Origin: Prevotella sp.
Lineage (GTDB): Bacteria > Bacteroidota > Bacteroidia > Bacteroidales > Bacteroidaceae
Reading direction: 5' to 3'
DNA: 64,000 bases
NCBI GenBank assembly: GCA_017410365.1
Contig: JAFQQY010000046.1
Span: 1 to 64,000 of the forward strand
Shown here: piece after piece, positions 1 through 64,000 of the stretch
Layout: each line of letters begins with the position of its first letter
How positions within the stretch are numbered: position 1 is the first letter of the stretch
Notes under the pieces: generated by a model
Seen by the model: the letters and a program-made list of their open reading frames with translations, nothing else
Databases searched by the model: none
What the model was told of the DNA's origin: nothing
Program-made: the position numbers and the translations under genes

Positions 1-197
1 ATGTTTTTAAAAATTTAATTAATTAAATAAATAGTTTTACTATTCTTATTATTTTATTTTTTATTCTCTCTTATAATACGCTTTCGCCCTATACTATAGA
101 TTTAACATTACCAAAAACAATCTGCATCTCGCGTGCGGAGATACAGAAATCTTGTCTTCGGAATATAATTTTGCAGCAGGTTTTTGGTCGTTCATTT

Positions 198-287
198 TCA
201 GTAAGTGGCGCGCTGACTGCCAGTAAGTAGGCCAAAAACTGCCAGTCAGTGCGCCAAAAACTGTCAGTCAGAAGCCTACTTACTGGT
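198..287. repeat. Nested inverted and direct repeats upstream of the GH43 gene
   Basis: A 13-bp arm (CCAGTAAGTAGGC, 220-232) is matched by its exact reverse complement at 274-286. Between the arms lies a direct repeat of GCCAAAAACTGyCAGTCAG (231-249 and 253-271). The segments at 207-221 and 241-255 are also near reverse complements. This can fold into a long hairpin and looks like a REP-type or remnant element. The rest of 1-398 is AT-rich and I see no gene in it. Confidence 0.6.
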
Positions 288-398
288 TTTTAACACTTAG
301 AATGTTATTTTTAAGCATAAAGTAATCCATTGCATAACTTTGGTGTTTTCAATCAAAATGAGTATCTTTGTTGCTGAAATTTATTGTACCTGTATATT

Positions 399-2021
399 AT
401 GAAATGCTTTACTAAAAAATGGAAGAAATGCCTATGTGCGATAGCGGTATTGATGTCGACACAGATTGGTGCTTCGGCTCAAAACCCATATCTGCCAATG
501 TGGGAGTATATACCTGATGGCGAACCGTATGTGTTTGATGATCCGGACAATCCGGGAAAGAAGCGTGTGTATATATATGGTTCGCATGACTCGATGATTA
601 CTGGTTATTGTGGAAGAGAATTGGTTACGTGGTCGGCTTCTCTCGACAGCATTGACCATTGGCGCTATGATGGTGTGATATTCGAGGTGGCAAAGAATGC
701 TAAGGGACAGTATTTGCATAAGGAGAAGTGGGGAGATGTTCTTTATGCTCCTGACGTGGTGGAGAAGACCGAGAGCGATGGCACAAAGACGTATTACCTT
801 TACCCGAACAATCAAGGAGGCGGGCGCAACGGCATGGTGGCAAAGAGCAAACGTCCGGACGGTCCGTTTGAAGTAATCAACTGGAATGCAGAAAAACCTA
901 ACGAGACCGTTGGGGTACTAGGTTTCGACCCTGCCGTATTCATAGATGATGACGGTAGGGTATATGGCTATTGGGGCTTTAAGGATGTCTATGCTGCAGA
1001 ATTAGACCCGCAGACAATGGCAACCGTAAAACCTGGCACTCCAGTTCTTGAGAAGTTCTTTAACAGCAAAAGCGAACCAGGCATCTATCGCTTTTTTGAA
1101 GCTTCGTCGATGCGAAAGATAAAGGACAAGTATGTGCTGATATATAGTCGCCATACAGGCGAAGGCGAATTTGGTTTGCCGGCATCCAACTATACCTTGG
1201 CATATTCCTACTCAAACTCTCCGTTAGGTCCGTTTGTCTATGGAGGCACGATAATAGACGGTCGTGGCCGCGACTTGGATGAAAACGGTGTGCCTATGTT
1301 TACAGCCCATCCCAATGGCAATACGCATGGCAGCATCTGCGAGATAAACGGCAAGTGGTGGGTATTCTATCATCGCCAAGTGGGCCTGGATGAGTATTCT
1401 CGTCAAGCTATGGTTGCGCCGATAGAGGTCGAGGTTACTGAAGGTCCAGACGGCAGGGTTTCGATTTCCGAAGCCGAGTATAACTCTGAAGGTTTCCGCA
1501 CGGAAGGATTGAACCCGCTAAAACGCCACTCCGCCGGCATAGCTTGTTATTACACAGGTCCGAAACCGGCTGTCCACCAATGGCCAAACAAGATATTCTA
1601 TGGTTCGTATGTGGCTCCACGTCGCTTGGATGGCATACCCAAAGGCAATCATTATGACCTTTCGGTGAACCATAATCCTGTAGTGAACAACACAGATGGT
1701 TCTATAGTAGGTTACAAGTATTTCAACTTTGACCATACCCACGGTGTTGACAATTTGCAACTGCTCATGAACGTGGTGCCGGCAGGTATTGATGCCACAA
1801 TAGAGATTTGGGTGAACAGTCCTTACGTGAGTAGGGGAGGGGTGAAAATTGGCAGTATGTCATTGACATCGGCAATGAAACAAATAAAGACAGAACTGGA
1901 GGCCGATGTCTCCGGGCTGTCGAAAATGCGGGGCAAGAAGGCTCTTTTCTTTGTAATGAAGTCGAACACGGCAGAAAGGTCTTTGTGTGAAATTCACGAT
2001 TTCGTATTCGCAAGTAAATGA
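399..2021 (+). CDS. Secreted glycoside hydrolase family 43 protein
   Basis: Predicted five-bladed beta-propeller glycosidase acting on arabinose- or xylose-containing plant polysaccharide in the periplasm or at the cell surface. I start at ATG 399, which opens directly into a signal peptide (basic MKCFTKKWKK, hydrophobic stretch, cleavage near ASA-QN around residue 28); the longer frame from TTG 384 adds nothing useful. Catalytic-site candidates are DGEP near residue 40 (N-terminal base region), Asp177 in GFDPAVF and Glu234 in FFEASSMRK. Residues after about 390 form a beta-rich C-terminal module like a family 6-type carbohydrate-binding domain. The gene is monocistronic, with no SusC/SusD genes beside it, so the exact substrate cannot be read from context. 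Confidence 0.85.
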   Translation: MKCFTKKWKKCLCAIAVLMSTQIGASAQNPYLPMWEYIPDGEPYVFDDPDNPGKKRVYIYGSHDSMITGYCGRELVTWSASLDSIDHWRYDGVIFEVAKNAKGQYLHKEKWGDVLYAPDVVEKTESDGTKTYYLYPNNQGGGRNGMVAKSKRPDGPFEVINWNAEKPNETVGVLGFDPAVFIDDDGRVYGYWGFKDVYAAELDPQTMATVKPGTPVLEKFFNSKSEPGIYRFFEASSMRKIKDKYVLIYSRHTGEGEFGLPASNYTLAYSYSNSPLGPFVYGGTIIDGRGRDLDENGVPMFTAHPNGNTHGSICEINGKWWVFYHRQVGLDEYSRQAMVAPIEVEVTEGPDGRVSISEAEYNSEGFRTEGLNPLKRHSAGIACYYTGPKPAVHQWPNKIFYGSYVAPRRLDGIPKGNHYDLSVNHNPVVNNTDGSIVGYKYFNFDHTHGVDNLQLLMNVVPAGIDATIEIWVNSPYVSRGGVKIGSMSLTSAMKQIKTELEADVSGLSKMRGKKALFFVMKSNTAERSLCEIHDFVFASK

Positions 2022-2044
2022 TAAACATGCCATTTGGTAAATGT

Positions 2045-2079
2045 AACTGCACCACTTAGATGTCGTAAGTGGTGCAGTT
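2045..2079. terminator. Hairpin between convergent genes, probable bidirectional terminator
   Basis: A perfect 14-bp stem (AACTGCACCACTTA and its complement) with a 7-nt loop lies between the converging GH43 and VWA genes. The flanking T-runs are weak, so termination is inferred mainly from position and stem strength. Confidence 0.6.
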
Positions 2080-2096
2080 ATGGTTTGTGTATTCAA

Positions 2097-2150
2097 CTAG
2101 TAGAAGGAGGTAAATGAAGTTAGATGAAGATAGAGGGAGATAAAAGACAT
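2097..2150. repeat. Degenerate purine-rich short tandem repeat
   Basis: Repeated variants of GAAGATAGAGGGAGATAAAA-type decamers. The same family recurs at 6150-6187, 52030-52068 and 52791-52858. Confidence 0.55.
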
Positions 2151-2181
2151 TAGTTTTGCTTCAGAATACCTCCAGATAAAG

Positions 2182-2994
2182 TTATATATCCTCCCTCTCG
2201 TTTCGGTAGCTTTCATAGATGCTCGCCATGCATGGCGAGCTGCACTCTGATGCCATCTTGTCGAACATGATGCGCTGCTTGTGTGAACCTCGTGCCATTG
2301 TGCTGGCCATGATGAGGTCTGAGGTGTAGTGGCTGGCAGAGAATGGAACACTGATACCGTTTGTCATGGCAGATAGTTCCTTGTACCATGGCAACGGGTT
2401 GATTGTAACGGTGTCAATCTTAATGCGACTCTTGGCAGCCCTTTTTGCCTCTTGCTTCCAGTCAATCTGATTATTTACTACGTAATCCATGTATGTATAT
2501 CCCAACTCATGCGGCTCTGCGTCTGATATAAGCAGAATGCTGCGTGTGGAACCATGGCGCCATGGTGTTTCTTCTACAATCTTCTTTATTACCAGTTCGT
2601 AAAACTCGTCACCATCACCGCCGGAAGTGTCTTTGGTGTTCCTTATGAACTTGATAATGTCATTCTCGTTGTTGGTTGGCGGCAGGCATTGGTAAGCGTC
2701 CCCGAAATCATGCTTGCTTTCCATGTCGCAATAGTCGCCAAAGGCCACAATGCCAAGACGCAAGTCGTCATTGTCCTTGAAAAGACGTGGTATGAGGTCA
2801 GCCACTTGTCGGCGCACATCCTCGATATAAGCAGCCATTGAACCTGTAGTGTCGAATGCTATTATCATGTCGAGCATGCCAATCTTCTTTGGAGCGATAT
2901 TCTTCAGGTTGTTGCCCTCAGGATCGCCAATGGTTGTAGTAGTCTTTTCCACGATAGTTGTCTCGGTCTTCTTCTTGAAAATCTTAATAGCCAT
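2182..2994 (-). CDS. von Willebrand factor A domain protein
   Basis: A 270-residue cytoplasmic protein with no signal peptide. A VWA fold starts at about residue 42 (LDMIIAFDTTGSM). Asp48, Thr50 and Ser52 form a MIDAS motif of the DxTxS type, and later motifs GDYCD, TSGGDGDEF and LLISDAEPH fit the remaining metal-site loops. VWA domains bind a divalent metal and mediate protein-protein interaction. The residue after the first MIDAS Asp differs from the usual DxSxS, as in alpha-kinase-associated VWA proteins. The N-terminal 35 residues are Lys- and Thr-rich. The gene is divergent from the sigma-like/A1S_2505 fusion at 3148, which may be its functional partner. Its substrate or partner is unknown. 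Confidence 0.75.
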   Translation of the reverse strand: MAIKIFKKKTETTIVEKTTTTIGDPEGNNLKNIAPKKIGMLDMIIAFDTTGSMAAYIEDVRRQVADLIPRLFKDNDDLRLGIVAFGDYCDMESKHDFGDAYQCLPPTNNENDIIKFIRNTKDTSGGDGDEFYELVIKKIVEETPWRHGSTRSILLISDAEPHELGYTYMDYVVNNQIDWKQEAKRAAKSRIKIDTVTINPLPWYKELSAMTNGISVPFSASHYTSDLIMASTMARGSHKQRIMFDKMASECSSPCMASIYESYRNEREDI

Positions 2995-3116
2995 ATCTTG
3001 CTTGTTTTTAGTGAATAAAATACTTGTTCGAAATTCTTTCTATTAATTAAGAAGAACTTTTTCATAAAAAAATTAAGTTGGAAGAAATAAAAAAGTGTTT
3101 TTTCAGAAAAAAAAGA

Positions 3117-3124
3117 TAACTTTG
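3117..3124 (+). promoter_or_regulatory. -7 box TAACTTTG for the sigma/A1S_2505 gene
   Basis: Matches the Bacteroidota TAnnTTTG box. It overlaps the GTG at 3127 that would give the longest frame, so translation should begin at ATG 3148 instead. Confidence 0.65.
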
Positions 3125-3147
3125 CAGTGGATGAAAAGCAGAGGAAT

Positions 3148-4236
3148 ATGAGAAGCAGGCCTGATGAAATGATATTAAACGGTTTTCTGTTGTTTGATGA
3201 GGACGTAACCAAAGAGTATTTCTATGGTTACTGCCGACGTGCGTATAATATTTTTGACAGCAAGTATCATCTGCATGCCAAATCAGGCTTAGACTTCTAT
3301 TCCCTGGCCCATGATTATTATATCCAGTTGCTTACGCATCATTTCAAGCCACTGCTTGACAAACCTAAAGATATGAAACTGTCAACATGGATGGTTAAAG
3401 GCTTTCATTTCGTGGTTCTTGATGCTCTGAAGGCATATAATAAGGAGTTTGAGCATCAGGCAGAGGAGTCGTCAGACGTGGTGCTTGAGTATGTCCGCTC
3501 TACCGATAAGGAGGAGGGAATGCTTATGAATGTGGCAGAGGCAGTGGCATCATATTATAATGACCGTGTGATGCAAGAGATAGCATACATGCTGTTTTTT
3601 GCAGGATTCAAACAGAAGGAAGTGGCTGCCCATCTTGGCATCACCCCGGCTGCCGTGAATCTCAGGTATAAGAAGATGATGGAGGAGGTGGTGACACCTT
3701 TTGTCATTGAAAACTATGGTCAGGGAATTTACGCAGGTAAAATGTCTGTCTGCAAATTCGATGCATCGCCCGCCATGGCTCCAGATTATGCTTGTTATGA
3801 TATGGAGATGGAGGTGCCAATGATGAAACATTTAAATATAAGTACGCATATGAATAATAGAATTACTCCAAGTTACATTACTTCTCTAAAACCTGGTGAG
3901 ATATTTGTTTTCGGCTCAAACCTCTACGGCATACATGCTGGTGGGGCTGCTCGCATTGCCCATCTTAACTTTGGAGCAGAGATGGGAAATGGAGTTGGCA
4001 TACAGGGACAATCGTATGCTATACCAACGATGCAGGGTGGAGTTGAAACTATTAAGCCATACGTGGATGAGTTTATTGCTTATGCGAGTCAGCATCCAGA
4101 GTTGCATTTCCTTGTCACCCCAATCGGTTGTGGCATAGCAGGTTTTCAGCCAAGTGATATAGCGCCTCTGTTTACGGCTGCTAAAGATATTGATAATATA
4201 TCACTTCCGCAGATCTTTTGGGATATGTTGGACTAA
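3148..4236 (+). CDS. Sigma-70-like region fused to an A1S_2505-type macro-like domain
   Basis: A 362-residue two-part protein. The first 200 residues resemble a sigma-70/ECF factor: a region-2-like helical part (SLAHDYYIQLL ... KGFHFVVLDAL) and a region-4-like helix-turn-helix (FAGFKQKEVAAHLGITPAAVNLRYKKM). The last 120 residues carry the signature of the A1S_2505 phage non-structural family (IFVFGSNLYGIHAGGAAR, GIQGQSYAIPT, VTPIGCGIAGF), which looks like a small nucleotide- or ADP-ribose-binding fold; its activity is not known to me. I start at ATG 3148 because the upstream GTG overlaps the -7 box. The fusion suggests transcription control linked to ligand sensing, which is inference. Its divergent neighbour is the VWA gene. 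Confidence 0.7.
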   Translation: MRSRPDEMILNGFLLFDEDVTKEYFYGYCRRAYNIFDSKYHLHAKSGLDFYSLAHDYYIQLLTHHFKPLLDKPKDMKLSTWMVKGFHFVVLDALKAYNKEFEHQAEESSDVVLEYVRSTDKEEGMLMNVAEAVASYYNDRVMQEIAYMLFFAGFKQKEVAAHLGITPAAVNLRYKKMMEEVVTPFVIENYGQGIYAGKMSVCKFDASPAMAPDYACYDMEMEVPMMKHLNISTHMNNRITPSYITSLKPGEIFVFGSNLYGIHAGGAARIAHLNFGAEMGNGVGIQGQSYAIPTMQGGVETIKPYVDEFIAYASQHPELHFLVTPIGCGIAGFQPSDIAPLFTAAKDIDNISLPQIFWDMLD

Positions 4237-4301
4237 AACGTAGTTGTGTTTTGCAAGTTGTGATTTTTAATGTTGTTTCGTTTAAATATTTATAATTTAT
4301 C

Positions 4302-5081
4302 ATGAAAGTAACGTATAGATTATTGGTTTTTGCTTTGTCGCTGTTTGTTGCCATTCCAGATCTTCTGGCATGGGGTCAGAAGGGGCATGATGTGACATGC
4401 GAGATAGCTGAGAGACATTTGGATAGAGGAGCACGCAAGGCTGTAAAACGTTTGCTTGAAGGCAAGAGTATGGTGTATTGGGGCAACTGGCTTGACAATG
4501 CGAGTCACACAGACGAATATGCATACACAAAGACCTGGCATTACAAGAACATTGAGGCTGGCGTGAAGTATGAAGATGCACAACTGGAACCGCAAGGTGA
4601 TGTGGTAACTGCCATTAACAGGCAGGTGATGACATTAAAAGACAAGATGACTTCTACCGAGAGCAAGCGACTGGCTCTAAAGATGCTGATACATCTGGTT
4701 GGCGACCTTCATCAGCCAATGCACATGGGGCGTAAGGCCGATTTGGGAGGAAACCTCTGGATGGTGATGTATTTCGGTAAGGAGAAGAAACTACATGGTA
4801 TTTGGGATACAGATATCCTTGAAGGCGGTCATAAATGGAGTTATGAAGAATGGGCAACAGAGATTGATTGCATCAACAGAAAGCAGAGAAAAGAAATCTG
4901 TCGCGGAACTGTAGATGATTGGGCACAAGAGACTTACACCATAGCTTCAGAGGTGTATAACTGCACACCGCAGCAGTCGAAATTGTCTTATGACTATCAA
5001 GCGCGCTGGATACCTGTAATAGAGCAACAGTTGCTTAAAGGGGGAGTAAGGCTTGCTTATCTGCTTAATGAAATATTCTGA
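4302..5081 (+). CDS. Secreted S1/P1-family nuclease
   Basis: A 259-residue zinc-dependent nuclease that cleaves single-stranded DNA or RNA, probably in the periplasm for nucleotide scavenging. A signal peptide ends near LLA-W24. In S1/P1 enzymes the mature N-terminal Trp is itself a zinc ligand, and here Trp24 starts WGQKGHD. The other expected ligands are visible: His29, Asp65, His80, the HLVGDLHQPMH segment (His131, Asp135, His141) and LHGIWD (His165, Asp169). All nine positions of the trinuclear zinc site are present, so it should be active. It appears to be a single-gene unit. Confidence 0.92.
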   Translation: MKVTYRLLVFALSLFVAIPDLLAWGQKGHDVTCEIAERHLDRGARKAVKRLLEGKSMVYWGNWLDNASHTDEYAYTKTWHYKNIEAGVKYEDAQLEPQGDVVTAINRQVMTLKDKMTSTESKRLALKMLIHLVGDLHQPMHMGRKADLGGNLWMVMYFGKEKKLHGIWDTDILEGGHKWSYEEWATEIDCINRKQRKEICRGTVDDWAQETYTIASEVYNCTPQQSKLSYDYQARWIPVIEQQLLKGGVRLAYLLNEIF

Positions 5082-5083
5082 TG

Positions 5084-5137
5084 CCTCCTTCAATCTTCGT
5101 CTATCTCCCACAAAGCAAGCGGAGCTTGCGAAAGTGG
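5084..5137. repeat. Left arm of inverted repeats around higBA and tRNA-Leu
   Basis: CTTCAATCTTCGTCTATCTCCC followed by a small palindrome GCAAGCGGAGCTTGC and GAAAG. A diverged reverse complement of the same two parts is found at 6125-6187. Confidence 0.5.
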
Positions 5138-5147
5138 GATACGTAAT

Positions 5148-5489
5148 TTACCATAAGGCAATTTTGCCTAAATTATCGCCTAAGTCGAGAGTTGCAGTAG
5201 GAATTCCCAAAGCCTTAAAAACTCTGCTCATGGTTGGTATTGTTATGCTGTGTCCTCTTTCCAACCTTGATATTTGCGCTTTCTGCACTCCTATGCGCTC
5301 GCCTAACTGCTCCTGAGTCAGGTTCTGCTGCTCTCTTGCTTTCTTTATAGCTTCGCCAATCTTGTAGGCGTTTACTGCTTCTGCAACCTTTCTTTCGTGC
5401 TCGTCTCTTCGTGGAGTGCCTTTCTTGCCAAAGTGTTCATCTAACACCTCATCCAAGTCATAGAGTTTCATATTGCCTACCTGTCTCAT
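5148..5489 (-). CDS. XRE-family antitoxin, HigA-like
   Basis: A 113-residue protein with a C-terminal helix-turn-helix (LTQEQLGERIGVQKAQISRLERG, residues about 57-80), preceded by a charged N-terminal half. It should neutralise the upstream toxin and repress the shared promoter. Its ATG overlaps the toxin stop codon by four bases (ATGA), so the two are translationally coupled. Toxin-first order is the HigBA arrangement. An internal ATG at residue 7 is an alternative start. Confidence 0.85.
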   Translation of the reverse strand: MRQVGNMKLYDLDEVLDEHFGKKGTPRRDEHERKVAEAVNAYKIGEAIKKAREQQNLTQEQLGERIGVQKAQISRLERGHSITIPTMSRVFKALGIPTATLDLGDNLGKIALW

Positions 5490-5839
5490 ATATTGTTTGT
5501 CTTTTTGTTGTTAAAATACTCTGTTCTTATTCTCTCTGCCTTTGCTATCTCCTTGCGTGGTGTTTTCTGTGTTTTCTTTATTATGCCATGTGTGGCGATA
5601 ACAAGTGTTTCCGTATCTGTGTCCCAAAACGCAAATAGCCTGTAAGCGGTTTTGTTGTATAAAGTACGAAATTCCCAAATCTCCGTATTCTCTAATTTCT
5701 TGAATAGTTCAATATTAACTTCTCCGCTTGCAATACGATTGATGTTGTAATAAATCTTATCTCCAACCGCTTGCGGTAGGCTCTCAATGAAGTTAAAAGC
5801 CTCATCCGTTAATATTGGTCTGAATTTTCTTCCGCTCAT
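5486..5839 (-). CDS. RelE/HigB-family toxin
   Basis: A 117-residue basic protein of the RelE/ParE superfamily, probably a ribosome-dependent mRNA interferase. Typical features are the helical start (LTDEAFNFIESLPQAVGDKI), the core beta strands (IWEFRTLYNKTAYRLFAFW) and the tail (LVIATHGIIKKTQKTP) with Lys residues in the usual catalytic area. I choose ATG 5839 (MSGRKFRPIL) because the longer frame starts upstream of the -7 box at 5860-5868. It is the first gene of a two-gene operon with the XRE antitoxin. Confidence 0.85.
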   Translation of the reverse strand: MSGRKFRPILTDEAFNFIESLPQAVGDKIYYNINRIASGEVNIELFKKLENTEIWEFRTLYNKTAYRLFAFWDTDTETLVIATHGIIKKTQKTPRKEIAKAERIRTEYFNNKKTNNI

Positions 5840-5859
5840 GTGTTTATGTTGTTTCGTTT

Positions 5860-5868
5860 GCAAAGATA
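5860..5868 (-). promoter_or_regulatory. -7 box TATCTTTGC of the higBA operon
   Basis: Exact match to the phylum consensus, about 20 nt upstream of the toxin ATG. Confidence 0.6.
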
Positions 5869-5921
5869 GCAAAAGTTTCTTGTTTATGAAACTTTTATAA
5901 GAAAAACAAGTATATAGAAAT

Positions 5922-5956
5922 AAAAAAGCCTTTCTACTAATTTAGCAGAAAGGCTT
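5922..5956 (-). terminator. Intrinsic terminator of tRNA-Leu
   Basis: A 10-bp stem (AGAAAGGCTT with AAGCCTTTCT) followed on the minus strand by a run of T, immediately downstream of the tRNA 3' end. Confidence 0.8.
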
Positions 5957-5961
5957 TCTTG

Positions 5962-6046
5962 TGGTGCGCCTGATAGGACTCGAACCTACACGTCGCAAAA
6001 CACCAGATCCTAAGTCTGGCGCGTCTACCAATTTCGCCACAGGCGC
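5962..6046 (-). tRNA. tRNA-Leu (anticodon UAG)
   Basis: Read on the minus strand, a 7-bp acceptor stem GCGCCTG pairs with CAGGCGC, followed by discriminator A and an encoded CCA. The D arm contains TTGGTAGA, the anticodon stem CCAGA/TCTGG encloses CTTAGGA (anticodon TAG), a long variable arm follows as expected for Leu, and the T loop is GTTCGAGTC. Confidence 0.97.
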
Positions 6047-6124
6047 GCTTTGCGGGTGCAAAGATACGCTATTTTATTGGAATTAGCAAATAAAATGCAG
6101 AATTTTCCTCCCTCATAAGTTTAT

Positions 6125-6190
6125 TATTCAACTTTCGTAAGCTCCGCTTGCCATGTAGATAGAGGGAGACAGATGAAGATTGAAGGCTCG
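6125..6190. repeat. Right arm of inverted repeats around higBA and tRNA-Leu
   Basis: AGCTCCGCTTGC followed by GATAGAGGGAGACAGATGAAGATTGAAGG-type sequence. It is the diverged reverse complement of 5084-5137. Confidence 0.5.
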
Positions 6191-7186
6191 TCAATACTTC
6201 TCAAGAAAATCTTTTACCTCTTCTTGCAGACGTATAAACTCCGGACAATTAGTGTAACCAACATTGCGGCGAAGCATAGAGCGGACATCTGTGATACTGT
6301 TTTCGTAGCATGACAACTCATTACGCATTTGTGTGCGGTGGACAGATGTGTGGTAAATCTCGGTCTCACGCTCCTGTCTCAGTTGGGAGCACACCTTGGT
6401 GAGCATAGGCACTATGATAACATCGAAGAGATGGTGGCCCTGAATGTATAGATATGTAGTCTGTGGCGTTACCCCCAACTCCTTTATTGCAGCCTTCGTC
6501 TGAAGATATGACTCTTTGGCATCAGGATATTTCTTTTGCAGCATGCCAATCTTTCTGCTCACCTTCTGCCTGAGGTGGTCGAGCGCAATCTGAGGTGTCT
6601 GGATGTTGAATCTGCCTACATCAATTATATGACAGAAATCCATCATAGAGAAGTCGTTGTAGCGTCCGGTGCGGTATGCCCATATAGACCATACGAATAG
6701 CGGGAAGCAAATCTCAGAATATTTGGTGAAGAAGTCTTCAAAGTCGAATATAGGCTTGTCGTTGAGCGTAACCATTACGCAGACATTATGTAGGCTTGGC
6801 GCATAGCATTGATAGTTTTCGATGGCATACACATAAGTATGGAATACGTATGGATTGGTTGTAACCTTTTTCGATTGATCCGTCTGCTGCTGCAGCATGT
6901 AGTCGTAGTCTGCATCTACGCAAGCAATCATGTCGCGACCCACACCATCGCCGATGATATTCATCAGTACCGACTTCTTGCCCCTAGCCAGTTTGCCTCT
7001 TGATGGCAGCATCACCTCAAAATATCTGGTGTCGTCTTCAAACTTTGTCAGAACAGTACGCCAAAAGAAAATGTCATCATAGCTTTCTACGTAAGCCACA
7101 ATACGTCGACGTGCCGTCTTTGATTTCATGTTGTTGGCAGCCTCGATGTATTTTGAATTCAGATTGTCTTTTAGGCGTAAGCTCAT
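6191..7186 (-). CDS. DUF4435 TOPRIM-like protein, AriB-like
   Basis: A 331-residue protein of the DUF4435 family. Acidic motifs expected for a TOPRIM-type fold are present: Glu34 in AYVESYDDIFFW and Asp91/Asp93 in CVDADYDYM. A further conserved segment is YAIENYQCY. In the PARIS phage-defence system the effector AriB is a DUF4435 protein held by the ATPase AriA, and here an ABC-type ATPase gene lies directly upstream on the same strand. PARIS-like function is inference: the ATPase is smaller than I expect for AriA, and the pair could have another role. Confidence 0.7.
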   Translation of the reverse strand: MSLRLKDNLNSKYIEAANNMKSKTARRRIVAYVESYDDIFFWRTVLTKFEDDTRYFEVMLPSRGKLARGKKSVLMNIIGDGVGRDMIACVDADYDYMLQQQTDQSKKVTTNPYVFHTYVYAIENYQCYAPSLHNVCVMVTLNDKPIFDFEDFFTKYSEICFPLFVWSIWAYRTGRYNDFSMMDFCHIIDVGRFNIQTPQIALDHLRQKVSRKIGMLQKKYPDAKESYLQTKAAIKELGVTPQTTYLYIQGHHLFDVIIVPMLTKVCSQLRQERETEIYHTSVHRTQMRNELSCYENSITDVRSMLRRNVGYTNCPEFIRLQEEVKDFLEKY

Positions 7187-7188
7187 TG

Positions 7189-7249
7189 TAATGCTTAATT
7201 ATTAATGCTTAATGCTTAATTATTAATGCTTAATGCTTAATTGTCAATT
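7189..7249. repeat. Heptanucleotide tandem repeat between ATPase and DUF4435 genes
   Basis: Eight 7-nt units, alternating TAATGCT and TAATTAT/TAATTGT, fill most of the 90-bp gap between two genes of one operon. Confidence 0.75.
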
Positions 7250-7275
7250 GGTTTACCGGGCTTCTTTAATCACAT

Positions 7276-8094
7276 TTAGACCGTAATATCACTAACCTCA
7301 GTTACCTTGTCCATCCATCCGTTCATTATCACGGCTGGAGAGTGGGTGGTGAGAATAATCTGTACGTTAGGGTTCAGTTCGAGAATCATCTCAATCAGTT
7401 TCTGCTGCCAGTCGATATGCAAGCTTACTTCCGGTTCGTCCATGAACAATACATAGTGCTGATTGTCTTCTGTGAGTACGGTAAGCAGTATGGCGAGCAT
7501 CTGTTTCTCACCGCTCGACAGTTTGTAGGGAGTCAGTTCTTCGCCTATTTGACTGAAAAGAATCTCGTTCTTCGTCCTTATCAGTTTCTTGCCGGTTTCA
7601 GCAAACAGACGGTCGACCATATCTTGGAATTTCTTTTTCGGTTCAGAAATCTGTTGTGCCCGTTCTGCAGCATCCGGTTCGCCGCTCTGCAGTGCCTCAA
7701 TTATTCGGTTGCCCATGTTCACCTGATAGTCAAGATACTTACGCTGCAATTGATACAACTGCCAGTCCAGTTCGGTCATCACGGCTGCATCGAGTACCTT
7801 GCTCATAGAATCGCTGCTGACCAGCGGACGGTCGAAGCTGCGTATCACGTCGTATCTTATCCATTTAGCCCCCTCTGGATATACTTTCAGGCGGACACCC
7901 TTCATCATCGGGTTTGAGAACTCGTCGACATTAGCCAATCCTCGCACCACCTTATTCAGAATCGTACTTTTGCCCACGCCGTTGATACCGCTCAGTACGT
8001 TCACCTTTGGGTCCAGATCCCACACGATATGTTTCTTTCCGCTCCATAGCGAATCTATTTCTATCTGTTCGATATAGTCAGCATATTTCTGCAT
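7276..8094 (-). CDS. AAA family (ABC-type) ATPase, AriA-like
   Basis: A 272-residue ATPase of the AAA_21/SMC-like class. Walker A is GINGVGKST (about residues 36-44), the signature is LSSGEKQMLAILL, Walker B is YVLFMDEPEVSLH and the H-loop is LTTHSPAVI. A helical insert lies between Walker A and the signature. I start at ATG 8094; the longer frame begins with a TTG inside the -7 box at 8121-8129. Its pairing with the downstream DUF4435 gene suggests an ATPase sensor plus TOPRIM-like effector module. Confidence 0.8.
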   Translation of the reverse strand: MQKYADYIEQIEIDSLWSGKKHIVWDLDPKVNVLSGINGVGKSTILNKVVRGLANVDEFSNPMMKGVRLKVYPEGAKWIRYDVIRSFDRPLVSSDSMSKVLDAAVMTELDWQLYQLQRKYLDYQVNMGNRIIEALQSGEPDAAERAQQISEPKKKFQDMVDRLFAETGKKLIRTKNEILFSQIGEELTPYKLSSGEKQMLAILLTVLTEDNQHYVLFMDEPEVSLHIDWQQKLIEMILELNPNVQIILTTHSPAVIMNGWMDKVTEVSDITV

Positions 8095-8120
8095 AGTCTT
8101 TTTCTTTAAGAACTTCTTCC

Positions 8121-8159
8121 GCAAATTTAGCGATTATTCTCAATAAATGTGTAATTTTG
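8121..8159. promoter_or_regulatory. Divergent promoters for the ATPase and the DMT transporter
   Basis: TAAATTTGC on the minus strand (8121-8129) and TAATTTTG on the plus strand (8152-8159) both fit TAnnTTTG and sit about 27 nt from their ATGs. Confidence 0.6.
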
Positions 8160-8186
8160 CATCGGTTTTTTTCAAAAATATAAGAA

Positions 8187-9101
8187 ATGGATAACAAAAA
8201 GGTTGTTGTTGCACACCTCAGCATATTTTCTGCTTGTGCATTCTGGGGACTGATGGCTCCTGTAGGCAAGGATGCGATGACCCATGGCATAACCGGAATA
8301 GACATGGTTACGTTTCGTGTCACCGGCGCCTGTCTGCTGTTTTGGCTGACATCGCTATTTGTCAAGAAAGAACACGTAGCACGTAAGGACCTTGTGAAAC
8401 TTTTCTTCGCCGGCATATTCGGATTGGTGTTCAACCAGTGCTGCTACACGATAGGCCTTAGCATCACGTCGCCGATCAATGCCAGTATTGTCACAACAGC
8501 CATGCCAATATTTGCGATGATACTTTCGGCACTGATATTAAAAGAACCCATAACGGGCAAGAAAGCTATCGGAGTGCTGATGGGATGCAGCGGTGCATTG
8601 ATACTTATACTTACCAGTGCGGCAGCTGTCAGTTCGAAGGTCGGAGACATCCGAGGCGACTTGTTGTGCCTCTTTGCCCAGTTCTCCTTTTCCCTTTACT
8701 TGGCTTTATTCAGTCCTGTAGTCAAGCGTTATTCAGTATTCACGGTAAACAAATGGATGTTTCTTTTTGCCTCGCTAATCATCGTTCCCTTCTCTTTTAG
8801 TCACGTGGCTGCCATCGATTGGCCCAACGTGCCAGTCAAGACATGGGTAGAGGCAGGATATGTTGTACTCTTCGGTACATACATCAGTTATATACTCACG
8901 ATGATAGGCCAGCAGACCCTGCGCCCTACCGTTGTCAGCATCTACAACTATGTCCAGCCCATGGTGTCGGTAGTGGTCAGTGTCCTGACGGGCATCGGTG
9001 TTTTTCGCTGGTCGCATGCCGTGGCTGTCATCCTTGTCTTTTCCGGTGTATGGCTCGTTACGAAATCAAAGAGCCGTGCCGACATGGAGAAGCATAAATA
9101 A
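8187..9101 (+). CDS. EamA/DMT-family inner-membrane transporter
   Basis: A 304-residue protein with about ten hydrophobic segments arranged as two EamA repeats (first about residues 8-142, second about 155-295). A typical opening is CAFWGLMAPVGKDAM. Members export metabolites or amino acids across the inner membrane; the substrate cannot be told from sequence. It is followed 25 bp later by dinB on the same strand. Confidence 0.88.
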   Translation: MDNKKVVVAHLSIFSACAFWGLMAPVGKDAMTHGITGIDMVTFRVTGACLLFWLTSLFVKKEHVARKDLVKLFFAGIFGLVFNQCCYTIGLSITSPINASIVTTAMPIFAMILSALILKEPITGKKAIGVLMGCSGALILILTSAAAVSSKVGDIRGDLLCLFAQFSFSLYLALFSPVVKRYSVFTVNKWMFLFASLIIVPFSFSHVAAIDWPNVPVKTWVEAGYVVLFGTYISYILTMIGQQTLRPTVVSIYNYVQPMVSVVVSVLTGIGVFRWSHAVAVILVFSGVWLVTKSKSRADMEKHK

Positions 9102-9125
9102 AAACTTCTGCCAATCTTTGCATTT

Positions 9126-10214
9126 GTGGAGCGAAAGATAATACATATAGACATGGATGCCTTCTTTGCAGCCGTCGAGCAGCGTGACAATCCGTCGTTG
9201 CGTGGCTTGCCCATAGCCGTAGGTCATGACGGACCGCGTGGGGTAGTGTCAACGTCCAGCTATGAAGCGCGACGCTTTGGTGTTCGTTCAGCCATGTCTA
9301 TAGTAAAAGCGAAGCAACTTTGTCCCGAACTGATAATCGTGCCAGGCTCTCACGAGAAATACAAGTCCGTGTCGGAGCAGGTTCATTCTATATTTAGCGA
9401 CTATACAGATGTCATAGAACCGTTGTCAATAGATGAGGCCTTTCTCGATGTTACTAATAATAAGAAAGGTATGCCACTGGCAACAGATGTGGCGCAGGAA
9501 ATTCGCAGACGTATCCGAGAGGAGTTGCAACTGACAGCATCTGCAGGTGTATCGTATAATAAGTTTCTCGCAAAAATTGCTTCCGATTATCGCAAGCCCG
9601 ACGGCATGACTGTCATTCATCCGGACCGCGCCTTGGATTTCATAGCCAATCTTAGCATTGAGCAATTTTGGGGAGTAGGCCCCCGAACGGCAGAACGCAT
9701 GCACTATATGGGAATATTCACTGGACGAGATTTAAGGAAATGCAGCCTGGCGCATCTTCAGGAAACATTCGGCAAGATGGGACAGGTGTATTATGATTTT
9801 GCCCGAGGCATTGATTTGCGTCCAGTAGAAGTTGACTATGTGCGCAAGTCGGTTGGCTGCGAACAGACGTTCGAAACCGATATCGTCAGCAACTCTGCTG
9901 TGCTGATAGAACTCTACCATACCGTTCTCGAACTTGAACGGCGCTTGAAGAAGCAAGACTTTGACGGCAGAACATTGACATTGAAAGTGAAATATGCTGA
10001 TTTCACACAGATAACCCGCAGCATGACTCAACATAAGATGCTTCATACAAAAGATGACATCCTGCCTGTGGCCAAGCGCCTGCTAAAGGATGTGGAATAT
10101 TCAACCCTCAAACCAATCCGTCTAATAGGTCTGAGCGTCAGCAATCCCTCTTCAGAAGCCAACATGCACAGGGAAGAGTGGGTGGAGGGGTATTTGGAGT
10201 TTGAAGAGGAATAG
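9126..10214 (+). CDS. dinB: DNA polymerase IV
   Basis: A 362-residue Y-family translesion polymerase. Metal-binding acidic residues are Asp9 (IIHIDMDAFFAAVE) and Asp103/Glu104 (PLSIDEAFLDV). The steric-gate Phe is in DAFF. Thumb and helix-hairpin-helix (GVGPRTAERMHYMGI) and little-finger regions follow, giving the usual length. It starts at GTG 9126, which is needed to keep Asp9. No C-terminal QLxLF-type clamp motif is obvious; the tail ends EEWVEGYLEFEEE. Confidence 0.95.
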   Translation: MERKIIHIDMDAFFAAVEQRDNPSLRGLPIAVGHDGPRGVVSTSSYEARRFGVRSAMSIVKAKQLCPELIIVPGSHEKYKSVSEQVHSIFSDYTDVIEPLSIDEAFLDVTNNKKGMPLATDVAQEIRRRIREELQLTASAGVSYNKFLAKIASDYRKPDGMTVIHPDRALDFIANLSIEQFWGVGPRTAERMHYMGIFTGRDLRKCSLAHLQETFGKMGQVYYDFARGIDLRPVEVDYVRKSVGCEQTFETDIVSNSAVLIELYHTVLELERRLKKQDFDGRTLTLKVKYADFTQITRSMTQHKMLHTKDDILPVAKRLLKDVEYSTLKPIRLIGLSVSNPSSEANMHREEWVEGYLEFEEE

Positions 10215-10245
10215 TCAAACCTAATAACCGATTTGAGATAAAAAT

Positions 10246-10284
10246 ATACCACGGTTTAGTTTTCTCTCAACCATACCGTGGTAT
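10246..10284 (+). terminator. Terminator after dinB
   Basis: A 10-bp stem (ATACCACGGT/ACCGTGGTAT) followed by TCTTTTTCT. It may also serve alaS, which runs toward it. Confidence 0.75.
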
Positions 10285-10304
10285 TCTTTTTCTGTATAGA
10301 TTTC

Positions 10305-10362
10305 AAGCCTTATGACCTCAAGACCTTATAACCTCAAAACCTTATAACCTTAAAACCTCAAA
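10305..10362. repeat. Octanucleotide tandem repeat after alaS
   Basis: About seven 8-nt units of the ATAACCTC/AAAACCTT type end at the alaS stop codon. Confidence 0.7.
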
Positions 10363-12987
10363 TCAAATATTTGCCAATTCAATCACCTTGTCGATGGCAG
10401 CACTCAGACCGTCGGTGTTCTTGCCACCAGCAGTAGCATAGTGAGGCTGACCGCCACCGCCACCCTGAATCAGTTTCGCTGCCTCGCGAACCAACTGGCC
10501 AGCATTGAGATTGTGGTCTTTCACCATGTCGTCGCTGAGCATTACGCTGAGCATTGGCTTGTCTTGCGCAACAGTTCCGATAACGCAGAGAAGTGACTCT
10601 GGTACAGCCTGGCGAATCTTGAACACGAGGTCCTTAGCTGCTGCAGCCTCCATTGGCAACAGTGCTGTGATTACTTTCACGCCGTTCACATCGCGAGCCT
10701 TTTCGATGAGGCTGTCCTTAGCACGCTCCACTGCCTGAGCCTGGAACTGCTCGATGTCCTTCTTCATAGCATCGTGCTCGTCGATATACTTGCCGATGAC
10801 GGTCTTCAAGTCCTTTGCGTTGTTGAACAAACCACGGATAGCCTTGATTGTATCTTCAATGTTGTAGAAAAGTTCTTCGCACTCCTTGCCTGTCTTCGCT
10901 TCGATGCGGCGTATGCCGGCAGCAACAGAACTCTCTGAGATAATCTTGAACATACCAATCTTGCCTGTAGAACTTGCGTGGATACCACCGCAGAACTCGC
11001 AAGAAGGACCGAAGCGAACCACACGCACGGTGTCGCCGTACTTCTCTCCGAACAAGGCAATGGCACCAAGTTGCTTAGCCTCTTCCATTGGAATGTTGCG
11101 ATGCTCGTCGAGTGCAATGTTCTGGCGAATCATATCGTTCACCATGCGTTCTACCTGACGCAGTTCTTCGTCTGTAACCTTCTGGAAGTGAGAGAAGTCG
11201 AAGCGCAATGTGTCGTCGCTTACGAACGAACCCTTCTGCTCCACATGGTCGCCCAGTACCTGCTTCAAAGCATAGTCGAGCAAGTGGGTAGCTGTATGGT
11301 TGGCAGCACTGCCGTCGCGCTTGTCGGTATCAACGCAAGCCATGAACTCAGTTTCGATGTTCTGTGGCAGTTTCTTTACGATATGTATGCTTTGGTTGTT
11401 CTCTCGCTTGGTGTCGATGATGTCGATAGTCTCTGCTTCGTTTACCAGAACACCCTTGTCACCAACCTGTCCACCCATTTCACCATAGAAAGGGGTATAG
11501 TCAAGTACCAGTTCAAAGAACTCATTCTTCTTCTGCGTCACCTTGCGGTAGCGAAGTATGTGGCAGTTGTGCTCTGTATAGTCGTAACCAACGAACTGCT
11601 GTTCTGTTGACTCGTTTACTATAACCCAGTCTCCATTCTCCACCTGAGCAGCGTTGCGTGCACGCTCCTTCTGTTTTTGCATCTCAACATCGAACTGCTT
11701 TTCGTCAACAGTGAAACCGTTTTCGCGACAGATGAGTTCGGTGAGATCGAGAGGGAAACCGTATGTGTCGAAGAGGCGGAAAGCCTGAACACCATCAAGC
11801 TCGGTCTTGCCCTCAGCCTTGAGAGTCTCCATAGCAGTGTTCAGCATGCTGATACCCTTGTCGAGAGTGCGGAGGAAAGAATCCTCTTCTTCCTTAATCA
11901 CTCGACTGATGAGCTGCTGCTGTGCCTTCAGTTCAGGGAATGCATCGCCCATTTCGTGAACGAGGGTAGGGATGAGCTTGAACATGAATGCCTCTTTCTG
12001 TCCGAGGAAAGTGTATGCATAGCGAACGGCACGACGCAAGATACGGCGGATTACATAACCAGCCTTTGCGTTGCTTGGCAACTGACCGTCGGCAATAGAG
12101 AATGCCACGGCACGCAGGTGGTCGGCACATACGCGCATGGCAACATCTGTCTCCTCAGCCTTGCCGTATTCCATGCCGCTAATCTGCTCTTCAGCCTTGA
12201 TGATAGGCTGGAAAATGTCGGTGTCGTAGTTTGAATGCTTGCCTTGCAGCATGCGCACGAGGCGCTCGAAACCCATGCCGGTGTCGATAACATTCATAGA
12301 CAGCTTTTCGAGCGAGCCGTCAGCCTTGCGGTTGTACTGCATGAACACGAGGTTCCATATCTCGATAACCTGTGGATCGTCCATGTTTACTAGTTCACGA
12401 CCTGGTTTCTTTGCCTTCTCCTCTGGTGTGCGAGAGTCAACATGAATCTCAGAGCAAGGACCGCAAGGACCTGTATCGCCCATTTCCCAGAAGTTGTCGT
12501 GCTTGTTGCCGTTGATGATGTGGTCAGCGGGCACGTGCTTCAGCCAGTACTGCTCTGCCTCATCGTCGCGCTCAAGGTTCTCGCTTGGGTCTCCCTCGAA
12601 CACAGTAACGTAGATATCTTCAGGATTCAGTCCGATTACATCAACAAGATATTCCCATGCCATATCGATGGCACCCTGCTTGAAGTAGTCGCCAAACGAC
12701 CAGTTGCCAAGCATCTCGAACATGGTATGGTGGTATGTGTCGTGACCAACCTCCTCAAGGTCGTTGTGCTTTCCGCTCACACGCAGACACTTCTGAGTAT
12801 CCGCACGGCGGCGTGGTTCTGGGTCACGAGTACCAAGAATGATGTCTTTCCATTGGTTCATGCCCGCGTTTGTGAACATCAGCGTTGGGTCGTCTTTAAT
12901 AACCATCGGTGCCGAAGGCACGATAAGGTGTTGTTTTGACTCGAAGAATTTCTTGAACGAGTCGCGTATTTCATTAGCTGTCATCAT
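10363..12987 (-). CDS. alaS: Alanine--tRNA ligase
   Basis: About 874 residues, the full family length. The class II catalytic core opens at [13 protein letters not shown] and contains [15 protein letters not shown]. The editing domain carries HTATHLL and [13 protein letters not shown], and the C-terminal domain ends with [14 protein letters not shown]. It charges tRNA-Ala and clears mischarged Ser or Gly. I start at the ATG pair 12987/12984 (MMTANEIR) rather than six codons upstream. It has its own promoter at 13031-13039. Confidence 0.97.
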
Positions 12988-13030
12988 AATCTGATATATC
13001 AAAAATGTATTTATCTTTTATAAAAGCGGT

Positions 13031-13039
13031 GCAAAGTTA
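13031..13039 (-). promoter_or_regulatory. -7 box TAACTTTGC of alaS
   Basis: Consensus match about 45 nt upstream of the alaS ATG on the minus strand. Confidence 0.6.
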
Positions 13040-13176
13040 CTCTAAAATGAGTGGATAACAAAATAATTCTTTTTTTATTTTATAAACAATGTTGTTTTAA
13101 GCCGTTAAAAGTTACTTTGTTACATTGTAGATGGTAAATTTTATGCTCTCGTTTTCGTGATTTCCGATAATTTAGT

Positions 13177-13184
13177 TAACTTTG
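13177..13184 (+). promoter_or_regulatory. -7 box TAACTTTG of the fucose operon
   Basis: Consensus match 38 nt upstream of the first fucose-operon ATG. I see no obvious operator near it. Confidence 0.6.
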
Positions 13185-13222
13185 CCAGATAAAAGACTGA
13201 AACTATTAAATATTAAAATATT

Positions 13223-14155
13223 ATGAAATATAAAGAACTGGGAAACACTGGATTGAAGATTTCCGAGATTGGTTACGGTGCGTCGTCGTTGGGTGGCGTA
13301 TTCCATTCTTTCGACGAAGGCAGAGGCATAGACTCTGTGTTCGCTGCCATAGACGCCGGCATCAATTTTATTGATGTATCGCCATATTATGGTCATTATA
13401 AGGCAGAGACCGTTTTGGGCAAGGCATTGAAGCAGATACCGCGCGATAAGTACTATCTCTCTACAAAGGTGGGACGTTACGGCGAAGACGGCAAGAATAC
13501 TTGGGACTATTCTGCAGAGCGCGTCACACGCAGTGTGTATGAGAGTATGGAGCGACTGAACATCGATTTTATAGATATTATCAATGTTCACGATGTTGAG
13601 TTTGCCGACCTCAATCAGATTGTAGATGAGACACTGCCTGCACTTGTTACCCTAAAGGAAAAAGGAGTGGTAGGTCACGTGGGTATCACCGACCTGCAAC
13701 TTGAAAATCTGAAGTGGGTGATTGAACACACGCCAAAGGGAACGGTAGAAAGCGTGCTCAACTTCTGCCACTATTGTCTGAATGACGACAAGCTAGTGGA
13801 TTTCCTTGACTTCTTCGAGGAGAACGGTGTGGGAGTCATAAGTGCTTCGCCATTCTCTATGGGACTGCTCACTGAGCGCGGTGTTCCAGCATGGCATCCG
13901 GCGCCAAAGCCATTGGTAGAGGCATGCGTAAAGGCGGCAGAGCATTGCAAGGCAAAGGGCTATCCAATTGAAAAACTGGCCATGCAGTTCTCAATCCAGA
14001 ACGACCGCATAGCATCAACACTGTTCAGCACCACACGTCCTGAAAACCTGCTGAAGAATATCGAATATATAAAAGAGTCGGCAGACGAACAACTGGTGAA
14101 GGAAGTGCAAGAGATAATCGGTGACCAGAAGCGCGTTTCTTGGGCGAATACTTAG
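13223..14155 (+). CDS. Aldo/keto reductase of the L-fucose operon
   Basis: A 310-residue NAD(P)-dependent oxidoreductase with the AKR TIM barrel. The catalytic tetrad is indicated by Asp in NFIDVSPYYG, the following Tyr, Lys in YYLSTKVGRY and His in INVHDVEF. It resembles L-galactose/L-fucose dehydrogenases. It is the first gene of a run with fucI and fucP, which supports action on L-fucose or a related 6-deoxysugar. Whether it oxidises L-fucose or reduces L-lactaldehyde from the isomerase route cannot be settled here. Confidence 0.85.
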   Translation: MKYKELGNTGLKISEIGYGASSLGGVFHSFDEGRGIDSVFAAIDAGINFIDVSPYYGHYKAETVLGKALKQIPRDKYYLSTKVGRYGEDGKNTWDYSAERVTRSVYESMERLNIDFIDIINVHDVEFADLNQIVDETLPALVTLKEKGVVGHVGITDLQLENLKWVIEHTPKGTVESVLNFCHYCLNDDKLVDFLDFFEENGVGVISASPFSMGLLTERGVPAWHPAPKPLVEACVKAAEHCKAKGYPIEKLAMQFSIQNDRIASTLFSTTRPENLLKNIEYIKESADEQLVKEVQEIIGDQKRVSWANT

Positions 14156-14160
14156 AGATA

Positions 14161-14246
14161 TAGGAAACCCTTGGAGAGACTAGGAAGACTTAGGAGAGCC
14201 TAGGAAATCCTAGGAGACCCTAGGGTTTCTAGGAAACTAGGAAAAC
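14161..14246. repeat. Decanucleotide CCTAGG tandem repeat
   Basis: Degenerate units of about 10 nt built around CCTAGGA fill the gap between the aldo/keto reductase gene and fucI. The same family recurs after fucI. Confidence 0.75.
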
Positions 14247-14274
14247 TTATAAGCAAAAACTTAAAATTTAAAAT

Positions 14275-16050
14275 ATGAGCAACTATCCAAAAATAGGAAT
14301 CCGTCCTGTTATCGATGCCCGTCAGGGTGGCATCCGCGAAGGACTTGAAGAGAAGACAATGTGTTTGGCAAAGGCTGTTGCCGAACTGATTAGTAATAAC
14401 GTACACAATGCCGATGGCACTCCTGTTGAGTGTGTCATAGCCGATGGTACCATAGGTCGCGTGGCAGAAACAGCTGCTTGTGCAGAGAAGTTTGAGAAGT
14501 GCGGCGTTGGTGCTACCATTACCGTGACATCATGCTGGTGCTATGGTTCAGAGACAATGGACATGCATCCACACTGGCCAAAGGCTGTTTGGGGATTCAA
14601 CGGAACAGAGCGCCCAGGTGCTGTTTATCTGGCAGCTGTTCTTGCCGGTCATGCACAGAAAGGCTTGCCTGCATTCGGCATCTATGGCCATGATGTACAG
14701 GACATAACAGACAACACCATTCCAGAAGACGTGGCAGAGAAGATTCTGCGCTGGGCACGCGCTGCACAGGCTGTGGCAACAATGCGCGGAAAGAGTTATC
14801 TGAGTGTAGGTAGCCAATGTATGGGTATTGCCGGTAGTATCGTTGACCAGGACTTCTTCCAGAACTATCTTGGCATGCGCAGCGAAAGCGTTGATGAGGT
14901 TGAGATACTTCGCCGTATGGATGAAGGTATCTATGATCAGGAAGAATATGCCAAGGCAATGGCATGGACAGAGAAATACTGTAAGCCAAATGAAGGTTGG
15001 GACAAGAACCGTCCAGAGAAGCAGAAGGATCGTCAAGGTAAGGATGAAGACTGGGAGTTTGTTGTTAAGATGACTATCATCATTCGTGACCTGATGTTTG
15101 GTAATCCTAAACTGCGTGAGATGGGATTCAAGGAAGAGGCTATCGGACACAATGCCATTGCTGCTGGATTCCAAGGACAGCGTCAGTGGACAGACTGGAA
15201 ACCAAATGGCGACTTCTCTGAGGCTTTGCTTTGCAGCACTTTCGACTGGAATGGAATACGTGAGGCATACGTGCTGGCTACAGAGAATGATGCTTTGAAT
15301 GGTGTGTCAATGCTCTTCGGTAAATTGCTCACAGGCTGCGGACAGATGTTCTCAGACGTTCGGACATATTGGAGTCCTGAGGCTGTTAAGCGCGTTACAG
15401 GTAAAGAACTCACAGGACTTGCTTCTGGCGGTATGATTCACCTTATCAATTCCGGTGCAACAACGCTTGACGCAACTGGTGCAAGCAAGAATGCAGAAGG
15501 CGAACCATGCATGAAACCGGCTTGGGAAATGACAGAGGCAGATGTAGAGGCTTGCCTGAAGAATACCAGTTGGATGCCAGCCGATCGTGACTATTTCCGA
15601 GGTGGCGGTTTCTCATCACACTTCCTTAGCAAGGGTGGCATGCCCGTTACAATGAGCCGTTTGAATCTTATCAAAGGTTTGGGACCGGTGCTTCAGATAG
15701 CAGAAGGATGGACAGCCGATGTTGAGCAGGACATCTTCGAAGCACTGAACATGCGTACAGACCCAACATGGCCGACAACATGGTTCGTGCCACGTCTCGA
15801 TGCAACAAAGGATGCCTTCAAGGACGTTTATTCTGTAATGAACAACTGGGGTGCCAACCATGGCGCAATCAGCTATGGACATATCGGAGCCGACTTGATA
15901 ACACTGGCTTCAATGCTTCGCATACCTGTTTGCATGCATAATGTGCCAGAAGACCAGATATTCCGTCCTGCTTGCTGGAATGCTTTCGGCATGGATAAGG
16001 AAGGCGCTGATTATAGAGCATGCCAGACTTACGGACCGGTGTATAAGTAA
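14275..16050 (+). CDS. fucI: L-fucose isomerase
   Basis: A 591-residue cytoplasmic isomerase converting L-fucose to L-fuculose, the first step of fucose breakdown. Full family length, with the typical start [21 protein letters not shown], the conserved [19 protein letters not shown] segment and a C-terminal metal/substrate region ([19 protein letters not shown]). It is followed by the fucose permease gene. The kinase and aldolase genes of the pathway are not in this window. Confidence 0.96.
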
Positions 16051-16051
16051 A

Positions 16052-16146
16052 TAGCTAGGATTACCTAGGATTACCTAGGAAGCCTAGGTAATCCTAGGAC
16101 CTCCTAGAAATTCCTAGGGCATCTTAGAATATCCTAGCAGTCTAAG
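16052..16146. repeat. Second CCTAGG decanucleotide repeat
   Basis: About nine units of roughly 10 nt with a CCTAGG/CCTAGA core between fucI and fucP. Same family as 14161-14246. Confidence 0.75.
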
Positions 16147-16162
16147 ATTAAAAATAAAAACT

Positions 16163-17473
16163 ATGGAACAAAAGAAACCATTGGTACCTAAAAAGTATCT
16201 GCTGACATTTATTCTTATCACATCGCTGTTTGCGTTGTGGGGATTTGCAAATGATATCACCAATCCTATGGTGGCAGCCTTTCAGACAGTTATGGAGCTG
16301 TCGGCAGCCAAGGCTTCGATGATACAGTTTGCCTTCTATGGCGGTTATGCCACAATGGCTATACCTGCAGCGTTGTTCATACGCAAGTACAGTTATAAGA
16401 GCGGAATCCTGTTGGGACTTGGACTTTATGCCTTTGGTGCATTCCTGTTTATCCCAGCTGCTGCATATCAGGAGTTTACATTCTTCTGCCTGTCGCTGTA
16501 TATCCTTACCTTCGGTTTGGCTTTCCTTGAGACTACAGCCAATCCGTTTATCCTTTCGCTTGGTGACAAGGAAACCTCCACACGCCGACTGAATATGGCT
16601 CAGGCATTCAATCCCGTTGGTTCACTGAGCGGTATGGCAGTGGCTTCATTCCTCGTATTGCCATTCCTGCTTTCAGACAGACGCGATGCCTCAGGACAGA
16701 CATTTTTCCATACTCTCTCTGAAATGGAAAAGGCCGATATCCGCCTGCACGACTTGGCTGTAATCCGCGATCCATACGTAGCGCTTGGTCTTATTGTGCT
16801 TTGCGTCTTTGTTGTAATCGCACTGACCAAGATGCCAAAGGTTAAGGAAGAAGAAGCAATAGAAGGCGAAGTACACACGGTAAAGCAAACTTTGTCTAAT
16901 CTTTGGAATAACCATATCTATCGCAACGGAGTGTTGTCGCAGATGTTCTACGTAGGTGCTCAGATTATGGTGTGGACATTCATCATCCAGTATGCCGACC
17001 GTCTTGGCATTGACAAGGCGACAGCTCAAAAGTATAATATTGTAGCCATGTCGCTCAATCTCGGAGGCAGATTTATTGGAACATACATCATGAAGTTTGT
17101 AAACACCCGCAAACTGTTGATGATCTTCGGTATCGGTGCCTCCGTTTGCACCTTCGGCGCCATTACTATCAATGGCATATTCGGATTGTATAGTCTTGTG
17201 CTCATCAGTCTGTTTATGTCAATCATGTTCCCGTCAATCTACGGTATTGCCCTTGAGAACGTTGACACTCAAGATACTAAGCTTGGTGCAGCATTCCTGG
17301 TGATGGCAATCGTTGGCGGCGCCTTGATGCCACCGTTACAGGGAATGATTATCGACATGAAGGAGATTGCCGGCATGCCAGCCGTTAATGTCTCATTTAT
17401 GCTGCCGCTTATTTGTTTCCTTATTATAATATGTTACGGTTATAGTTCATATAAGGCGGGGCGTGTCAAGTAA
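16163..17473 (+). CDS. fucP: L-fucose:H+ symporter
   Basis: A 436-residue major facilitator superfamily permease with about 12 membrane segments. Fucose-permease features include FALWGFANDITNPMV in helix 1, the acidic-polar LAFLETTANPFI segment in helix 4 and the loop LGDKETSTRRLNMAQAFNPVG. It brings L-fucose across the inner membrane and is the last gene of the fucose operon. Confidence 0.94.
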   Translation: MEQKKPLVPKKYLLTFILITSLFALWGFANDITNPMVAAFQTVMELSAAKASMIQFAFYGGYATMAIPAALFIRKYSYKSGILLGLGLYAFGAFLFIPAAAYQEFTFFCLSLYILTFGLAFLETTANPFILSLGDKETSTRRLNMAQAFNPVGSLSGMAVASFLVLPFLLSDRRDASGQTFFHTLSEMEKADIRLHDLAVIRDPYVALGLIVLCVFVVIALTKMPKVKEEEAIEGEVHTVKQTLSNLWNNHIYRNGVLSQMFYVGAQIMVWTFIIQYADRLGIDKATAQKYNIVAMSLNLGGRFIGTYIMKFVNTRKLLMIFGIGASVCTFGAITINGIFGLYSLVLISLFMSIMFPSIYGIALENVDTQDTKLGAAFLVMAIVGGALMPPLQGMIIDMKEIAGMPAVNVSFMLPLICFLIIICYGYSSYKAGRVK

Positions 17474-17519
17474 GAGATAAAATTTGGTGCGAAGATATGT
17501 AAAGAATGATTTTTTTTGC

Positions 17520-17527
17520 TATCTTTG
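17520..17527 (+). promoter_or_regulatory. -7 box TATCTTTG of the MerR gene
   Basis: Consensus box 39 nt upstream of ATG 17567. It rules out the longer frame whose TTG lies upstream of the box. Confidence 0.6.
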
Positions 17528-17566
17528 CACCATAATTGTATATCCACAACAAGCACTCAAAAGATT

Positions 17567-17917
17567 ATGGCGCTGAATTTAAACAAAAATCTGAAGTTGT
17601 ATTACTCAATAGGTGAGGTGGCAGAGATGTTCGATCTCAATGAAAGCACTCTGAGATATTGGGAGCAGGAGTTTCCTTTCTTGAAGCCAAAGACCAGAAG
17701 TGCTAGCAAGATACGTCAGTATACAGAGAAGGATATAGAGCAGTTACGCCTTATACACAATCTGGTAAAGGTGCGTGGATTTAAACTTGCTGCTGCCAAG
17801 AAGATAATAAACAACAACCGCGATGGTGCTGACAAGACGGCAGAGGTAATCAGTAGGCTTACAGAGATAAAGGAAGAGTTGCAAGCCTTGAAAAAGCAAC
17901 TGGACTTTTTAGAATAA
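17567..17917 (+). CDS. MerR-family transcriptional regulator
   Basis: A 116-residue regulator. The MerR winged helix (YYSIGEVAEMFDLNESTLRYWEQEF) occupies the N-terminus, followed by the second wing and a C-terminal coiled coil (ISRLTEIKEELQALKKQLDF) for dimerisation. There is no ligand-binding domain or Cys metal site, so the inducer is unknown. It has its own promoter and terminator, so it is probably not part of the fucose operon. Confidence 0.9.
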   Translation: MALNLNKNLKLYYSIGEVAEMFDLNESTLRYWEQEFPFLKPKTRSASKIRQYTEKDIEQLRLIHNLVKVRGFKLAAAKKIINNNRDGADKTAEVISRLTEIKEELQALKKQLDFLE

Positions 17918-17937
17918 TCATTCTAATGATAATAAAT

Positions 17938-17975
17938 AATGGGGAGGTGCCTAGCAGCGCTTCCCCATTGTCGTT
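17938..17975 (+). terminator. Terminator after the MerR gene
   Basis: An 8-bp stem AATGGGGA/TCCCCATT with a further paired interior, followed by GTCGTTTTAC. The rest of 17976-18198 is AT-rich with no gene visible. Confidence 0.6.
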
Positions 17976-18198
17976 TTACTAATTTTTTGGTATTATCCCA
18001 AATCGGTTCATTAGACCGTAAATGTGATATTAAGAAATACTTTTTGCACTTTTGTCTATTCTTTTTGGCATATTTTTCATGTTTCTTCAGTCGTATAGCC
18101 CGCTATACTCCTTTAGAACACATAAAAAATCTTCTCAAAAAATAATATGACAAACGCACTAAAATCTAAATGACCGATTTGGGATTATTTGTTTTGGC

Positions 18199-19218
18199 TT
18201 AGAAATCTATAAAGTAACCAATGCCTAAATCCAGCGTGTGCTCAGTATCAAGTCCAGCATAGTGTCTCATGCCATATTCTGCTTTCAGCACAAGGTTTTC
18301 TATTATGGAGAAGTTGAGGCCAACTGTCCATTTGTTCATGCTTTGTTCGAAGATATTGAACACGCCGTCGTAGCGTACAAATGGGATGACGCTCAGATTG
18401 TTTACTTCGGTCAATGTGCCAAGGTCGTAGCCAGCTTCTGCTCCAACAGCTTTGCCATTGGCGTCGCTGCAGTATATCAGCGAAGTGCTTGCTGTCCATC
18501 CGTTGTTTTCATATGTGCCGTCAATAGCTGCGTATGCAACACCGTTGTCTCCAAGAAAATCAGGACTGGCAAATCCTAACATACCTTTATGCTTCTGTGA
18601 TTTTCCCCAGAAACCGCTTGCTCCAATGCGCAGGCCTTCTGCAGCATTAAAGCCTATCGCAGCAACTCCTCCTAAGAATCGACTGTCATTTAGTGGTGCG
18701 GTAATATATGTAAGTGCAGCTAAGGAGTAGTCTATCTTGCCGCTTCTTCCGTGCAATGCGGCACCGCCTTCATGCCATGACATAGGAAGTATAGCAGCCT
18801 CACTCTCTGGATCGTAGATGGTCAGTGCCGGTCCACCTGCATTTGTGACGCCCACAGGAACCTCGATGATACCTGCCTTTACGTTCAAAGCATCGCTCCA
18901 CGATTTATTTACATATATTTTATTAGTTGCATAGTTGCTGTCGAAATCATTTCCCCATGCTCCATCTTCGTAGAAACGCTCGTATTCGAATTCTCCGGAA
19001 ATGCTCCAACCTTTTCCGAGGTTGAGGTCTGCAGATATTACGATGTGGGGAAAATCCCATTTGTCTCTTTCTTCTCCATAATACTTATGACCATAGTTCA
19101 CTTCTGTGTATACAGAACCAGATAGTGGACAGTTCTTTTCATCTACATTATCTGCTGCAAATAGGGCAGAAGGCACGGTAATAAAGCTAATAAACAATGC
19201 TTTTGATAACAATTTCAT
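18199..19218 (-). CDS. Outer-membrane beta-barrel protein, porin-like
   Basis: A 339-residue protein with a signal peptide (MKLLSKALFISFITVPSALFA). The rest is alternating amphipathic strands rich in Gly, Tyr and Trp and ends in aromatic Phe (LGIGYFIDF), the outer-membrane insertion signal. Segments such as FEYERFYEDGAWGNDFDS and AGIIEVPVGVTNAGGP resemble phosphate-selective/DUF3308-type porins. The substrate is unknown. It has its own -7 box at 19243-19251. Confidence 0.75.
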   Translation of the reverse strand: MKLLSKALFISFITVPSALFAADNVDEKNCPLSGSVYTEVNYGHKYYGEERDKWDFPHIVISADLNLGKGWSISGEFEYERFYEDGAWGNDFDSNYATNKIYVNKSWSDALNVKAGIIEVPVGVTNAGGPALTIYDPESEAAILPMSWHEGGAALHGRSGKIDYSLAALTYITAPLNDSRFLGGVAAIGFNAAEGLRIGASGFWGKSQKHKGMLGFASPDFLGDNGVAYAAIDGTYENNGWTASTSLIYCSDANGKAVGAEAGYDLGTLTEVNNLSVIPFVRYDGVFNIFEQSMNKWTVGLNFSIIENLVLKAEYGMRHYAGLDTEHTLDLGIGYFIDF

Positions 19219-19242
19219 ATTAATACATTTATAAATTCGGGT

Positions 19243-19251
19243 GCAAAGGTA
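19243..19251 (-). promoter_or_regulatory. -7 box TACCTTTGC of the porin gene
   Basis: Consensus match 25 nt upstream of the ATG. Confidence 0.6.
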
Positions 19252-19421
19252 GTAATAATTATTTAGAATATTTTATATAAGACGTACCTAAAAATGATGA
19301 TTTTTGGATTCTTCCTATCGTTTAAGTCTAATAATTAATTAGTGGTTCTATGTAAAATGTTAGGTATGGATACTAATATATTATGGTTATAGGTATGGCT
19401 TGGATTAGGTATATGTTGAAA

Positions 19422-19453
19422 TAAAAAAGTCTTTTGCTTGTGGCAAAAGACTT
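19422..19453 (-). terminator. Terminator of the leftward Tat/Fe-S run
   Basis: An 11-bp stem AAGTCTTTTGC/GCAAAAGACTT with a T-run on the minus strand, 24 bp after the aldo/keto reductase stop. Confidence 0.85.
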
Positions 19454-19476
19454 GATAATGAGATATTATAACAGGG

Positions 19477-20862
19477 TTAAAATTCCTTGTTCTGTTTCAG
19501 AGTCTCAACGAATTGGTTTATGCGTTCCATCTCTCGGTGAATCTTGATTTTCTGAGGGCAAAGCGGCACACATTTACGGCATCCTATGCAGTGGTCGGCC
19601 TGTCGGAGCTTTGGCACAGAGCGGTCGTAGCCAACCAAGAAGGCGCGTCTAGCCTCTCGAAATTTCGGGTCTTGCGATGATGCAGGCATGGTTCCCTCGT
19701 TTATGCACTTGTTGTAGTGCAGCAGGATGGCAGGGATGTCCAGTCCGTAAGGGCATGGCATGCAATACTGGCAGTCGTTGCATGGTATGGTAGGATACTT
19801 CTGCATCATCTGTGCGGTCTCTTCCAAGAACTCCTTCTCTTCATCGCTGAGCGGTTTGAGAGGTGAGTATGTGCGTATATTGTCGTCGAGATGCTCCATG
19901 TGTGTCATTCCGCTTAGTACGTTTAGCACGCCAGGCCATGTGCCGGCAAAGCGGAAAGCCCATGATGCTATGCTGCTCTCAGGAGAGCGCCTCTTTAGTT
20001 TTTCTGCAACGTGGTCATGCACCTTAGAAAGTCTGCCGCCAAGAAGCGGTTCCATTATTACAACCGGGATGCCGCGCTTTTCCAGTTCCATGTATTGGTA
20101 CTCTGCAGACACGCCACGTGAATGGTGCCAGTCGACGTAGTTGAGCTGAATCTGAACGAAGTCCCAATGTATGGTGTCGTGGAGCGACATAAGATAGTCG
20201 AACATCTCTTTGTCTCCGTGGTAAGAGAAACCGAGGTTGCGTATACGTCCAGCCTTGCGCTCTTCCATAAGAAAGTCTATCATGCCGTTTTTCACGTAAC
20301 GGTTCTCGTAGTTCTCTACGCCTCCTCCGCCCAGACTATGCAACAGCAGATAGTCGATGTAGTCAACTTGCAGCTCTTTGAAAGAGTTGCGGTACATCTC
20401 CATTGCGCCTTCGCGCGAATGTGTTTTCTTGTTGAAGTTTGACAGTTTGGTTGCAATGAAATATTTATCGCGTGGATGGCGCTTGAGAGCTACACCTGTA
20501 GCATATTCAGACTTGCCGCGGCAATATACAGGTGCCGTATCGAAGTAGTTGACACCATATTCTATTGCCTTGTCAACAAGTCGGTTGACAGCCTCCTGGT
20601 CTATCTCGCCGGTAGACTTGCCTTCTTCATCTGTGAATGTAGGCCATCGCATGCATCCATATCCCAGCAGCGACACCTTGTCGCCGGTATTAGGATTGGT
20701 GCGATAGGTCATCTTTCCCTTTGGCAGTTCGCCGTTTGCGATGTGTTCCTTTACCACAGGATTCTTTTTATTGTCGCAACCTGTAGTTGCTATTGTCGTT
20801 GCTGCTATTCCAAAACCAAGTTTCTTTAGGAAGTCGCGGCGTGGTATATTGTTTTCTTTCAT
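19477..20862 (-). CDS. Tat-exported aldo/keto reductase with two 4Fe-4S clusters
   Basis: A 461-residue protein. The N-terminus carries a twin-arginine signal (IPRRDFLKKLGFGIA) running into ATTGC, so Cys29 may be lipidated after Tat export. The middle is an aldo/keto reductase barrel (Asp and Tyr in NYFDTAPVYCRG, Lys in FIATKL, His in LLLHSLG). The C-terminus has two ferredoxin-like motifs (CNDCQYCMPCPYG and CIGCRKCVPLCP). It probably passes electrons between an Fe-S protein and an unknown carbonyl substrate outside the inner membrane. It follows the NapH/NapG-like gene, a plausible redox partner, and tatA/tatC lie just upstream in the same run. Confidence 0.85.
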   Translation of the reverse strand: MKENNIPRRDFLKKLGFGIAATTIATTGCDNKKNPVVKEHIANGELPKGKMTYRTNPNTGDKVSLLGYGCMRWPTFTDEEGKSTGEIDQEAVNRLVDKAIEYGVNYFDTAPVYCRGKSEYATGVALKRHPRDKYFIATKLSNFNKKTHSREGAMEMYRNSFKELQVDYIDYLLLHSLGGGGVENYENRYVKNGMIDFLMEERKAGRIRNLGFSYHGDKEMFDYLMSLHDTIHWDFVQIQLNYVDWHHSRGVSAEYQYMELEKRGIPVVIMEPLLGGRLSKVHDHVAEKLKRRSPESSIASWAFRFAGTWPGVLNVLSGMTHMEHLDDNIRTYSPLKPLSDEEKEFLEETAQMMQKYPTIPCNDCQYCMPCPYGLDIPAILLHYNKCINEGTMPASSQDPKFREARRAFLVGYDRSVPKLRQADHCIGCRKCVPLCPQKIKIHREMERINQFVETLKQNKEF

Positions 20863-20890
20863 TGGTTGTTTGTTTAATTTGGAGTTTTCT

Positions 20891-20966
20891 GAGAAGTCAG
20901 AGTAATCTGAATAATCTGAGTAGTCTGAATAATCTGAGTAATCAGAATAATCTGAGTAATCTGAAC
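20891..20966. repeat. Nonanucleotide AATCTGAGT tandem repeat
   Basis: About seven 9-nt units alternating AATCTGAAT and AATCTGAGT fill the gap between two genes of the leftward run. Confidence 0.75.
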
Positions 20967-20978
20967 TTACTGTCTTTT

Positions 20979-22556
20979 TTAAATCTCTCTATGCACTTCA
21001 TGCCCCTCAACGTATATAGCGCTGAACGGACGGGCTGGGCAGAGGTGCTCGCATGCTCCACAGCCGATACACTTCTCTTCGTTGACAGCTGGCACCTGTG
21101 GCGATTTCTCGTCGTTTGGGTCTGAAGGCACCATTGTAATGGCACCTGCAGGACAGCGACGGGCACACAAACCACATCTGTCGCCCTTTGTCAATGGTAT
21201 ACAGTTTTCTTTAACCCATACCGCATGGCCAACCTGTGTTGATGATTTTGTCTCGATTGTTATAGGTTTAATGGCACCTGTAGGACACACTTCTGAACAT
21301 TTTGTACATTCCGGTCGGCAGTAGCCGCGCTCAAAAGACATCTCAGGTTGCATAAAAGTACGTAAGTCGTCAGAAGGACGCAACACGTCATTAGGACATA
21401 CAGATACGCACAACTGGCAACCGGTACAGTGGGCGTCCATGTTTCTCAGCCCAACAGCACCAGCCGGCACAATCGGAGTCTTGCGTTCTGGTATCTTCTT
21501 GTCTTCGATAATGGCCAGTCCGCCATCAACAGTCTTTTCCTGTGCTTTCAGGATAGTGCTGCCGGTGAATAAAGCCATGAGGGAAACGAAACTGCGGCGG
21601 GAGAGACGGCTGATATTTGATTCAGTTGACGAGTTGACGAGTTGACAAGTTGACAAGTTGTTGGTACAAGAAGCTATTGTCTGCACTCCTTCACTCCTGC
21701 ACTCCTTCACTCCTGTAGATGACTCCTTCACTCCTTCACTCCTTCTATAATTATAAGAAATTGCCCCCTTGTTGCACTTGCCAATGCAGTCCATGCAAAC
21801 AACGCAGCGGCTGTAGTCGATGGTGTGGGTCTTAGGGTCGATGCACGAAGCCTTGCAGTTGCGTGCACATAGTCCACAGCTGTTGCACTTATCGGTGTTT
21901 ATGACAGGCTTGAGCAGCGAGAACCTTGAAATGAAACTAAGGAAGGTGCCCACAGGACAGATAGTGTTGCAGTATGTTCTTCCGCCTCTCCATGCCAGAA
22001 TGGCTATGATGATGAGGCTAGCGGCGGCAACGATGAGCACAGGCATGCCTTTCAACCAAATCTCTTTTTCGTAGAATGCATAGCTGTTGGCGCTTTCTGC
22101 CCATTCTGCCAGAATATTGTTGCCCCATTGCCATGCCGGAGCAAGTATGCTATGTGCTATTCTGCCGTAGATGCTATACGGCTCAATTAATAATGCGATA
22201 GAGGCAAAGCCCGTTACCAGTCCAATGATAAATACTCCGAGCATTATGTATCTCAGAATATTCTTCGCAGGCGAATAGCTGTATCTGTTTTTCTTTGTTT
22301 TCTTTCCCAACCATCCGAAGAAGTCCTGCATTATGCCAAGTGGGCAAATGACAGAGCAATAGATGCGTCCGAAGAGTAAGGTTAGTACTATTAATGCGAT
22401 TATGACAACGGCATTCAATGCCAATACGGCAGGTACAAACTGTACCTTTGCCATCCACCCCAACCAACCGTGAATAGTTCCGGTGAAGTCGAGAAATAAA
22501 ATTGTTGTGCCAATCCAAAAGACGATGGCCAACAGTAGTCTGATTTTCTTTAACAT
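20979..22556 (-). CDS. NapH/NapG-like membrane and periplasmic Fe-S protein
   Basis: A 525-residue two-part electron-transfer protein. Residues 1-270 resemble NapH: several membrane helices, two Cys motifs at membrane edges (CSVICPLG, CNTICPVG) and two 4Fe-4S sites (CNSCGLCARNCKASC, CVVCMDCIGKC). Residues about 320-525 resemble NapG: an internal twin-arginine segment (SRRSFVSLMALF) followed by several more Cys clusters (CTGCQLCVSVCP, CTKCSEVCP, CGLCARRCP, CIGCGACEHLCP). The linker at about 270-312 is encoded by the octanucleotide repeat element described separately. It may feed electrons to the downstream Tat-exported reductase. Confidence 0.82.
   Translation of the reverse strand: MLKKIRLLLAIVFWIGTTILFLDFTGTIHGWLGWMAKVQFVPAVLALNAVVIIALIVLTLLFGRIYCSVICPLGIMQDFFGWLGKKTKKNRYSYSPAKNILRYIMLGVFIIGLVTGFASIALLIEPYSIYGRIAHSILAPAWQWGNNILAEWAESANSYAFYEKEIWLKGMPVLIVAAASLIIIAILAWRGGRTYCNTICPVGTFLSFISRFSLLKPVINTDKCNSCGLCARNCKASCIDPKTHTIDYSRCVVCMDCIGKCNKGAISYNYRRSEGVKESSTGVKECRSEGVQTIASCTNNLSTCQLVNSSTESNISRLSRRSFVSLMALFTGSTILKAQEKTVDGGLAIIEDKKIPERKTPIVPAGAVGLRNMDAHCTGCQLCVSVCPNDVLRPSDDLRTFMQPEMSFERGYCRPECTKCSEVCPTGAIKPITIETKSSTQVGHAVWVKENCIPLTKGDRCGLCARRCPAGAITMVPSDPNDEKSPQVPAVNEEKCIGCGACEHLCPARPFSAIYVEGHEVHREI
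21623..21753 (-). repeat. Octanucleotide composite repeat, copy 1, in coding sequence
   Basis: On the coding strand: two GGAGTGAA units, a 13-nt GGAGTCATCTACA, four GGAGTGNA octamers, GACAATAGC, TTCTTGTACC, then four AACTYGTC octamers and AACTGAA. It encodes the linker (GVQTIAS, STCQLVNSSTES) between the membrane half and the Tat-like ferredoxin half. Confidence 0.85.
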
Positions 22557-22568
22557 ACTCTTATGTTT

Positions 22569-23357
22569 TTAATTATTAGTTATGCGTTTTACTATCAATA
22601 TGCTCACCTCGTAAAGGGCATACATGGGCATGGTTACCAGTATCTGCGTGAACAAATCTGGTGGGGTAATCACTGCTGCTATTATCAGAATCAGTATCAG
22701 TGCGTGTCTACGGTATTTGGCCATAAACTCAGCCTGCAATATGCCCATTTTAGCTAAGAAGAAAGATATTACGGGTATCTGGAACACAATTCCCATTAAA
22801 AAGGTAAGGGTTGTGAATGTGGATATATACGAACTGAGATTTATCATGTTCACAACCTCTGAGGATACCTGATAAGTGCCGAGAAATCTAATGGAGAAAG
22901 GAAAGATGACGAAATAGCTCATTAGTATTCCTGTAGCAAACAAGGCAAATATCGTTATTGTAATTCTAGCAGAGTACTTCCGTTCGTTTTCATACAATGC
23001 AGGAGTGATGAATCGTAATGCTTCCGCAAGAATGAATGGCGATGCCAGGAGCAGAGCCAGATAAACTGACGTGGACAGATGGGTCATGAACTGACTCGAC
23101 AGTTCGGTATTTATCATCTGTATGCTGTAAGGTTCAAATGTCACAGCAATACCCAGCCATCTGCAAATGTCTTCTATTATTCTATATGTTATGAATTCGC
23201 TGCTGTTTGGGGCAAATAGGATACTGAAAGTGATGTCTTTGCAGCAGAATATAACAGCGCCAAAGACAGCGATGATGGCAATGATGCGTAGCAGCATGCT
23301 TCTGAACACCTCGAGATGCTCTCCGAATGTCATCATTCCGCCGTTGCCGTTTGCCAT
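22569..23357 (-). CDS. tatC: Sec-independent protein translocase TatC
   Basis: A 262-residue inner-membrane protein with six predicted helices and the conserved N-terminal motif (MTFGEHLEVFRSMLLRI). It recognises twin-arginine signals together with TatA. It lies 12 bp after tatA and just ahead of two genes encoding Tat-signal Fe-S proteins, which are likely substrates. Confidence 0.95.
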   Translation of the reverse strand: MANGNGGMMTFGEHLEVFRSMLLRIIAIIAVFGAVIFCCKDITFSILFAPNSSEFITYRIIEDICRWLGIAVTFEPYSIQMINTELSSQFMTHLSTSVYLALLLASPFILAEALRFITPALYENERKYSARITITIFALFATGILMSYFVIFPFSIRFLGTYQVSSEVVNMINLSSYISTFTTLTFLMGIVFQIPVISFFLAKMGILQAEFMAKYRRHALILILIIAAVITPPDLFTQILVTMPMYALYEVSILIVKRITNN

Positions 23358-23369
23358 CTTATGCTATGC

Positions 23370-23567
23370 TTATTCTGTTTTCTGCTCGTCTTTCTTTTCT
23401 TCCTTAGAAGGTTCGCTAACGTCTTTCATGCCGTCTTTGAATCCTTTAATGCCTTGACCTAGTCCTTTCATCAGTTCAGGCAACTTCTTTCCTCCGAACA
23501 GAAGTAATGCAATCAGAGCAATGAGTATCAACTCTGTAGTGCCGATAAATAATAAAATGTTTGTCAT
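23370..23567 (-). CDS. tatA: Twin-arginine translocase subunit TatA
   Basis: A 65-residue protein with an N-terminal membrane helix (FIGTTELILIALIALLLFG), the conserved FGGKKLPEL hinge, an amphipathic helix (GLGQGIKGFKDGM) and an acidic tail. I start at ATG 23567 since the longer frame uses a TTG six codons upstream. No tatB is present, as is usual in this phylum. Confidence 0.94.
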   Translation of the reverse strand: MTNILLFIGTTELILIALIALLLFGGKKLPELMKGLGQGIKGFKDGMKDVSEPSKEEKKDEQKTE

Positions 23568-23610
23568 ATTTATATCTTTTTTCAATTATTCGCCTTTGCT
23601 CATCATCTTC

Positions 23611-23652
23611 GAGTCTTCAATCCTTCAATCCTTCAATCTTTCAATACTTCAA
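23611..23652. repeat. Octanucleotide CAATCCTT tandem repeat
   Basis: About five 8-nt units (CAATCCTT, CAATCTTT, CAATACTT) between the S41 protease gene and tatA. Confidence 0.7.
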
Positions 23653-23654
23653 CT

Positions 23655-24677
23655 CTATCTAATAAGTTTTCTTGCAAATTCAATGATACTGTCCTCGCCA
23701 CGTGCGAAGTCGGCATCGCTGATGCTTACATTGTGATGTGGCTCGATGCCAAACTCGGTGCTATTCTTCTGCGCATCGTACATAGGACAAGCGGAGAAGC
23801 GTACAGCCCAACCGTTTGGCAACATGTCGGAATAAGGCATTCCCGCACCGCCTCCGGTTTTGTCGCCAACGATTGTGACATCAGGCAATTGTTTCATATA
23901 CATCACAAATTCATTTGCTGCACTGTACACCGAACGGTTGGTCAGCACGCAGACGGGTTTGTGCCATCTCATATTTGATGACGGTTCTAGCCATTGCTCT
24001 TCCATTGTCGAAAAATCGCTATGCCCCTTTCCTGTCTTGTGCTGCATGTAACCTACTAGTGTGGGCTTGTGAACAAATCTGGCAGCCAGTTTCTCTGCGT
24101 TGGTAAGCATGCCGCCGCCATTGTTTCTAACATCGATTATCAAGCCTCTGCATGGCATGAAATGATAGATGACTTCATCTAAGTTACCTTCACCAATGCC
24201 GTCGGTGAAACTCTCGTAGTAAATATATCCGATATTGTCGTCAAGAATCTTGTATTTCAATCCTGCAGCAATGCGATAGTCTGTACCTAAATATCGTCTT
24301 AACAATGTGTCGCTGAAGTTTGACGGATAATTCTCATGCCATTTCCAATAGCGGGCGAAGTCATACGATGTGGACAGGTTTACATGCCCGTCACGCAGTT
24401 CGCCTAACATCTCGCTCAGCACTTCGAACAAGTGCTCGTTGCTCATGTCATTGCTTATGCGTACATTATATTTATTGTAAACCTTATTCCAATCCAATCC
24501 ATACTCCTGTTTCTTGTAATCAAAAAAACAGTAGCGTTCGTCAATTATTTTCCATAATGCCTCAAAGGTATCTTTCGGAGTGTTGGAGTATTCCTCTTCG
24601 TCAACACACCCTGTCAGTATGCCAGTTGGAAGCACTAGGGCTATAAGCATCAATAGCTTGCTAATGACAGTTTTCAT
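23655..24677 (-). CDS. S41-family peptidase lipoprotein
   Basis: A 340-residue C-terminal-processing/tricorn-type protease. A lipoprotein signal peptide ends in LTGC, so it is membrane-anchored in the envelope. It has a helical N-terminal region (HLFEVLSEMLGELRDGHVNL) and the S41 core (GLIIDVRNNGGGML, CVLTNRSVYSAANEF with the nucleophile Ser in VYSAAN, and GDKTGGGAGMP). No separate PDZ domain is clear. I choose ATG 24677 because it starts the signal peptide directly. It follows the DUF3316 gene closely and is probably co-transcribed with it. Confidence 0.88.
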   Translation of the reverse strand: MKTVISKLLMLIALVLPTGILTGCVDEEEYSNTPKDTFEALWKIIDERYCFFDYKKQEYGLDWNKVYNKYNVRISNDMSNEHLFEVLSEMLGELRDGHVNLSTSYDFARYWKWHENYPSNFSDTLLRRYLGTDYRIAAGLKYKILDDNIGYIYYESFTDGIGEGNLDEVIYHFMPCRGLIIDVRNNGGGMLTNAEKLAARFVHKPTLVGYMQHKTGKGHSDFSTMEEQWLEPSSNMRWHKPVCVLTNRSVYSAANEFVMYMKQLPDVTIVGDKTGGGAGMPYSDMLPNGWAVRFSACPMYDAQKNSTEFGIEPHHNVSISDADFARGEDSIIEFARKLIR

Positions 24678-24700
24678 CGTTTTAATGCTCAACACCATTC

Positions 24701-25519
24701 TTACCTGTAGTTAATCATTCTGAAAGTCTTTGTTATTCCAATCATCAGACGATGTGAGTAGACATGTTGCTTCAGGTTGTTTACCTTAGCCTGCTGATAG
24801 TCGCCAAGATAACCGACGCGCATTGTCAGTTTCTTGCCTAGGTTTACGTCAAGCATCAGCTGCTGGCGTATGTTAGGAGCGCTGATGAACGTAGTCGCAA
24901 CGGCATTGTTGTCATAGTTCCCGCGTGAGAATATCTCGTAGTACGACTGTCCGTAGTTTGGACTGAACATCAGGCCTATCAGCGGTAGCTGCACTTCATA
25001 TCTTACTGCAGTGTTCCTGCCTAGCATTTTGAATTTATATGTTGCCGTTCCTGTTGGCATGATGTTCAGGTGCAATCTAGCTTGGGCAGGATTGTTCCCG
25101 TTCACCGTATTATAGATGAATCCCACTCCGGCATTCACCATTCCGCCAGCTTGAATCTGCAACTTATTGTCCAGCAGTGACCATCGGTGCATCTTTCCCC
25201 AATAGAAGTCATAAGCACCCTCTATCTCATTTGCCTTGTCGTTGCGGTCGTTAGTCAGCGACAGGTTTGCCTGATGCTCTATCAGTGTTGACCATGCTGC
25301 TCCCGGCTTGCGTCGCTCGGTTGTTGAAAGGAATGTCACTCCCGCTCCTTTGAAATGCTCCTGCGACAGATAGGTGTCAAGAATGTCCGTTGTTCCGAAA
25401 CCAATCATTTGGCTCACATTACTTATTCTTGCATCTATTATAGAGTCGCGTTGTGCTGCTGACGGTACGGCCATAAACAGCAGGGCGAAAATAGTTATGA
25501 TGCTATGCTTATTCTTCAT
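24701..25519 (-). CDS. DUF3316 family protein
   Basis: A 272-residue exported protein with a signal peptide (IFALLFMAVPSAAQ), then beta-rich sequence with repeating aromatic and Gly residues ending TFRMINYR. This resembles an outer-membrane barrel of the Bacteroidota family DUF3316. Its function is unknown. The start overlaps the parC stop by 11 bp, so translation may be coupled. Confidence 0.8.
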   Translation of the reverse strand: MKNKHSIITIFALLFMAVPSAAQRDSIIDARISNVSQMIGFGTTDILDTYLSQEHFKGAGVTFLSTTERRKPGAAWSTLIEHQANLSLTNDRNDKANEIEGAYDFYWGKMHRWSLLDNKLQIQAGGMVNAGVGFIYNTVNGNNPAQARLHLNIMPTGTATYKFKMLGRNTAVRYEVQLPLIGLMFSPNYGQSYYEIFSRGNYDNNAVATTFISAPNIRQQLMLDVNLGKKLTMRVGYLGDYQQAKVNNLKQHVYSHRLMIGITKTFRMINYR

Positions 25520-28238
25520 CGCCGAAAAGACTTAATTGTCCTGTTATCTCGTCAATCACCTGCTGTTCAGACTTGCCAGCATCCGGGTCAAGATTCTCTT
25601 CCTCGCCGTCATTGTCTTCTTCATCTCCATTGGTTTCCGTTTCCTCCGGCCATCTCAGCGGTTCCAGTTCTTCAATTTTTTCAATCTGCCAAGTGCTGAT
25701 GCGCTTTCCTTTTGCCTTATAGCCCTTTACGCCAATGAACTGTTCAACATCAATCTCCTCTTCAGGGCGGAAGGCATCGTTGCCGCCGTATGTTACTTTT
25801 ATTCGAGGGTAAACCTGGTCGGTAAGCAGTACGGGCAGAGAGTTGCGGTTGTCGCCTAAATAGTTGCGCTTTGACTTCGACGATTCCATGAGGAACCTCT
25901 TCAGGTAAGGATACCCCTGATTGTCTGCATCGTACAATACTGCACTCCAAACCTTTTCGGGGTCAAACTTTTCAATCACCTTGATATTGTTCTCATAGTG
26001 GTTGTTCTCCTCAAACGTAGACGTGTAGAAATCGCCATTGTCAAGTACAACCAATATCTGGTCGTCATCGTGGAATTCTCCCAACAATCTGCCGTGCTCG
26101 TTGTAATTCAGTCTGTTCACGTCAGGGTCGTACCAAACCTTTCTGCCTCCTAAGGTAGAGTGACCATGGCTCTTCAGACCAATGCGGTTGATAGGTTTCT
26201 TAGACAGAATGGTTCCCTTTGCCCCTCGGCTCTTTATTAATACGTCGGCAAAGTCTTTCTCTTGGAATATACTGGTCTTGCGCTTTGCTGTAGAAGGGTC
26301 GAGAGTAATTTTGATGATCTCCGCCTCGCCGTTAGGATTGGCTGTAAAGTATAGCACTTTCGAACCTGGAGTGCCTTGCGTCAGGTCCCACTCACGGTCG
26401 CGAGTAATACCGGTGATGGCAAATCGCTTTATGAAGTAGGCTCCAGCCTTTCCGTCGCGGTATACCACATTGTAGATTGTTCGCTTGTCGTTCTTCTTGA
26501 ATACGCCGACATGCAGAATATGCTTGCCCACGAAAATCTTTTCCGCAACACGTATCACCTTGTACTTACCGTCACGGTAGAATATTATTATGTCGTCTAT
26601 GTCAGAGCAGTTGCACACAAACTCATCTTTCTTCAGACCAGTACCAATGAATCCGTCCTGACGATTGATATAAAGTTTCTGGTTTGCCTCCACCACCTTG
26701 GTTGCCTCGATGGTGTCGAAGTTACGTATCTCTGTGCGTCGTGGATGCTCAGCACCGTATTTCTCTTTCAGGTGCATAAACCATTTCGCCGTAACCTCAA
26801 CCATATTGTTCAGATCGCGGTCTATCTCTTCAATCTCTGCCTTTATGCGCGCCATCAGTTCGTCTGCCTTGTCCTTATTGAACTTCAGTATGCGCTGCAT
26901 CTTTATCTCAAGAAGCTTTAATATGTCTTCTTTCGTAACCTCTCTCACCATCTGCGGATAGTATGGTGTCAGTCGGTTGTCGATATGCTCACAAACGGCA
27001 TCGGTATTTGGAGCCTGTTCGAACTTCTTGTCTTTGTATATACGCTCTTCTATGAATATCTTTTCCAAAGAGCAGAAATGCAACTGCTCGAGCAGTTCGC
27101 CTTTTCTTATCTCCAGTTCTCGGCGTATCAGTGCCATGGTGCGGTCGACAGAGCGGCGAAGCACGTCGCTTACGGTGAGGAACTTCGGTTTGTTGTCCTC
27201 AATCACGCAGCAGTTTGGACTTATGTTTACCTCACAGTCGGAGAATGCATAGAGAGCATCCAGCGTTTTGTCGCTCGATACTCCAGGTGCTAGATGCACA
27301 AGAATCTCCACTTCGGCGGCTGTGTTGTCGTCAACCTTTCGTGCCTTTATCTTTCCTTTCTCAATGGCTTTCAGTATAGAGTCGATGAGCGTAGATGTGT
27401 TTTTGCCAAATGGAATCTCTCTGATGACGAGTGTCTTGTTGTCCAGCTTCTCTATCTTTGCTCTTACTTTGAGCTGGCCGCCACGCTGTCCGTCATTGTA
27501 TTTCGATACGTCGATGCTTCCCCCCGTTATGAAGTCGGGGTATAGTTGGAAGTCTTCTCCATGCAGATAGCTGACAGCAGCTTCGCAAATCTCGCAGAAG
27601 TTGTGTGGAAGAATTTTTGAAGACAGACCAACGGCAATGCCCTCTGCACCTTGTGCCAGCAGAAGCGGATATTTTACAGGCAGTGTTATCGGTTCTTTGT
27701 TGCGTCCGTCGTATGACAACTGCCACTCTGTGGTTTTAGGGTTGAACACCGTTTCAAGAGCAAACTTTGATAGTCGTGCCTCAATATAACGCGGTGCTGC
27801 TGCACGGTCGCCAGTCAGTATGTTACCCCAGTTTCCCTGTGTGTCTACAAGCAGGTCCTTCTGTCCCAGCTGCACCAGCGCATCGCCTATAGAGGCGTCG
27901 CCGTGAGGGTGAAACTGCATGGTGTGTCCCACGACGTTAGCCACCTTGTTGTATCTGCCGTCGTCCATGCGCTTCATTGAGTGCATGATGCGTCGCTGAA
28001 CGGGTTTGAAACCGTCTTCAATATGGGGCACGGCACGTTCCAGGATTACGTATGATGCGTAATCCAGAAACCAGTTTTGGTACATACCGCTCAGGTGGTG
28101 TACGGCAGAGGCATCGAAACGGTTCACGGGTTTGTAGTCCGAGTGAAACTCTCCGTCGTTTTCCTCTGCTATGATATCATCTTGCTGTTCGGTGTTGTCG
28201 GTCAGTTCTTCGTTTAAGTCTTTTATCTCGTCATCCAT
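25509..28238 (-). CDS. parC: DNA topoisomerase IV subunit A
   Basis: A 909-residue type IIA topoisomerase subunit. The breakage-reunion domain opens at LDYASYVILERAVPHIEDGFKP, with active-site Tyr151 in AAAPRYIEARL and the coiled-coil tower (about residues 380-510). The C-terminal domain forms a beta-propeller with degenerate blades instead of GyrA boxes. An acidic tail (EEDNDGEEENLD) is followed by GQLSLFGDEE. The absence of GyrA boxes favours ParC over GyrA. It decatenates chromosomes with ParE, which is not in this window. Confidence 0.93.
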   Translation of the reverse strand: MDDEIKDLNEELTDNTEQQDDIIAEENDGEFHSDYKPVNRFDASAVHHLSGMYQNWFLDYASYVILERAVPHIEDGFKPVQRRIMHSMKRMDDGRYNKVANVVGHTMQFHPHGDASIGDALVQLGQKDLLVDTQGNWGNILTGDRAAAPRYIEARLSKFALETVFNPKTTEWQLSYDGRNKEPITLPVKYPLLLAQGAEGIAVGLSSKILPHNFCEICEAAVSYLHGEDFQLYPDFITGGSIDVSKYNDGQRGGQLKVRAKIEKLDNKTLVIREIPFGKNTSTLIDSILKAIEKGKIKARKVDDNTAAEVEILVHLAPGVSSDKTLDALYAFSDCEVNISPNCCVIEDNKPKFLTVSDVLRRSVDRTMALIRRELEIRKGELLEQLHFCSLEKIFIEERIYKDKKFEQAPNTDAVCEHIDNRLTPYYPQMVREVTKEDILKLLEIKMQRILKFNKDKADELMARIKAEIEEIDRDLNNMVEVTAKWFMHLKEKYGAEHPRRTEIRNFDTIEATKVVEANQKLYINRQDGFIGTGLKKDEFVCNCSDIDDIIIFYRDGKYKVIRVAEKIFVGKHILHVGVFKKNDKRTIYNVVYRDGKAGAYFIKRFAITGITRDREWDLTQGTPGSKVLYFTANPNGEAEIIKITLDPSTAKRKTSIFQEKDFADVLIKSRGAKGTILSKKPINRIGLKSHGHSTLGGRKVWYDPDVNRLNYNEHGRLLGEFHDDDQILVVLDNGDFYTSTFEENNHYENNIKVIEKFDPEKVWSAVLYDADNQGYPYLKRFLMESSKSKRNYLGDNRNSLPVLLTDQVYPRIKVTYGGNDAFRPEEEIDVEQFIGVKGYKAKGKRISTWQIEKIEELEPLRWPEETETNGDEEDNDGEEENLDPDAGKSEQQVIDEITGQLSLFGDEE

Positions 28239-28265
28239 AGGGTAATTATTCTCTCTCTGTTTTTC

Positions 28266-28742
28266 TTATTCTTCGCGCTTTGCTTCAAGCAACATGTAGA
28301 ATGTAGGGCGGAAAGGGTTTTCCAGTACCACGTTCACATCGCCCATCTTTGTCTGGAACACGCAGTGCTTGTGCAGGTCGCTGTTCTTTTTCATGTAGAA
28401 CGTGCCTGGATACAAATCCTCGTACACCTTTCTGTTGTCCCAATACAATTGTTCTGTGCTATCGTTGGTTTCGCGCTCGAAATTCTCTTGCAGGTTAGCA
28501 ATGCCCTTTTCGTCCACTTCGATGGTCATGCTGCTTTTTGTCTCTCCCCTGTTTATAAGGAATATGCATCCGTCGGCCTCCATCGTGGTGTCTATCTCAT
28601 AGCCTTTAGCCAACAGCGAATCAACGAACGCTTCTGGCTTCAAACCTAACGATAGTCCTTTGAATGTTAGATACTCTGGCTCGCTATTGCAGCCACATAA
28701 TGTTGTCAGTGCCACCATTGCGGCCATCATCATTTTCTTCAT
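28266..28742 (-). CDS. Small lipoprotein of unknown function
   Basis: A 158-residue protein with a lipoprotein signal (MKKMMMAAMVALTTLCGC; lipid-bearing Cys in LCGC). The mature part begins with GLSLGLKPEAFVDSLLAKGY and contains a TMEADGCIFLINRG strand region. I do not recognise the family. ATG 28742 is chosen because the longer frame starts upstream of the -7 box at 28768-28776. It precedes parC in the leftward run. Confidence 0.75.
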   Translation of the reverse strand: MKKMMMAAMVALTTLCGCNSEPEYLTFKGLSLGLKPEAFVDSLLAKGYEIDTTMEADGCIFLINRGETKSSMTIEVDEKGIANLQENFERETNDSTEQLYWDNRKVYEDLYPGTFYMKKNSDLHKHCVFQTKMGDVNVVLENPFRPTFYMLLEAKREE

Positions 28743-28767
28743 AGTCTTTGGTTTTTGTATAATTGTG

Positions 28768-28776
28768 GCAAAGATA
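28768..28776 (-). promoter_or_regulatory. -7 box TATCTTTGC for the lipoprotein-parC run
   Basis: Consensus box 26 nt upstream of the lipoprotein ATG; probably drives the leftward transcription unit. Confidence 0.6.
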
Positions 28777-28874
28777 ATAAAAAAAGTGCAAAAAACGGAA
28801 ATTAGGCACCGAATTCTCATAATTCATTTCTACTTTCCGTTTTTCGCACCCTATCTTCACATTTCATCAAATTC

Positions 28875-29240
28875 TCAAATAATTTCTCTTCCAAACGGAG
28901 TGAGGGCTATCTTGGCGAGCTTAAAGTGCTGCTTGCCGAATGGTATGCCTATGATGGTGATGAAGAACAGCAGTCCGAAACCGATGTGTGTGAGCCATAT
29001 CCAGAAGCCGCCAACGAAGAACCAGATGATGTTCATTGTCGTGTTCAGGCACCCTGATGTTTCATTCTTCCTGACTTCAGTGCCGAATGGCCACAATGCC
29101 AGCATGGCAAGCTTTATTGATTGCAAGCCGAACGGTATGCCGATGATGGTAACCATCATTGCCAGACTTGCTAACACATACTCAATAGCTATCTCGATAC
29201 CACCGAAAATAAGCCAGATAATGTTTCCTAATACTTTCAT
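28875..29240 (-). CDS. YccF domain inner-membrane protein
   Basis: A 121-residue protein made of two related halves, each with membrane helices and a TIIGIPFG motif (VTIIGIPFGLQSIKLAMLALWPFG and ITIIGIPFGKQHFKLAKIALTPFG). This is the YccF family, of unknown function. A -7 box lies at 29269-29277. Confidence 0.9.
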   Translation of the reverse strand: MKVLGNIIWLIFGGIEIAIEYVLASLAMMVTIIGIPFGLQSIKLAMLALWPFGTEVRKNETSGCLNTTMNIIWFFVGGFWIWLTHIGFGLLFFITIIGIPFGKQHFKLAKIALTPFGREII

Positions 29241-29268
29241 TAGCAGATGATTTTTGATTTATGCAGTT

Positions 29269-29330
29269 GCAAATATAAGAAAAAGAATTAGAAAACTTAC
29301 AAGAAAATAAAATATTTACATTATATTTGC
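29269..29330. promoter_or_regulatory. Divergent -7 boxes for yccF-like and corrinoid-fusion genes
   Basis: TATATTTGC on the minus strand (29269-29277) and TATATTTG on the plus strand (29323-29330). I see no cobalamin riboswitch in the 138-bp gap. Confidence 0.55.
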
Positions 29331-29377
29331 AGATTGAATAGACTATTTTAAATTATTGACAGAATAACTATTATATA

Positions 29378-32300
29378 ATGATGAAAACGTGGAAACAGAA
29401 TATGGAGGAAACCAAGCAACATTATGTTGACTGGTGGAATCACAAGGGCGTGGTGGTGAATATGTGGGAGCACTTCCAGCAGGGAGTAAAACCGCATGCC
29501 GATGTGCCGATGCCTAACGAACCGAAGGACCTCAACCAGAAGTGGTTCGATGCGAAATGGCGTGCTGATTATCTCGATTGGTATGTCGCTCACAGTTCGC
29601 TCAAGGCCGACATGCTGCCAGTGGCCAACACGCAACTCGGTCCTGGTTCGCTCGCAGCCATACTCGGTGGTGTGTTTGAAGGAGGTGAGGATACCATCTG
29701 GATTCACCCTAATCCAAACTATACCGACGAGATAACCTTCGACGAGAACAATGCCAACTGGTTGCTTCACAAGGAACTGCTGAAGGCGTGCAAGGCTAAG
29801 GCACAGGGCAACTACTATGTGGGCATGCCCGACCTCATGGAGGGTATGGACGTGCTGGCGGCTATCAAGGGAACCGACAAGGTGCTGCTCGACACGGTGA
29901 TGCAGCCAGAGGTGTTGGAGCGACAGATGCAACAGATAAACGACATCTACTTCCGCGTGTTCGACGAACTATACGATATCATCCGTGAGGGCGACGAGAT
30001 GGCTTTCTGCTATTTCTCAGCATGGGCACCGGGCAAGATGACCAAGCTTCAGTGCGACATATCTACGATGATAAACGAAGACGACTATCGCCGCTTCGCT
30101 CTGCCGTTCCTCCGCCAGCAGTGCCAGAAGATTGACTATACTCTCTATCATCTCGATGGAGTGGGGGCACAGCATCATCTGCCGGCATTGCTTGAGATTG
30201 ATGAGCTAAATGCCATACAGTGGACACCAGGTGTGGGTGAACCGCAAGGTGGCTCGCCAAAGTGGTACGACCTCTACCGCCGTATCCTTAATGCAGGCAA
30301 GAGCATCATGGCATGCTGGGTTACTCTCGACGAACTGCGTCCGCTGCTTGAGAATATCGGTACCGATGGCGTACATCTGGAGATGGACTTCCACAACGAA
30401 GAGGAGGTGGAGCAGGCACTGGAGATTGTTGAGCAGTGTAAGCAGACTCAAAGGAGTGTAGGTGTTCAGGAGTCACCTTCAGGAGTTCAGGAGTTCAGGA
30501 GTTCAGGAGTTCAGACAATAGCTTCTTGTACAAATAACTCGTCAACTCGTCAACTTGTCAACTCGTCAACAGAAAGTACCAACTCGTCAACTTGTCAACT
30601 TGTCAACTCGTCAACTGAAGGTACCAACTTGTCAACTCGTCAACTCGTCAACTTGTCAACTGACCAACAGGTCATCCAAATCATTGAATCAATAGAAAAC
30701 GAAGATAATATGTCAAACAATCCATCAACCCTTATCTCGCCTATCCAGACTATCGCCCAGCAACGTGTGCTGGTGCTCGACGGTGCTATGGGCACAATGA
30801 TACAGCGTTACAACCTTGCAGAAGCCGACTTCCGTGGCGATCGTTTTGCCAACCACGGTTGTGAGTTGCGCGGATGCAACGACCTGCTCTGCATCACTCG
30901 TCCTGATGTGGTGAGCGAAATCCACCGCAAATATCTGGAGGCGGGTGCCGATATCATCGAGACAAACACGTTCAATGCTCAGCGCATATCTATGGCCGAC
31001 TTCCGACTGGAGGCTGAGTGTCGTGAGATAAACCTTGCTGCTGCAAAACTGGCACGCACCTTGGCAGACGAATATACAAAGAAGAATCCGCAGAAACCGC
31101 GCTTTGTGGCTGGTTCTGTGGGACCGACATCCAAGACTTGCAGCATCATGACCGACAATACCCAACCAGGTTGGAACACCTTCGGCTATGGCAAACTGCT
31201 TGAGGCTTATAAGGAGCAGATGGAGGCATTGCTTGAGGGTGGCATTGACGTGCTGCTCATAGAGACCATCTTCGACACACTTAATGCAAAGGCAGCTATT
31301 GAAGCAGCAAATGCGGCTATGGCAAAGACAGGCAAGCAGGTGCCGCTGATGCTCAGTTTCAATGTTACTGGCAGCGAGGGCAGAAACATGCTTGGACAGT
31401 CAATAGAGGAGTTTATAGCTACTCTCGACAAGAAGAACATCTTCTCTGTTGGTGTCAACTGCATAGGCGATGTGGCACAGATTACTCCGCTCATCGACCG
31501 TCTCGGCGCTATCGACGGACTTAGCATCAGTCTTTATCCTAATGCCGGTCAGCCAGACATCAATGGCAACTACTCACAGACACCAGAAATGATGCAGCGT
31601 GCCGTATGGCCAATGCTTGAATGGCATCGCCTGAACATTATCGGCGGTTGCTGTGGTACAACCAACGAGCATATAGCTGCTATCTCTCGTCTTCTCCAAC
31701 CTGTTGATGGTTTCATGCTTTCTCCGCATAAGAGTGGGGTGGCTGCACCGGTAGGGGTTCAGGAGTTGTCTTCAGGAGTGAAGGAGTTTAGGAGTTTAGG
31801 AGTTCAGACATTAGCATCTGAATCAAGCAACTCGTCAACTCGTCAACTTGTCAACTCGTCAACTGATAACTCCCTCTTCGACGCCATCGTAGGCGGTAAG
31901 GCCAATGAAGCGGTGACTGCCACTAAGGCAGCTGTTGAACAAGGCGTTGCTCCGCAGGATATCATCAACGGTCAGATGGTTAAGGCTATGGCAGAAGTTG
32001 GTCAGCGCTTTGAGGAAGGCAAGGCATTCGTGCCACAGCTGTTGATGGCTGGTCGTGCGATGAAGGCGGGACTTGAAATACTCAAACCGCTTATGGCAGG
32101 CGATACATCTACGTCTATCGGCAAGATTATCATCGGTACGGTGAAGGGCGACCTGCACGACATCGGCAAGAACCTTGTAGCGTCAATGCTTGAGGGATGT
32201 GGCTTTGAGGTCATCAACATCGGTATCGATGTTACCAGCGAGCAGTTTGTTGAGGCTATCAAAGAGCACAATGCCGACATCCTATGTATGAGTGCTCTGC

Positions 32301-32491
32301 TCACCACCACCATGACCTACATGCCAGAGGTTCTTCAGGCTCTTGAAGCTGCCGGCATCCGCGACAAGGTGAAGGTTATGATTGGCGGTGCTCCTATCAC
32401 CCAGGCCTTCGCCGATGAGATTGGTGCCGACGGCTATAGCGACAATGCCAACAGTGCCGTTGCTTTGGCCAAGAGATTGATGGGCAAGTGA
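29378..32491 (+). CDS. Fusion of URO-D-like methyltransferase, homocysteine methyltransferase and corrinoid protein
   Basis: A 1037-residue protein in three parts. Residues 1-357 resemble the uroporphyrinogen-decarboxylase superfamily, close to corrinoid-system proteins such as TMCP2; a clear HxC zinc motif is missing. Residues 445-790 are the homocysteine-binding module of cobalamin-dependent methionine synthase (VLDGAMGTMIQ, ETNTFNAQ, zinc Cys in GGCCGTT). Residues 831-1037 are a corrinoid-binding protein with cap helices and the DLHDIGKN cobalamin His motif. The methyltetrahydrofolate and reactivation domains of MetH are absent. The likely role is methyl transfer from an unknown donor via cobalamin to homocysteine. 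The linkers at about 358-430 and 791-830 are octanucleotide repeat copies. Met445 (ATG 30710) could be an internal start. Confidence 0.82.
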   Translation: MMKTWKQNMEETKQHYVDWWNHKGVVVNMWEHFQQGVKPHADVPMPNEPKDLNQKWFDAKWRADYLDWYVAHSSLKADMLPVANTQLGPGSLAAILGGVFEGGEDTIWIHPNPNYTDEITFDENNANWLLHKELLKACKAKAQGNYYVGMPDLMEGMDVLAAIKGTDKVLLDTVMQPEVLERQMQQINDIYFRVFDELYDIIREGDEMAFCYFSAWAPGKMTKLQCDISTMINEDDYRRFALPFLRQQCQKIDYTLYHLDGVGAQHHLPALLEIDELNAIQWTPGVGEPQGGSPKWYDLYRRILNAGKSIMACWVTLDELRPLLENIGTDGVHLEMDFHNEEEVEQALEIVEQCKQTQRSVGVQESPSGVQEFRSSGVQTIASCTNNSSTRQLVNSSTESTNSSTCQLVNSSTEGTNLSTRQLVNLSTDQQVIQIIESIENEDNMSNNPSTLISPIQTIAQQRVLVLDGAMGTMIQRYNLAEADFRGDRFANHGCELRGCNDLLCITRPDVVSEIHRKYLEAGADIIETNTFNAQRISMADFRLEAECREINLAAAKLARTLADEYTKKNPQKPRFVAGSVGPTSKTCSIMTDNTQPGWNTFGYGKLLEAYKEQMEALLEGGIDVLLIETIFDTLNAKAAIEAANAAMAKTGKQVPLMLSFNVTGSEGRNMLGQSIEEFIATLDKKNIFSVGVNCIGDVAQITPLIDRLGAIDGLSISLYPNAGQPDINGNYSQTPEMMQRAVWPMLEWHRLNIIGGCCGTTNEHIAAISRLLQPVDGFMLSPHKSGVAAPVGVQELSSGVKEFRSLGVQTLASESSNSSTRQLVNSSTDNSLFDAIVGGKANEAVTATKAAVEQGVAPQDIINGQMVKAMAEVGQRFEEGKAFVPQLLMAGRAMKAGLEILKPLMAGDTSTSIGKIIIGTVKGDLHDIGKNLVASMLEGCGFEVINIGIDVTSEQFVEAIKEHNADILCMSALLTTTMTYMPEVLQALEAAGIRDKVKVMIGGAPITQAFADEIGADGYSDNANSAVALAKRLMGK
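30452..30665 (+). repeat. Octanucleotide composite repeat, copy 2, in coding sequence
   Basis: A 13-nt GGAGTCACCTTCA, four GGAGTTCA octamers, GACAATAGC, TTCTTGTAC, then three blocks of exactly four AACTYGTC octamers separated by 13-nt AACWGAARGTACC spacers. It is in frame and encodes the linker after the URO-D-like domain. Confidence 0.9.
31751..31867 (+). repeat. Octanucleotide composite repeat, copy 3, in coding sequence
   Basis: A 13-nt GGAGTTGTCTTCA, four GGAGTNNA octamers, GACATTAGC, then four AACTYGTC octamers and AACTGA. In frame, it encodes the linker (GVQTLAS, STRQLVNSSTD) before the corrinoid domain. Confidence 0.85.
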
Positions 32492-32515
32492 AGCTTGCGA
32501 AATTGAATCTATTAT

Positions 32516-33301
32516 ATGTTCGAAGAAGAGATAAAAGTCTATGAAGAGACACTGAATGAGTATCGCAATAAGTTTGCGCTACGAATGAATGAAACCGATT
32601 TGGAGGAGTATAATGAAATACTCTTCTCGGCTCATAGTTGTGCAATAGAAGGCAACTCATTCAGTGTTGATGATACAAGGGAACTAAAGGAGAAGGGGCT
32701 GGCTCTTGTTCCTAAGGGCAAATCCCTATATGAGGCTTTTGAAATACTCGGACATTTCAAGGCTTACGAATATCTGTTCGGACAAAAGGATGCTCCGTTA
32801 ACAGAAGATTTGCTGAAAGCAACTCATCGTATATTGACAGAACATACGTTGCCGTTTAAATGTCCCGGAGCGGTACCTGGTGAATATACAGATACTGATA
32901 TGTGCGCAGGTGACACCGTGTTTGGCGACCATGAGCAACTTATTGCACGCATACCGGCGCTATTGTCTTCTACCCAACAGGCTATGGACAGTGCCAACGT
33001 GCATCCAATGGTCTTGGCTGCCCGTTTCCATGGATATTTTGAATATCTCCATCCGTTCCGCGATGGCAACGGACGAATAGGACGTTTGTTCTCAAATTTC
33101 ATCTTGCATAAGTCCGGTCATCCTATTGTAATCATACGAAATGAAAATAAGGGCGAGTATATAAGTGCCTTGCGTAGCATACGCACAGAAAACACAGATG
33201 AATACCTCATTGCCTTCTTCTTCCGTACTGCCATTGAAAGGATGAAGCAGGAGTTGAAAGATAAGAAAAAAGGCACCGCTCTAAAATCCTTTTTGTTTTG
33301 A
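32516..33301 (+). CDS. Fic-domain protein with N-terminal inhibitory motif
   Basis: A 261-residue predicted protein AMPylase. The Fic motif is HPFRDGNGRIGR (His179). The N-terminal helix holds SCAIEGN (Ser41, Glu45), which fits the (S/T)xxxE(G/N) motif of class II Fic proteins whose Glu blocks ATP binding, so the enzyme is probably self-inhibited. The target is unknown. It lies 24 bp after the corrinoid fusion on the same strand and marks the left edge of the accessory island. Confidence 0.92.
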   Translation: MFEEEIKVYEETLNEYRNKFALRMNETDLEEYNEILFSAHSCAIEGNSFSVDDTRELKEKGLALVPKGKSLYEAFEILGHFKAYEYLFGQKDAPLTEDLLKATHRILTEHTLPFKCPGAVPGEYTDTDMCAGDTVFGDHEQLIARIPALLSSTQQAMDSANVHPMVLAARFHGYFEYLHPFRDGNGRIGRLFSNFILHKSGHPIVIIRNENKGEYISALRSIRTENTDEYLIAFFFRTAIERMKQELKDKKKGTALKSFLF

Positions 33302-33395
33302 TAAATCCGAAAGTTCGTCACAAAAATGTGATTTTACAAGGATAATACAGTCGTTAAACAAACTGATTGTTAGCACTTAAGAGTTGAAAATATGT

Positions 33396-33440
33396 AACGG
33401 TTCACAAGTTTGTGGTTCACAAGTTTGTGAACCGTTCTTT
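33396..33440 (+). terminator. Hairpin downstream of the Fic gene
   Basis: A 12-bp stem AACGGTTCACAA/TTGTGAACCGTT with a 17-nt loop that repeats GGTTCACAAG, followed by CTTTT. It lies 95 bp after the Fic stop. Confidence 0.6.
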
Positions 33441-33613
33441 TGGGGTTGATTTTGCCGGTGGAATAATATCCCATGTAAACCATTCGTTCATTATCCAATG
33501 AACCATTCTTTGTATATTTATACAAGGCGATGGATGTTTTCTAAAACATGCCCCAAAAGAAATATTTTAGAGAACTGGCACTTCTCGACGAGAGAACTGG
33601 CACTTCTTGCCAC

Positions 33614-33934
33614 GAGATCTGGCATTTCTCTCGAAATGAACAGGCAGATGCCTTTTATTGCTATGGCAATTCTTGGTGTACCGAATGCTTGTTTTGTATG
33701 TTTATGCAGTAGCATGAATTAACTTTACCTTTCTCTTCTGCGCTTTTTCAAAAAACGCAGAACTTGCAATTATCTTAGAATTAATAGTTTATTCGGATTG
33801 CTTGAAAATTGGATAACGAGATAGCAACCGTTCGTATTTCAGAGTTCTTCATTGTTATGATTATTTCTTTTGTCTGCGTTCTTATTTATAGCAGTTTCTT
33901 TAATTCTTCGATATCGGGCAATGCCTTTTTTAAT
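33614..33934. repeat. Island repeat A, copy 1
   Basis: About 320 bp with a close duplicate at 36612-36998. It covers the intergenic region and runs 49 bp into the 3' end of the DUF1016 gene. Just upstream (33560-33625) are three degenerate AACTGGCACTTCT units. I see no real gene in 33302-33885. Confidence 0.8.
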
Positions 33935-35019
33935 TTCTCTGGCATCTCGTCCGAAGTTTTGTATGTGGCAACGCCTAATGGCTTATCGTAGTCTTGGATT
34001 ACATACTTCACATACTTTTTGTCTGCGCTTTTACATAACACTATGCCGATTGATGGATTTTCGTGTGGCTTACGCATTTGGTCATCTACCAAACGAAGAT
34101 ATGTGCATAATTGCCCTAAATAAGAAGATTTGAACGCACCTTTCTTTAATTCAATTACTACAAGAGCATTTAATTCACGGTTAAAGAAAATCAAGTCGGG
34201 GAAATGCTCCACTCCATACACCTCTAACTTGTACTGATTTCCTACAAATGCAAAGTCTCGGCCAAAGGTAAGAATGAATTTCTTAATGTTGTGTATGATT
34301 TCCTGCTCTATAACCCGTTCATCAATATCCTCTTTATCACGCTCTCCAAGTTCTTCCACATTGATAAAATCCAACAGATATTCATCTTTGAACATTCCTA
34401 TTGCTTTCAATGATTGACGGGCATCCGGTATCTTTTGTATGAAGTTATTGGCAATCTCGCCTTGATGATTAAACAAATCATCCTCTATTCTTGCAGTCAA
34501 CACCTCTTTACTCCACTTATTCGCAAGGGCTTGACGAATGTAGAATAGACGCTCTGCAAGAGAATTGGTCTTACGGATTATAATCATATGGTGCGTGAAG
34601 CCTAATCCTAAGAATGAGGCAATGTCAAAATCCTCTTTCTGAGGGCTTTCGCAAGGCATCAATGATTGAATGTCAATTTCGCTAACCGCAGTTAGCGATT
34701 TGTCATTGCCTATTCCGCTAACCGTAGTTAGCGATTTCAAATCCTCACACCAAGTTTCATAGAATTGACGCATAAATTTGATATTGGCAGCCGAGAATCC
34801 ACGAAGTCCTGGCAACTCCTTTTGTAGTTGTTGACTGATAGTTTCTATTGCACCTTTGCCCCAGAAACCTTCACGGGAGTTTTTTGAAACATAGCAACCT
34901 ATACCGTAATACAATGATAGTTGCTCTTTATTAGCCGTAGATGCTGCACGATACTGACTACGCAATATCGCTTCCTTAATAACTCGTACCGCCTCGGCGT
35001 ATGTATGTAAATCGCTCAT
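33886..35019 (-). CDS. DUF1016/PDDEXK nuclease-domain protein (YhcG-like)
   Basis: A 377-residue protein. The N-terminal DUF1016 region is helical (LSLYYGIGCYVSKNSREGFWGKGAIETISQQLQ). The C-terminal PDDEXK nuclease core shows Asp in HFPDLIFFNRE and the ELKKG motif in LVVIELKKGAF. Such genes often accompany restriction-modification or defence loci. ATG 35019 is chosen because the longer frame begins at a TTG inside the -7 box (35038-35045). Confidence 0.88.
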   Translation of the reverse strand: MSDLHTYAEAVRVIKEAILRSQYRAASTANKEQLSLYYGIGCYVSKNSREGFWGKGAIETISQQLQKELPGLRGFSAANIKFMRQFYETWCEDLKSLTTVSGIGNDKSLTAVSEIDIQSLMPCESPQKEDFDIASFLGLGFTHHMIIIRKTNSLAERLFYIRQALANKWSKEVLTARIEDDLFNHQGEIANNFIQKIPDARQSLKAIGMFKDEYLLDFINVEELGERDKEDIDERVIEQEIIHNIKKFILTFGRDFAFVGNQYKLEVYGVEHFPDLIFFNRELNALVVIELKKGAFKSSYLGQLCTYLRLVDDQMRKPHENPSIGIVLCKSADKKYVKYVIQDYDKPLGVATYKTSDEMPEKLKKALPDIEELKKLL

Positions 35020-35037
35020 ATGCTTATTATTTGCTAA

Positions 35038-35045
35038 CAAAGGTA
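35038..35045 (-). promoter_or_regulatory. -7 box TACCTTTG of the DUF1016 gene
   Basis: Consensus match 18 nt upstream of ATG 35019. Confidence 0.55.
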
Positions 35046-35078
35046 CAAAAAGAATCGCAGATGAAAGAGAATGATGAT

Positions 35079-35179
35079 TATTTTCTTTCAGAAATCATAT
35101 AAACTCTTTTACAATCTGTATCAAAGATTAATTTCAGTTATAAATGTTCAACCAACCATATTCTTCTCCAAACTTTATA
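35079..35179. repeat. Perfect 101-bp direct repeat, left copy
   Basis: Identical to 46822-46922 in the same orientation. It contains the last 46 bp of the reverse transcriptase gene and 55 bp downstream. Confidence 0.92.
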
Positions 35180-36339
35180 GGATTGAATATCTTCATAAAA
35201 CGGTTATTTTGACGTTTTCTTGTTTTGAAAAGAACATCAATTATATTGACCTTGCACATATTTAGTTTATGTTTCTTAATTTGATAATTAATGGAACTAT
35301 CCATTCTCTTAATTTGGATATTGGATATATCAGTAAATGCATAATATCCACACCATTGTGCAATAGTTTTTTTAATTGCTATTTCTTTTTTGTCGTAGGT
35401 CAATGCACTTTTTAATATGTTTTTTATTTTTCCAATTAGTTGATAACAACATTCATTTGTCGGTAATAAATTTTGGCCATCGAAAATCACACCCAAATAC
35501 TTCATCCTGTCTTGCTTCGGATTAAGAAAAATAGCGGTTTTTGCATCAGAAGAATTTTCTAAAGGATGAATGGTCAATTTTCGATTATCCAATAAATATT
35601 TAGCAATCTGCTCCAAAACTAACTTGGCGTTTTCAATATTGGATACTGAAACAACCATATCATCTGCGTACCGAACCATTTTCCAACCCTTAGAGATTGC
35701 TAACTTATCTAATTCATAAAGATATAAATTACTCAATACTGCTGATATTGGATTTCCTTGCGGTATTCCTCCCTGAGGAAATTTGTCTATATCACTCTTT
35801 TTAAGACTTGAATAATCAATAGTTGGATTAATACCATTGCATATCAAATCTCTTACATAATCGTCTATTGGATACTGTTCCAATAGCTGAACAAGAATAA
35901 TCTTATCAATTTCATCAAAGAAATGCTTAATATCTATTTTCAGTAATATATTATTTGGATTATGCATTTTCTTTAGTCGAATCAATGCGTCTCGGGTACT
36001 TTTCCCTTTTTGATAAGCATAGCTAATAGAGCTAACACCACTTAATAAAGATGACAAAGAATCAGACAGATAGTCACTTATTGCTTTCAAGACAAGCTTA
36101 TCACCAATGGTGTTAGGAATAATAAGAGGTCTATTACTCCCATCCTTCTTAGGAATTAGAACTGCATTCCATTTGCCAAAATGAAAATTCTTCCTCTGCA
36201 GATGTCGTTCTATAACTGCTATTCTTGTTTTGTGATTTTTTGCAAAAGAATTAAGATATGACATAATTTCTTCTCCATTATTCTTTTTCTTTTCATAAAA
36301 ACCGTTCCACGCTTTATGTAAGTATTTATGCCAATTCAT
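35134..36339 (-). CDS. Reverse transcriptase, class uncertain
   Basis: A 401-residue RNA-directed DNA polymerase. RT motifs are LIPKKDGSNRPLIIP (RT1/2), SYAYQKGKSTRDAL, LLKIDIKHFF (catalytic Asp135), GGIPQGNPISAVLSNLYL (RT4, GxPQG form) and YADD (224-227, catalytic), followed by a thumb-like region to about 320 and a basic tail. The PQG motif argues against a diversity-generating RT. No group II intron domain V or retron msr/msd is visible next to it. It may belong to the defence-associated or unknown-group RTs. It lies in the accessory island, opposite in strand to the 37-46.6 kb cluster. Confidence 0.88.
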   Translation of the reverse strand: MNWHKYLHKAWNGFYEKKKNNGEEIMSYLNSFAKNHKTRIAVIERHLQRKNFHFGKWNAVLIPKKDGSNRPLIIPNTIGDKLVLKAISDYLSDSLSSLLSGVSSISYAYQKGKSTRDALIRLKKMHNPNNILLKIDIKHFFDEIDKIILVQLLEQYPIDDYVRDLICNGINPTIDYSSLKKSDIDKFPQGGIPQGNPISAVLSNLYLYELDKLAISKGWKMVRYADDMVVSVSNIENAKLVLEQIAKYLLDNRKLTIHPLENSSDAKTAIFLNPKQDRMKYLGVIFDGQNLLPTNECCYQLIGKIKNILKSALTYDKKEIAIKKTIAQWCGYYAFTDISNIQIKRMDSSINYQIKKHKLNMCKVNIIDVLFKTRKRQNNRFMKIFNPIKFGEEYGWLNIYN

Positions 36340-36611
36340 AATAGCCCGAATTTTAAATTAAACTAAATTCGCCTTAGATAAATAATATTACAATAATCCT
36401 AAAATAAGGTTAGCAATAATCAATATATTCAGATCCATCAGTCTCAAACTGCAAAACTTCGTTTATTTGTTTAAAAGTCAATGATTCTTTGTCAATGATG
36501 ATAATGTTGGTCCTGCGTGTCCGCCATTTCCGCTGCGAGAATCCGTGCTGCAGCAGGAAGACATTCTCCGAACCGCTTGCCTTTGCAGCGAAGTACGGAC
36601 GCATGAACCAT
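36340..36611. other. Gap upstream of the reverse transcriptase
   Basis: AT-rich, with no consensus promoter I can name and no retron-like inverted repeats. A 64-codon minus-strand frame (36410-36604) encodes Lys/Ile-rich sequence I do not recognise. It may be a gene remnant and I do not call it. Confidence 0.3.
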
Positions 36612-36998
36612 GAGATCTGGCATTTCTCTTGAAATGAACAGGCAGATGCCTTTTATTGCTATGGCAATTCTTAAAGTACTAAATGCTTGTTTTGTATGTT
36701 TATGCAGTGGCATGAATTAACGTAGCCTTTCTCTTCTGCGCTTTTTTATACAAAAACGCAGAACTTGCAATTATCTTAGAATTAATAGTTTATTCGGATT
36801 GCTTGAAAATTGGATAACGAGATAGCAACCGTTCGTATTTCAGAGTTCTTCATTGTTATGCTTCATTGTGATAACTCTGACGGCACAAAGGTAATAAAAG
36901 AAACGAGACAAAAACGAATGATGATTATTTCTTTTGTCTGCGTTCTTATTTATAGTAGTTTCTTTAATTCTTCGATATCGGGCAATGCCTTTTTTAAT
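36612..36998. repeat. Island repeat A, copy 2
   Basis: Duplicate of 33614-33934 with a 63-bp insertion at about 36860-36922 and minor substitutions. Confidence 0.8.
36950..36998 (-). pseudogene. 3' remnant of a second DUF1016 nuclease gene
   Basis: The last 49 bp of repeat A copy 2 match the final codons and stop of the DUF1016 gene at 33886. The rest of the gene is missing, so this is a truncated duplicate end. Confidence 0.6.
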
Positions 36999-37080
36999 CT
37001 TTTATAGAACAAGTTCTATCAGACATTGAATTGTTGTTTTTCAAAAGAATATTATAATTTTGTTCTAACCTATACACTTT

Positions 37081-37115
37081 TTTGGCACACCTTGCAACGT
37101 ACCTTTGCAGCAGAT
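37081..37115 (+). promoter_or_regulatory. Promoter of the AAA+ gene (twin of 39254-39288)
   Basis: Contains the -7 box TACCTTTG (37100-37107), preceded by TTTGGCA. The 35 bp differ from those at 39254-39288 at only three positions. Confidence 0.7.
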
Positions 37116-37138
37116 TCTAAATCAAAGTCAAAAGAATT

Positions 37139-39241
37139 ATGGCAAAGACAAGTATTCAGTACATAAAGGAAGCTGCAAAAAAATTGGTTGACAGTAAACT
37201 TCAAAGATTGGGCGCGGCTAAGACGCAAGAAATATTCAGAGGAGTAATGCAGACAGTAGGACTCGAGTCAATAGAGGAGGTCTATTTGTTTGTCGCTCAG
37301 TTCGACCTTACATGTAGAGATAGGACATCAAACATGGATGACCTGTCTAACTACTTCGAATGTTCTTCGTTGGATATGATTGAGTATATCCCTGCACTTA
37401 AATCCCTTGAACGTAAAGGGCTTCTTGTGCGTCGTCGTAGAAGAGAGGAGAACATATTTAAACAAGACTTTGCCGTTAGCGATACAGTCATGGCTGCGAT
37501 TATTGAGAACCAGTCAGTTCAAATTTGTCAGATTAAGGTTGATGAAATGCAAATTGACAAGTATGAGTTCTGCAAGCGTATTGCTGAAAAAGTCGAAGAC
37601 AACGATGTAATAACGGAGGATTTGGTAATGTTTGTTGAAAAACTTGAAAATAGCAATCCTCATCTACCGTTCATAAGTGAACTGAAAAAGGATGTTGCTG
37701 ATATTCTGGATAGAACCATATTCTATGATATGTGTTATGACAATCTCAACGATGACGGAACAGGGCATTCGGATGTTAACTGTACATTGAAAGATGTTTT
37801 TACAAACATACCCCAACGTGTTATGACAAAAAAGTCAATAGTCGAAGAAGAATATATACTAATGACGCTTGGTTTGATAGAGTTTGATGGTGGCACTGAC
37901 TATATTCGCCTTACAGATCAAGGTAAAGATTTTTATTATGGTGATGACGCACATGCATTTGGTAAATCATACAAATGTAAGGACATCTATGCATTTATTG
38001 AAAAGGCTCATGGGTATATCCATGAAAAGGAAGTCTATGACAGTGATGCTCCTATATCTCGTTGTGAACGTGTCTTGCATAGAATAATGGAAAAATTAGA
38101 GAAAGCCAACAAGCATATACCCGAAGTTGAACTCATTAATAAGCTTATCCCTCATGAGTTTGAGCGTGCCTTGTTTTATTCTATAGCAAAAGACATGATT
38201 AATGATGATACGACATCATTAACTTATGAGGTAAAGTCTATTTATCCTCGTCAACAACGAAGGACAATCCTAAATGATTTTAAGGATAAGAATCATTCAC
38301 TCCAGAAAAATGGATTGGTAGAGATTGAGAAACAATCTTCATTATTTGGTGAGGACATCAAACTTCTTCTAACGGATATCGGGAAAGAAAAATTGTTAGG
38401 TGATGATGCTGCCCTTTACATAGACAATTCTATCTCAGACAAGCAGTTGTTCGCATGTGATAAAATTACTGAAAAGAAGCTTTTCTTCTCTAGAGAACTC
38501 GAGGAACAGTTATCTCTCCTTCGCAATAGTTTGGATAAGGATTATTATGAAGGACTATGTGCGCGATTGGAAGAGAACAATCTCCCCAAAGGCATTGCCG
38601 TGTTACTCTATGGAGAGCCAGGAACTGGAAAAACAGAGAGCGTAATGCAGATAGCCAAAGCCACAGGACGTGCCATAATGCACGTAGATATTAGTGAAAC
38701 AAAGACCTGTTGGTTTGGCGAGAGCGAGAAACTTATCAAGAAGGTATTCACAGATTATCGCCGTCTATGTGAGAAGAGCAAGGTTAAGCCTATCCTCCTC
38801 TTTAACGAAGCTGATGCTGTTTTTTCAAAGCGTAAGGATGTTAACAGTGGTAGTGTAGCTCAAACAGAGAACGCCATTCAGAATATCATTCTTGAAGAAA
38901 TGGAAAATCTCGATGGCATTCTCATAGCTACAACCAACCTTGCAGACAACCTTGATGGTGCATTTGAACGTCGTTTCCTGTTTAAGATTCGTTTTGACAA
39001 ACCTACAGTTGAAGCAAAAAGAAACATCTGGATAAGTAAGTTACCCTCGCTCTCCGTCGAAGATGCACATACCCTTGCTTCAAGTTATGAATTTAGCGGT
39101 GGACAAATTGACAACATTGTACGAAAAGCACTCATGCAAGAGGTGATAAAAGGCGAGAAGCCAACGCTTAATAGCCTTGTTACTATGTGTAGCGAAGAGA
39201 AAATCTCTAAAAAGAATGCAAGAAGAATAGGATTTTGCTAA
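37139..39241 (+). CDS. AAA+ ATPase with duplicated N-terminal modules
   Basis: A 700-residue protein. The C-terminal AAA+ core has Walker A GEPGTGKT (492-499), Walker B-like PILLFNEADAVF (Asn-Glu in place of Asp-Glu), a sensor region LIATTNLADNLDGAFERRF with the arginine finger, and a lid. It is similar to classical remodelling ATPases. The first 430 residues hold two related modules: about 160-270 (EKLENSNPHLPF ... FYDMCYDNLNDD ... LTDQGKDFYYGDDA) and about 315-425 (EKLEKANKHIPE ... FYSIAKDMINDD ... LTDIGKEKLLGDDA), probably winged helices. No nuclease or protease domain is visible. It likely remodels a nucleic-acid or protein target in a defence role, which is inference from context. Confidence 0.82.
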   Translation: MAKTSIQYIKEAAKKLVDSKLQRLGAAKTQEIFRGVMQTVGLESIEEVYLFVAQFDLTCRDRTSNMDDLSNYFECSSLDMIEYIPALKSLERKGLLVRRRRREENIFKQDFAVSDTVMAAIIENQSVQICQIKVDEMQIDKYEFCKRIAEKVEDNDVITEDLVMFVEKLENSNPHLPFISELKKDVADILDRTIFYDMCYDNLNDDGTGHSDVNCTLKDVFTNIPQRVMTKKSIVEEEYILMTLGLIEFDGGTDYIRLTDQGKDFYYGDDAHAFGKSYKCKDIYAFIEKAHGYIHEKEVYDSDAPISRCERVLHRIMEKLEKANKHIPEVELINKLIPHEFERALFYSIAKDMINDDTTSLTYEVKSIYPRQQRRTILNDFKDKNHSLQKNGLVEIEKQSSLFGEDIKLLLTDIGKEKLLGDDAALYIDNSISDKQLFACDKITEKKLFFSRELEEQLSLLRNSLDKDYYEGLCARLEENNLPKGIAVLLYGEPGTGKTESVMQIAKATGRAIMHVDISETKTCWFGESEKLIKKVFTDYRRLCEKSKVKPILLFNEADAVFSKRKDVNSGSVAQTENAIQNIILEEMENLDGILIATTNLADNLDGAFERRFLFKIRFDKPTVEAKRNIWISKLPSLSVEDAHTLASSYEFSGGQIDNIVRKALMQEVIKGEKPTLNSLVTMCSEEKISKKNARRIGFC

Positions 39242-39253
39242 CCTACCCACCAA

Positions 39254-39288
39254 TTTGGCATACCTTGCATCGTACCTTTGCCGCAGAT
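39254..39288 (+). promoter_or_regulatory. Promoter of the small-gene operon (twin of 37081-37115)
   Basis: Near-identical to the AAA+ promoter (32 of 35 positions), with -7 box TACCTTTG at 39273-39280. It suggests common control of the two transcription units. Confidence 0.7.
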
Positions 39289-39305
39289 CAAAAACAGAAG
39301 ATATT

Positions 39306-39488
39306 ATGTCACCAGAATATTTAGTTATCAATTGTCGGTTTTGGGATGGTACAAGCGATTACTATGATCGGCTAATCACTTTGGCAGAAGACTATATCGA
39401 CGGAACCGAAGAGCCCACGGTTACAGGGTTCAACAACTATATCATTCATAAAAATTTACTTCAATTACAAGCATTATGCCTCAAATGA
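39306..39488 (+). CDS. Small acidic protein of unknown function
   Basis: A 60-residue protein (MSPEYLVINCRFWDG ... LLQLQALCLK) starting 18 bp after the -7 promoter region. Its 3' end overlaps the next gene by 13 bp. I do not recognise the family. It is the first gene of the 39.3-40.9 kb operon. Confidence 0.6.
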   Translation: MSPEYLVINCRFWDGTSDYYDRLITLAEDYIDGTEEPTVTGFNNYIIHKNLLQLQALCLK

Positions 39489-39715
39489 TCAATTATGGCG
39501 GTGAACTCATACGTATCTCGCCTAAAGACAGCAAAAAGCTGGAGTATTCAAAGAACAACGGTCTTTCATGGAACGTACGTTGTGGTGGTAGCGGAAACTA
39601 CGGCAAGTTCATTGATTTGATGGACAACGGTAAGGAGATTCTTGCTACAACAGAGAAAGGCCTGTTCTATTCGACAAACAAAGGGCTTTCGTGGAATGTT
39701 CGCAAACGTGGCTAA
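39476..39715 (+). CDS. Mini-protein with two Asp-box/BNR-like repeats
   Basis: A 79-residue protein with two copies of YSxNxGLSWNVR, at about residues 24-35 and 65-76. The pattern SxxxGxSW resembles the Asp-box (BNR) hairpin of propeller proteins, here in a two-copy protein far too small for a propeller unless it oligomerises. No signal peptide. The stop is 1 bp from the next start, so translation is coupled. Confidence 0.6.
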   Translation: MPQMINYGGELIRISPKDSKKLEYSKNNGLSWNVRCGGSGNYGKFIDLMDNGKEILATTEKGLFYSTNKGLSWNVRKRG

Positions 39716-39716
39716 C

Positions 39717-40145
39717 ATGAAGAACCTGTTTTTCGAAAACCCCAATGATGCAAACATCAAGGAGATAGGAGAAATCTTCTATCTCCGCTATGCTATCATT
39801 CCGATAGATACATCTGATATAAAAGATGTATTAGAAGGTGCAGATAATGCCATCGTTCTTCATGGCAAAGCTACAGGATATAATCGTTGTGCAGATGCTA
39901 TAGAAGATGCAGTACTGCATATTTGTACCATAGCAAAAGACTATGATCTCTTTTCGGCTACCAATGTAATTATTTTCATTAGTAGTCCCAAAGAAGCACC
40001 TACGCTGATGAGTGAAATTGAAGCTATTAATACTTTTGTTCAGATGTTTTCTCCAATCACACAGTGGAGATGGGGACTCGAAGAGAGTAAAGAAATAACA
40101 GACATGAAGGTAACCATTATTGCTTCTAACCTAAGGAAGAAGTGA
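39717..40145 (+). CDS. Small protein resembling the FtsZ C-terminal domain
   Basis: A 142-residue protein. From about residue 25 (IPIDTSDIKDVLEGADNAIV) to the end (MKVTIIASNL) the pattern follows the second domain of FtsZ: D(V/I)K.VL, a GxAxGxxRxxxA segment (HGKATGYNRCADAIEDA), the hydrophobic strand NVIIFISS, the helix TLMSEIEAINTFVQ, a WGLEES segment and a KVTIIA strand. The GTP-binding first domain is missing. It could be a modulator of FtsZ, but this rests on pattern recognition only. I use ATG 39717. Confidence 0.55.
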   Translation: MKNLFFENPNDANIKEIGEIFYLRYAIIPIDTSDIKDVLEGADNAIVLHGKATGYNRCADAIEDAVLHICTIAKDYDLFSATNVIIFISSPKEAPTLMSEIEAINTFVQMFSPITQWRWGLEESKEITDMKVTIIASNLRKK

Positions 40146-40187
40146 AAATGTTGTTACGTTCTTGGTAGAAGAAACATTTATACGAAA

Positions 40188-40892
40188 ATGCATACATCAA
40201 CTAAATATAAAAGTGCTGCAAACAATGTTACATCATTAGGTTCTGTTGTCCCCAAACAACTTGTAGAGGACACAACAAAAGCTTTGAACAAACTAAAAGT
40301 AGCGTTGGGAGGTGACGTAAGTGGTTACGTCGCCAGTCGCCTTCATATGAACATGACGGAACTCTGTGATGCTTTGGCCGCAGAACAAGTTGATGGTGTA
40401 GCATTAGCAATGTACAACATTGAAAAAAGAGCCCAATCAGTAATCATCGGTGACCAGACTGGTATCTGTAAAGGAAGACAAGCCGCAGCTATGATTAGGT
40501 ATGGGCTCCTTTCCGGCTATCTTCCTGTGTTCTTCACAGACCGATACACTTTGTTCAGTGATATGTACAGAGACTGCAAGGCACTTGGTATAAAAGATGC
40601 ACGTCCGTTAGTTGTAAATGCAGGCGCATCTGTGGTTGACTTTGACCATATCATTGAAGAGAAGGAGAAAGGGGCTCCAGATGAAATCTGGTCACCCATG
40701 AGTGAAGAAGAAGAGGATTTTGCTCGTGGTGGAAGTAGCAAAGATAGACGATACCACAGATTAGCAGGTGAAGTTGAAGCCCGAAATATCTGTATTAGAC
40801 ATTTTTTGACTCCTGAACAGCGTCGCCAAAAGTTGTATTCAGACACACAAGATGTGCCTAATAAGAGACAATTTGTACTATTTCAGCAATAA
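40188..40892 (+). pseudogene. Internally deleted relic of a Strawberry-notch/polyvalent protein
   Basis: A 234-residue frame. Residues 60-152 match the N-terminal motor segment of prokaryotic Strawberry-notch-type helicases found in large mobile-element proteins (AAEQVDGVALAMYNIE, GDQTGICKGRQAAAMIRYG, LPVFFTDRYTLFSDMYRDC). Walker A has Cys where Gly is usual (GICKG). Residues 188-234 (GEVEARNICIRHFLTPEQRR ... DTQDV) match the tail of the same class of polyvalent proteins. The helicase core and everything between are absent, so this appears to be the two ends joined by a large deletion. The frame is intact, so a short product may still be made. Confidence 0.55.
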
Positions 40893-40948
40893 AATCACTG
40901 AATTACATAATAAAATTAAAGGTGTGCCGTTTTATTTCATAGGTTATA

Positions 40949-40966
40949 TATCGTTTGCAAACGATA
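40949..40966 (+). promoter_or_regulatory. Perfect 18-bp palindrome at the WYL promoter
   Basis: TATCGTTTGCAAACGATA is a perfect palindrome that overlaps the TTTG part of a -7-like box, 13 bp upstream of the WYL regulator ATG. It is the likely operator through which the WYL protein represses its own operon. Confidence 0.7.
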
Positions 40967-40978
40967 AAATCTTAAATT

Positions 40979-41938
40979 ATGCCAGCAAACCAATTCGGAC
41001 GATACGTATGGCTTGTAGATACACTACGTCACTACAAGCATCTTTCCTACAAGGAAATCAATGATAAGTGGCAGAAGAGTGGATTGAGCTATGGAGATGG
41101 CGATGACCTACCTCTACGCACATTCCATAATCATCGTAAGGCTATACAGGACATATTCAATATCATCATAGAACTTGCCCCAGATGTTAAGGGGTACAAA
41201 TATCATATAATGAACCCTCGCGAACTGGAGGGTGATAATTTTCGCAGTTGGTTGATAGACTCCTATGCTACACTTAATCAGATACAGGCAGACTGCAAAC
41301 TGAAAGACCGCGTAGAGTTTGAAGAAATTCCTTCTGGCAATACATGGCTAACCCTATTCATGCAAGCTATACGTGAAAACAAGGTCGTAAAGATAACACA
41401 TCAGGGCTTCGGAAAGGATTATGCTAATACATTTGAGATAGAACCGTATTGTCTTAAAGTGGTGAAAAGACGCTGGTATATCATAGCTAATAACCCATAT
41501 TACGTTTGGCTCAACAAGAAACACAAGGGAGAAGAATGTTATTCTCCTCGCAAGGAGATACGAGCTTACGGGTTAGATCGAATCTCTGAAGCCTCAATCC
41601 TTGACAAGACCTTTGTGATGAAGAAAAACTTCGACATGAAGAAATTCTACAAAGGTTGTACAGGCATCATACCAAGTGATGACCCTATAGAACACGTGGT
41701 TCTAAGAGCATATTGGAATGCTCCAGACTATCTCAGGACTTTACCGTTGCATGAGTCCCAAAAGGAACTTGAAAGCGATGAGGAATCAGCTACGTTCTCT
41801 TATGACGTGAAGCTGACTTATGATTTTATGCAATTGATAATGCAACAAGGTGACCAAGTTGAAATTTTAGAGCCAAAGAAACTCCGTGACCAAATGCGTA
41901 ACCTTGCTAAAACCCTAACATCATATTACAAAGATTAA
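40979..41938 (+). CDS. WYL-domain transcriptional regulator
   Basis: A 319-residue regulator. The N-terminal winged helix is in FGRYVWLVDTLRHYKHLSYKEINDKW ... LPLRTFHNHRKAIQ. The WYL domain follows (VVKITHQGF ... RRWYIIANNPY ... LDRISEASIL). A C-terminal WCX extension (VVLRAYWNAPDYLRTLPLHESQ) completes the BrxR/CapW-like layout. Such proteins repress defence operons and respond to a ligand, probably nucleic acid. It starts an operon with the exonuclease and the DUF262 gene, and the palindrome at 40949-40966 is its likely operator. Confidence 0.9.
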   Translation: MPANQFGRYVWLVDTLRHYKHLSYKEINDKWQKSGLSYGDGDDLPLRTFHNHRKAIQDIFNIIIELAPDVKGYKYHIMNPRELEGDNFRSWLIDSYATLNQIQADCKLKDRVEFEEIPSGNTWLTLFMQAIRENKVVKITHQGFGKDYANTFEIEPYCLKVVKRRWYIIANNPYYVWLNKKHKGEECYSPRKEIRAYGLDRISEASILDKTFVMKKNFDMKKFYKGCTGIIPSDDPIEHVVLRAYWNAPDYLRTLPLHESQKELESDEESATFSYDVKLTYDFMQLIMQQGDQVEILEPKKLRDQMRNLAKTLTSYYKD

Positions 41939-41940
41939 AA

Positions 41941-42492
41941 ATGGAAGGATTGGACTTTATAGCAATAGACTTTGAGACAGCTACAGGTAAACGAGCTTCT
42001 ATATGTGAAGCCGGTATCTGTGTTGTTAAAGATGGCAAGGTTGTAGAAACCAAATCGTGGTTGGTACGTCCTGAAGATAATGCGTATTCCTACTGGAACA
42101 TCCAAATCCATGGGATTCATCCTGAAGATACAGAGAATGCTCCAGAGTTCCCAGAGGTATGGTCAGAGATACTTGAATATCTAGCCGATACTCCAATACT
42201 TGTCGCACACAATGCTGCATTCGACATTTCGTGTATTCGTAAATCTTTGGAGTTCTATGACCTTGATACTCCTGATATTGACTATTATTGTACACTTCGT
42301 GCTGCTCGCCACAATTATGACTTTGGATGTAATTCCCTTGACTATCTTTGTGAACAATTTGAGATACCAGAAGGTAAGCACCATCGTGCCGGAGACGATG
42401 CAGAAATGTGTGCTAAATTGTTCTTGAAAGAGATTGAAGATGCAGGATGGTGTGAATTATCAGAGATGGATTATTGTAAGGAAAAATTATAA
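41941..42492 (+). CDS. DnaQ-like 3'-5' exonuclease
   Basis: A 183-residue DEDDh exonuclease. ExoI is FIAIDFETA (Asp10, Glu12), ExoII is LVAHNAAFDISCI and ExoIII is HHRAGDDAEM with the catalytic His. There is no polymerase domain, as in stand-alone epsilon-like nucleases. It starts 2 bp after the WYL stop and 10 bp before the DUF262 gene, so all three are one operon. Confidence 0.92.
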   Translation: MEGLDFIAIDFETATGKRASICEAGICVVKDGKVVETKSWLVRPEDNAYSYWNIQIHGIHPEDTENAPEFPEVWSEILEYLADTPILVAHNAAFDISCIRKSLEFYDLDTPDIDYYCTLRAARHNYDFGCNSLDYLCEQFEIPEGKHHRAGDDAEMCAKLFLKEIEDAGWCELSEMDYCKEKL

Positions 42493-42502
42493 CATATAAT
42501 AT

Positions 42503-45500
42503 ATGGCAAACAAAACAAACAAACTGATAGTCAGTGACATAAATCACACACTATTTGTCATTCCATATTATCAACGTGGGTATCGATGGACAGGCAGAAA
42601 TGTAAAACAATTGCTTAATGATCTGCTCCTATTTGCAAATGGTGAAAATGATGATAATGAATACTGTCTACAACCGATTGTTTTACAAAAGATTTCTAAT
42701 GAGACTTATTTACATGAGGCACAAAAAGACGATTCGGTAGTACGAATAGTTGATGGACAACAGCGTTTAACGACACTAGCAATTATACTGAAAAAGTTAT
42801 CAATTCGAACTACATGGGACATATATTATGATTCAGAGAAAAAGAAATTGTCTGAAATTCTTGATGTTTGCATTAAGAATAATTCCATCAATGATTACTT
42901 TAGAACTGAAGTAAGTGAAGCTGTTGACGAGTTTATTTCAAATAATGAAGTAAAAAAAGCTCTAGTTAATTTGTTTAAATCAAATAAAAAGAGAATAGCA
43001 TTTCTAGAATACGACATTGATACTCCAACAAATGAAGATTCTGAAAAAGAAGGGCATAAAGCTTTTCTTAGACTGAATGATGGAAAGACTCCTTTGACAT
43101 CATCAGAGCTTATTAGAGCTTTATATATGGTGAAAAGTAGTGGCTTGTCGGTACAGCAACAAATGGAAATATCAAAAGAATGGGAGATTATTGAGAATAA
43201 CCTTATTAATGAACAATTTTGGTTGATGTTTAATGCGCGTGGACTTGAAGACACTCCTACACGTATAGATCTTCTTTTTGCTTTGGTGTTACAAATCAGT
43301 TTAAGAGAAACAAAAGCTAATCCAAGAATAATCTTCGAAAAATTGGATGATGATAGCCATTATAATCTCGAGACTATTTGGGATGAGGTTTTACAAACTT
43401 TCTGGTGGATGCAGTCTTGTTATTCGGATATTGAATTATGTAATTATCTTGGTTGGATTAGACATTTTACAGATATTTCTGCAACGACAATATATAATCT
43501 ATGGCGTAAATACCCTAAACATCAAGATTTCAAGGATTGCATCATAAAGACTATCCAAGATACCAATTTTGGCGGAACAAAACGACATTCGTTAGATGAA
43601 GTTAATTATGCCTGGGATAAAGGCGAATTGCGTAAGTTATTCGTCTTATTGAATATTTTAGATTGTAACAAAAGCAAAGAACGCTTCCGTTTTGATTTGT
43701 TTGGCAAATGCAAAGGATGGGACATTGAACACATTGATTCTCAAACGCCCAATGATTTTCAGCAAGATAAAAACAAGAAAGAATGGTTGTCTTCGGCATG
43801 GAATGAATTAGAGACTAATCAGAGATCTATTTTTATAAAACATTTTTTTGCATCAGAAAATTTAGAAGTTGACAAATTCGATATTAATTCAATTACTCTT
43901 GACAATTTTGAATCGTATGCAACCTTTATCGTTGAATTGACGCAAGATTCGAATGATAAAATTCCAGACCAAAATTTAGATAGGTTGGGTAATTTGGCGC
44001 TTCTAAACTATGAAATAAATAGAAGCTATAAAAATGATATTTTTCCTCTAAAGAGGAAGGCCATCATTAAAAAGGTTAATTGTGGAACAGAATTTATACC
44101 ACCATGCACTGTTAAAGCATTTACAAAGTTTTATACAAAATCCGCAAGTCGAATAACATCATGGCAAAATGCTGATTACAAAGGCTATTATAACGTCATG
44201 AATGATTGGTTCATATCTTTCATGGACTATAAGGTTGAACTGCCAGAGTCTTGCGAGGAGACAAAAAATCTCTTTACCGCTGAAGATGATTACTTTGTCC
44301 CCGAAGGTCAATCAAAAACTCATTGTGGAGAAAAAGTCACACCCAATGTCTGTCGATTTGAAAAGCCAATAAGTTTCTCCACTTTTATGGATAATTATGA
44401 TGTTATTATCCCTAAAATTCAACGCCTTTATGTGCAAGGGCGTTTAGATAAACGTGGAGAGAAGTGCCTTTCTGGATTTGCGAGTGCGTTGGTGAACAGT
44501 GTCATAACATCTTCGCCAATGCTCCTAGATTTTGTATATGGTATTGATGCAAATGGCAGATCTAAAGGTGTTTTTTATCCATTAGATGGACAACAACGAT
44601 TAACAACACTGTTGCTCTTGTCATGGCTATGTGGTTTTTCAAACCCGAATTGGGCATTCAGATATGAATCAAGAAGAGCAACCGAAGTATTTATCAAAGG
44701 TTTACTTAAAAGTTGTCCTCCTTCAATGATAAAACCAGCAAACTATGATGAATTAAAAAAGAAGGCAAAGGAAGATAAGAAAGACTATCCTTCACTTTGT
44801 AAGGATTATATTTGTAGTCTTGCTTGGTTCCAAAGTTCTTGGTTAAGTGATTCTGGAATTTCCGGAATGATAGAAATGATGGACTCGTTATATGATAAAC
44901 TTCTTAACAAAGCCGACCCAAGCCTTGTTAATATGGAGTCAATAGTATTTCTATTGAATTATTTGGATGTCAGCAAATTTTCCTATGATCATATTTTCTT
45001 GAAAATGAATTCGAGAGGTAGAGAGTTGACTGAGTGGGATAATGTTAATGCCATATTAGATGAATATTTGCCAACCTCATTGCGTGAATACTGGCCAGAA
45101 AAGATTCAGCAATGGTATGAGTTGATGTGGAACAAAACCCCATCAACTAGCTTAAAAGATACGGATAAGATTAATCGAGTAGATTCGCAGATGTTGAGTG
45201 TTGTTGAACTTGCTCTTGATTGTTATGATTATAGAGACAAGTGTACGAACACCTATGACCTCTCAAAATGGCTCCAGAATGAGAATGACAGAAAAGTTGA
45301 GCAGTTTTATAATACATGCAGTATATTCTTCTCTGCATTAGAATTGGATGCAACAAAGGATGACCTGTCAATCTTGATACCTTCATGGACACTAAGCCAA
45401 CAACCTCGCTTGCCAGAATTTAGTTGCAAAGAGAAAGAGGTGGTTCTTAAATTGTACCAGCCATTACTCGCATATTATGCCTCCGTCAAATCAAAGGATG

Positions 45501-46555
45501 TAAATTGGATGCGTATTATATGGAATTTGGTTGGAAATATTGACGTTGAGCGTCAATCCTTCAAGCAAGCATTCGGATTGATTGAGGAGTTATCATCTAA
45601 TAAGGATTCTATTTTGACCTATTTAAGCAGTGTTACTATAGACAATATTAAATCTTGTTACCGAAAAGCGGAAACTCAGCTACAAGAAGAAATAGACAAA
45701 TCGTGCCAAATCGTAAATAATGGTGAGTCATGTCCACCTGATTGGAATGCTGAGATTTGCGGACAATGGCCAGGTTGGCAGGTACTCATTGTTACTGCCG
45801 AAAGCAAACGATGTTTAGCTGGCGCTATTCGATTCCTGTTCCATGATGGATCCTTCAAGGTGGATTGGAATAATTTCTTTACAAAATGGAGTCATGTAAA
45901 TGAATATTTTGACGATAATGGAATAAAAGATGAGTATGCTGCAAGTTTAGTTTCTGCATTGCTAAAACGATGTACAAGATGGGAACAAGTCCACGATCAT
46001 TTTCTCTTTGACAAATACGACTGGAAATATCCAGTACTTTTAAATACGTTATATGCAGAACCTCTTGATTATATTTTGAGTTCTCAATCTCTAAATGTGG
46101 AAGTTGCAGATTTTGAAAACAATCTGGTATGTGAACGCATTATAAGAGATAGGTTGTTTGAAGATAAATTGATTAAGGTAATAACTGCGAATTATAGAGA
46201 TTACAGATTAAGTTCTGGACGATATTTCTATGGATGGCGCAAGCATGACGGAATATTGTTCGATTGGAGGACGAATGATAAAGAAGCAAATTCATGGGAA
46301 CATAGAAGAAGCATTCAAGTTAAAGATATGCAATCGGCGTCATCTGACTTAATTATTAAAAACACGTGCGTTTCAGACGAAATTTTCTTTGGTTATAATT
46401 TAAGAATTGCATATAAAAACAAGAATCTTGAATGGCCAGGAAACGAAGATGTAATTTATATAATAGAACACGATGAAAGGAAACCTTTAATTAGGGTATT
46501 ACCTGAAATGTGTGGCGAATATATTATTCAAAAATTGGATGAGTTGATACAATAG
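42503..46555 (+). CDS. Giant DUF262-HNH(DUF1524)-DUF262 protein, GmrSD/BrxU-like
   Basis: A 1350-residue protein. The first DUF262 domain has the GmrS QR motif (IPYYQRGYRW, about 16-30) and VDGQQRLTTLAI (about 83-94). A DUF1524-type His-Me nuclease region follows: WDIEHIDSQTP (about 405) and LGNLALLNYEINRSYKND (about 493-510). A second DUF262 starts at about 620 (IIPKIQRLYVQGR) with LDGQQRLTTLLLL at about 693. The rest, to 1350, has no domain I recognise. DUF262 proteins hydrolyse nucleotides to drive cleavage of modified DNA in GmrSD and BrxU. Having two DUF262 copies in one chain is unusual. AT-rich codon use contrasts with the housekeeping genes. Confidence 0.87.
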   Translation: MANKTNKLIVSDINHTLFVIPYYQRGYRWTGRNVKQLLNDLLLFANGENDDNEYCLQPIVLQKISNETYLHEAQKDDSVVRIVDGQQRLTTLAIILKKLSIRTTWDIYYDSEKKKLSEILDVCIKNNSINDYFRTEVSEAVDEFISNNEVKKALVNLFKSNKKRIAFLEYDIDTPTNEDSEKEGHKAFLRLNDGKTPLTSSELIRALYMVKSSGLSVQQQMEISKEWEIIENNLINEQFWLMFNARGLEDTPTRIDLLFALVLQISLRETKANPRIIFEKLDDDSHYNLETIWDEVLQTFWWMQSCYSDIELCNYLGWIRHFTDISATTIYNLWRKYPKHQDFKDCIIKTIQDTNFGGTKRHSLDEVNYAWDKGELRKLFVLLNILDCNKSKERFRFDLFGKCKGWDIEHIDSQTPNDFQQDKNKKEWLSSAWNELETNQRSIFIKHFFASENLEVDKFDINSITLDNFESYATFIVELTQDSNDKIPDQNLDRLGNLALLNYEINRSYKNDIFPLKRKAIIKKVNCGTEFIPPCTVKAFTKFYTKSASRITSWQNADYKGYYNVMNDWFISFMDYKVELPESCEETKNLFTAEDDYFVPEGQSKTHCGEKVTPNVCRFEKPISFSTFMDNYDVIIPKIQRLYVQGRLDKRGEKCLSGFASALVNSVITSSPMLLDFVYGIDANGRSKGVFYPLDGQQRLTTLLLLSWLCGFSNPNWAFRYESRRATEVFIKGLLKSCPPSMIKPANYDELKKKAKEDKKDYPSLCKDYICSLAWFQSSWLSDSGISGMIEMMDSLYDKLLNKADPSLVNMESIVFLLNYLDVSKFSYDHIFLKMNSRGRELTEWDNVNAILDEYLPTSLREYWPEKIQQWYELMWNKTPSTSLKDTDKINRVDSQMLSVVELALDCYDYRDKCTNTYDLSKWLQNENDRKVEQFYNTCSIFFSALELDATKDDLSILIPSWTLSQQPRLPEFSCKEKEVVLKLYQPLLAYYASVKSKDVNWMRIIWNLVGNIDVERQSFKQAFGLIEELSSNKDSILTYLSSVTIDNIKSCYRKAETQLQEEIDKSCQIVNNGESCPPDWNAEICGQWPGWQVLIVTAESKRCLAGAIRFLFHDGSFKVDWNNFFTKWSHVNEYFDDNGIKDEYAASLVSALLKRCTRWEQVHDHFLFDKYDWKYPVLLNTLYAEPLDYILSSQSLNVEVADFENNLVCERIIRDRLFEDKLIKVITANYRDYRLSSGRYFYGWRKHDGILFDWRTNDKEANSWEHRRSIQVKDMQSASSDLIIKNTCVSDEIFFGYNLRIAYKNKNLEWPGNEDVIYIIEHDERKPLIRVLPEMCGEYIIQKLDELIQ

Positions 46556-46589
46556 ATAATCAGTAAATCATTATTATAAAACCTCCCGA

Positions 46590-46622
46590 GAGACATCCTA
46601 TAGTTAGGATGTCTCTTGTTTT
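46590..46622 (+). terminator. Terminator of the WYL-exonuclease-DUF262 operon
   Basis: A perfect 11-bp stem GAGACATCCTA/TAGGATGTCTC with loop TAGT, followed by TTGTTTTT, 35 bp after the stop. Confidence 0.9.
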
Positions 46623-46821
46623 TGGGAGAGGGCGTATCGGAAGAATATGATGCATATAACTGTCCTTGTTACAAGATAAATACGCCTGCAATTTTCATCA
46701 TCATGTATTTAATAATGTTACTTGTTTGTTACTAAATCTATACATTATAACTATATATTGCTACTTCAAATTGCTACTGCTCGGATTAAAAGACTCTACC
46801 AACGCTATTCGGGGATGAACC

Positions 46822-46922
46822 TATTTTCTTTCAGAAATCATATAAACTCTTTTACAATCTGTATCAAAGATTAATTTCAGTTATAAATGTTCAACCAACC
46901 ATATTCTTCTCCAAACTTTATA
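46822..46922. repeat. Perfect 101-bp direct repeat, right copy
   Basis: Identical to 35079-35179. The 46 bp matching the RT gene end here lack the rest of that gene. No gene lies between 46556 and 47296. Confidence 0.92.
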
Positions 46923-47099
46923 CTTTTTTAGTTAAAGAAACAATTTGATGGCTTGTCAAAATAATAATTTCTGAAATTATAAATATCAATTGATATGGAA
47001 ATCACGAGGGGAAGTTAAATCCTTTAATCCTAAGAATCCTTAGCCGGGAAGTTTGTCGGTTATTCGTACACAATTTATGATTAGACAAAGTCCATATTC

Positions 47100-47150
47100 C
47101 CAATGTGCCGTTTGTCACTCGTAACTGCACCATTTAGCAAGTGAAACTGC
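47100..47150. other. AACTGCACCA-containing repeats, possible mobile-element end
   Basis: GTAACTGCACCATTT and GAAACTGCACCACTT lie 30 bp apart in a gene-free stretch next to the zeta-toxin gene. They may be transposon-end remnants. No transposase is visible. Confidence 0.25.
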
Positions 47151-47281
47151 ACCACTTTTGATGGCTAACTGATAGGGTAGTGCTTGTCATTTGTGTTTTC
47201 ATAAAATCCATAGAAATGAAAATACAAAGCATATTTATGTTAATAGTTGCAAACTAAATTGTTGAATTATAAAGATAATGT

Positions 47282-47289
47282 TATCTTTG
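47282..47289 (+). promoter_or_regulatory. -7 box TATCTTTG of the zeta-toxin operon
   Basis: The box ends 8 nt before the ATG, so the transcript should have almost no leader. Confidence 0.65.
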
Positions 47290-47296
47290 CAGTGCA

Positions 47297-47872
47297 ATGA
47301 AAAGGGATTTATATATAATAAGTGGCTGTAATGGAGCTGGCAAGACAACTGCTTCATATACAGTTCTTCCTGAAATTCTGCAGTGCAAAGAGTTTGTTAA
47401 TGCGGATGAAATAGCTAAAGGTTTATCGCCATTTAACCCAGAAAGTGTTGCGATAGAAGCAGGGCGCTTGATGCTGCAAAGAATAGAATCTCTTTTGGAA
47501 CGGAAAGAAACCTTTTCTATAGAAACAACACTGGCAACAAAATCTTATATAAATTTAGTGCGCAAGGCTCAAAAGAATGGTTATAGTGTTCATCTGATAT
47601 TTTTTTGGTTAGAAACACCAGAGTTGGCTATACAACGTGTTGCAGAAAGGGTTAGCAAGGGCGGTCATAATATCCCCGTAGATATTATACGTCGAAGATA
47701 TGTAGCTGGTATTTGTAATTTGTTTAATATATTCATGGATGAAGTAGATTCATGGATGATTTATGATAATAGTCAATCACCAAGGGACTTTATTGCAAAA
47801 GGTGGAAGGATGGTAAAATTTGAAATATTTTCCGAATTAGTTTTCAATAAAATTAAATCTTATGTCAGATAA
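47297..47872 (+). CDS. Zeta-toxin family kinase
   Basis: A 191-residue P-loop kinase. Walker A is SGCNGAGKTTA (residues about 9-19); the family motifs FVNADEIAKGL and FSIETTLA follow, then the Arg-rich IIRRRYVAGI lid. Relatives phosphorylate UDP-N-acetylglucosamine or other small substrates. The transcript is near leaderless and the gene overlaps a small downstream partner by 11 bp, an arrangement seen in toxin-antitoxin pairs. Confidence 0.88.
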   Translation: MKRDLYIISGCNGAGKTTASYTVLPEILQCKEFVNADEIAKGLSPFNPESVAIEAGRLMLQRIESLLERKETFSIETTLATKSYINLVRKAQKNGYSVHLIFFWLETPELAIQRVAERVSKGGHNIPVDIIRRRYVAGICNLFNIFMDEVDSWMIYDNSQSPRDFIAKGGRMVKFEIFSELVFNKIKSYVR

Positions 47873-48050
47873 AGAAGTAAACGAATTGATTGAGAAAATT
47901 GATGCTGGTTTGAAGTTGGCAGAAGAAAGGATGCTTAAAGAGAAATCTTTACGCGGTGAGACCATTGTTGTATATACGGAAAATGAGGGAATACATCGTG
48001 TTCCTGCAAGCCAAATTTTAGAACAATACAAGACAATGGCTTTGTCTTAA
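47862..48050 (+). CDS. Small putative antitoxin partner of the zeta-type kinase
   Basis: A 62-residue charged protein with an N-terminal helix (MSDKEVNELIEKIDAGLKLAEERML) and a short C-terminal segment (ETIVVYTENEGIHRVPASQIL). It overlaps the toxin gene by 11 bp, so translation is coupled. I do not recognise the family; the antitoxin role is inferred from position. Confidence 0.65.
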   Translation: MSDKEVNELIEKIDAGLKLAEERMLKEKSLRGETIVVYTENEGIHRVPASQILEQYKTMALS

Positions 48051-48107
48051 AATGAATGGACTGGTGCCTTTTTTTCTTGCCAAAGAATCAATTGCCTGAT
48101 TAAGATT

Positions 48108-48160
48108 TGCAATCCCCTCCTGACCTCCCCTTGCTAAGTGGAGGGGATAGGTATTGCAAT
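48108..48160. repeat. REP-like palindrome, likely terminator
   Basis: CCTCCCCTT gct AAGTGGAGG stem, flanked by TTGCAATCCCCTCC-type arms. The same GC-rich palindrome class recurs at 48941-48960, 49062-49093, 49261-49301 and 51987-52022. Confidence 0.55.
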
Positions 48161-48172
48161 CAGTGAAACAGT

Positions 48173-48856
48173 CTATTTCTTCCTCCGCTTATAGCAATCT
48201 TTGTAATCACAAAGGCCGCAGGTGTAGTCGAGGTGACGGACGGTGGCGCCGATGCCGATGATGCCGCTGACGGACTTGATGGGAGTCATGAGGCTCGACT
48301 CGCTGAGAGTGATGCCGCAGGGCTGTGGAGTGGGGAAGTGGGAGAAGAGCAGATGCTGTTGTGATACGTGCCAACCGCAGTAGCCAGGACTGAAGCGGTT
48401 GGTGTGTTTAAGTCCTGATGAGGCGAGCGTCTGTTGCAGAGCCAGTTCCATGCAGTCGGCAACCTTCTCCGCAATCACGCTGCCCATAGCATCGGCAATG
48501 AAGATGCTCACCATGTCGCCTTCTGCCTTTAGCTGTTCCTGAAGATGTTCGAACTCCATGCCCGCCGTGGCAACGAAGAAGGCGAATGCCGACGAACCGC
48601 GCAGCTGTCGGCTGATAATCCTGCCGATGTCCATAGTGGCATAGCCCGTGGTGAGCAGGTTGTTGTCTTCGTCGAGCGTTGCCTTGGTAATGAAGAAACT
48701 GAATTGCGGTCGCAAGATTTCCTTTACTCTTGAAATCATACGTTCTGTCTCCGCCTGCACGTCAGCATCGGGCAGCGCATCGCCATAACCCATCTGCTCG
48801 TAAATCTCGGCAGCGGTTATGTTGAGGTCGGGGTATGTTAGTTCTTGGGTTATCAA
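48173..48856 (-). CDS. MetH-type cobalamin-dependent methionine synthase activation domain protein
   Basis: A 227-residue protein related to the AdoMet-binding reactivation domain of MetH: LYADAM-like region (MVSIFIADAMGSVIAEKVADCME) and the conserved RFSPGYCGWHVSQQHLLF segment (family RxxPGYxxxP region). It should help reactivate an oxidised corrinoid protein by reductive methylation, the domain the 1037-residue fusion lacks. A Cys-rich tail (YTCGLCDYKDCYKRR) could bind a metal or Fe-S cluster. The start is TTG 48856; no in-frame ATG lies between it and the upstream stop. It is probably in one unit with the MtaA-like gene upstream. Confidence 0.83.
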   Translation of the reverse strand: MITQELTYPDLNITAAEIYEQMGYGDALPDADVQAETERMISRVKEILRPQFSFFITKATLDEDNNLLTTGYATMDIGRIISRQLRGSSAFAFFVATAGMEFEHLQEQLKAEGDMVSIFIADAMGSVIAEKVADCMELALQQTLASSGLKHTNRFSPGYCGWHVSQQHLLFSHFPTPQPCGITLSESSLMTPIKSVSGIIGIGATVRHLDYTCGLCDYKDCYKRRKK

Positions 48857-49287
48857 TGTTTTTTTGAGTTTATAAGTTTAGAAGTTGTCGCTCGCTTTGC
48901 TCGCTGAGAAGTTAGAAGACGGCCTCACCCCCGACTCCTCTCCAAAGGGCGAGGGGAGTAGCAAGCAAACTTTAATCTAACTCAGGGAGTTTAGGAGTTC
49001 AGGAGTGTAGGAGTGTAGGAGTGTAGACAATAGTAGGGCAAGCTTATTCATGTTTTCATCCCCCTCTAACTCCCCCTTTCCAAAGGGGAGCACAGTTTGA
49101 TTTGCATTCAATCCCTCATCTTTAAACTCTCATCTTTCATCTAAGTCAGGGAGTATAGGAGTGTAGGAGTGCAGACAATAGCAGGGCAAGCAAACTTTAA
49201 TCCCTAATCTCTCATCTTTCATCCATTCACGCAATCCCTCATCTCCAAACTCTCATCGCTCATCTATTCCCTCCCCCAAGGGGGAGG
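48857..49287. repeat. Repeat-filled gap: octamer half-elements and REP-like palindromes
   Basis: Two half-copies of the octanucleotide element occur, 48982-49043 (five GGAGTNNA units then GACAATAG) and 49144-49200 (three units then GACAATAGC), both leading into AGGGCAAGC. They are separated by REP-like CCCCTTTCCAAAGGGG palindromes and CTCATCTTTCATC-type repeats. GCAAGCAAACTTTAATC occurs twice. No gene is visible. Confidence 0.8.
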
Positions 49288-50343
49288 TCAGGAGGGGGCA
49301 TTATTCCACTCCCTCACCGCCTCATAGAAGGCATCGATGTTCTCGAATGGCGTGTGGGGCGGAGTGTCGCAACCGCTTGAGAGGACGAAGTTGGGGAAGT
49401 CTTTTGTTGCATTGAGCAGGTCGAGCGTAGCCTTGCGCATTTCCTCTGGCGCGGCATCCTTGAAGAGACTCACAGGGTCGAGGTTGCCCATCGCCGGCAC
49501 GTCGGCCGGTACGTCGTGCAGAGCCTGAACCATGTCAATCTTGTTGCCGAAATGATAAGCCGCAGCACCAGTCTTCACCATTGCAGCAGTACACTGTCCC
49601 GTGTTGCCGCAGTTATGGAGTATCAAGCTGAACGTGTCGTCCTGCACAGCGTCAACAATCTGTTTCACGTATTTTGACGAGAATCGCTCGCAGTCGGTAT
49701 CAGAAAGCAGTCCCGCAGCCGGTTCCGCCATCATCACGCCATTTACGCCCGTGGCTTTCAGTGCACGGCAGTAGCGAGTGATAAATGTGGTACACTTGCT
49801 GAGCAGTTCGTCAGCTGCCTCTGGGTCTTCGTATATGAGCATCATGATGCCCGACATGTCGTAGAGACGGCCGGCAAGAGAGAACGGACCGATACAACCG
49901 CCAAGTACGGGGCGGTCGGTGATATTACGTGCTGCCAGCAAGTTGGCTTTAAGAAACTCAGGTACACGTCCCTTCTTCATTGACGGCACCTCCAACTTAT
50001 GTATATCATCTACGGTATCGAGCATGTGGCCCACCACGGCAGGAACCTCATTGTCTGCAAAGGCAATCTCTGCCCCAAACGCCTCTGCCTCTACGGTTAG
50101 GTCCATGATTACAGTCACTGCATCGCTGGGATAGCGTTCGGTTAGAGCCTTGATGGCCTCATAGTGAACACAACCGTCGGTAACGGCATCGAGCACTGTT
50201 TTGCTAATAATCTCAATGCCGGGATGAGTCATTACAGGAATGGCTGCAACTTTTTTCTGTTGGATGAGTGAGGTCATCCATTGGGTCATGTTTTTAGTTG
50301 GTGAGTTGGTGAGTTGGTGAGTTGCCGAGTTGTTTGTATTCAT
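49288..50343 (-). CDS. MtaA/CmuA-family corrinoid methyltransferase
   Basis: A 351-residue URO-D-superfamily methyltransferase. The zinc motif is complete: HNC in LILHNCGNTG and Cys in VLSSGCDTPPHTPFENI. MtaA-type enzymes move a methyl group between a corrinoid protein and a thiol or other acceptor. ATG 50343 fits the promoter (24 nt from the expected transcript start), but ATG 50289 opens the conserved domain. The 18 residues between are encoded by four AACTCACC-type octamers, so either start is possible. It probably works with the activation protein and the corrinoid fusion at 29378. Confidence 0.88.
   Translation of the reverse strand: MNTNNSATHQLTNSPTKNMTQWMTSLIQQKKVAAIPVMTHPGIEIISKTVLDAVTDGCVHYEAIKALTERYPSDAVTVIMDLTVEAEAFGAEIAFADNEVPAVVGHMLDTVDDIHKLEVPSMKKGRVPEFLKANLLAARNITDRPVLGGCIGPFSLAGRLYDMSGIMMLIYEDPEAADELLSKCTTFITRYCRALKATGVNGVMMAEPAAGLLSDTDCERFSSKYVKQIVDAVQDDTFSLILHNCGNTGQCTAAMVKTGAAAYHFGNKIDMVQALHDVPADVPAMGNLDPVSLFKDAAPEEMRKATLDLLNATKDFPNFVLSSGCDTPPHTPFENIDAFYEAVREWNNAPS
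50293..50333 (-). repeat. Octanucleotide repeat at the start of the MtaA-like gene
   Basis: On the coding strand, AACTCGGC then three AACTCACC octamers (four units in all), related to the AACTYGTC module elsewhere. Confidence 0.75.
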
Positions 50344-50374
50344 GATTCAGTTCCTCTCTTTGTTTATTTTTAAC

Positions 50375-50414
50375 GCAAATATAGTAAGTAATTTTGAAAA
50401 AATGAGTAACTTTG
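50375..50414. promoter_or_regulatory. Divergent -7 boxes for the MtaA-like gene and glyS
   Basis: TATATTTGC on the minus strand (50375-50383) and TAACTTTG on the plus strand (50407-50414). The second box excludes the longer glyS frame starting at 50330. Confidence 0.6.
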
Positions 50415-50443
50415 CATCCAAATTTGCAAATTTAATAATTATT

Positions 50444-51985
50444 ATGGCACAAGAAGATGTTTTCAAGAAGATAATATCGCACTGTAAGGAATATGGTTTT
50501 GTATTCCCAAGCAGCGATATTTACGATGGTTTAGGCGCCGTTTATGACTACGGCCAGAACGGTGTTGAACTGAAAAAGAATATCAAGGACTATTGGTGGA
50601 AGTCTATGGTACTGCTGCACGAGAATATCGTGGGTATCGATTCAGCCATCTTTATGCACCCAACTATATGGAAGGCCAGCGGACACGTTGACGCATTCAA
50701 CGACCCACTGATTGACAACCGCGACTCAAAGAAGCGTTACCGCGCCGACGTTCTCATTGAGGACCAGATGGCAAAGTATGACGAGAAGATAGAGAAGGAA
50801 GTGGCTAAGGCACGCAAGCGCTTTGGCGAAAGCTTCGATGAGGCACAGTATCTGGCAACAAGTCCACGCGTACTCGAAATCAAGGAGAAGCGCGATGCGC
50901 TGCACGCACGTTTTGCTGCTGCCATGCAGGGACCAGACCTTGAGGAACTGAAGCAGATTATCCTCGATGAGGAAATCGTTGACCCAATCAGCGGAACAAA
51001 GAACTGGACAGACGTTCGTCAGTTCAACCTGATGTTCTCTACAGAGATGGGAGCTTCTGCCGATGCCTCAATGAAGGTTTACCTTCGTCCAGAGACAGCA
51101 CAGGGTATCTTCGTGAACTACCTGAACGTTCAGAAGACCGGTCGCATGAAGATTCCTTTCGGTATTGCCCAGATTGGTAAGGCATTCCGCAACGAGATTG
51201 TTGCACGCCAGTTTATTTTCCGTATGCGTGAGTTCGAGCAGATGGAGATGCAGTTCTTCGTTAAGCCAGGCACAGAGCTCGACTGGTTCAACCAGTGGAA
51301 GCAGACACGTATGGCTTGGCACCAGGCACTCGGTTTCGGTGCAGAGAACTACCGTTTCCACGACCACGACAAGCTGGCTCACTATGCCAACGCCGCTACC
51401 GACGTAGAGTTTAAGATGCCATTCGGATTCAAGGAGGTTGAGGGTATCCACAGCCGTACAGACTTCGACCTGTCACAGCATCAGAAGTTCTCAGGCAAGA
51501 AGATTGAGTACTTCGACCCACAGACAAACGAGCGTTACACTCCATACGTTATCGAGACAAGTATCGGTGTTGACCGTATGTTCCTTTCTATCATGTGCCA
51601 TGCATACGAGGAGGAGCAGTTGGAGAATGGCGAGACACGCGTAGTGTTGCGTCTGCCTGCAGCCTTGGCACCAACCAAGCTCGCTGTTATGCCACTCGTA
51701 AAGAAAGACGGTCTGCCAGAAAAGGCACGCGAGATAATCAACGACCTGAAGTTCCACTTCAACTGTCAGTACGACGAGAAAGACTCTATCGGCAAGCGCT
51801 ACCGCCGTCAGGATGCAGTGGGTACTCCTTACTGCGTAACCGTTGACCACGAGACACTGAACGACGGCATGGTGACACTGCGTCATCGCGATACAATGGA
51901 GCAGGAGAGAGTGAAGATTTCTGATCTCGCTGCCATTATCGAAGACAAGGTGAGCATCGCTAGCTTGTTGAAGAAACTGCAATAA
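50444..51985 (+). CDS. glyS: Glycine--tRNA ligase, homodimeric type
   Basis: A 513-residue class II synthetase of the alpha2 (GlyQS, eukaryote/archaeal-like) type. It opens with FKKIISHCKEYGFVFPSSDIYDGLGAVYDYGQNG. Motif 2 is in GKAFRNEIVARQFIFRMREFEQMEMQFF, motif 3 is in ETSIGVDRMFLSIMCHAY, and a C-terminal anticodon-binding domain follows (KLAVMPLVKKDGL). The start is ATG 50444, downstream of the -7 box. Confidence 0.97.
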   Translation: MAQEDVFKKIISHCKEYGFVFPSSDIYDGLGAVYDYGQNGVELKKNIKDYWWKSMVLLHENIVGIDSAIFMHPTIWKASGHVDAFNDPLIDNRDSKKRYRADVLIEDQMAKYDEKIEKEVAKARKRFGESFDEAQYLATSPRVLEIKEKRDALHARFAAAMQGPDLEELKQIILDEEIVDPISGTKNWTDVRQFNLMFSTEMGASADASMKVYLRPETAQGIFVNYLNVQKTGRMKIPFGIAQIGKAFRNEIVARQFIFRMREFEQMEMQFFVKPGTELDWFNQWKQTRMAWHQALGFGAENYRFHDHDKLAHYANAATDVEFKMPFGFKEVEGIHSRTDFDLSQHQKFSGKKIEYFDPQTNERYTPYVIETSIGVDRMFLSIMCHAYEEEQLENGETRVVLRLPAALAPTKLAVMPLVKKDGLPEKAREIINDLKFHFNCQYDEKDSIGKRYRRQDAVGTPYCVTVDHETLNDGMVTLRHRDTMEQERVKISDLAAIIEDKVSIASLLKKLQ

Positions 51986-51986
51986 A

Positions 51987-52068
51987 GCCCCTTCCTAACC
52001 TCCCCGAGGGGAGGGACGGGAAGAATATAAAGGAAGGTAGAAGAAGATAGAGGGAGATAGAAGACTAA
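51987..52068. repeat. REP-like palindrome followed by purine-rich tandem repeat
   Basis: CCTCCCCGAGGGGAGG (about 52001-52016) directly after glyS may terminate it. AGAAGATAGAGGGAGATAGAAG-type decamers follow. Confidence 0.6.
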
Positions 52069-52161
52069 TGCGTTGGGTATTGTCTGGACTCCTGAATAAT
52101 ATCACTTAATTTAATGGACAGAAAAATGGACATCGCTAAGGGATTTGAAGCAATAAAGACA

Positions 52162-52779
52162 ATGAGATTCATAAAGACGCTGATGTGCTCAGTGGCTCTC
52201 GTGCTCTGTTCTTCATTCTTCATCTCTTGTAGCGAGGAAGACAATGAGATTGAGGAGTATCCTAACTGGCAGCAAACCAATGAGGCATTCTTCAATAATC
52301 TGACCGACTCGGTAAAGGCACTGATTGCTGCTGCACCTGAGCGCACAGACTGGAAGCGCATAAAGTGCTGGTCAAAGCCGGATGAAGTGGAAGGCGATAA
52401 TGATGACTATATTATTGTTAACGTACTGAAGGATGCTAATCCAGCAGATGAGGCTACACCATATTTTACAGATAGTGTAAAGGTGAATTATCTCGGTCGT
52501 CTGTTGCCATCGACATCATATCCTTACGGCTATGTTTTCGACCAGTCGTACTTTGGCGATTTCGATCCAGACACCAGTGCCCCTATCAGTTTTGCCGTGA
52601 ATGGAGTAGTGAAGGGATTCTCTACAGCTTTGCAGCACATGGGCAAAGGTGATGAGTGGCGCGTGTATATACCATACGAAATGGCATACGGCGAGCAGGA
52701 TACAACAGGAATTCCTGGCTATAGCACATTGGTATTTGATATAACCATGGTTGACTTCTGGTCACCTAGATCAAAGTAG
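52162..52779 (+). CDS. FKBP-type peptidyl-prolyl isomerase lipoprotein
   Basis: A 205-residue envelope protein. The signal peptide ends at the lipobox FISC, then an N-terminal acidic/helical region. The FKBP fold runs from about residue 105 (VKVNYLGRLLPS ... FDQSY ... PISFAVNGVVKGFSTALQHMGKGDEWRVYIPYEMAYG ... LVFDITMVDF). It probably assists folding of outer-membrane or surface proteins. ATG 52162 gives a clean signal peptide; an in-frame ATG at 52114 is the alternative. Confidence 0.88.
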   Translation: MRFIKTLMCSVALVLCSSFFISCSEEDNEIEEYPNWQQTNEAFFNNLTDSVKALIAAAPERTDWKRIKCWSKPDEVEGDNDDYIIVNVLKDANPADEATPYFTDSVKVNYLGRLLPSTSYPYGYVFDQSYFGDFDPDTSAPISFAVNGVVKGFSTALQHMGKGDEWRVYIPYEMAYGEQDTTGIPGYSTLVFDITMVDFWSPRSK

Positions 52780-52790
52780 TCTTTTATTGA

Positions 52791-52858
52791 GGAAGTTAGA
52801 AGGAGATAAAAGAAGTTAGAAGAAGATAAAAGAAGATAGAAGGAGTTAGAGGACGCAT
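52791..52858. repeat. Decanucleotide GAAGATAAAA/GAAGTTAGAA tandem repeat
   Basis: About six 10-nt units between convergent genes. Same family as 2097-2150 and 52030-52068. Confidence 0.75.
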
Positions 52859-52916
52859 GCATTTTATAATGTCCCTTTCTCCTTCTATCTTCTTTTATTA
52901 TCTTCAACAGTATTCT

Positions 52917-53471
52917 TTACAAGATATAGGAATATATAAATCCTTTCGCCTCGTCTACAATGGTGGTGATGGGCAAACTGTCGTCAAGTACGCTTTTAAG
53001 GTCGCGACGTATGCCTTCGCCAGTATATTTCAGTAGGGCCTCCTTGCGTGTCCATAGTTTAATGAACTCAATGTCAGGACGTTCAGAAGCAATCACCGTG
53101 GCATATTCGCCATCGTTGAGCACATGACGTGCCAGAGGATCCTTGAACGGACGTATGCTTTCGATGTCAATGCCCACGGGCTTATTGCCAATGGCTACGG
53201 CCACGGCTGTGCGGCAATGACTGATGTTGAAATGAATATCGGGCAGGTTCCCCATCACAGGCTTTCCGCCCTCCTGATACTTGAAGATGGGACTCACTTC
53301 AATGCCGTATTCCTTCTTAATGGCTTTCTTCAGCAACAGGAATGAAGCTGCACATTGTCTCTGTCCCAGTTCGTGCTTGAAACGCAAAGCCTGTTCGCGC
53401 CGTTGCTCTGTCAGTTGGTTCAGCGCATCGTCGAGATTGAAATCCAATATGTTGTCCTCTATGTATATCAT
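52917..53471 (-). CDS. 4'-phosphopantetheinyl transferase
   Basis: A 184-residue Sfp-family enzyme that loads phosphopantetheine onto carrier proteins. Conserved motifs are HFNISHC, VGIDIESIRPF (metal Asp/Glu) and FIKLWTRKEALLKYTGEG. Its start overlaps the upstream helicase stop by 4 bp. Carrier-protein partners are not visible nearby. Confidence 0.92.
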   Translation of the reverse strand: MIYIEDNILDFNLDDALNQLTEQRREQALRFKHELGQRQCAASFLLLKKAIKKEYGIEVSPIFKYQEGGKPVMGNLPDIHFNISHCRTAVAVAIGNKPVGIDIESIRPFKDPLARHVLNDGEYATVIASERPDIEFIKLWTRKEALLKYTGEGIRRDLKSVLDDSLPITTIVDEAKGFIYSYIL

Positions 53472-54931
53472 GCTTGGTTGTGCTCAGTATCTTCGTTTTC
53501 TGTCATTTGCGTCTTAGGCCAGTTTACCAGAAACAGTTTCTCTGATGCTCTGGTGAAAGCAGTGTACAGCCAGTGTATATAGTCGGGCGAAAGCATATCC
53601 TCTGTCATGTATCCTTGGTCCAGATAAATGTGTGCCCATTGTCCGCCCTGAGCCTTATGGCATGTTATGGCGTATGCAAACTTTATCTGCAGAGCATTGT
53701 AGTACGGGTCCTGCTTCAGCCGTTTCAGTCTGTCTGCCTTAAGTGGAATGTCGGCATAGTCCTCCATTACATTATTATATAATAGCTCCATCTGCTCCCG
53801 GGTCAGCGAGGGTGCTTCCGATGTCAGGGAGTCAAGCATAGCCGTGGCAGTCAGTTCGCTGTCGTCATAGTCGGGAAACTCAACCGTGATGTCAGCAAAG
53901 CGGAAGCCATACAAGTTGCGAATGTTTCTGATGCGCCTTATGCGCATACGGTCGCCGTTGGCAATAAATCCTCTGCTGCGGTCGCTCTCGTTTGACTCGC
54001 TGCTTGTCCAGTGATAGTTGTTTCTTACCACCATGAGCATGTCGCCACTGCTAAGCGCCTCTTCGCGTCCCAGAATCATGTTTCTAATGCCTTGGTTGTA
54101 TATGTTTGCCCTTTTGTTGCTTCGTGTTATTACCATGGTCTCGTCAAGTCCCACTTCGCTATAACTGGAAGCCATCGTCTCTATCAGTTCGTCGCCCGGC
54201 ACTACACGGATGTCTGCAAAGCACTTCAGGCGAATCTTCGGCAACAGCAGTTCTCCACAGTCAGAAAAGCATGCGGTCCTTATCATCGTGGCATTGTATA
54301 GGATGCCCGACTCGCTGCTTTGGCGCAGCACCTCGTTGAGGTCGCAATCGAAGACCTGCAAGCCATAGCCGCGCATGAAGTCAGACTGCAGGGCAGGGCT
54401 TTCCTCTTCGCCCACAGGAGGCAGCTGTGCACGGTCGCCGATGAGCATCATCCGGCAATTGCGCCCGTTGTATACATACTGTATCAGGTCGTCAAGCAGT
54501 CGCCCGCTGCCAAACGCCGAGTCGCCATAGCCGTCGTTGGCAATCATAGAAGCCTCGTCTATGATGAATAGCGTGTCGCTTTGCAGATTGGCATTTACAT
54601 TGAATGCCGACATGTCGCCCGCCGTGCGCTGGCGATATATCCGTCTGTGTATGGTGTATGCAGGATGTCCAGCATATAGCGACAATACCTTTGCCGCGCG
54701 CCCGGTAGGTGCCAGCAATACTATCTTTTGTTTCATGGCCAGCAACATTCTTACAAATGCCGCCGCCAACGTAGTCTTTCCTGTACCGGCAGAACCTCGC
54801 AGTATCATTACGCTCTGCTCGTCGCGCTCCATTAGAAAGCGGCAGAACACATTGATGGCTATGTCCTGCTCGGCTGTAGGCTCCATTCCCAGAGCCTCGA
54901 GGATGCGATATTTCAGTTCGTCGGCAATCAT
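53468..54931 (-). CDS. RecD2/Dda-like ATP-dependent DNA helicase
   Basis: A 487-residue superfamily 1 helicase with Walker A LRGSAGTGKTTL, motif Ia LLAPTGRAAKVL, Walker B LFIIDEASMI, motif III MLIGDRAQLPPVG and C-terminal UvrD-like motifs (YAITCHKAQGGQW, WLYTAFTRASEKLFLV). It lacks the N-terminal extension of long RecD2. Direction is probably 5'-3'. The promoter abuts that of the divergent gene at 55013. Confidence 0.93.
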   Translation of the reverse strand: MIADELKYRILEALGMEPTAEQDIAINVFCRFLMERDEQSVMILRGSAGTGKTTLAAAFVRMLLAMKQKIVLLAPTGRAAKVLSLYAGHPAYTIHRRIYRQRTAGDMSAFNVNANLQSDTLFIIDEASMIANDGYGDSAFGSGRLLDDLIQYVYNGRNCRMMLIGDRAQLPPVGEEESPALQSDFMRGYGLQVFDCDLNEVLRQSSESGILYNATMIRTACFSDCGELLLPKIRLKCFADIRVVPGDELIETMASSYSEVGLDETMVITRSNKRANIYNQGIRNMILGREEALSSGDMLMVVRNNYHWTSSESNESDRSRGFIANGDRMRIRRIRNIRNLYGFRFADITVEFPDYDDSELTATAMLDSLTSEAPSLTREQMELLYNNVMEDYADIPLKADRLKRLKQDPYYNALQIKFAYAITCHKAQGGQWAHIYLDQGYMTEDMLSPDYIHWLYTAFTRASEKLFLVNWPKTQMTENEDTEHNQA

Positions 54932-54968
54932 TTTTTCTTTTTAAGCCCTTTTTCTGAGATTTTTATTC

Positions 54969-54984
54969 TATCTTTGCAAAGGTA
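54969..54984. promoter_or_regulatory. Abutting divergent -7 boxes
   Basis: TATCTTTGCAAAGGTA holds TATCTTTG on the plus strand (54969-54976) and TACCTTTG on the minus strand (54977-54984) back to back. Confidence 0.65.
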
Positions 54985-55012
54985 ATATAAATTGGATAAA
55001 AAAGCGAACACG

Positions 55013-55498
55013 ATGCAGAATAAAAACAGATGGACAAATATTATTCTCGCCATGGCGGCAATAGTGCTGGTCTGTCTGTGCATTGGCAGTGTGGCAAGTC
55101 CGATATTGTTTGACAAAAAGCGGCAGAAGCGAGAGGAAAAGGTCAAGGCGCGTCTGATAAAGATAAGGGAGGCGCAGGTTGCCTTTGAGCAGCGTCATGG
55201 CAAATATTGCCCGTCTTTAGACACGCTGGTAGGTTTAGGCCTGCTTATGCCAGGCGATATTTATGTTCCCTATAGCGACGGTATGCCTTTTGAACTGGAA
55301 GTCGACTCTATGCGTATGCGCACAGGCGAATATATGCCTCTGATGCAGTGCGGAGCAAGGTTTGAAGACTACCTCTATGGATTGGATGAACAACAGGTGA
55401 AGCAACTGACGGAAACCGTCGGCAATGCAGGAAACTATCCGGGCCTGATGATTGGAAATACAGCTGCACCCAACGGCAATGCTGGCAATTGGGAGTAG
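55013..55498 (+). CDS. Single-pass membrane protein of unknown function
   Basis: A 161-residue protein with one N-terminal membrane helix (IILAMAAIVLVCLCIGSVASPI), a basic coiled region (KKRQKREEKVKARLIKIREAQVAFEQRHGKYCPSL) and a C-terminal domain exposed to the periplasm. The helix-then-AQVAFEQRHGKYCPSLDTL pattern is reminiscent of type II pseudopilins, but I see no prepilin peptidase site. It starts at ATG 55013 and is followed by DUF3822 and rsmD genes on the same strand. Confidence 0.75.
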   Translation: MQNKNRWTNIILAMAAIVLVCLCIGSVASPILFDKKRQKREEKVKARLIKIREAQVAFEQRHGKYCPSLDTLVGLGLLMPGDIYVPYSDGMPFELEVDSMRMRTGEYMPLMQCGARFEDYLYGLDEQQVKQLTETVGNAGNYPGLMIGNTAAPNGNAGNWE

Positions 55499-55524
55499 GG
55501 CAGAAGAAAAGATAAAGAGTAAAA

Positions 55525-56352
55525 ATGACAGATATAAACAACGACAACAGACAACCAACAACAAAGCAGCGGCTGACAATTAGAATCAGTCGCAACTCGC
55601 TGTCGTTTTCAACGGTGAGCATTGGCGCGGCTGATTCGCAGATTATATATGAACCATATACCGTGAAGAGCGGAATATCCATGGCTGCCAATCTGCGAGA
55701 AGCCCTGAAGACTGCCGACCTTACTCAGGAAGGATTCAGGAAAGTGCTGGTGATGATTGACACCCCGGTGCTGATGATACCCGTAGATGTTTTCAGCGAG
55801 GCAGAATCTGCAGACATGTATGCCCATGCATATCCGTCGCTGGCTGCAGATAAGGTATTGCATAGTGTGATACCCGACTTGAATGTCGTGTCGGTGTTCT
55901 CTATAAACAAAGACCTGAAAATGGTTCTGGATGACCACTATCCAGACATAAACTTCACCCACGTGGCAAGTCCTGTATGGCGCTATCTGCATCAGCGAAG
56001 CTATATTGGAACAAGAAGCAAGCTCTATGGCTATTTCCACGACAAGAAACTCGAGATATTCAGTTTCAGTCAGCGACGCTTCAAGTTCTGCAACACGTTC
56101 GATATAAGCCATACCAACGATGCTCTATATTTCTTGCTTTACGTATGGAAGCAGCTGATGTTGCAGCCGGAGCATGACGAAATGCATATAGTAGGCGACA
56201 TCCCGGAAAGGGAACTGCTGCTGGATGAGCTGAGGAAATACCTGCAGCGTGCATATGTAATAAATCCTACTGCCGATTTTAACAGGGCGCCGGCAACGCA
56301 GATAAAGAATATGCCTTACGACCTGATGACGCTGTACGTGAAGGGCAGGTAG
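55525..56352 (+). CDS. DUF3822 family protein
   Basis: A 275-residue Bacteroidota protein, commonly found next to rsmD. The fold looks like the actin/hexokinase-related type (LTIRISRNSLSFSTV near the N-terminus; LYGYFHDKKLEIFSF; EMHIVGDIPERELLLDEL). No catalytic motif is evident and the function is unknown. Confidence 0.85.
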   Translation: MTDINNDNRQPTTKQRLTIRISRNSLSFSTVSIGAADSQIIYEPYTVKSGISMAANLREALKTADLTQEGFRKVLVMIDTPVLMIPVDVFSEAESADMYAHAYPSLAADKVLHSVIPDLNVVSVFSINKDLKMVLDDHYPDINFTHVASPVWRYLHQRSYIGTRSKLYGYFHDKKLEIFSFSQRRFKFCNTFDISHTNDALYFLLYVWKQLMLQPEHDEMHIVGDIPERELLLDELRKYLQRAYVINPTADFNRAPATQIKNMPYDLMTLYVKGR

Positions 56353-56379
56353 TAGTGGCCAACTTGTCAACAAATAACA

Positions 56380-56910
56380 ATGAGAATAATAACAGGTGAA
56401 TACAAGGGCAGGCATTTCGACGTGCCACGCTCGTTTAAGGCTCGTCCGACCACGGACTTTGCCAAGGAAAACATTTTCAATGTGCTGAACCAGTATATTG
56501 ACTTTGAGGGAAAGACTGCCCTCGACCTGTTTTCCGGTACGGGCAGCATATCGCTTGAACTGGTTTCAAGGGGCTGCGAAAGAGTGATTGGGGTAGAGAT
56601 GGACCGCGATCATCACAGGTTTATTACCGGCTGTCTAAAAAAACTGGGCACAGACAAGTGCATCCCTTTGCGTGGCGATGTGTTCAGGTTCATAAAATCA
56701 TGCAAGCAACAGTTTGATTTCATCTTTGCCGACCCGCCTTACGCACTGAAGAATCTTGCAGAAATTCCAGACCTTATCTTTGAAAAGAATATCCTTGCCG
56801 AAGGCGGAATATTTGTATTCGAGCACGGCAAGGACAATGATTTCTCCCAGCATCCACGTTTTCTGGAGCACCGGTATTACGGAAGTGTCAACTTCTCACT
56901 GTTCAGATGA
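56380..56910 (+). CDS. rsmD: 16S rRNA (guanine966-N2)-methyltransferase
   Basis: A 176-residue AdoMet-dependent methyltransferase. It opens MRIITGEYKGRHFDVP with the RPTTDFAKENIFN segment, the AdoMet loop is ALDLFSGTGSISLE and the catalytic motif is FADPPYAL. It modifies G966 of 16S rRNA. It overlaps the converging panE-like gene by 15 bp. Confidence 0.95.
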   Translation: MRIITGEYKGRHFDVPRSFKARPTTDFAKENIFNVLNQYIDFEGKTALDLFSGTGSISLELVSRGCERVIGVEMDRDHHRFITGCLKKLGTDKCIPLRGDVFRFIKSCKQQFDFIFADPPYALKNLAEIPDLIFEKNILAEGGIFVFEHGKDNDFSQHPRFLEHRYYGSVNFSLFR

Positions 56911-57819
56911 GCAGTTGTGGCTGTCAATGAAGCGCAGCTGGGCTTCAAGCATCTCAAGGCAGGGCATAGCATAACCGACGCTATGTGCTGCCTTGATTGC
57001 GTTTGTATATAGGAAGTCTATTTCCATCGGACGGTGATATTCGTAGTCGAGCTTCATTGATGGGGAATACGGAACCATTTTTATTGTGTTCTCAATCATC
57101 TTGTCGGCAAAAGTGGCATCGATGTTCTTTACTCCCAATGCCTGGGCTGCACCAATCACCTCAAGCATCTGTCTGCGTATAAGACTCAACGTGTCTGGCT
57201 GAGCAAGCAGTTTGTCGGTCTGGGCATTCATCACTACCGTCATGCCATTGAATGGCATGTTCCAAACAGCCTTCTTCCATCTCGCCTCGTGATATTCCAC
57301 TAGTGCCGCATTGATGCCCGACTGCATAAAGTCGCTCATCAAACAGTCTATTATCTCTGTGTTCTTGCATGAGTAGTTGCCGATGTTGATATTGCCGTAA
57401 CATTGGTGGTTTACGCGTCCTGGTTCAGTCTTTGCAGAACAGATGAAAGCCAGTCCGGCTGCAATGTAGAGGTTGGGAAACCACTGCTGCAGTTCTGGCT
57501 CTGGCCCGATGCCGTTCTGTATCAGCAGAACAAGCGTCTCGCTGTGCAGCAATGGCGGAAGCAGTTCCTTAAGCAACTGGTTCCGTGTTGTTTTCAGTGC
57601 CACAATCACCACGTCAGCCTTTGGCATGTCGGCGGTAGAGCGGTAGATGTTTGGAGAGTCTAGATGAAACGAACCGTTGCATGAGTCAACCTGCAATCCG
57701 TTCTGTTTTATATAATCATAGTCGCTGTGCAGCAGGAAATGCACATCATGTCCGGCATTTGCCAAACGACCGCCATAATATCCGCCTACCGCTCCAGTAC
57801 CAATAACAGCATATCTCAT
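56896..57819 (-). CDS. 2-dehydropantoate 2-reductase family protein
   Basis: A 307-residue ketopantoate reductase-type enzyme. Rossmann motif GTGAVGGYYGGRLA at the N-terminus, then the NADP region LIQNGIGPEPELQQWFP and the catalytic Lys area RWKKAVWNMPFNGMTVVM. PanE makes pantoate for coenzyme A; paralogues act on other 2-keto acids. It has its own -7 box (TACTTTTGC, 57850-57858). Confidence 0.88.
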   Translation of the reverse strand: MRYAVIGTGAVGGYYGGRLANAGHDVHFLLHSDYDYIKQNGLQVDSCNGSFHLDSPNIYRSTADMPKADVVIVALKTTRNQLLKELLPPLLHSETLVLLIQNGIGPEPELQQWFPNLYIAAGLAFICSAKTEPGRVNHQCYGNINIGNYSCKNTEIIDCLMSDFMQSGINAALVEYHEARWKKAVWNMPFNGMTVVMNAQTDKLLAQPDTLSLIRRQMLEVIGAAQALGVKNIDATFADKMIENTIKMVPYSPSMKLDYEYHRPMEIDFLYTNAIKAAHSVGYAMPCLEMLEAQLRFIDSHNCSSEQ

Positions 57820-57849
57820 AATAATTATTGTTTTTTATTCAAGTTGGCT

Positions 57850-57908
57850 GCAAAAGTAATGATTTATTCCTAAAAAGTATATTATTTAGAAATAAAAGTG
57901 TATCTTTG
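57850..57908. promoter_or_regulatory. Divergent -7 boxes for panE-like gene and dxs
   Basis: TACTTTTGC on the minus strand (57850-57858) and TATCTTTG on the plus strand (57901-57908). Confidence 0.55.
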
Positions 57909-57935
57909 CATTTATAATAATTCGATTAAAAAACA

Positions 57936-59849
57936 GTGGAACATAACGACTTTGTACTTCTTAACCAGATAAAATATCCATGCGATCTGCGTAAAATGCC
58001 GCTTGAGCAGTTGCCGCAGGTTTGCGAGGAACTACGCCAAGATATAGTGAAGGAGTTGTCTGTGAACCCAGGCCATCTTGCTTCAAGCCTAGGTGTTGTT
58101 GAACTTACTGTTGCACTGCATTACGTTTACGATACTCCAGAAGACAGAATAGTGTGGGACGTAGGTCATCAGGCTTACGGCCATAAGATATTGACAGGAC
58201 GCCGGGAGCAGTTCTGCACAAACCGCAAGCTTCATGGCATCATGCCTTTCCCTTCGCCGGCAGAGAGCGAATACGATACATTTACCTGCGGTCATGCTTC
58301 AAATTCTATTTCAGCAGCATTGGGAATGGCTGTGGCAAATAAGTTAAGCGGAAAGGACAGTGACAGCAACAGGCACGTGGTGGCTGTCATCGGTGATGGC
58401 GCTATGAGTGGCGGACTTGCTTTTGAAGGACTTAACAACGCATCGTCTACGCGCAACGACATGCTCATCATTCTGAATGACAATAATATGAGCATTGACA
58501 GGAGTGTTGGCGGCATGAAGCAGTATTTGCTCGGACTAAGCACCAATGAGACATACAATGCCATGAGGTTTAAGTTGTCGCAGTGGTTGCACTCCAAAGG
58601 CTATCTCGAGGAAGACAGGAAAAACGGATTGATTCGTCTTGGCAATGCGCTGAAGTCGGCCATCAGTCATCAGCAAAACATATTCGAGGGACTTAACATA
58701 CGATATTTCGGTCCGTACAACGGGCACAACGTTATAGAACTGGTGCGCATATTACGCCAGTTGAAAAACATGAAGGGACCTAAGATGCTGCATCTTCATA
58801 CCATCAAGGGCAAGGGTTATGAACCAGCCGAGAAAGCAGCAACAATATGGCATGCTCCAGGAAAGTTTGATGTAAATACAGGTGAGCGCATCGTGAAAGA
58901 TACGTCGGGCAAGCCTCAGAAGTTCCAAGACGTTTTCGGACATACATTGCTTGAATTGGCAAAGCAGAATCCAGATATTGTCGGTGTAACGCCGGCAATG
59001 CCAACAGGCTGTTCTATGTGCATAATGATGGACGAGATGCCGGAGAGAACCTTCGATGTAGGCATAGCAGAAGGCCATGCAGTTACCTTTGCTGCCGGTA
59101 TGGCAAAAGAGGGCTTGATGCCTTTCTGCAATATATACAGCGCATTTGCCCAGAGAGCATACGACAATATAATCCACGACATGGCGATACAGAATCTGCC
59201 GGTTGTGTTGTGCTTGGACCGTGCAGGACTGGTGGGAGAGGATGGAGCCACCCATCATGGCGCTTTCGATATGGTGTCGTTGCGTGCAATTCCTAATCTT
59301 ACAGTAGCTTCTCCTATGGATGAGCATGAGCTGCGCAGAATGATGTACACGGCACAGTTGCCAGACAAGGGCTCTTTTGTTATCCGTTATCCTCGTGGCA
59401 ACGGTGTCTTGGTTGACTGGAAGTGCCCGTTAGAGGAAATAGAAGTAGGCAAAGGGCGCAAGTTGCATGACGGCAACGACGTGGCAGTGCTATCTGTCGG
59501 TCCTCTTGGCAACGATGTTGCCGACATCATAAAGGAACACGAGGCTTCCGATGCCGCAGTAAAGGTAAGCATAGCGCATTATGACATGCGTTTTGTCAAA
59601 CCGCTTGATGAGGCCATTCTTCATGAGGTGGGCAAGAAGTTCAAGCGCATTGTCACAGTTGAAGACGGTGCTCGCAACGGCGGTTTTGGCTCTGCCGTGC
59701 TTGAATGGATGAGCGACAACGGTTACATGCCTTCAATAAAACGTTTGGGACTGCCAGACCAGTTCATAGAGCATGGCACAGTGCCGGAACTGCGTGAGAT
59801 AGCAGGCATAGACAAAGAGAGCATAAGGAAGTCTGTTATTAATACATAG
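57936..59849 (+). CDS. dxs: 1-deoxy-D-xylulose-5-phosphate synthase
   Basis: A 637-residue thiamine-diphosphate enzyme making DXP from pyruvate and glyceraldehyde 3-phosphate, the entry to the MEP isoprenoid pathway. Motifs: [18 protein letters not shown], the [17 protein letters not shown] ThDP-metal motif, the transketolase pyrimidine region ([15 protein letters not shown]) and the C-terminal [17 protein letters not shown]. It starts at GTG 57936. Confidence 0.96.
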
Positions 59850-59885
59850 AAGGTTTCCAAGCATTGCATTAAGTTTTTTTACTAT

Positions 59886-61244
59886 ATGAAGATAATCATA
59901 GCAGGCGCAGGAGCAGTGGGCACTCATTTGGCAAAGCTATTGTCAAGGGAGTACCAGAACTGTACGCTCATCGACGATGATAAAGAGCGGTTGGGCAATT
60001 TAGGCTCGGACTACGATATAATGACGATGTTGGCGTCGCCAACGAGTATCAAGGCATTGAAAGAAGCCGGTACGGAAGATGCCGACCTCTTTATTGCCGT
60101 TACTCCAGACGAGAGCAGGAATATGAATTCCTGTATTTTGGCGCATGCGCTGGGCGCAAAGAAGACCGTAGCGCGAATAGATAATTATGAGTATCTGGCA
60201 CCTAGTCTTGAAGAGTTCTTCAAGAACCTTGGCATCGATTCGCTGATTTATCCTGAAGTTCTTGCTGCTATCGACATTAACAACGGACTCCGCATGAGTT
60301 GGGTACGCCAGCGTTGGGATGTTCACGGAGGAGCATTGGTGATGCTTGGCGTGAAGCTGCGTGAGACGTGCGAAATTCTTAACCGTCCGCTGAAAGAACT
60401 TTGCGGTCCAGACGATCCTTACCATATTGTTGCTATAAAGCGTGGCGATGAGACAATCATTCCTGGCGGAAATGACGAGTTGCGCATGCACGACCAGGCA
60501 TACTTTATGACAACAAAAGAGTATATCCCGTATATACGAAAGATAAGCGGCAAGGAACATTATGCCGACGTAAAGAATGTGATTATTATGGGCGGAAGCA
60601 AGACGGCAGTCAGGGCTGCGCTTACTACTCCCGATTATATGAATGTCAAGATTATCGAGATGAGCGAGAAACGCTGCGAACGGTTGAATCAATTGTTGGC
60701 AGATGTAGATACTATGGTTATTCATGGCGACGGGCGCGACATCAATCTTCTTGTTGAAGAGGGCATAAACAATACTCAGGCTTTTGTGGCACTGACGGAA
60801 AATGCCGAAACAAACATCCTGGCATGCCTTACCGCCAAGAGACTGGGCGTAAGGAAAACCATTGCCATGGTAGAGAATCTTGACTATGTAAGCATGGCTG
60901 AGGAATTGGATATCGGTACTATTATTAATAAGAAGACCATTGCTGCCGGACATATTTATCAGATGCTGCTCGATGCCGATGTCACCAATATGCGTTCGCT
61001 TATGATGGTCGACTCTGATGTGGCAGAGTTTGTTGCAGCCCAGGGCTCACCGGTCACCAAGAAACCGGTCAAGGACTTGAAACTGCCAGCCGGTGTTACT
61101 ATAGGCGGTCTAGTGCGTCACAACGTGGGTATGCTTGTTAATGGTAACTCTCAGATCGAGGCAGGCGACTCTGTAATGGTGTTCTGCCATGAGCACAATC
61201 TGCATAAGGTAGAGAAATACTTCAAGCACCATCTGTTATGGTAG
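59886..61244 (+). CDS. trkA: Trk system potassium uptake protein TrkA
   Basis: A 452-residue cytoplasmic NAD-binding gating subunit with two RCK halves. Each has a Rossmann segment (IIIAGAGAVGTHLAKLL near the start; NVIIMGGSKTAVRAAL at about 234) and a TrkA-C domain. It controls the TrkH channel, whose gene overlaps its stop by 7 bp. Confidence 0.95.
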   Translation: MKIIIAGAGAVGTHLAKLLSREYQNCTLIDDDKERLGNLGSDYDIMTMLASPTSIKALKEAGTEDADLFIAVTPDESRNMNSCILAHALGAKKTVARIDNYEYLAPSLEEFFKNLGIDSLIYPEVLAAIDINNGLRMSWVRQRWDVHGGALVMLGVKLRETCEILNRPLKELCGPDDPYHIVAIKRGDETIIPGGNDELRMHDQAYFMTTKEYIPYIRKISGKEHYADVKNVIIMGGSKTAVRAALTTPDYMNVKIIEMSEKRCERLNQLLADVDTMVIHGDGRDINLLVEEGINNTQAFVALTENAETNILACLTAKRLGVRKTIAMVENLDYVSMAEELDIGTIINKKTIAAGHIYQMLLDADVTNMRSLMMVDSDVAEFVAAQGSPVTKKPVKDLKLPAGVTIGGLVRHNVGMLVNGNSQIEAGDSVMVFCHEHNLHKVEKYFKHHLLW

Positions 61245-62695
61245 ATTTCAAGATATTATACAAGATTGTCGGACGTCTTCTGTTTCTTGAAGCCGCCTTT
61301 ATGCTTTGCTGCGTGTTTATAGCATTATGGCATCATGAAGACGACTTGATAGCGTTCATAGCATCTATGCTGCTTACTATAGTGGCAGGTGTGATGTTCG
61401 TCTTTTTCGGTCGTGGCGCAGGCAATAACATGAGTCGCAAGGAAGCCTATCTGGTGGTTACGGTGACGTGGGTCGTCTTCAGTATCTTCGGAATGCTCCC
61501 GTTTCTTATAAGTGGCTATATTACCAATATCACTGATGCGTATTTTGAGACGATGTCTGGATTTACGACAACAGGAGCAACAATATTAGACGACGTTGAA
61601 TGCCTGCCTCACGGCATCTTGTTTTGGCGCTCACTGACACAGTGGATTGGCGGTCTTGGTATCGTGTTCTTCACTATAGCCATTCTGCCGTCTATGGTGG
61701 GTGGCAGCATGAAGGTGTTCAGCGCCGAGGCTACAGGACCGATAAAGTCGAAAATGCATCCGCGACTTACTACTAGTGCAAAGTGGCTGTGGTCTATATA
61801 TCTTGCCTTGACGATAGCTTGTGGCGTGTCTTATTGGTTGGCTGGCATGGATTGGTTCGACAGCCTTAACTACTCCATGACAACAACGGCAACGGGAGGC
61901 TTCTCTACCCACAACGACAGTACTCTGCATTTTAATTCTGTTTCTATCGATTATATAAGCATACTCTTCCAGTTCCTTTCGGGCATGAACTTCATCTTGC
62001 TCTATTCGGTTGTGTTTAAGGGGCAGTTGCGCAATCTGGGAAAGAACTCCGAGTTTAAGCTTTATTTAGGTATAGTGCTCATTGCTACGGCATGGATTGC
62101 CTCACTGCTTATATGGAACTGCGGTTATGACATTGAGAAGGCACTCCGTTGCTCGCTCTATCAGGTGGTATCGTTTATCACGACTACCGGACTCTTCAAC
62201 GACGATGCTGCTCAATGGCCTCACCTCACATGGGTGATATTGGGAGTATGCATGTTCATCGGTTCGTGTGCAGGCTCAACTAGTGGAGGTTTTAAATGTA
62301 TTCGTGGCGTTATGATTGTAAAGATCATTCAGAATGAGTTCCGCCGCATGTTGCATCCAAATGCCGTTTTGCCGGTAAAGGTTAACGGCCAACCTATACC
62401 GCAGGCCACTATCTATGCGCTTCTTTCGTTTTTTGCGGTGTTCATATTAATGTGCCTTGTTACTGCCACGATAATGATTGTTGTTGGTGTTGACCACGTA
62501 AATGCCATCACCATTTCGTTAAGTTGCGTGAGCAATGTCGGTCCGACGCTCGGTACTGAGATTGGTCCTGTGATGTCGTGGAGTGGTCTTCCTGATGTCG
62601 TGAAATGGCTCTGTTCGTTGCTTATGCTGATGGGGCGTCTTGAAATAATGACAGTGCTCGTTCTTTTCACCGGCAGTTATTGGAAAGATAATTGA
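61238..62695 (+). CDS. trkH: Trk potassium uptake protein TrkH
   Basis: A 485-residue inner-membrane potassium translocator with four M1-P-M2 repeats. Selectivity-filter segments include SGFTTTGATI, TATGGFSTHN and FITTTGLFND. It overlaps trkA by 7 bp, so the two are coupled. Transcription probably ends at the hairpin at 62752-62779. Confidence 0.95.
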   Translation: MVDFKILYKIVGRLLFLEAAFMLCCVFIALWHHEDDLIAFIASMLLTIVAGVMFVFFGRGAGNNMSRKEAYLVVTVTWVVFSIFGMLPFLISGYITNITDAYFETMSGFTTTGATILDDVECLPHGILFWRSLTQWIGGLGIVFFTIAILPSMVGGSMKVFSAEATGPIKSKMHPRLTTSAKWLWSIYLALTIACGVSYWLAGMDWFDSLNYSMTTTATGGFSTHNDSTLHFNSVSIDYISILFQFLSGMNFILLYSVVFKGQLRNLGKNSEFKLYLGIVLIATAWIASLLIWNCGYDIEKALRCSLYQVVSFITTTGLFNDDAAQWPHLTWVILGVCMFIGSCAGSTSGGFKCIRGVMIVKIIQNEFRRMLHPNAVLPVKVNGQPIPQATIYALLSFFAVFILMCLVTATIMIVVGVDHVNAITISLSCVSNVGPTLGTEIGPVMSWSGLPDVVKWLCSLLMLMGRLEIMTVLVLFTGSYWKDN

Positions 62696-62744
62696 CCTTC
62701 TGCTTATAAGCCTTGATTTTTGATTGATTTACCCATTTGGGATA

Positions 62745-62967
62745 AAAAAGACGAGTCCGACTCACATGAGTCGGACTCGCTTTTCACTAATAACTAAAAA
62801 CTTTCTCTAAAATAGTCTCGCGACTAAAAAAAAAACTACCTAAAACTATTAACTTATGAATAACCAAAAAACTAATCTTTTTTACCTTCTAACCAATATC
62901 TATTGAAGTATCCTTTTCTAACAATCTTTTTTACCTAACTATTACCTATTTGTTGTCTTTTTTCTTT
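62745..62967 (-). ncRNA. Probable non-coding RNA with its own promoter and terminator
   Basis: On the minus strand a strong promoter (62975-62983) faces about 200 bp with no ATG-initiated frame, ending at a 13-bp hairpin with T-run (62752-62779). The transcript would contain AGGTAAAAAAGATT twice and a TCGCGA palindrome. I cannot name a known RNA family. Confidence 0.5.
62747..62785. terminator. Strong bidirectional terminator
   Basis: A 13-bp stem CGAGTCCGACTCA/TGAGTCGGACTCG with a 2-nt apical gap, flanked by an A-run on the left and CTTTTC on the right. It serves trkH from one side and the putative ncRNA from the other. Confidence 0.85.
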
Positions 62968-62974
62968 TGACGAT

Positions 62975-62983
62975 GCAAAGGTA
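62975..62983 (-). promoter_or_regulatory. Orphan promoter: -7 box TACCTTTGC with TTG 19 nt upstream
   Basis: Both the -7 box and a -33 TTG at consensus spacing are present on the minus strand. The nearest minus-strand gene, rsmA, lies behind it, so it must drive something other than a visible protein gene. Confidence 0.65.
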
Positions 62984-63105
62984 CTAGATATATTTCTATT
63001 GACAATAAATCTTATTGATATATTATCGAAAAATATGTATATTGTTGATGTAAATCAATCTTTGTGTGCGAACACAGTAATTTGTGCTCGCACACAAAGC
63101 CGATT

Positions 63106-63912
63106 TTAGCCGTTATTTGATAGTTTTAGTTGCTCTTCTATTTGGTTTGTCAAATCAACAAACTGAGCTATTGTAAGTTGCTCTGGGCGTTTGGTCATTA
63201 TATCTCGTGCAAAGAAGTCGTCAGTTGTAGGTTTTCCTGCAAATATCTGGCGCAGACTGACTCGGAGCATCTTGCGGCGCTGGTTGAATGTGGTCTTTAC
63301 CACCTGCTTGAATAGTTTCTCGTCGCATCCCAGGTCAGTAGTCTCGTTGCGTGTCATGCGTATTACCGCACTTTTTACTTTTGGTGGCGGGTTGAATACG
63401 TTTTCATCTACAGTGAACAGATATTCAACATTATACCATGCCTGAATCAGTACGCTGAGTATTCCGTATGCCTTTGTGCCTGGTTCAGATGCCATACGCT
63501 GTGCCACCTCACGCTGAATCATACCTGTACAGCAAGGAATGAGGTCCTTGTTGTCAAGCATCTTGAAGAATATCTGCGATGAGATATCGTATGGATAGTT
63601 GCCGGTCAGTACGAACTGTTTGCCGTCAAAAACCTTGTTGAGGTCCATGCGAAGGAAGTCTTCTCCTAATATATTGTCAGACAGTTGCGGATAGTTGGCA
63701 TGCAGATACTCAACCGACTCGCTGTCAATCTCAACCACCTTTACTGGGCGAGGCTTTTCTATAAGGTACTGTGTTAGCACTCCCATACCTGGTCCCACTT
63801 CCAGTACTGGCAGGTCAGGGCATGCGTCAACAGTGTCGGCAATGCGTTTGGCAATGCTTAAATCGATCAGAAAGTGCTGACCGAGATTCTTTTTAGGTCT
63901 TACTAATTTCAT
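63106..63912 (-). CDS. rsmA: 16S rRNA dimethyladenosine transferase
   Basis: A 268-residue KsgA/RsmA methyltransferase that dimethylates A1518 and A1519 of 16S rRNA. Motifs: VRPKKNLGQHFL, AdoMet loop VLEVGPGMGVLTQYL and catalytic LTGNYPYDIS; a C-terminal helical domain follows (KTTFNQRRKMLRVSLRQI). ATG 63912 is chosen because the -7 box lies at 63921-63929, leaving almost no leader. Confidence 0.96.
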   Translation of the reverse strand: MKLVRPKKNLGQHFLIDLSIAKRIADTVDACPDLPVLEVGPGMGVLTQYLIEKPRPVKVVEIDSESVEYLHANYPQLSDNILGEDFLRMDLNKVFDGKQFVLTGNYPYDISSQIFFKMLDNKDLIPCCTGMIQREVAQRMASEPGTKAYGILSVLIQAWYNVEYLFTVDENVFNPPPKVKSAVIRMTRNETTDLGCDEKLFKQVVKTTFNQRRKMLRVSLRQIFAGKPTTDDFFARDIMTKRPEQLTIAQFVDLTNQIEEQLKLSNNG

Positions 63913-63920
63913 ATCTGTTT

Positions 63921-63929
63921 GCAAAGATA
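63921..63929 (-). promoter_or_regulatory. -7 box TATCTTTGC of rsmA
   Basis: Consensus box 9 nt upstream of the ATG, implying a near-leaderless transcript. The last 70 bp of the window hold no gene I can see. Confidence 0.6.
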
Positions 63930-64000
63930 CAACAAATGAGAGCAAAAAAAGTCAAGCTTGCTTGAAATTTTTTTGCCGAGTGCCGTCCTATCTTATTCAA

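Follow-up and report, generated by a model that had tools for sequence, protein, structure and literature searches.

The three in-frame copies of an octamer element that were read directly in a 64,000-nt stretch of Prevotella sp. DNA (the window), all at linkers of two multidomain proteins, probably belong to a dispersed, word-built repeat family of the hairpin type, with a purine arm and a pyrimidine arm, which is similar in kind to the Rickettsia palindromic elements (RPE). Its units are dispersed and their frames are open, copies lie inside domain matches, the words are lineage-specific, and the same loops have been used repeatedly. The family occurs in frame inside ordinary conserved genes, and all in-gene runs of adjacent octamers are in sense. 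We propose that units copied into genes would persist only in, or in place of, a tolerant loop or linker with the frame left open, that the host would translate the persisting units as extra residues, and that selection would remove insertions that bear stops or break the fold.

The common architecture described in the earlier note was recovered by direct reading of all three copies: a 13-nt leader (GGAGTCATCTACA in copy 1, GGAGTCACCTTCA in copy 2 and GGAGTTGTCTTCA in copy 3), four GGAGTNNA octamers, GACAWTAGC, AACTYGTC octamers in fours, and an AACTGA or AACAGA end. Leaders were read directly, octamer arrays were placed by sequence and pattern search, and cores by sequence and core pattern search. 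Copy 1, on the minus strand, starts with two GGAGTGAA units followed by its leader (21714..21742), continues with the four GGAGTNNA octamers (21682..21713) and the core GACAATAGC (21673..21681), and closes with four AACTYGTC octamers and AACTGA (21622..21659). Copy 2, on the plus strand, has a leader region of GGAGTGTA, one degenerate unit GGTGTTCA and then the 13-nt leader (30453..30481), a purine arm of four GGAGTNNA octamers (30482..30513), the core GACAATAGC (30514..30522) and a pyrimidine arm that consists of three blocks of four AACTYGTC units with a 45-nt period and an AACTGA end (30536..30663). In copy 3, also on the plus strand, the leader (31762..31774) is followed by four GGAGTNNA octamers (31775..31806), the core GACATTAGC (31807..31815) and four AACTYGTC octamers with AACTGA (31829..31866). 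Two G-type arrays with the cores GACAATAGT and GACAATAGC (48986..49182, plus strand) are intergenic members of the family. Within the window, AACTYGTCAAC matched 22 times (0.04 expected) and the three-unit GGAGTNNA pattern, at up to two mismatches, 12 times (0.00 expected). A single reading phase for the three copies was borne out for their four-unit arrays, and in copy 2 the remaining two frames are indeed closed, by the TAG in GACAATAGC and the TAA in AAATAAC, as read directly. The number of exactly four units applies to most runs and not to all of them: inside genes it was found in 19 of 25 GGAGT (G-type) and 17 of 28 AACTYGTC (A-type) runs, and between genes in 18/39 and 7/41, respectively.

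Copies 2 and 3 reside in an open reading frame of 1037 aa (29378..32491, plus strand) that comprises an N-terminal part, a homocysteine S-methyltransferase domain and corrinoid (B12) domains, and copy 1 in a frame of 525 aa (20979..22556, minus strand) for a NapH-like and then NapG-like ferredoxin protein. According to the Pfam positions in the 1037-aa protein, copy 3 is located between S-methyl_trans (465-772) and B12-binding_2 (831-903), and copy 2 before residue 465. The claim that every copy sits at a domain junction thus holds within the window; outside it, copies were found inside single domain matches. In the 1037-aa protein, the N-terminal 355 aa (29378-30442) matched no Pfam family and no PDB chain by sequence search; this part, which presumably resembles methyltransferases of the uroporphyrinogen-decarboxylase type, is well conserved, at about 75-85% identity in the orthologues found. 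Named records with relatives of the protein came from Prevotella, Prevotellaceae, Bacteroides, Bacteroidaceae and Bacteroidales MAGs, with one distant match in Melainabacteria.

In the genome of the window (3.28 Mb in 55 contigs, 89.4% complete), the element is enriched genome-wide, with 148 overlapping matches of the AACTYGTCAACTYGTCAAC pattern and none of its reversed control; the core GGAGTNNAGACAWTAGC, at up to two mismatches, matched 66 times (control, 8). A survey of 474,358 bases, made up of 68 stretches around copies and the window, revealed 128 array clusters. Copy 3 aligned to the copy in a MalQ gene at 90.6% identity over 96 columns and copy 2 to that in a GH43 gene at 91.4% over 93 columns, and both alignments stop at the element edges. 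A unit of about 95 nt (four GGAGTNNA, GACAWTAGC, four AACTYGTC, AACTGA) therefore recurs at unrelated loci, with similarity ending at the edges of the unit. A local origin, in which existing low-complexity linkers grew into tandem octamers by replication slippage and nothing moved from one locus to another, would agree with the tandem arrays of the arms, with the 45-nt internal repeat of copy 2 and with unit numbers that differ among loci. However, a composite with a non-tandem core that unrelated loci share (about 91% identity, 93-96 columns) argues against it, as does the excess of core matches over the control (66 versus 8), and we consider such an origin unlikely, although slippage probably still shapes the number of units.

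By a simple ORF-based gene call, crude enough to have wrongly scored a MenC-type copy (L092) as intergenic, all 53 in-gene runs of adjacent octamers are in sense (28/28 for AACTYGTC, 25/25 for GGAGT), and a looser cluster test gave 38 sense and two antisense read-through frames. One of the latter, in L103, directly precedes a start codon that belongs to the opposite strand; the other is the purine arm GACGAGTT of a copy in a GH2-type gene (L144), from which it follows that a purine arm of that kind is possible within genes. All three sense frames of an AACTYGTC array are open, while its complement carries one TGA per octamer, so that three antisense octamers close every frame. Since stops are confined to antisense AACTYGTC, part of the sense bias is explained, and the orientation GGAGTNNA-then-AACTYGTC is favoured in genes.

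Copies with at least 40 codons on either side were found in 32 sense ORFs. Pfam scans covered 30 of these, a second frame in L094 and a 117-aa frame in L142 being omitted as probably spurious, and gave matches in 28. The hosts include MenC-like, DnaG-type zinc ribbon, MutS2-like, Mfd-like, Dus, RNase R and MalQ (GH77) proteins, and furthermore inositol phosphatase, ABC-F-like, HemN-like, Kdo transferase, several glycosidases, a TonB-dependent receptor and others; the names Mfd, RadA, MutS2, ABC-F, MalQ and Kdo transferase are our interpretation of the Pfam matches. In 12 of the 30 ORFs thus scanned, about 14 copies fall within a single Pfam domain match, namely Dus (at the match edge), GH43_C2, inositol phosphatase (twice), the GH2 and rhamnosidase N-terminal domains, the TonB barrel, GH77 (twice), RNB, radical SAM, cytochrome c assembly, GH106 and SBD_N; the others are between or outside matches. 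As in-gene copies were detected by their open frames, insertions that split genes would be undercounted.

Comparison with solved chains illustrates how the copies are accommodated. In RNase R, 34 query residues stand against 3 in the solved chain and the alignment continues on both sides; relative to its genus neighbours, the copy is no clean insertion, as it takes the place of the loop that they usually have, the net gain being about 19 residues (98 versus 79). In the inositol phosphatase, 42 and 59 residues stand against 6 and 6, the flanks of the first insert aligning weakly (-0.1 and 13 bits), and the two inserts flank the WIIDPIDGT motif. Judging by the open frames, the in-gene copies would be translated as extra residues. 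An empty site at nucleotide resolution was not found among the relatives fetched, the best of which were 64% (1037-aa protein) and 76% (RNase R) identical.

The same sites carry other words in other genomes. At the NapH-NapG junction, of which 1 of 30 was unparsed, three relatives (L301, L302, L304) have AGCAGACR-like words and then a pyrimidine arm, L303 and L312 (and L313, as judged by its peptide) have TAGTNNN-type words, and L305, L307, L311, L320, L323 and L328 have G+C-rich palindromes that are read in frame. The RNase R loop is occupied by the window family in the window's genome and, among 11 parsed relatives, by other words in three (L267, L274, L279), 18 of the 30 loops being unparsed. 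In-gene AGCAGACR arrays, a word that is stop-free on either strand by direct reading, were found as purine words followed by pyrimidine words in six copies, in RadA-, ThiD-ThiE-, epimerase-, sulfatase-, histidine-kinase- and NapH-NapG-type proteins; these six were judged real by eye, which was also how antisense and short frames that run through the arrays were discarded. The array in the ThiD-ThiE fusion protein (L296, G325:C3) lies where its two enzymes meet. Nonamer arrays of the ACTAGTNNN / CCTAGTNNN type were also observed in frame at linkers of several species (L191, L210, L214, L221, L312); nine being a multiple of three, such arrays hold one codon frame. Thus, the same loops appear to have been invaded independently in different species, each with its own words.

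The search of related genomes that the earlier note had suggested did detect the octamer, as AACTYGTC x3 in 23 of 150 genus genomes including the window's own. GCAGACR x3 was found in 4 of the 150, none of which also has AACTYGTC x3. The AACTYGTC word was present in 18 of 251 genomes in a family sample and, in a phylum sample of 296 genomes, in none other than the window's own. In other genomes of the family, 5 of 26 distinct AACTYGTC arrays are in sense ORFs, one of which (L171) may be a spacer that is read through, and none is antisense; copies occur within the alanyl-tRNA synthetase domain in another genus, and an AcrB-type protein has three. One genome of the same genus, G333, has 108 AACTYGTC x3 matches compared to 73 in that of the window. 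Its AACTGA-ended form matched only three times, within 112 bases, and G333 is thus no replication of the family. Carriage by phages was considered and set aside: AACTYGTC x3 arrays were observed on five viral contigs (L330-L334), and three GGAGTNNA units with the core on none.

It might be argued that a useful Ser/Thr/Gln-rich peptide was recruited for the properties it lends to the protein, as the peptides are hydrophilic and suited to linkers, and as nearly a single phase of the AACTYGTC array is used even though all three are open. Direct reading indicates, however, that stops in the core and spacer account for at least part of this phase bias, and copies that also lie within catalytic domain matches, together with different peptides at the same site in other species, make such recruitment improbable as the origin of the dispersed family.

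The earlier note had inferred that a repeat spreading between genes may become a readable linker and fuse its neighbours. Its first part stands, in that a repeat family found between genes also becomes readable protein; its second part does not. Fusion by an intergenic element that lost its stops, so that copies mark fusion points, would be in line with the position of the window copies between domains, with the intergenic copies that fill stop-to-start spacers of neighbouring genes, and with the word array at the ThiD-ThiE junction in another species. Of neither window protein, however, did we find orthologues that are split around the element, nor was fusion limited to genes that carry it; for both, orthologues are fused without it, which is the main outcome that the earlier note had named as refuting its inference. 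The 1037-aa protein was followed in 37 orthologue loci, 8 named and 29 from the genus (L190 and L202 being one genome), after L197, which is without the N-terminal part, and L198, at 35% identity, had been excluded from ten named loci. The N-terminal part and a later domain share one open frame in 36 of the 37, the remaining one stopping at a contig edge, and junction 2 is spanned, as judged by motif, in 32. AACTYGTC or GGAGTNNA arrays inside the gene were found in 0/37 loci, and in L201 such arrays lie directly upstream of it. The linkers that were read (28/37) are ordinary or built of other words, and junction 1 was unparsed in 9 of 38 loci. More widely, 140 of 150 genus genomes gave a match, mostly to other methionine-synthase-type proteins, and at least 32 of the relatives listed have the N-terminal part and the remainder in one open frame. 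A match to the NapH-NapG protein was present in 90 of 100 genus genomes and reached E < 1e-90 in 69, counting the window's own; all 29 orthologues fetched are in one open frame (27 by motif, 2 by full-length match) and 0/29 have arrays inside the gene, an array pair in L328 being outside it. As both fusions are present without the element, neither depends on it. Fusion cannot be meant, either, for the roughly 14 copies in 12 ORFs that lie inside a single domain match. Fusion by the element was accordingly rejected for both window proteins, and we regard this reading as very improbable.

The second home of the dispersed family is the short stop-to-start spacer between genes. There, read in gene sense, the purine arm follows the stop codon and the pyrimidine arm, either AACTYGTC or TNNACTCC, comes ahead of the next start. 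The 41 AACTYGTC runs between genes comprise 28 in sense between co-directional genes, 10 that are antisense to both flanking genes, 2 divergent ones and 1 convergent; for the 39 GGAGT runs the counts are 4 co-directional, 3 divergent, 3 convergent, 22 antisense to both neighbours and 7 at stretch edges. Reading in gene sense accounts for most of these counts. A palindrome with a purine 5' arm gives purine-then-pyrimidine on both strands, and a separate sense-orientation rule for spacers was dropped for this reason.

Many spacer forms are hairpins, whereas the in-gene GGAGTNNA/AACTYGTC composites of the window's genome fold no clearly better than shuffles. Among short co-directional A-type spacers, 12 of 22 had z < -3 (median -3.3); the 13 in-gene composites had a median z of -0.86 and none below -2.0. 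Fourteen stretches folded singly included two spacers at -7.0 and -5.9 and five in-gene composites at about -2.4 to +1.7. It is plausible that folding inside genes is weak because the perfect partner arm, GACRAGTT, would bring a TGA in every octamer. At the NapH-NapG junction, z was below -2 in 12 of 29, all relatives, and +1.4 in the window's own. Compensatory pairing between the arms appeared strong in a first count and was rejected after a control with refolded shuffles, in which degenerate-base matching between the arms of the 9 hairpins that passed a two-arm filter was 0.78 compared to a shuffle mean of 0.74, with 34 of 100 shuffles as high. That the element is spliced out or bypassed by ribosomes and never reaches the protein, as hairpin-type repeats inside domains might suggest, is scarcely credible, as in-gene copies fold poorly and the frame is open in 32 ORFs, which removal would not need (open frames being also the detection criterion).

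Among known systems, the dispersed family is most reminiscent of RPE, which are described as small repeats that reside in spacers and in frame in many conserved unrelated genes, fall into several families, adopt stem-loop forms and are tolerated as inserts in proteins (PMC2229807, PMC10969869). The window family likewise occupies intergenic sites as well as in-frame positions in conserved protein genes. RPE are given as about 105-146 bp long (PMC2229807); the window-family unit aligns over 93-96 columns and is longer with its leader or extra blocks. As regards a long stem-loop, z was below -3 in 12/22 intergenic A-type spacers, below -2.0 in 0/13 in-gene composites, and below -2 in 12/29 NapH-NapG junctions, all of them in other species. 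In contrast to RPE, the arms are made of degenerate octamer words, the words vary among species, unrelated families occupy one and the same loop in different species, folding of the in-gene copies is weak in the window's genome, and the host is Prevotella-like and belongs to the Bacteroidales. The likeness to RPE would be one of kind only, and we claim neither membership nor descent. Bacterial MITEs with readable frames (Correia, 107 bp; ERIC; YPAL/RU-2) are likewise described as small and non-autonomous, mainly intergenic and sometimes fused in frame (PMC2229807), whereas terminal inverted repeats, TA ends, target duplication and a parental transposase were not identified for the window family. 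Porphyromonas gingivalis, also of the Bacteroidales, is the host of BrickBuilt. That repeat, too, has internal tandem units, but they are 23 nt long and it is described as always intergenic (PMC4596501), whereas the window family enters coding sequences. PARCEL repeats are also protein-coding and palindromic and are thought to be mobilised between genes; they are described as building tracts mostly of membrane or surface proteins (PMC2996958) and by this description are set apart from the window family, which forms inserts in ordinary enzymes. In the titles and abstract openings of the papers listed, mostly outside subscription journals, we found no report of this octamer family in Prevotella.

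Movement of the family would be replicative, and may most likely have proceeded either by copying as a non-autonomous element, with the enzyme provided in trans, or by recombination of hairpins with one another, a tentative reading to which we give somewhat less than an even chance. Mobilisation by a RAYT-type transposase, as for REP elements, was rejected, as PF01797 had no match in the window's genome (89.4% complete); as a control, the search gave matches in 5 of 14 genomes.

High-frequency insertion of repeats in frame into conserved proteins is best known from Rickettsia, according to PMC10969869, and the present family brings protein-invading repeats to a Prevotella-like gut genus, in RNase R and an Mfd-like protein and, among relatives, in RadA-like proteins and alanyl-tRNA synthetase. 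As different sequences occupy the same sites across species, loops and linkers could be compared over hundreds of genomes as repeated natural insertion experiments. The findings are also a warning that repeat-derived linkers can be mistaken for evidence of gene fusion. It might be speculated, albeit doubtfully, that the Prevotella group harbours an active and fast-changing protein-invading hairpin DNA, in which each lineage amplifies a few octamer or nonamer words of its own and places them in stop-to-start spacers, in purine and pyrimidine arms that often have four units, the same composites enter the same core-enzyme loops again with the frame kept, and a dedicated copying machinery periodically overwrites linkers genome-wide.

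Two further kinds of repeat were observed in in-gene stretches of the window's own genome (L092, L107, L112, L141, L153), where they lie in frame beside the octamer element in some of the ORFs: G+C-rich repeats that give LTPNPSPKGEG-like peptides, and CTCATCC-type words that read SSLIPHLSS.
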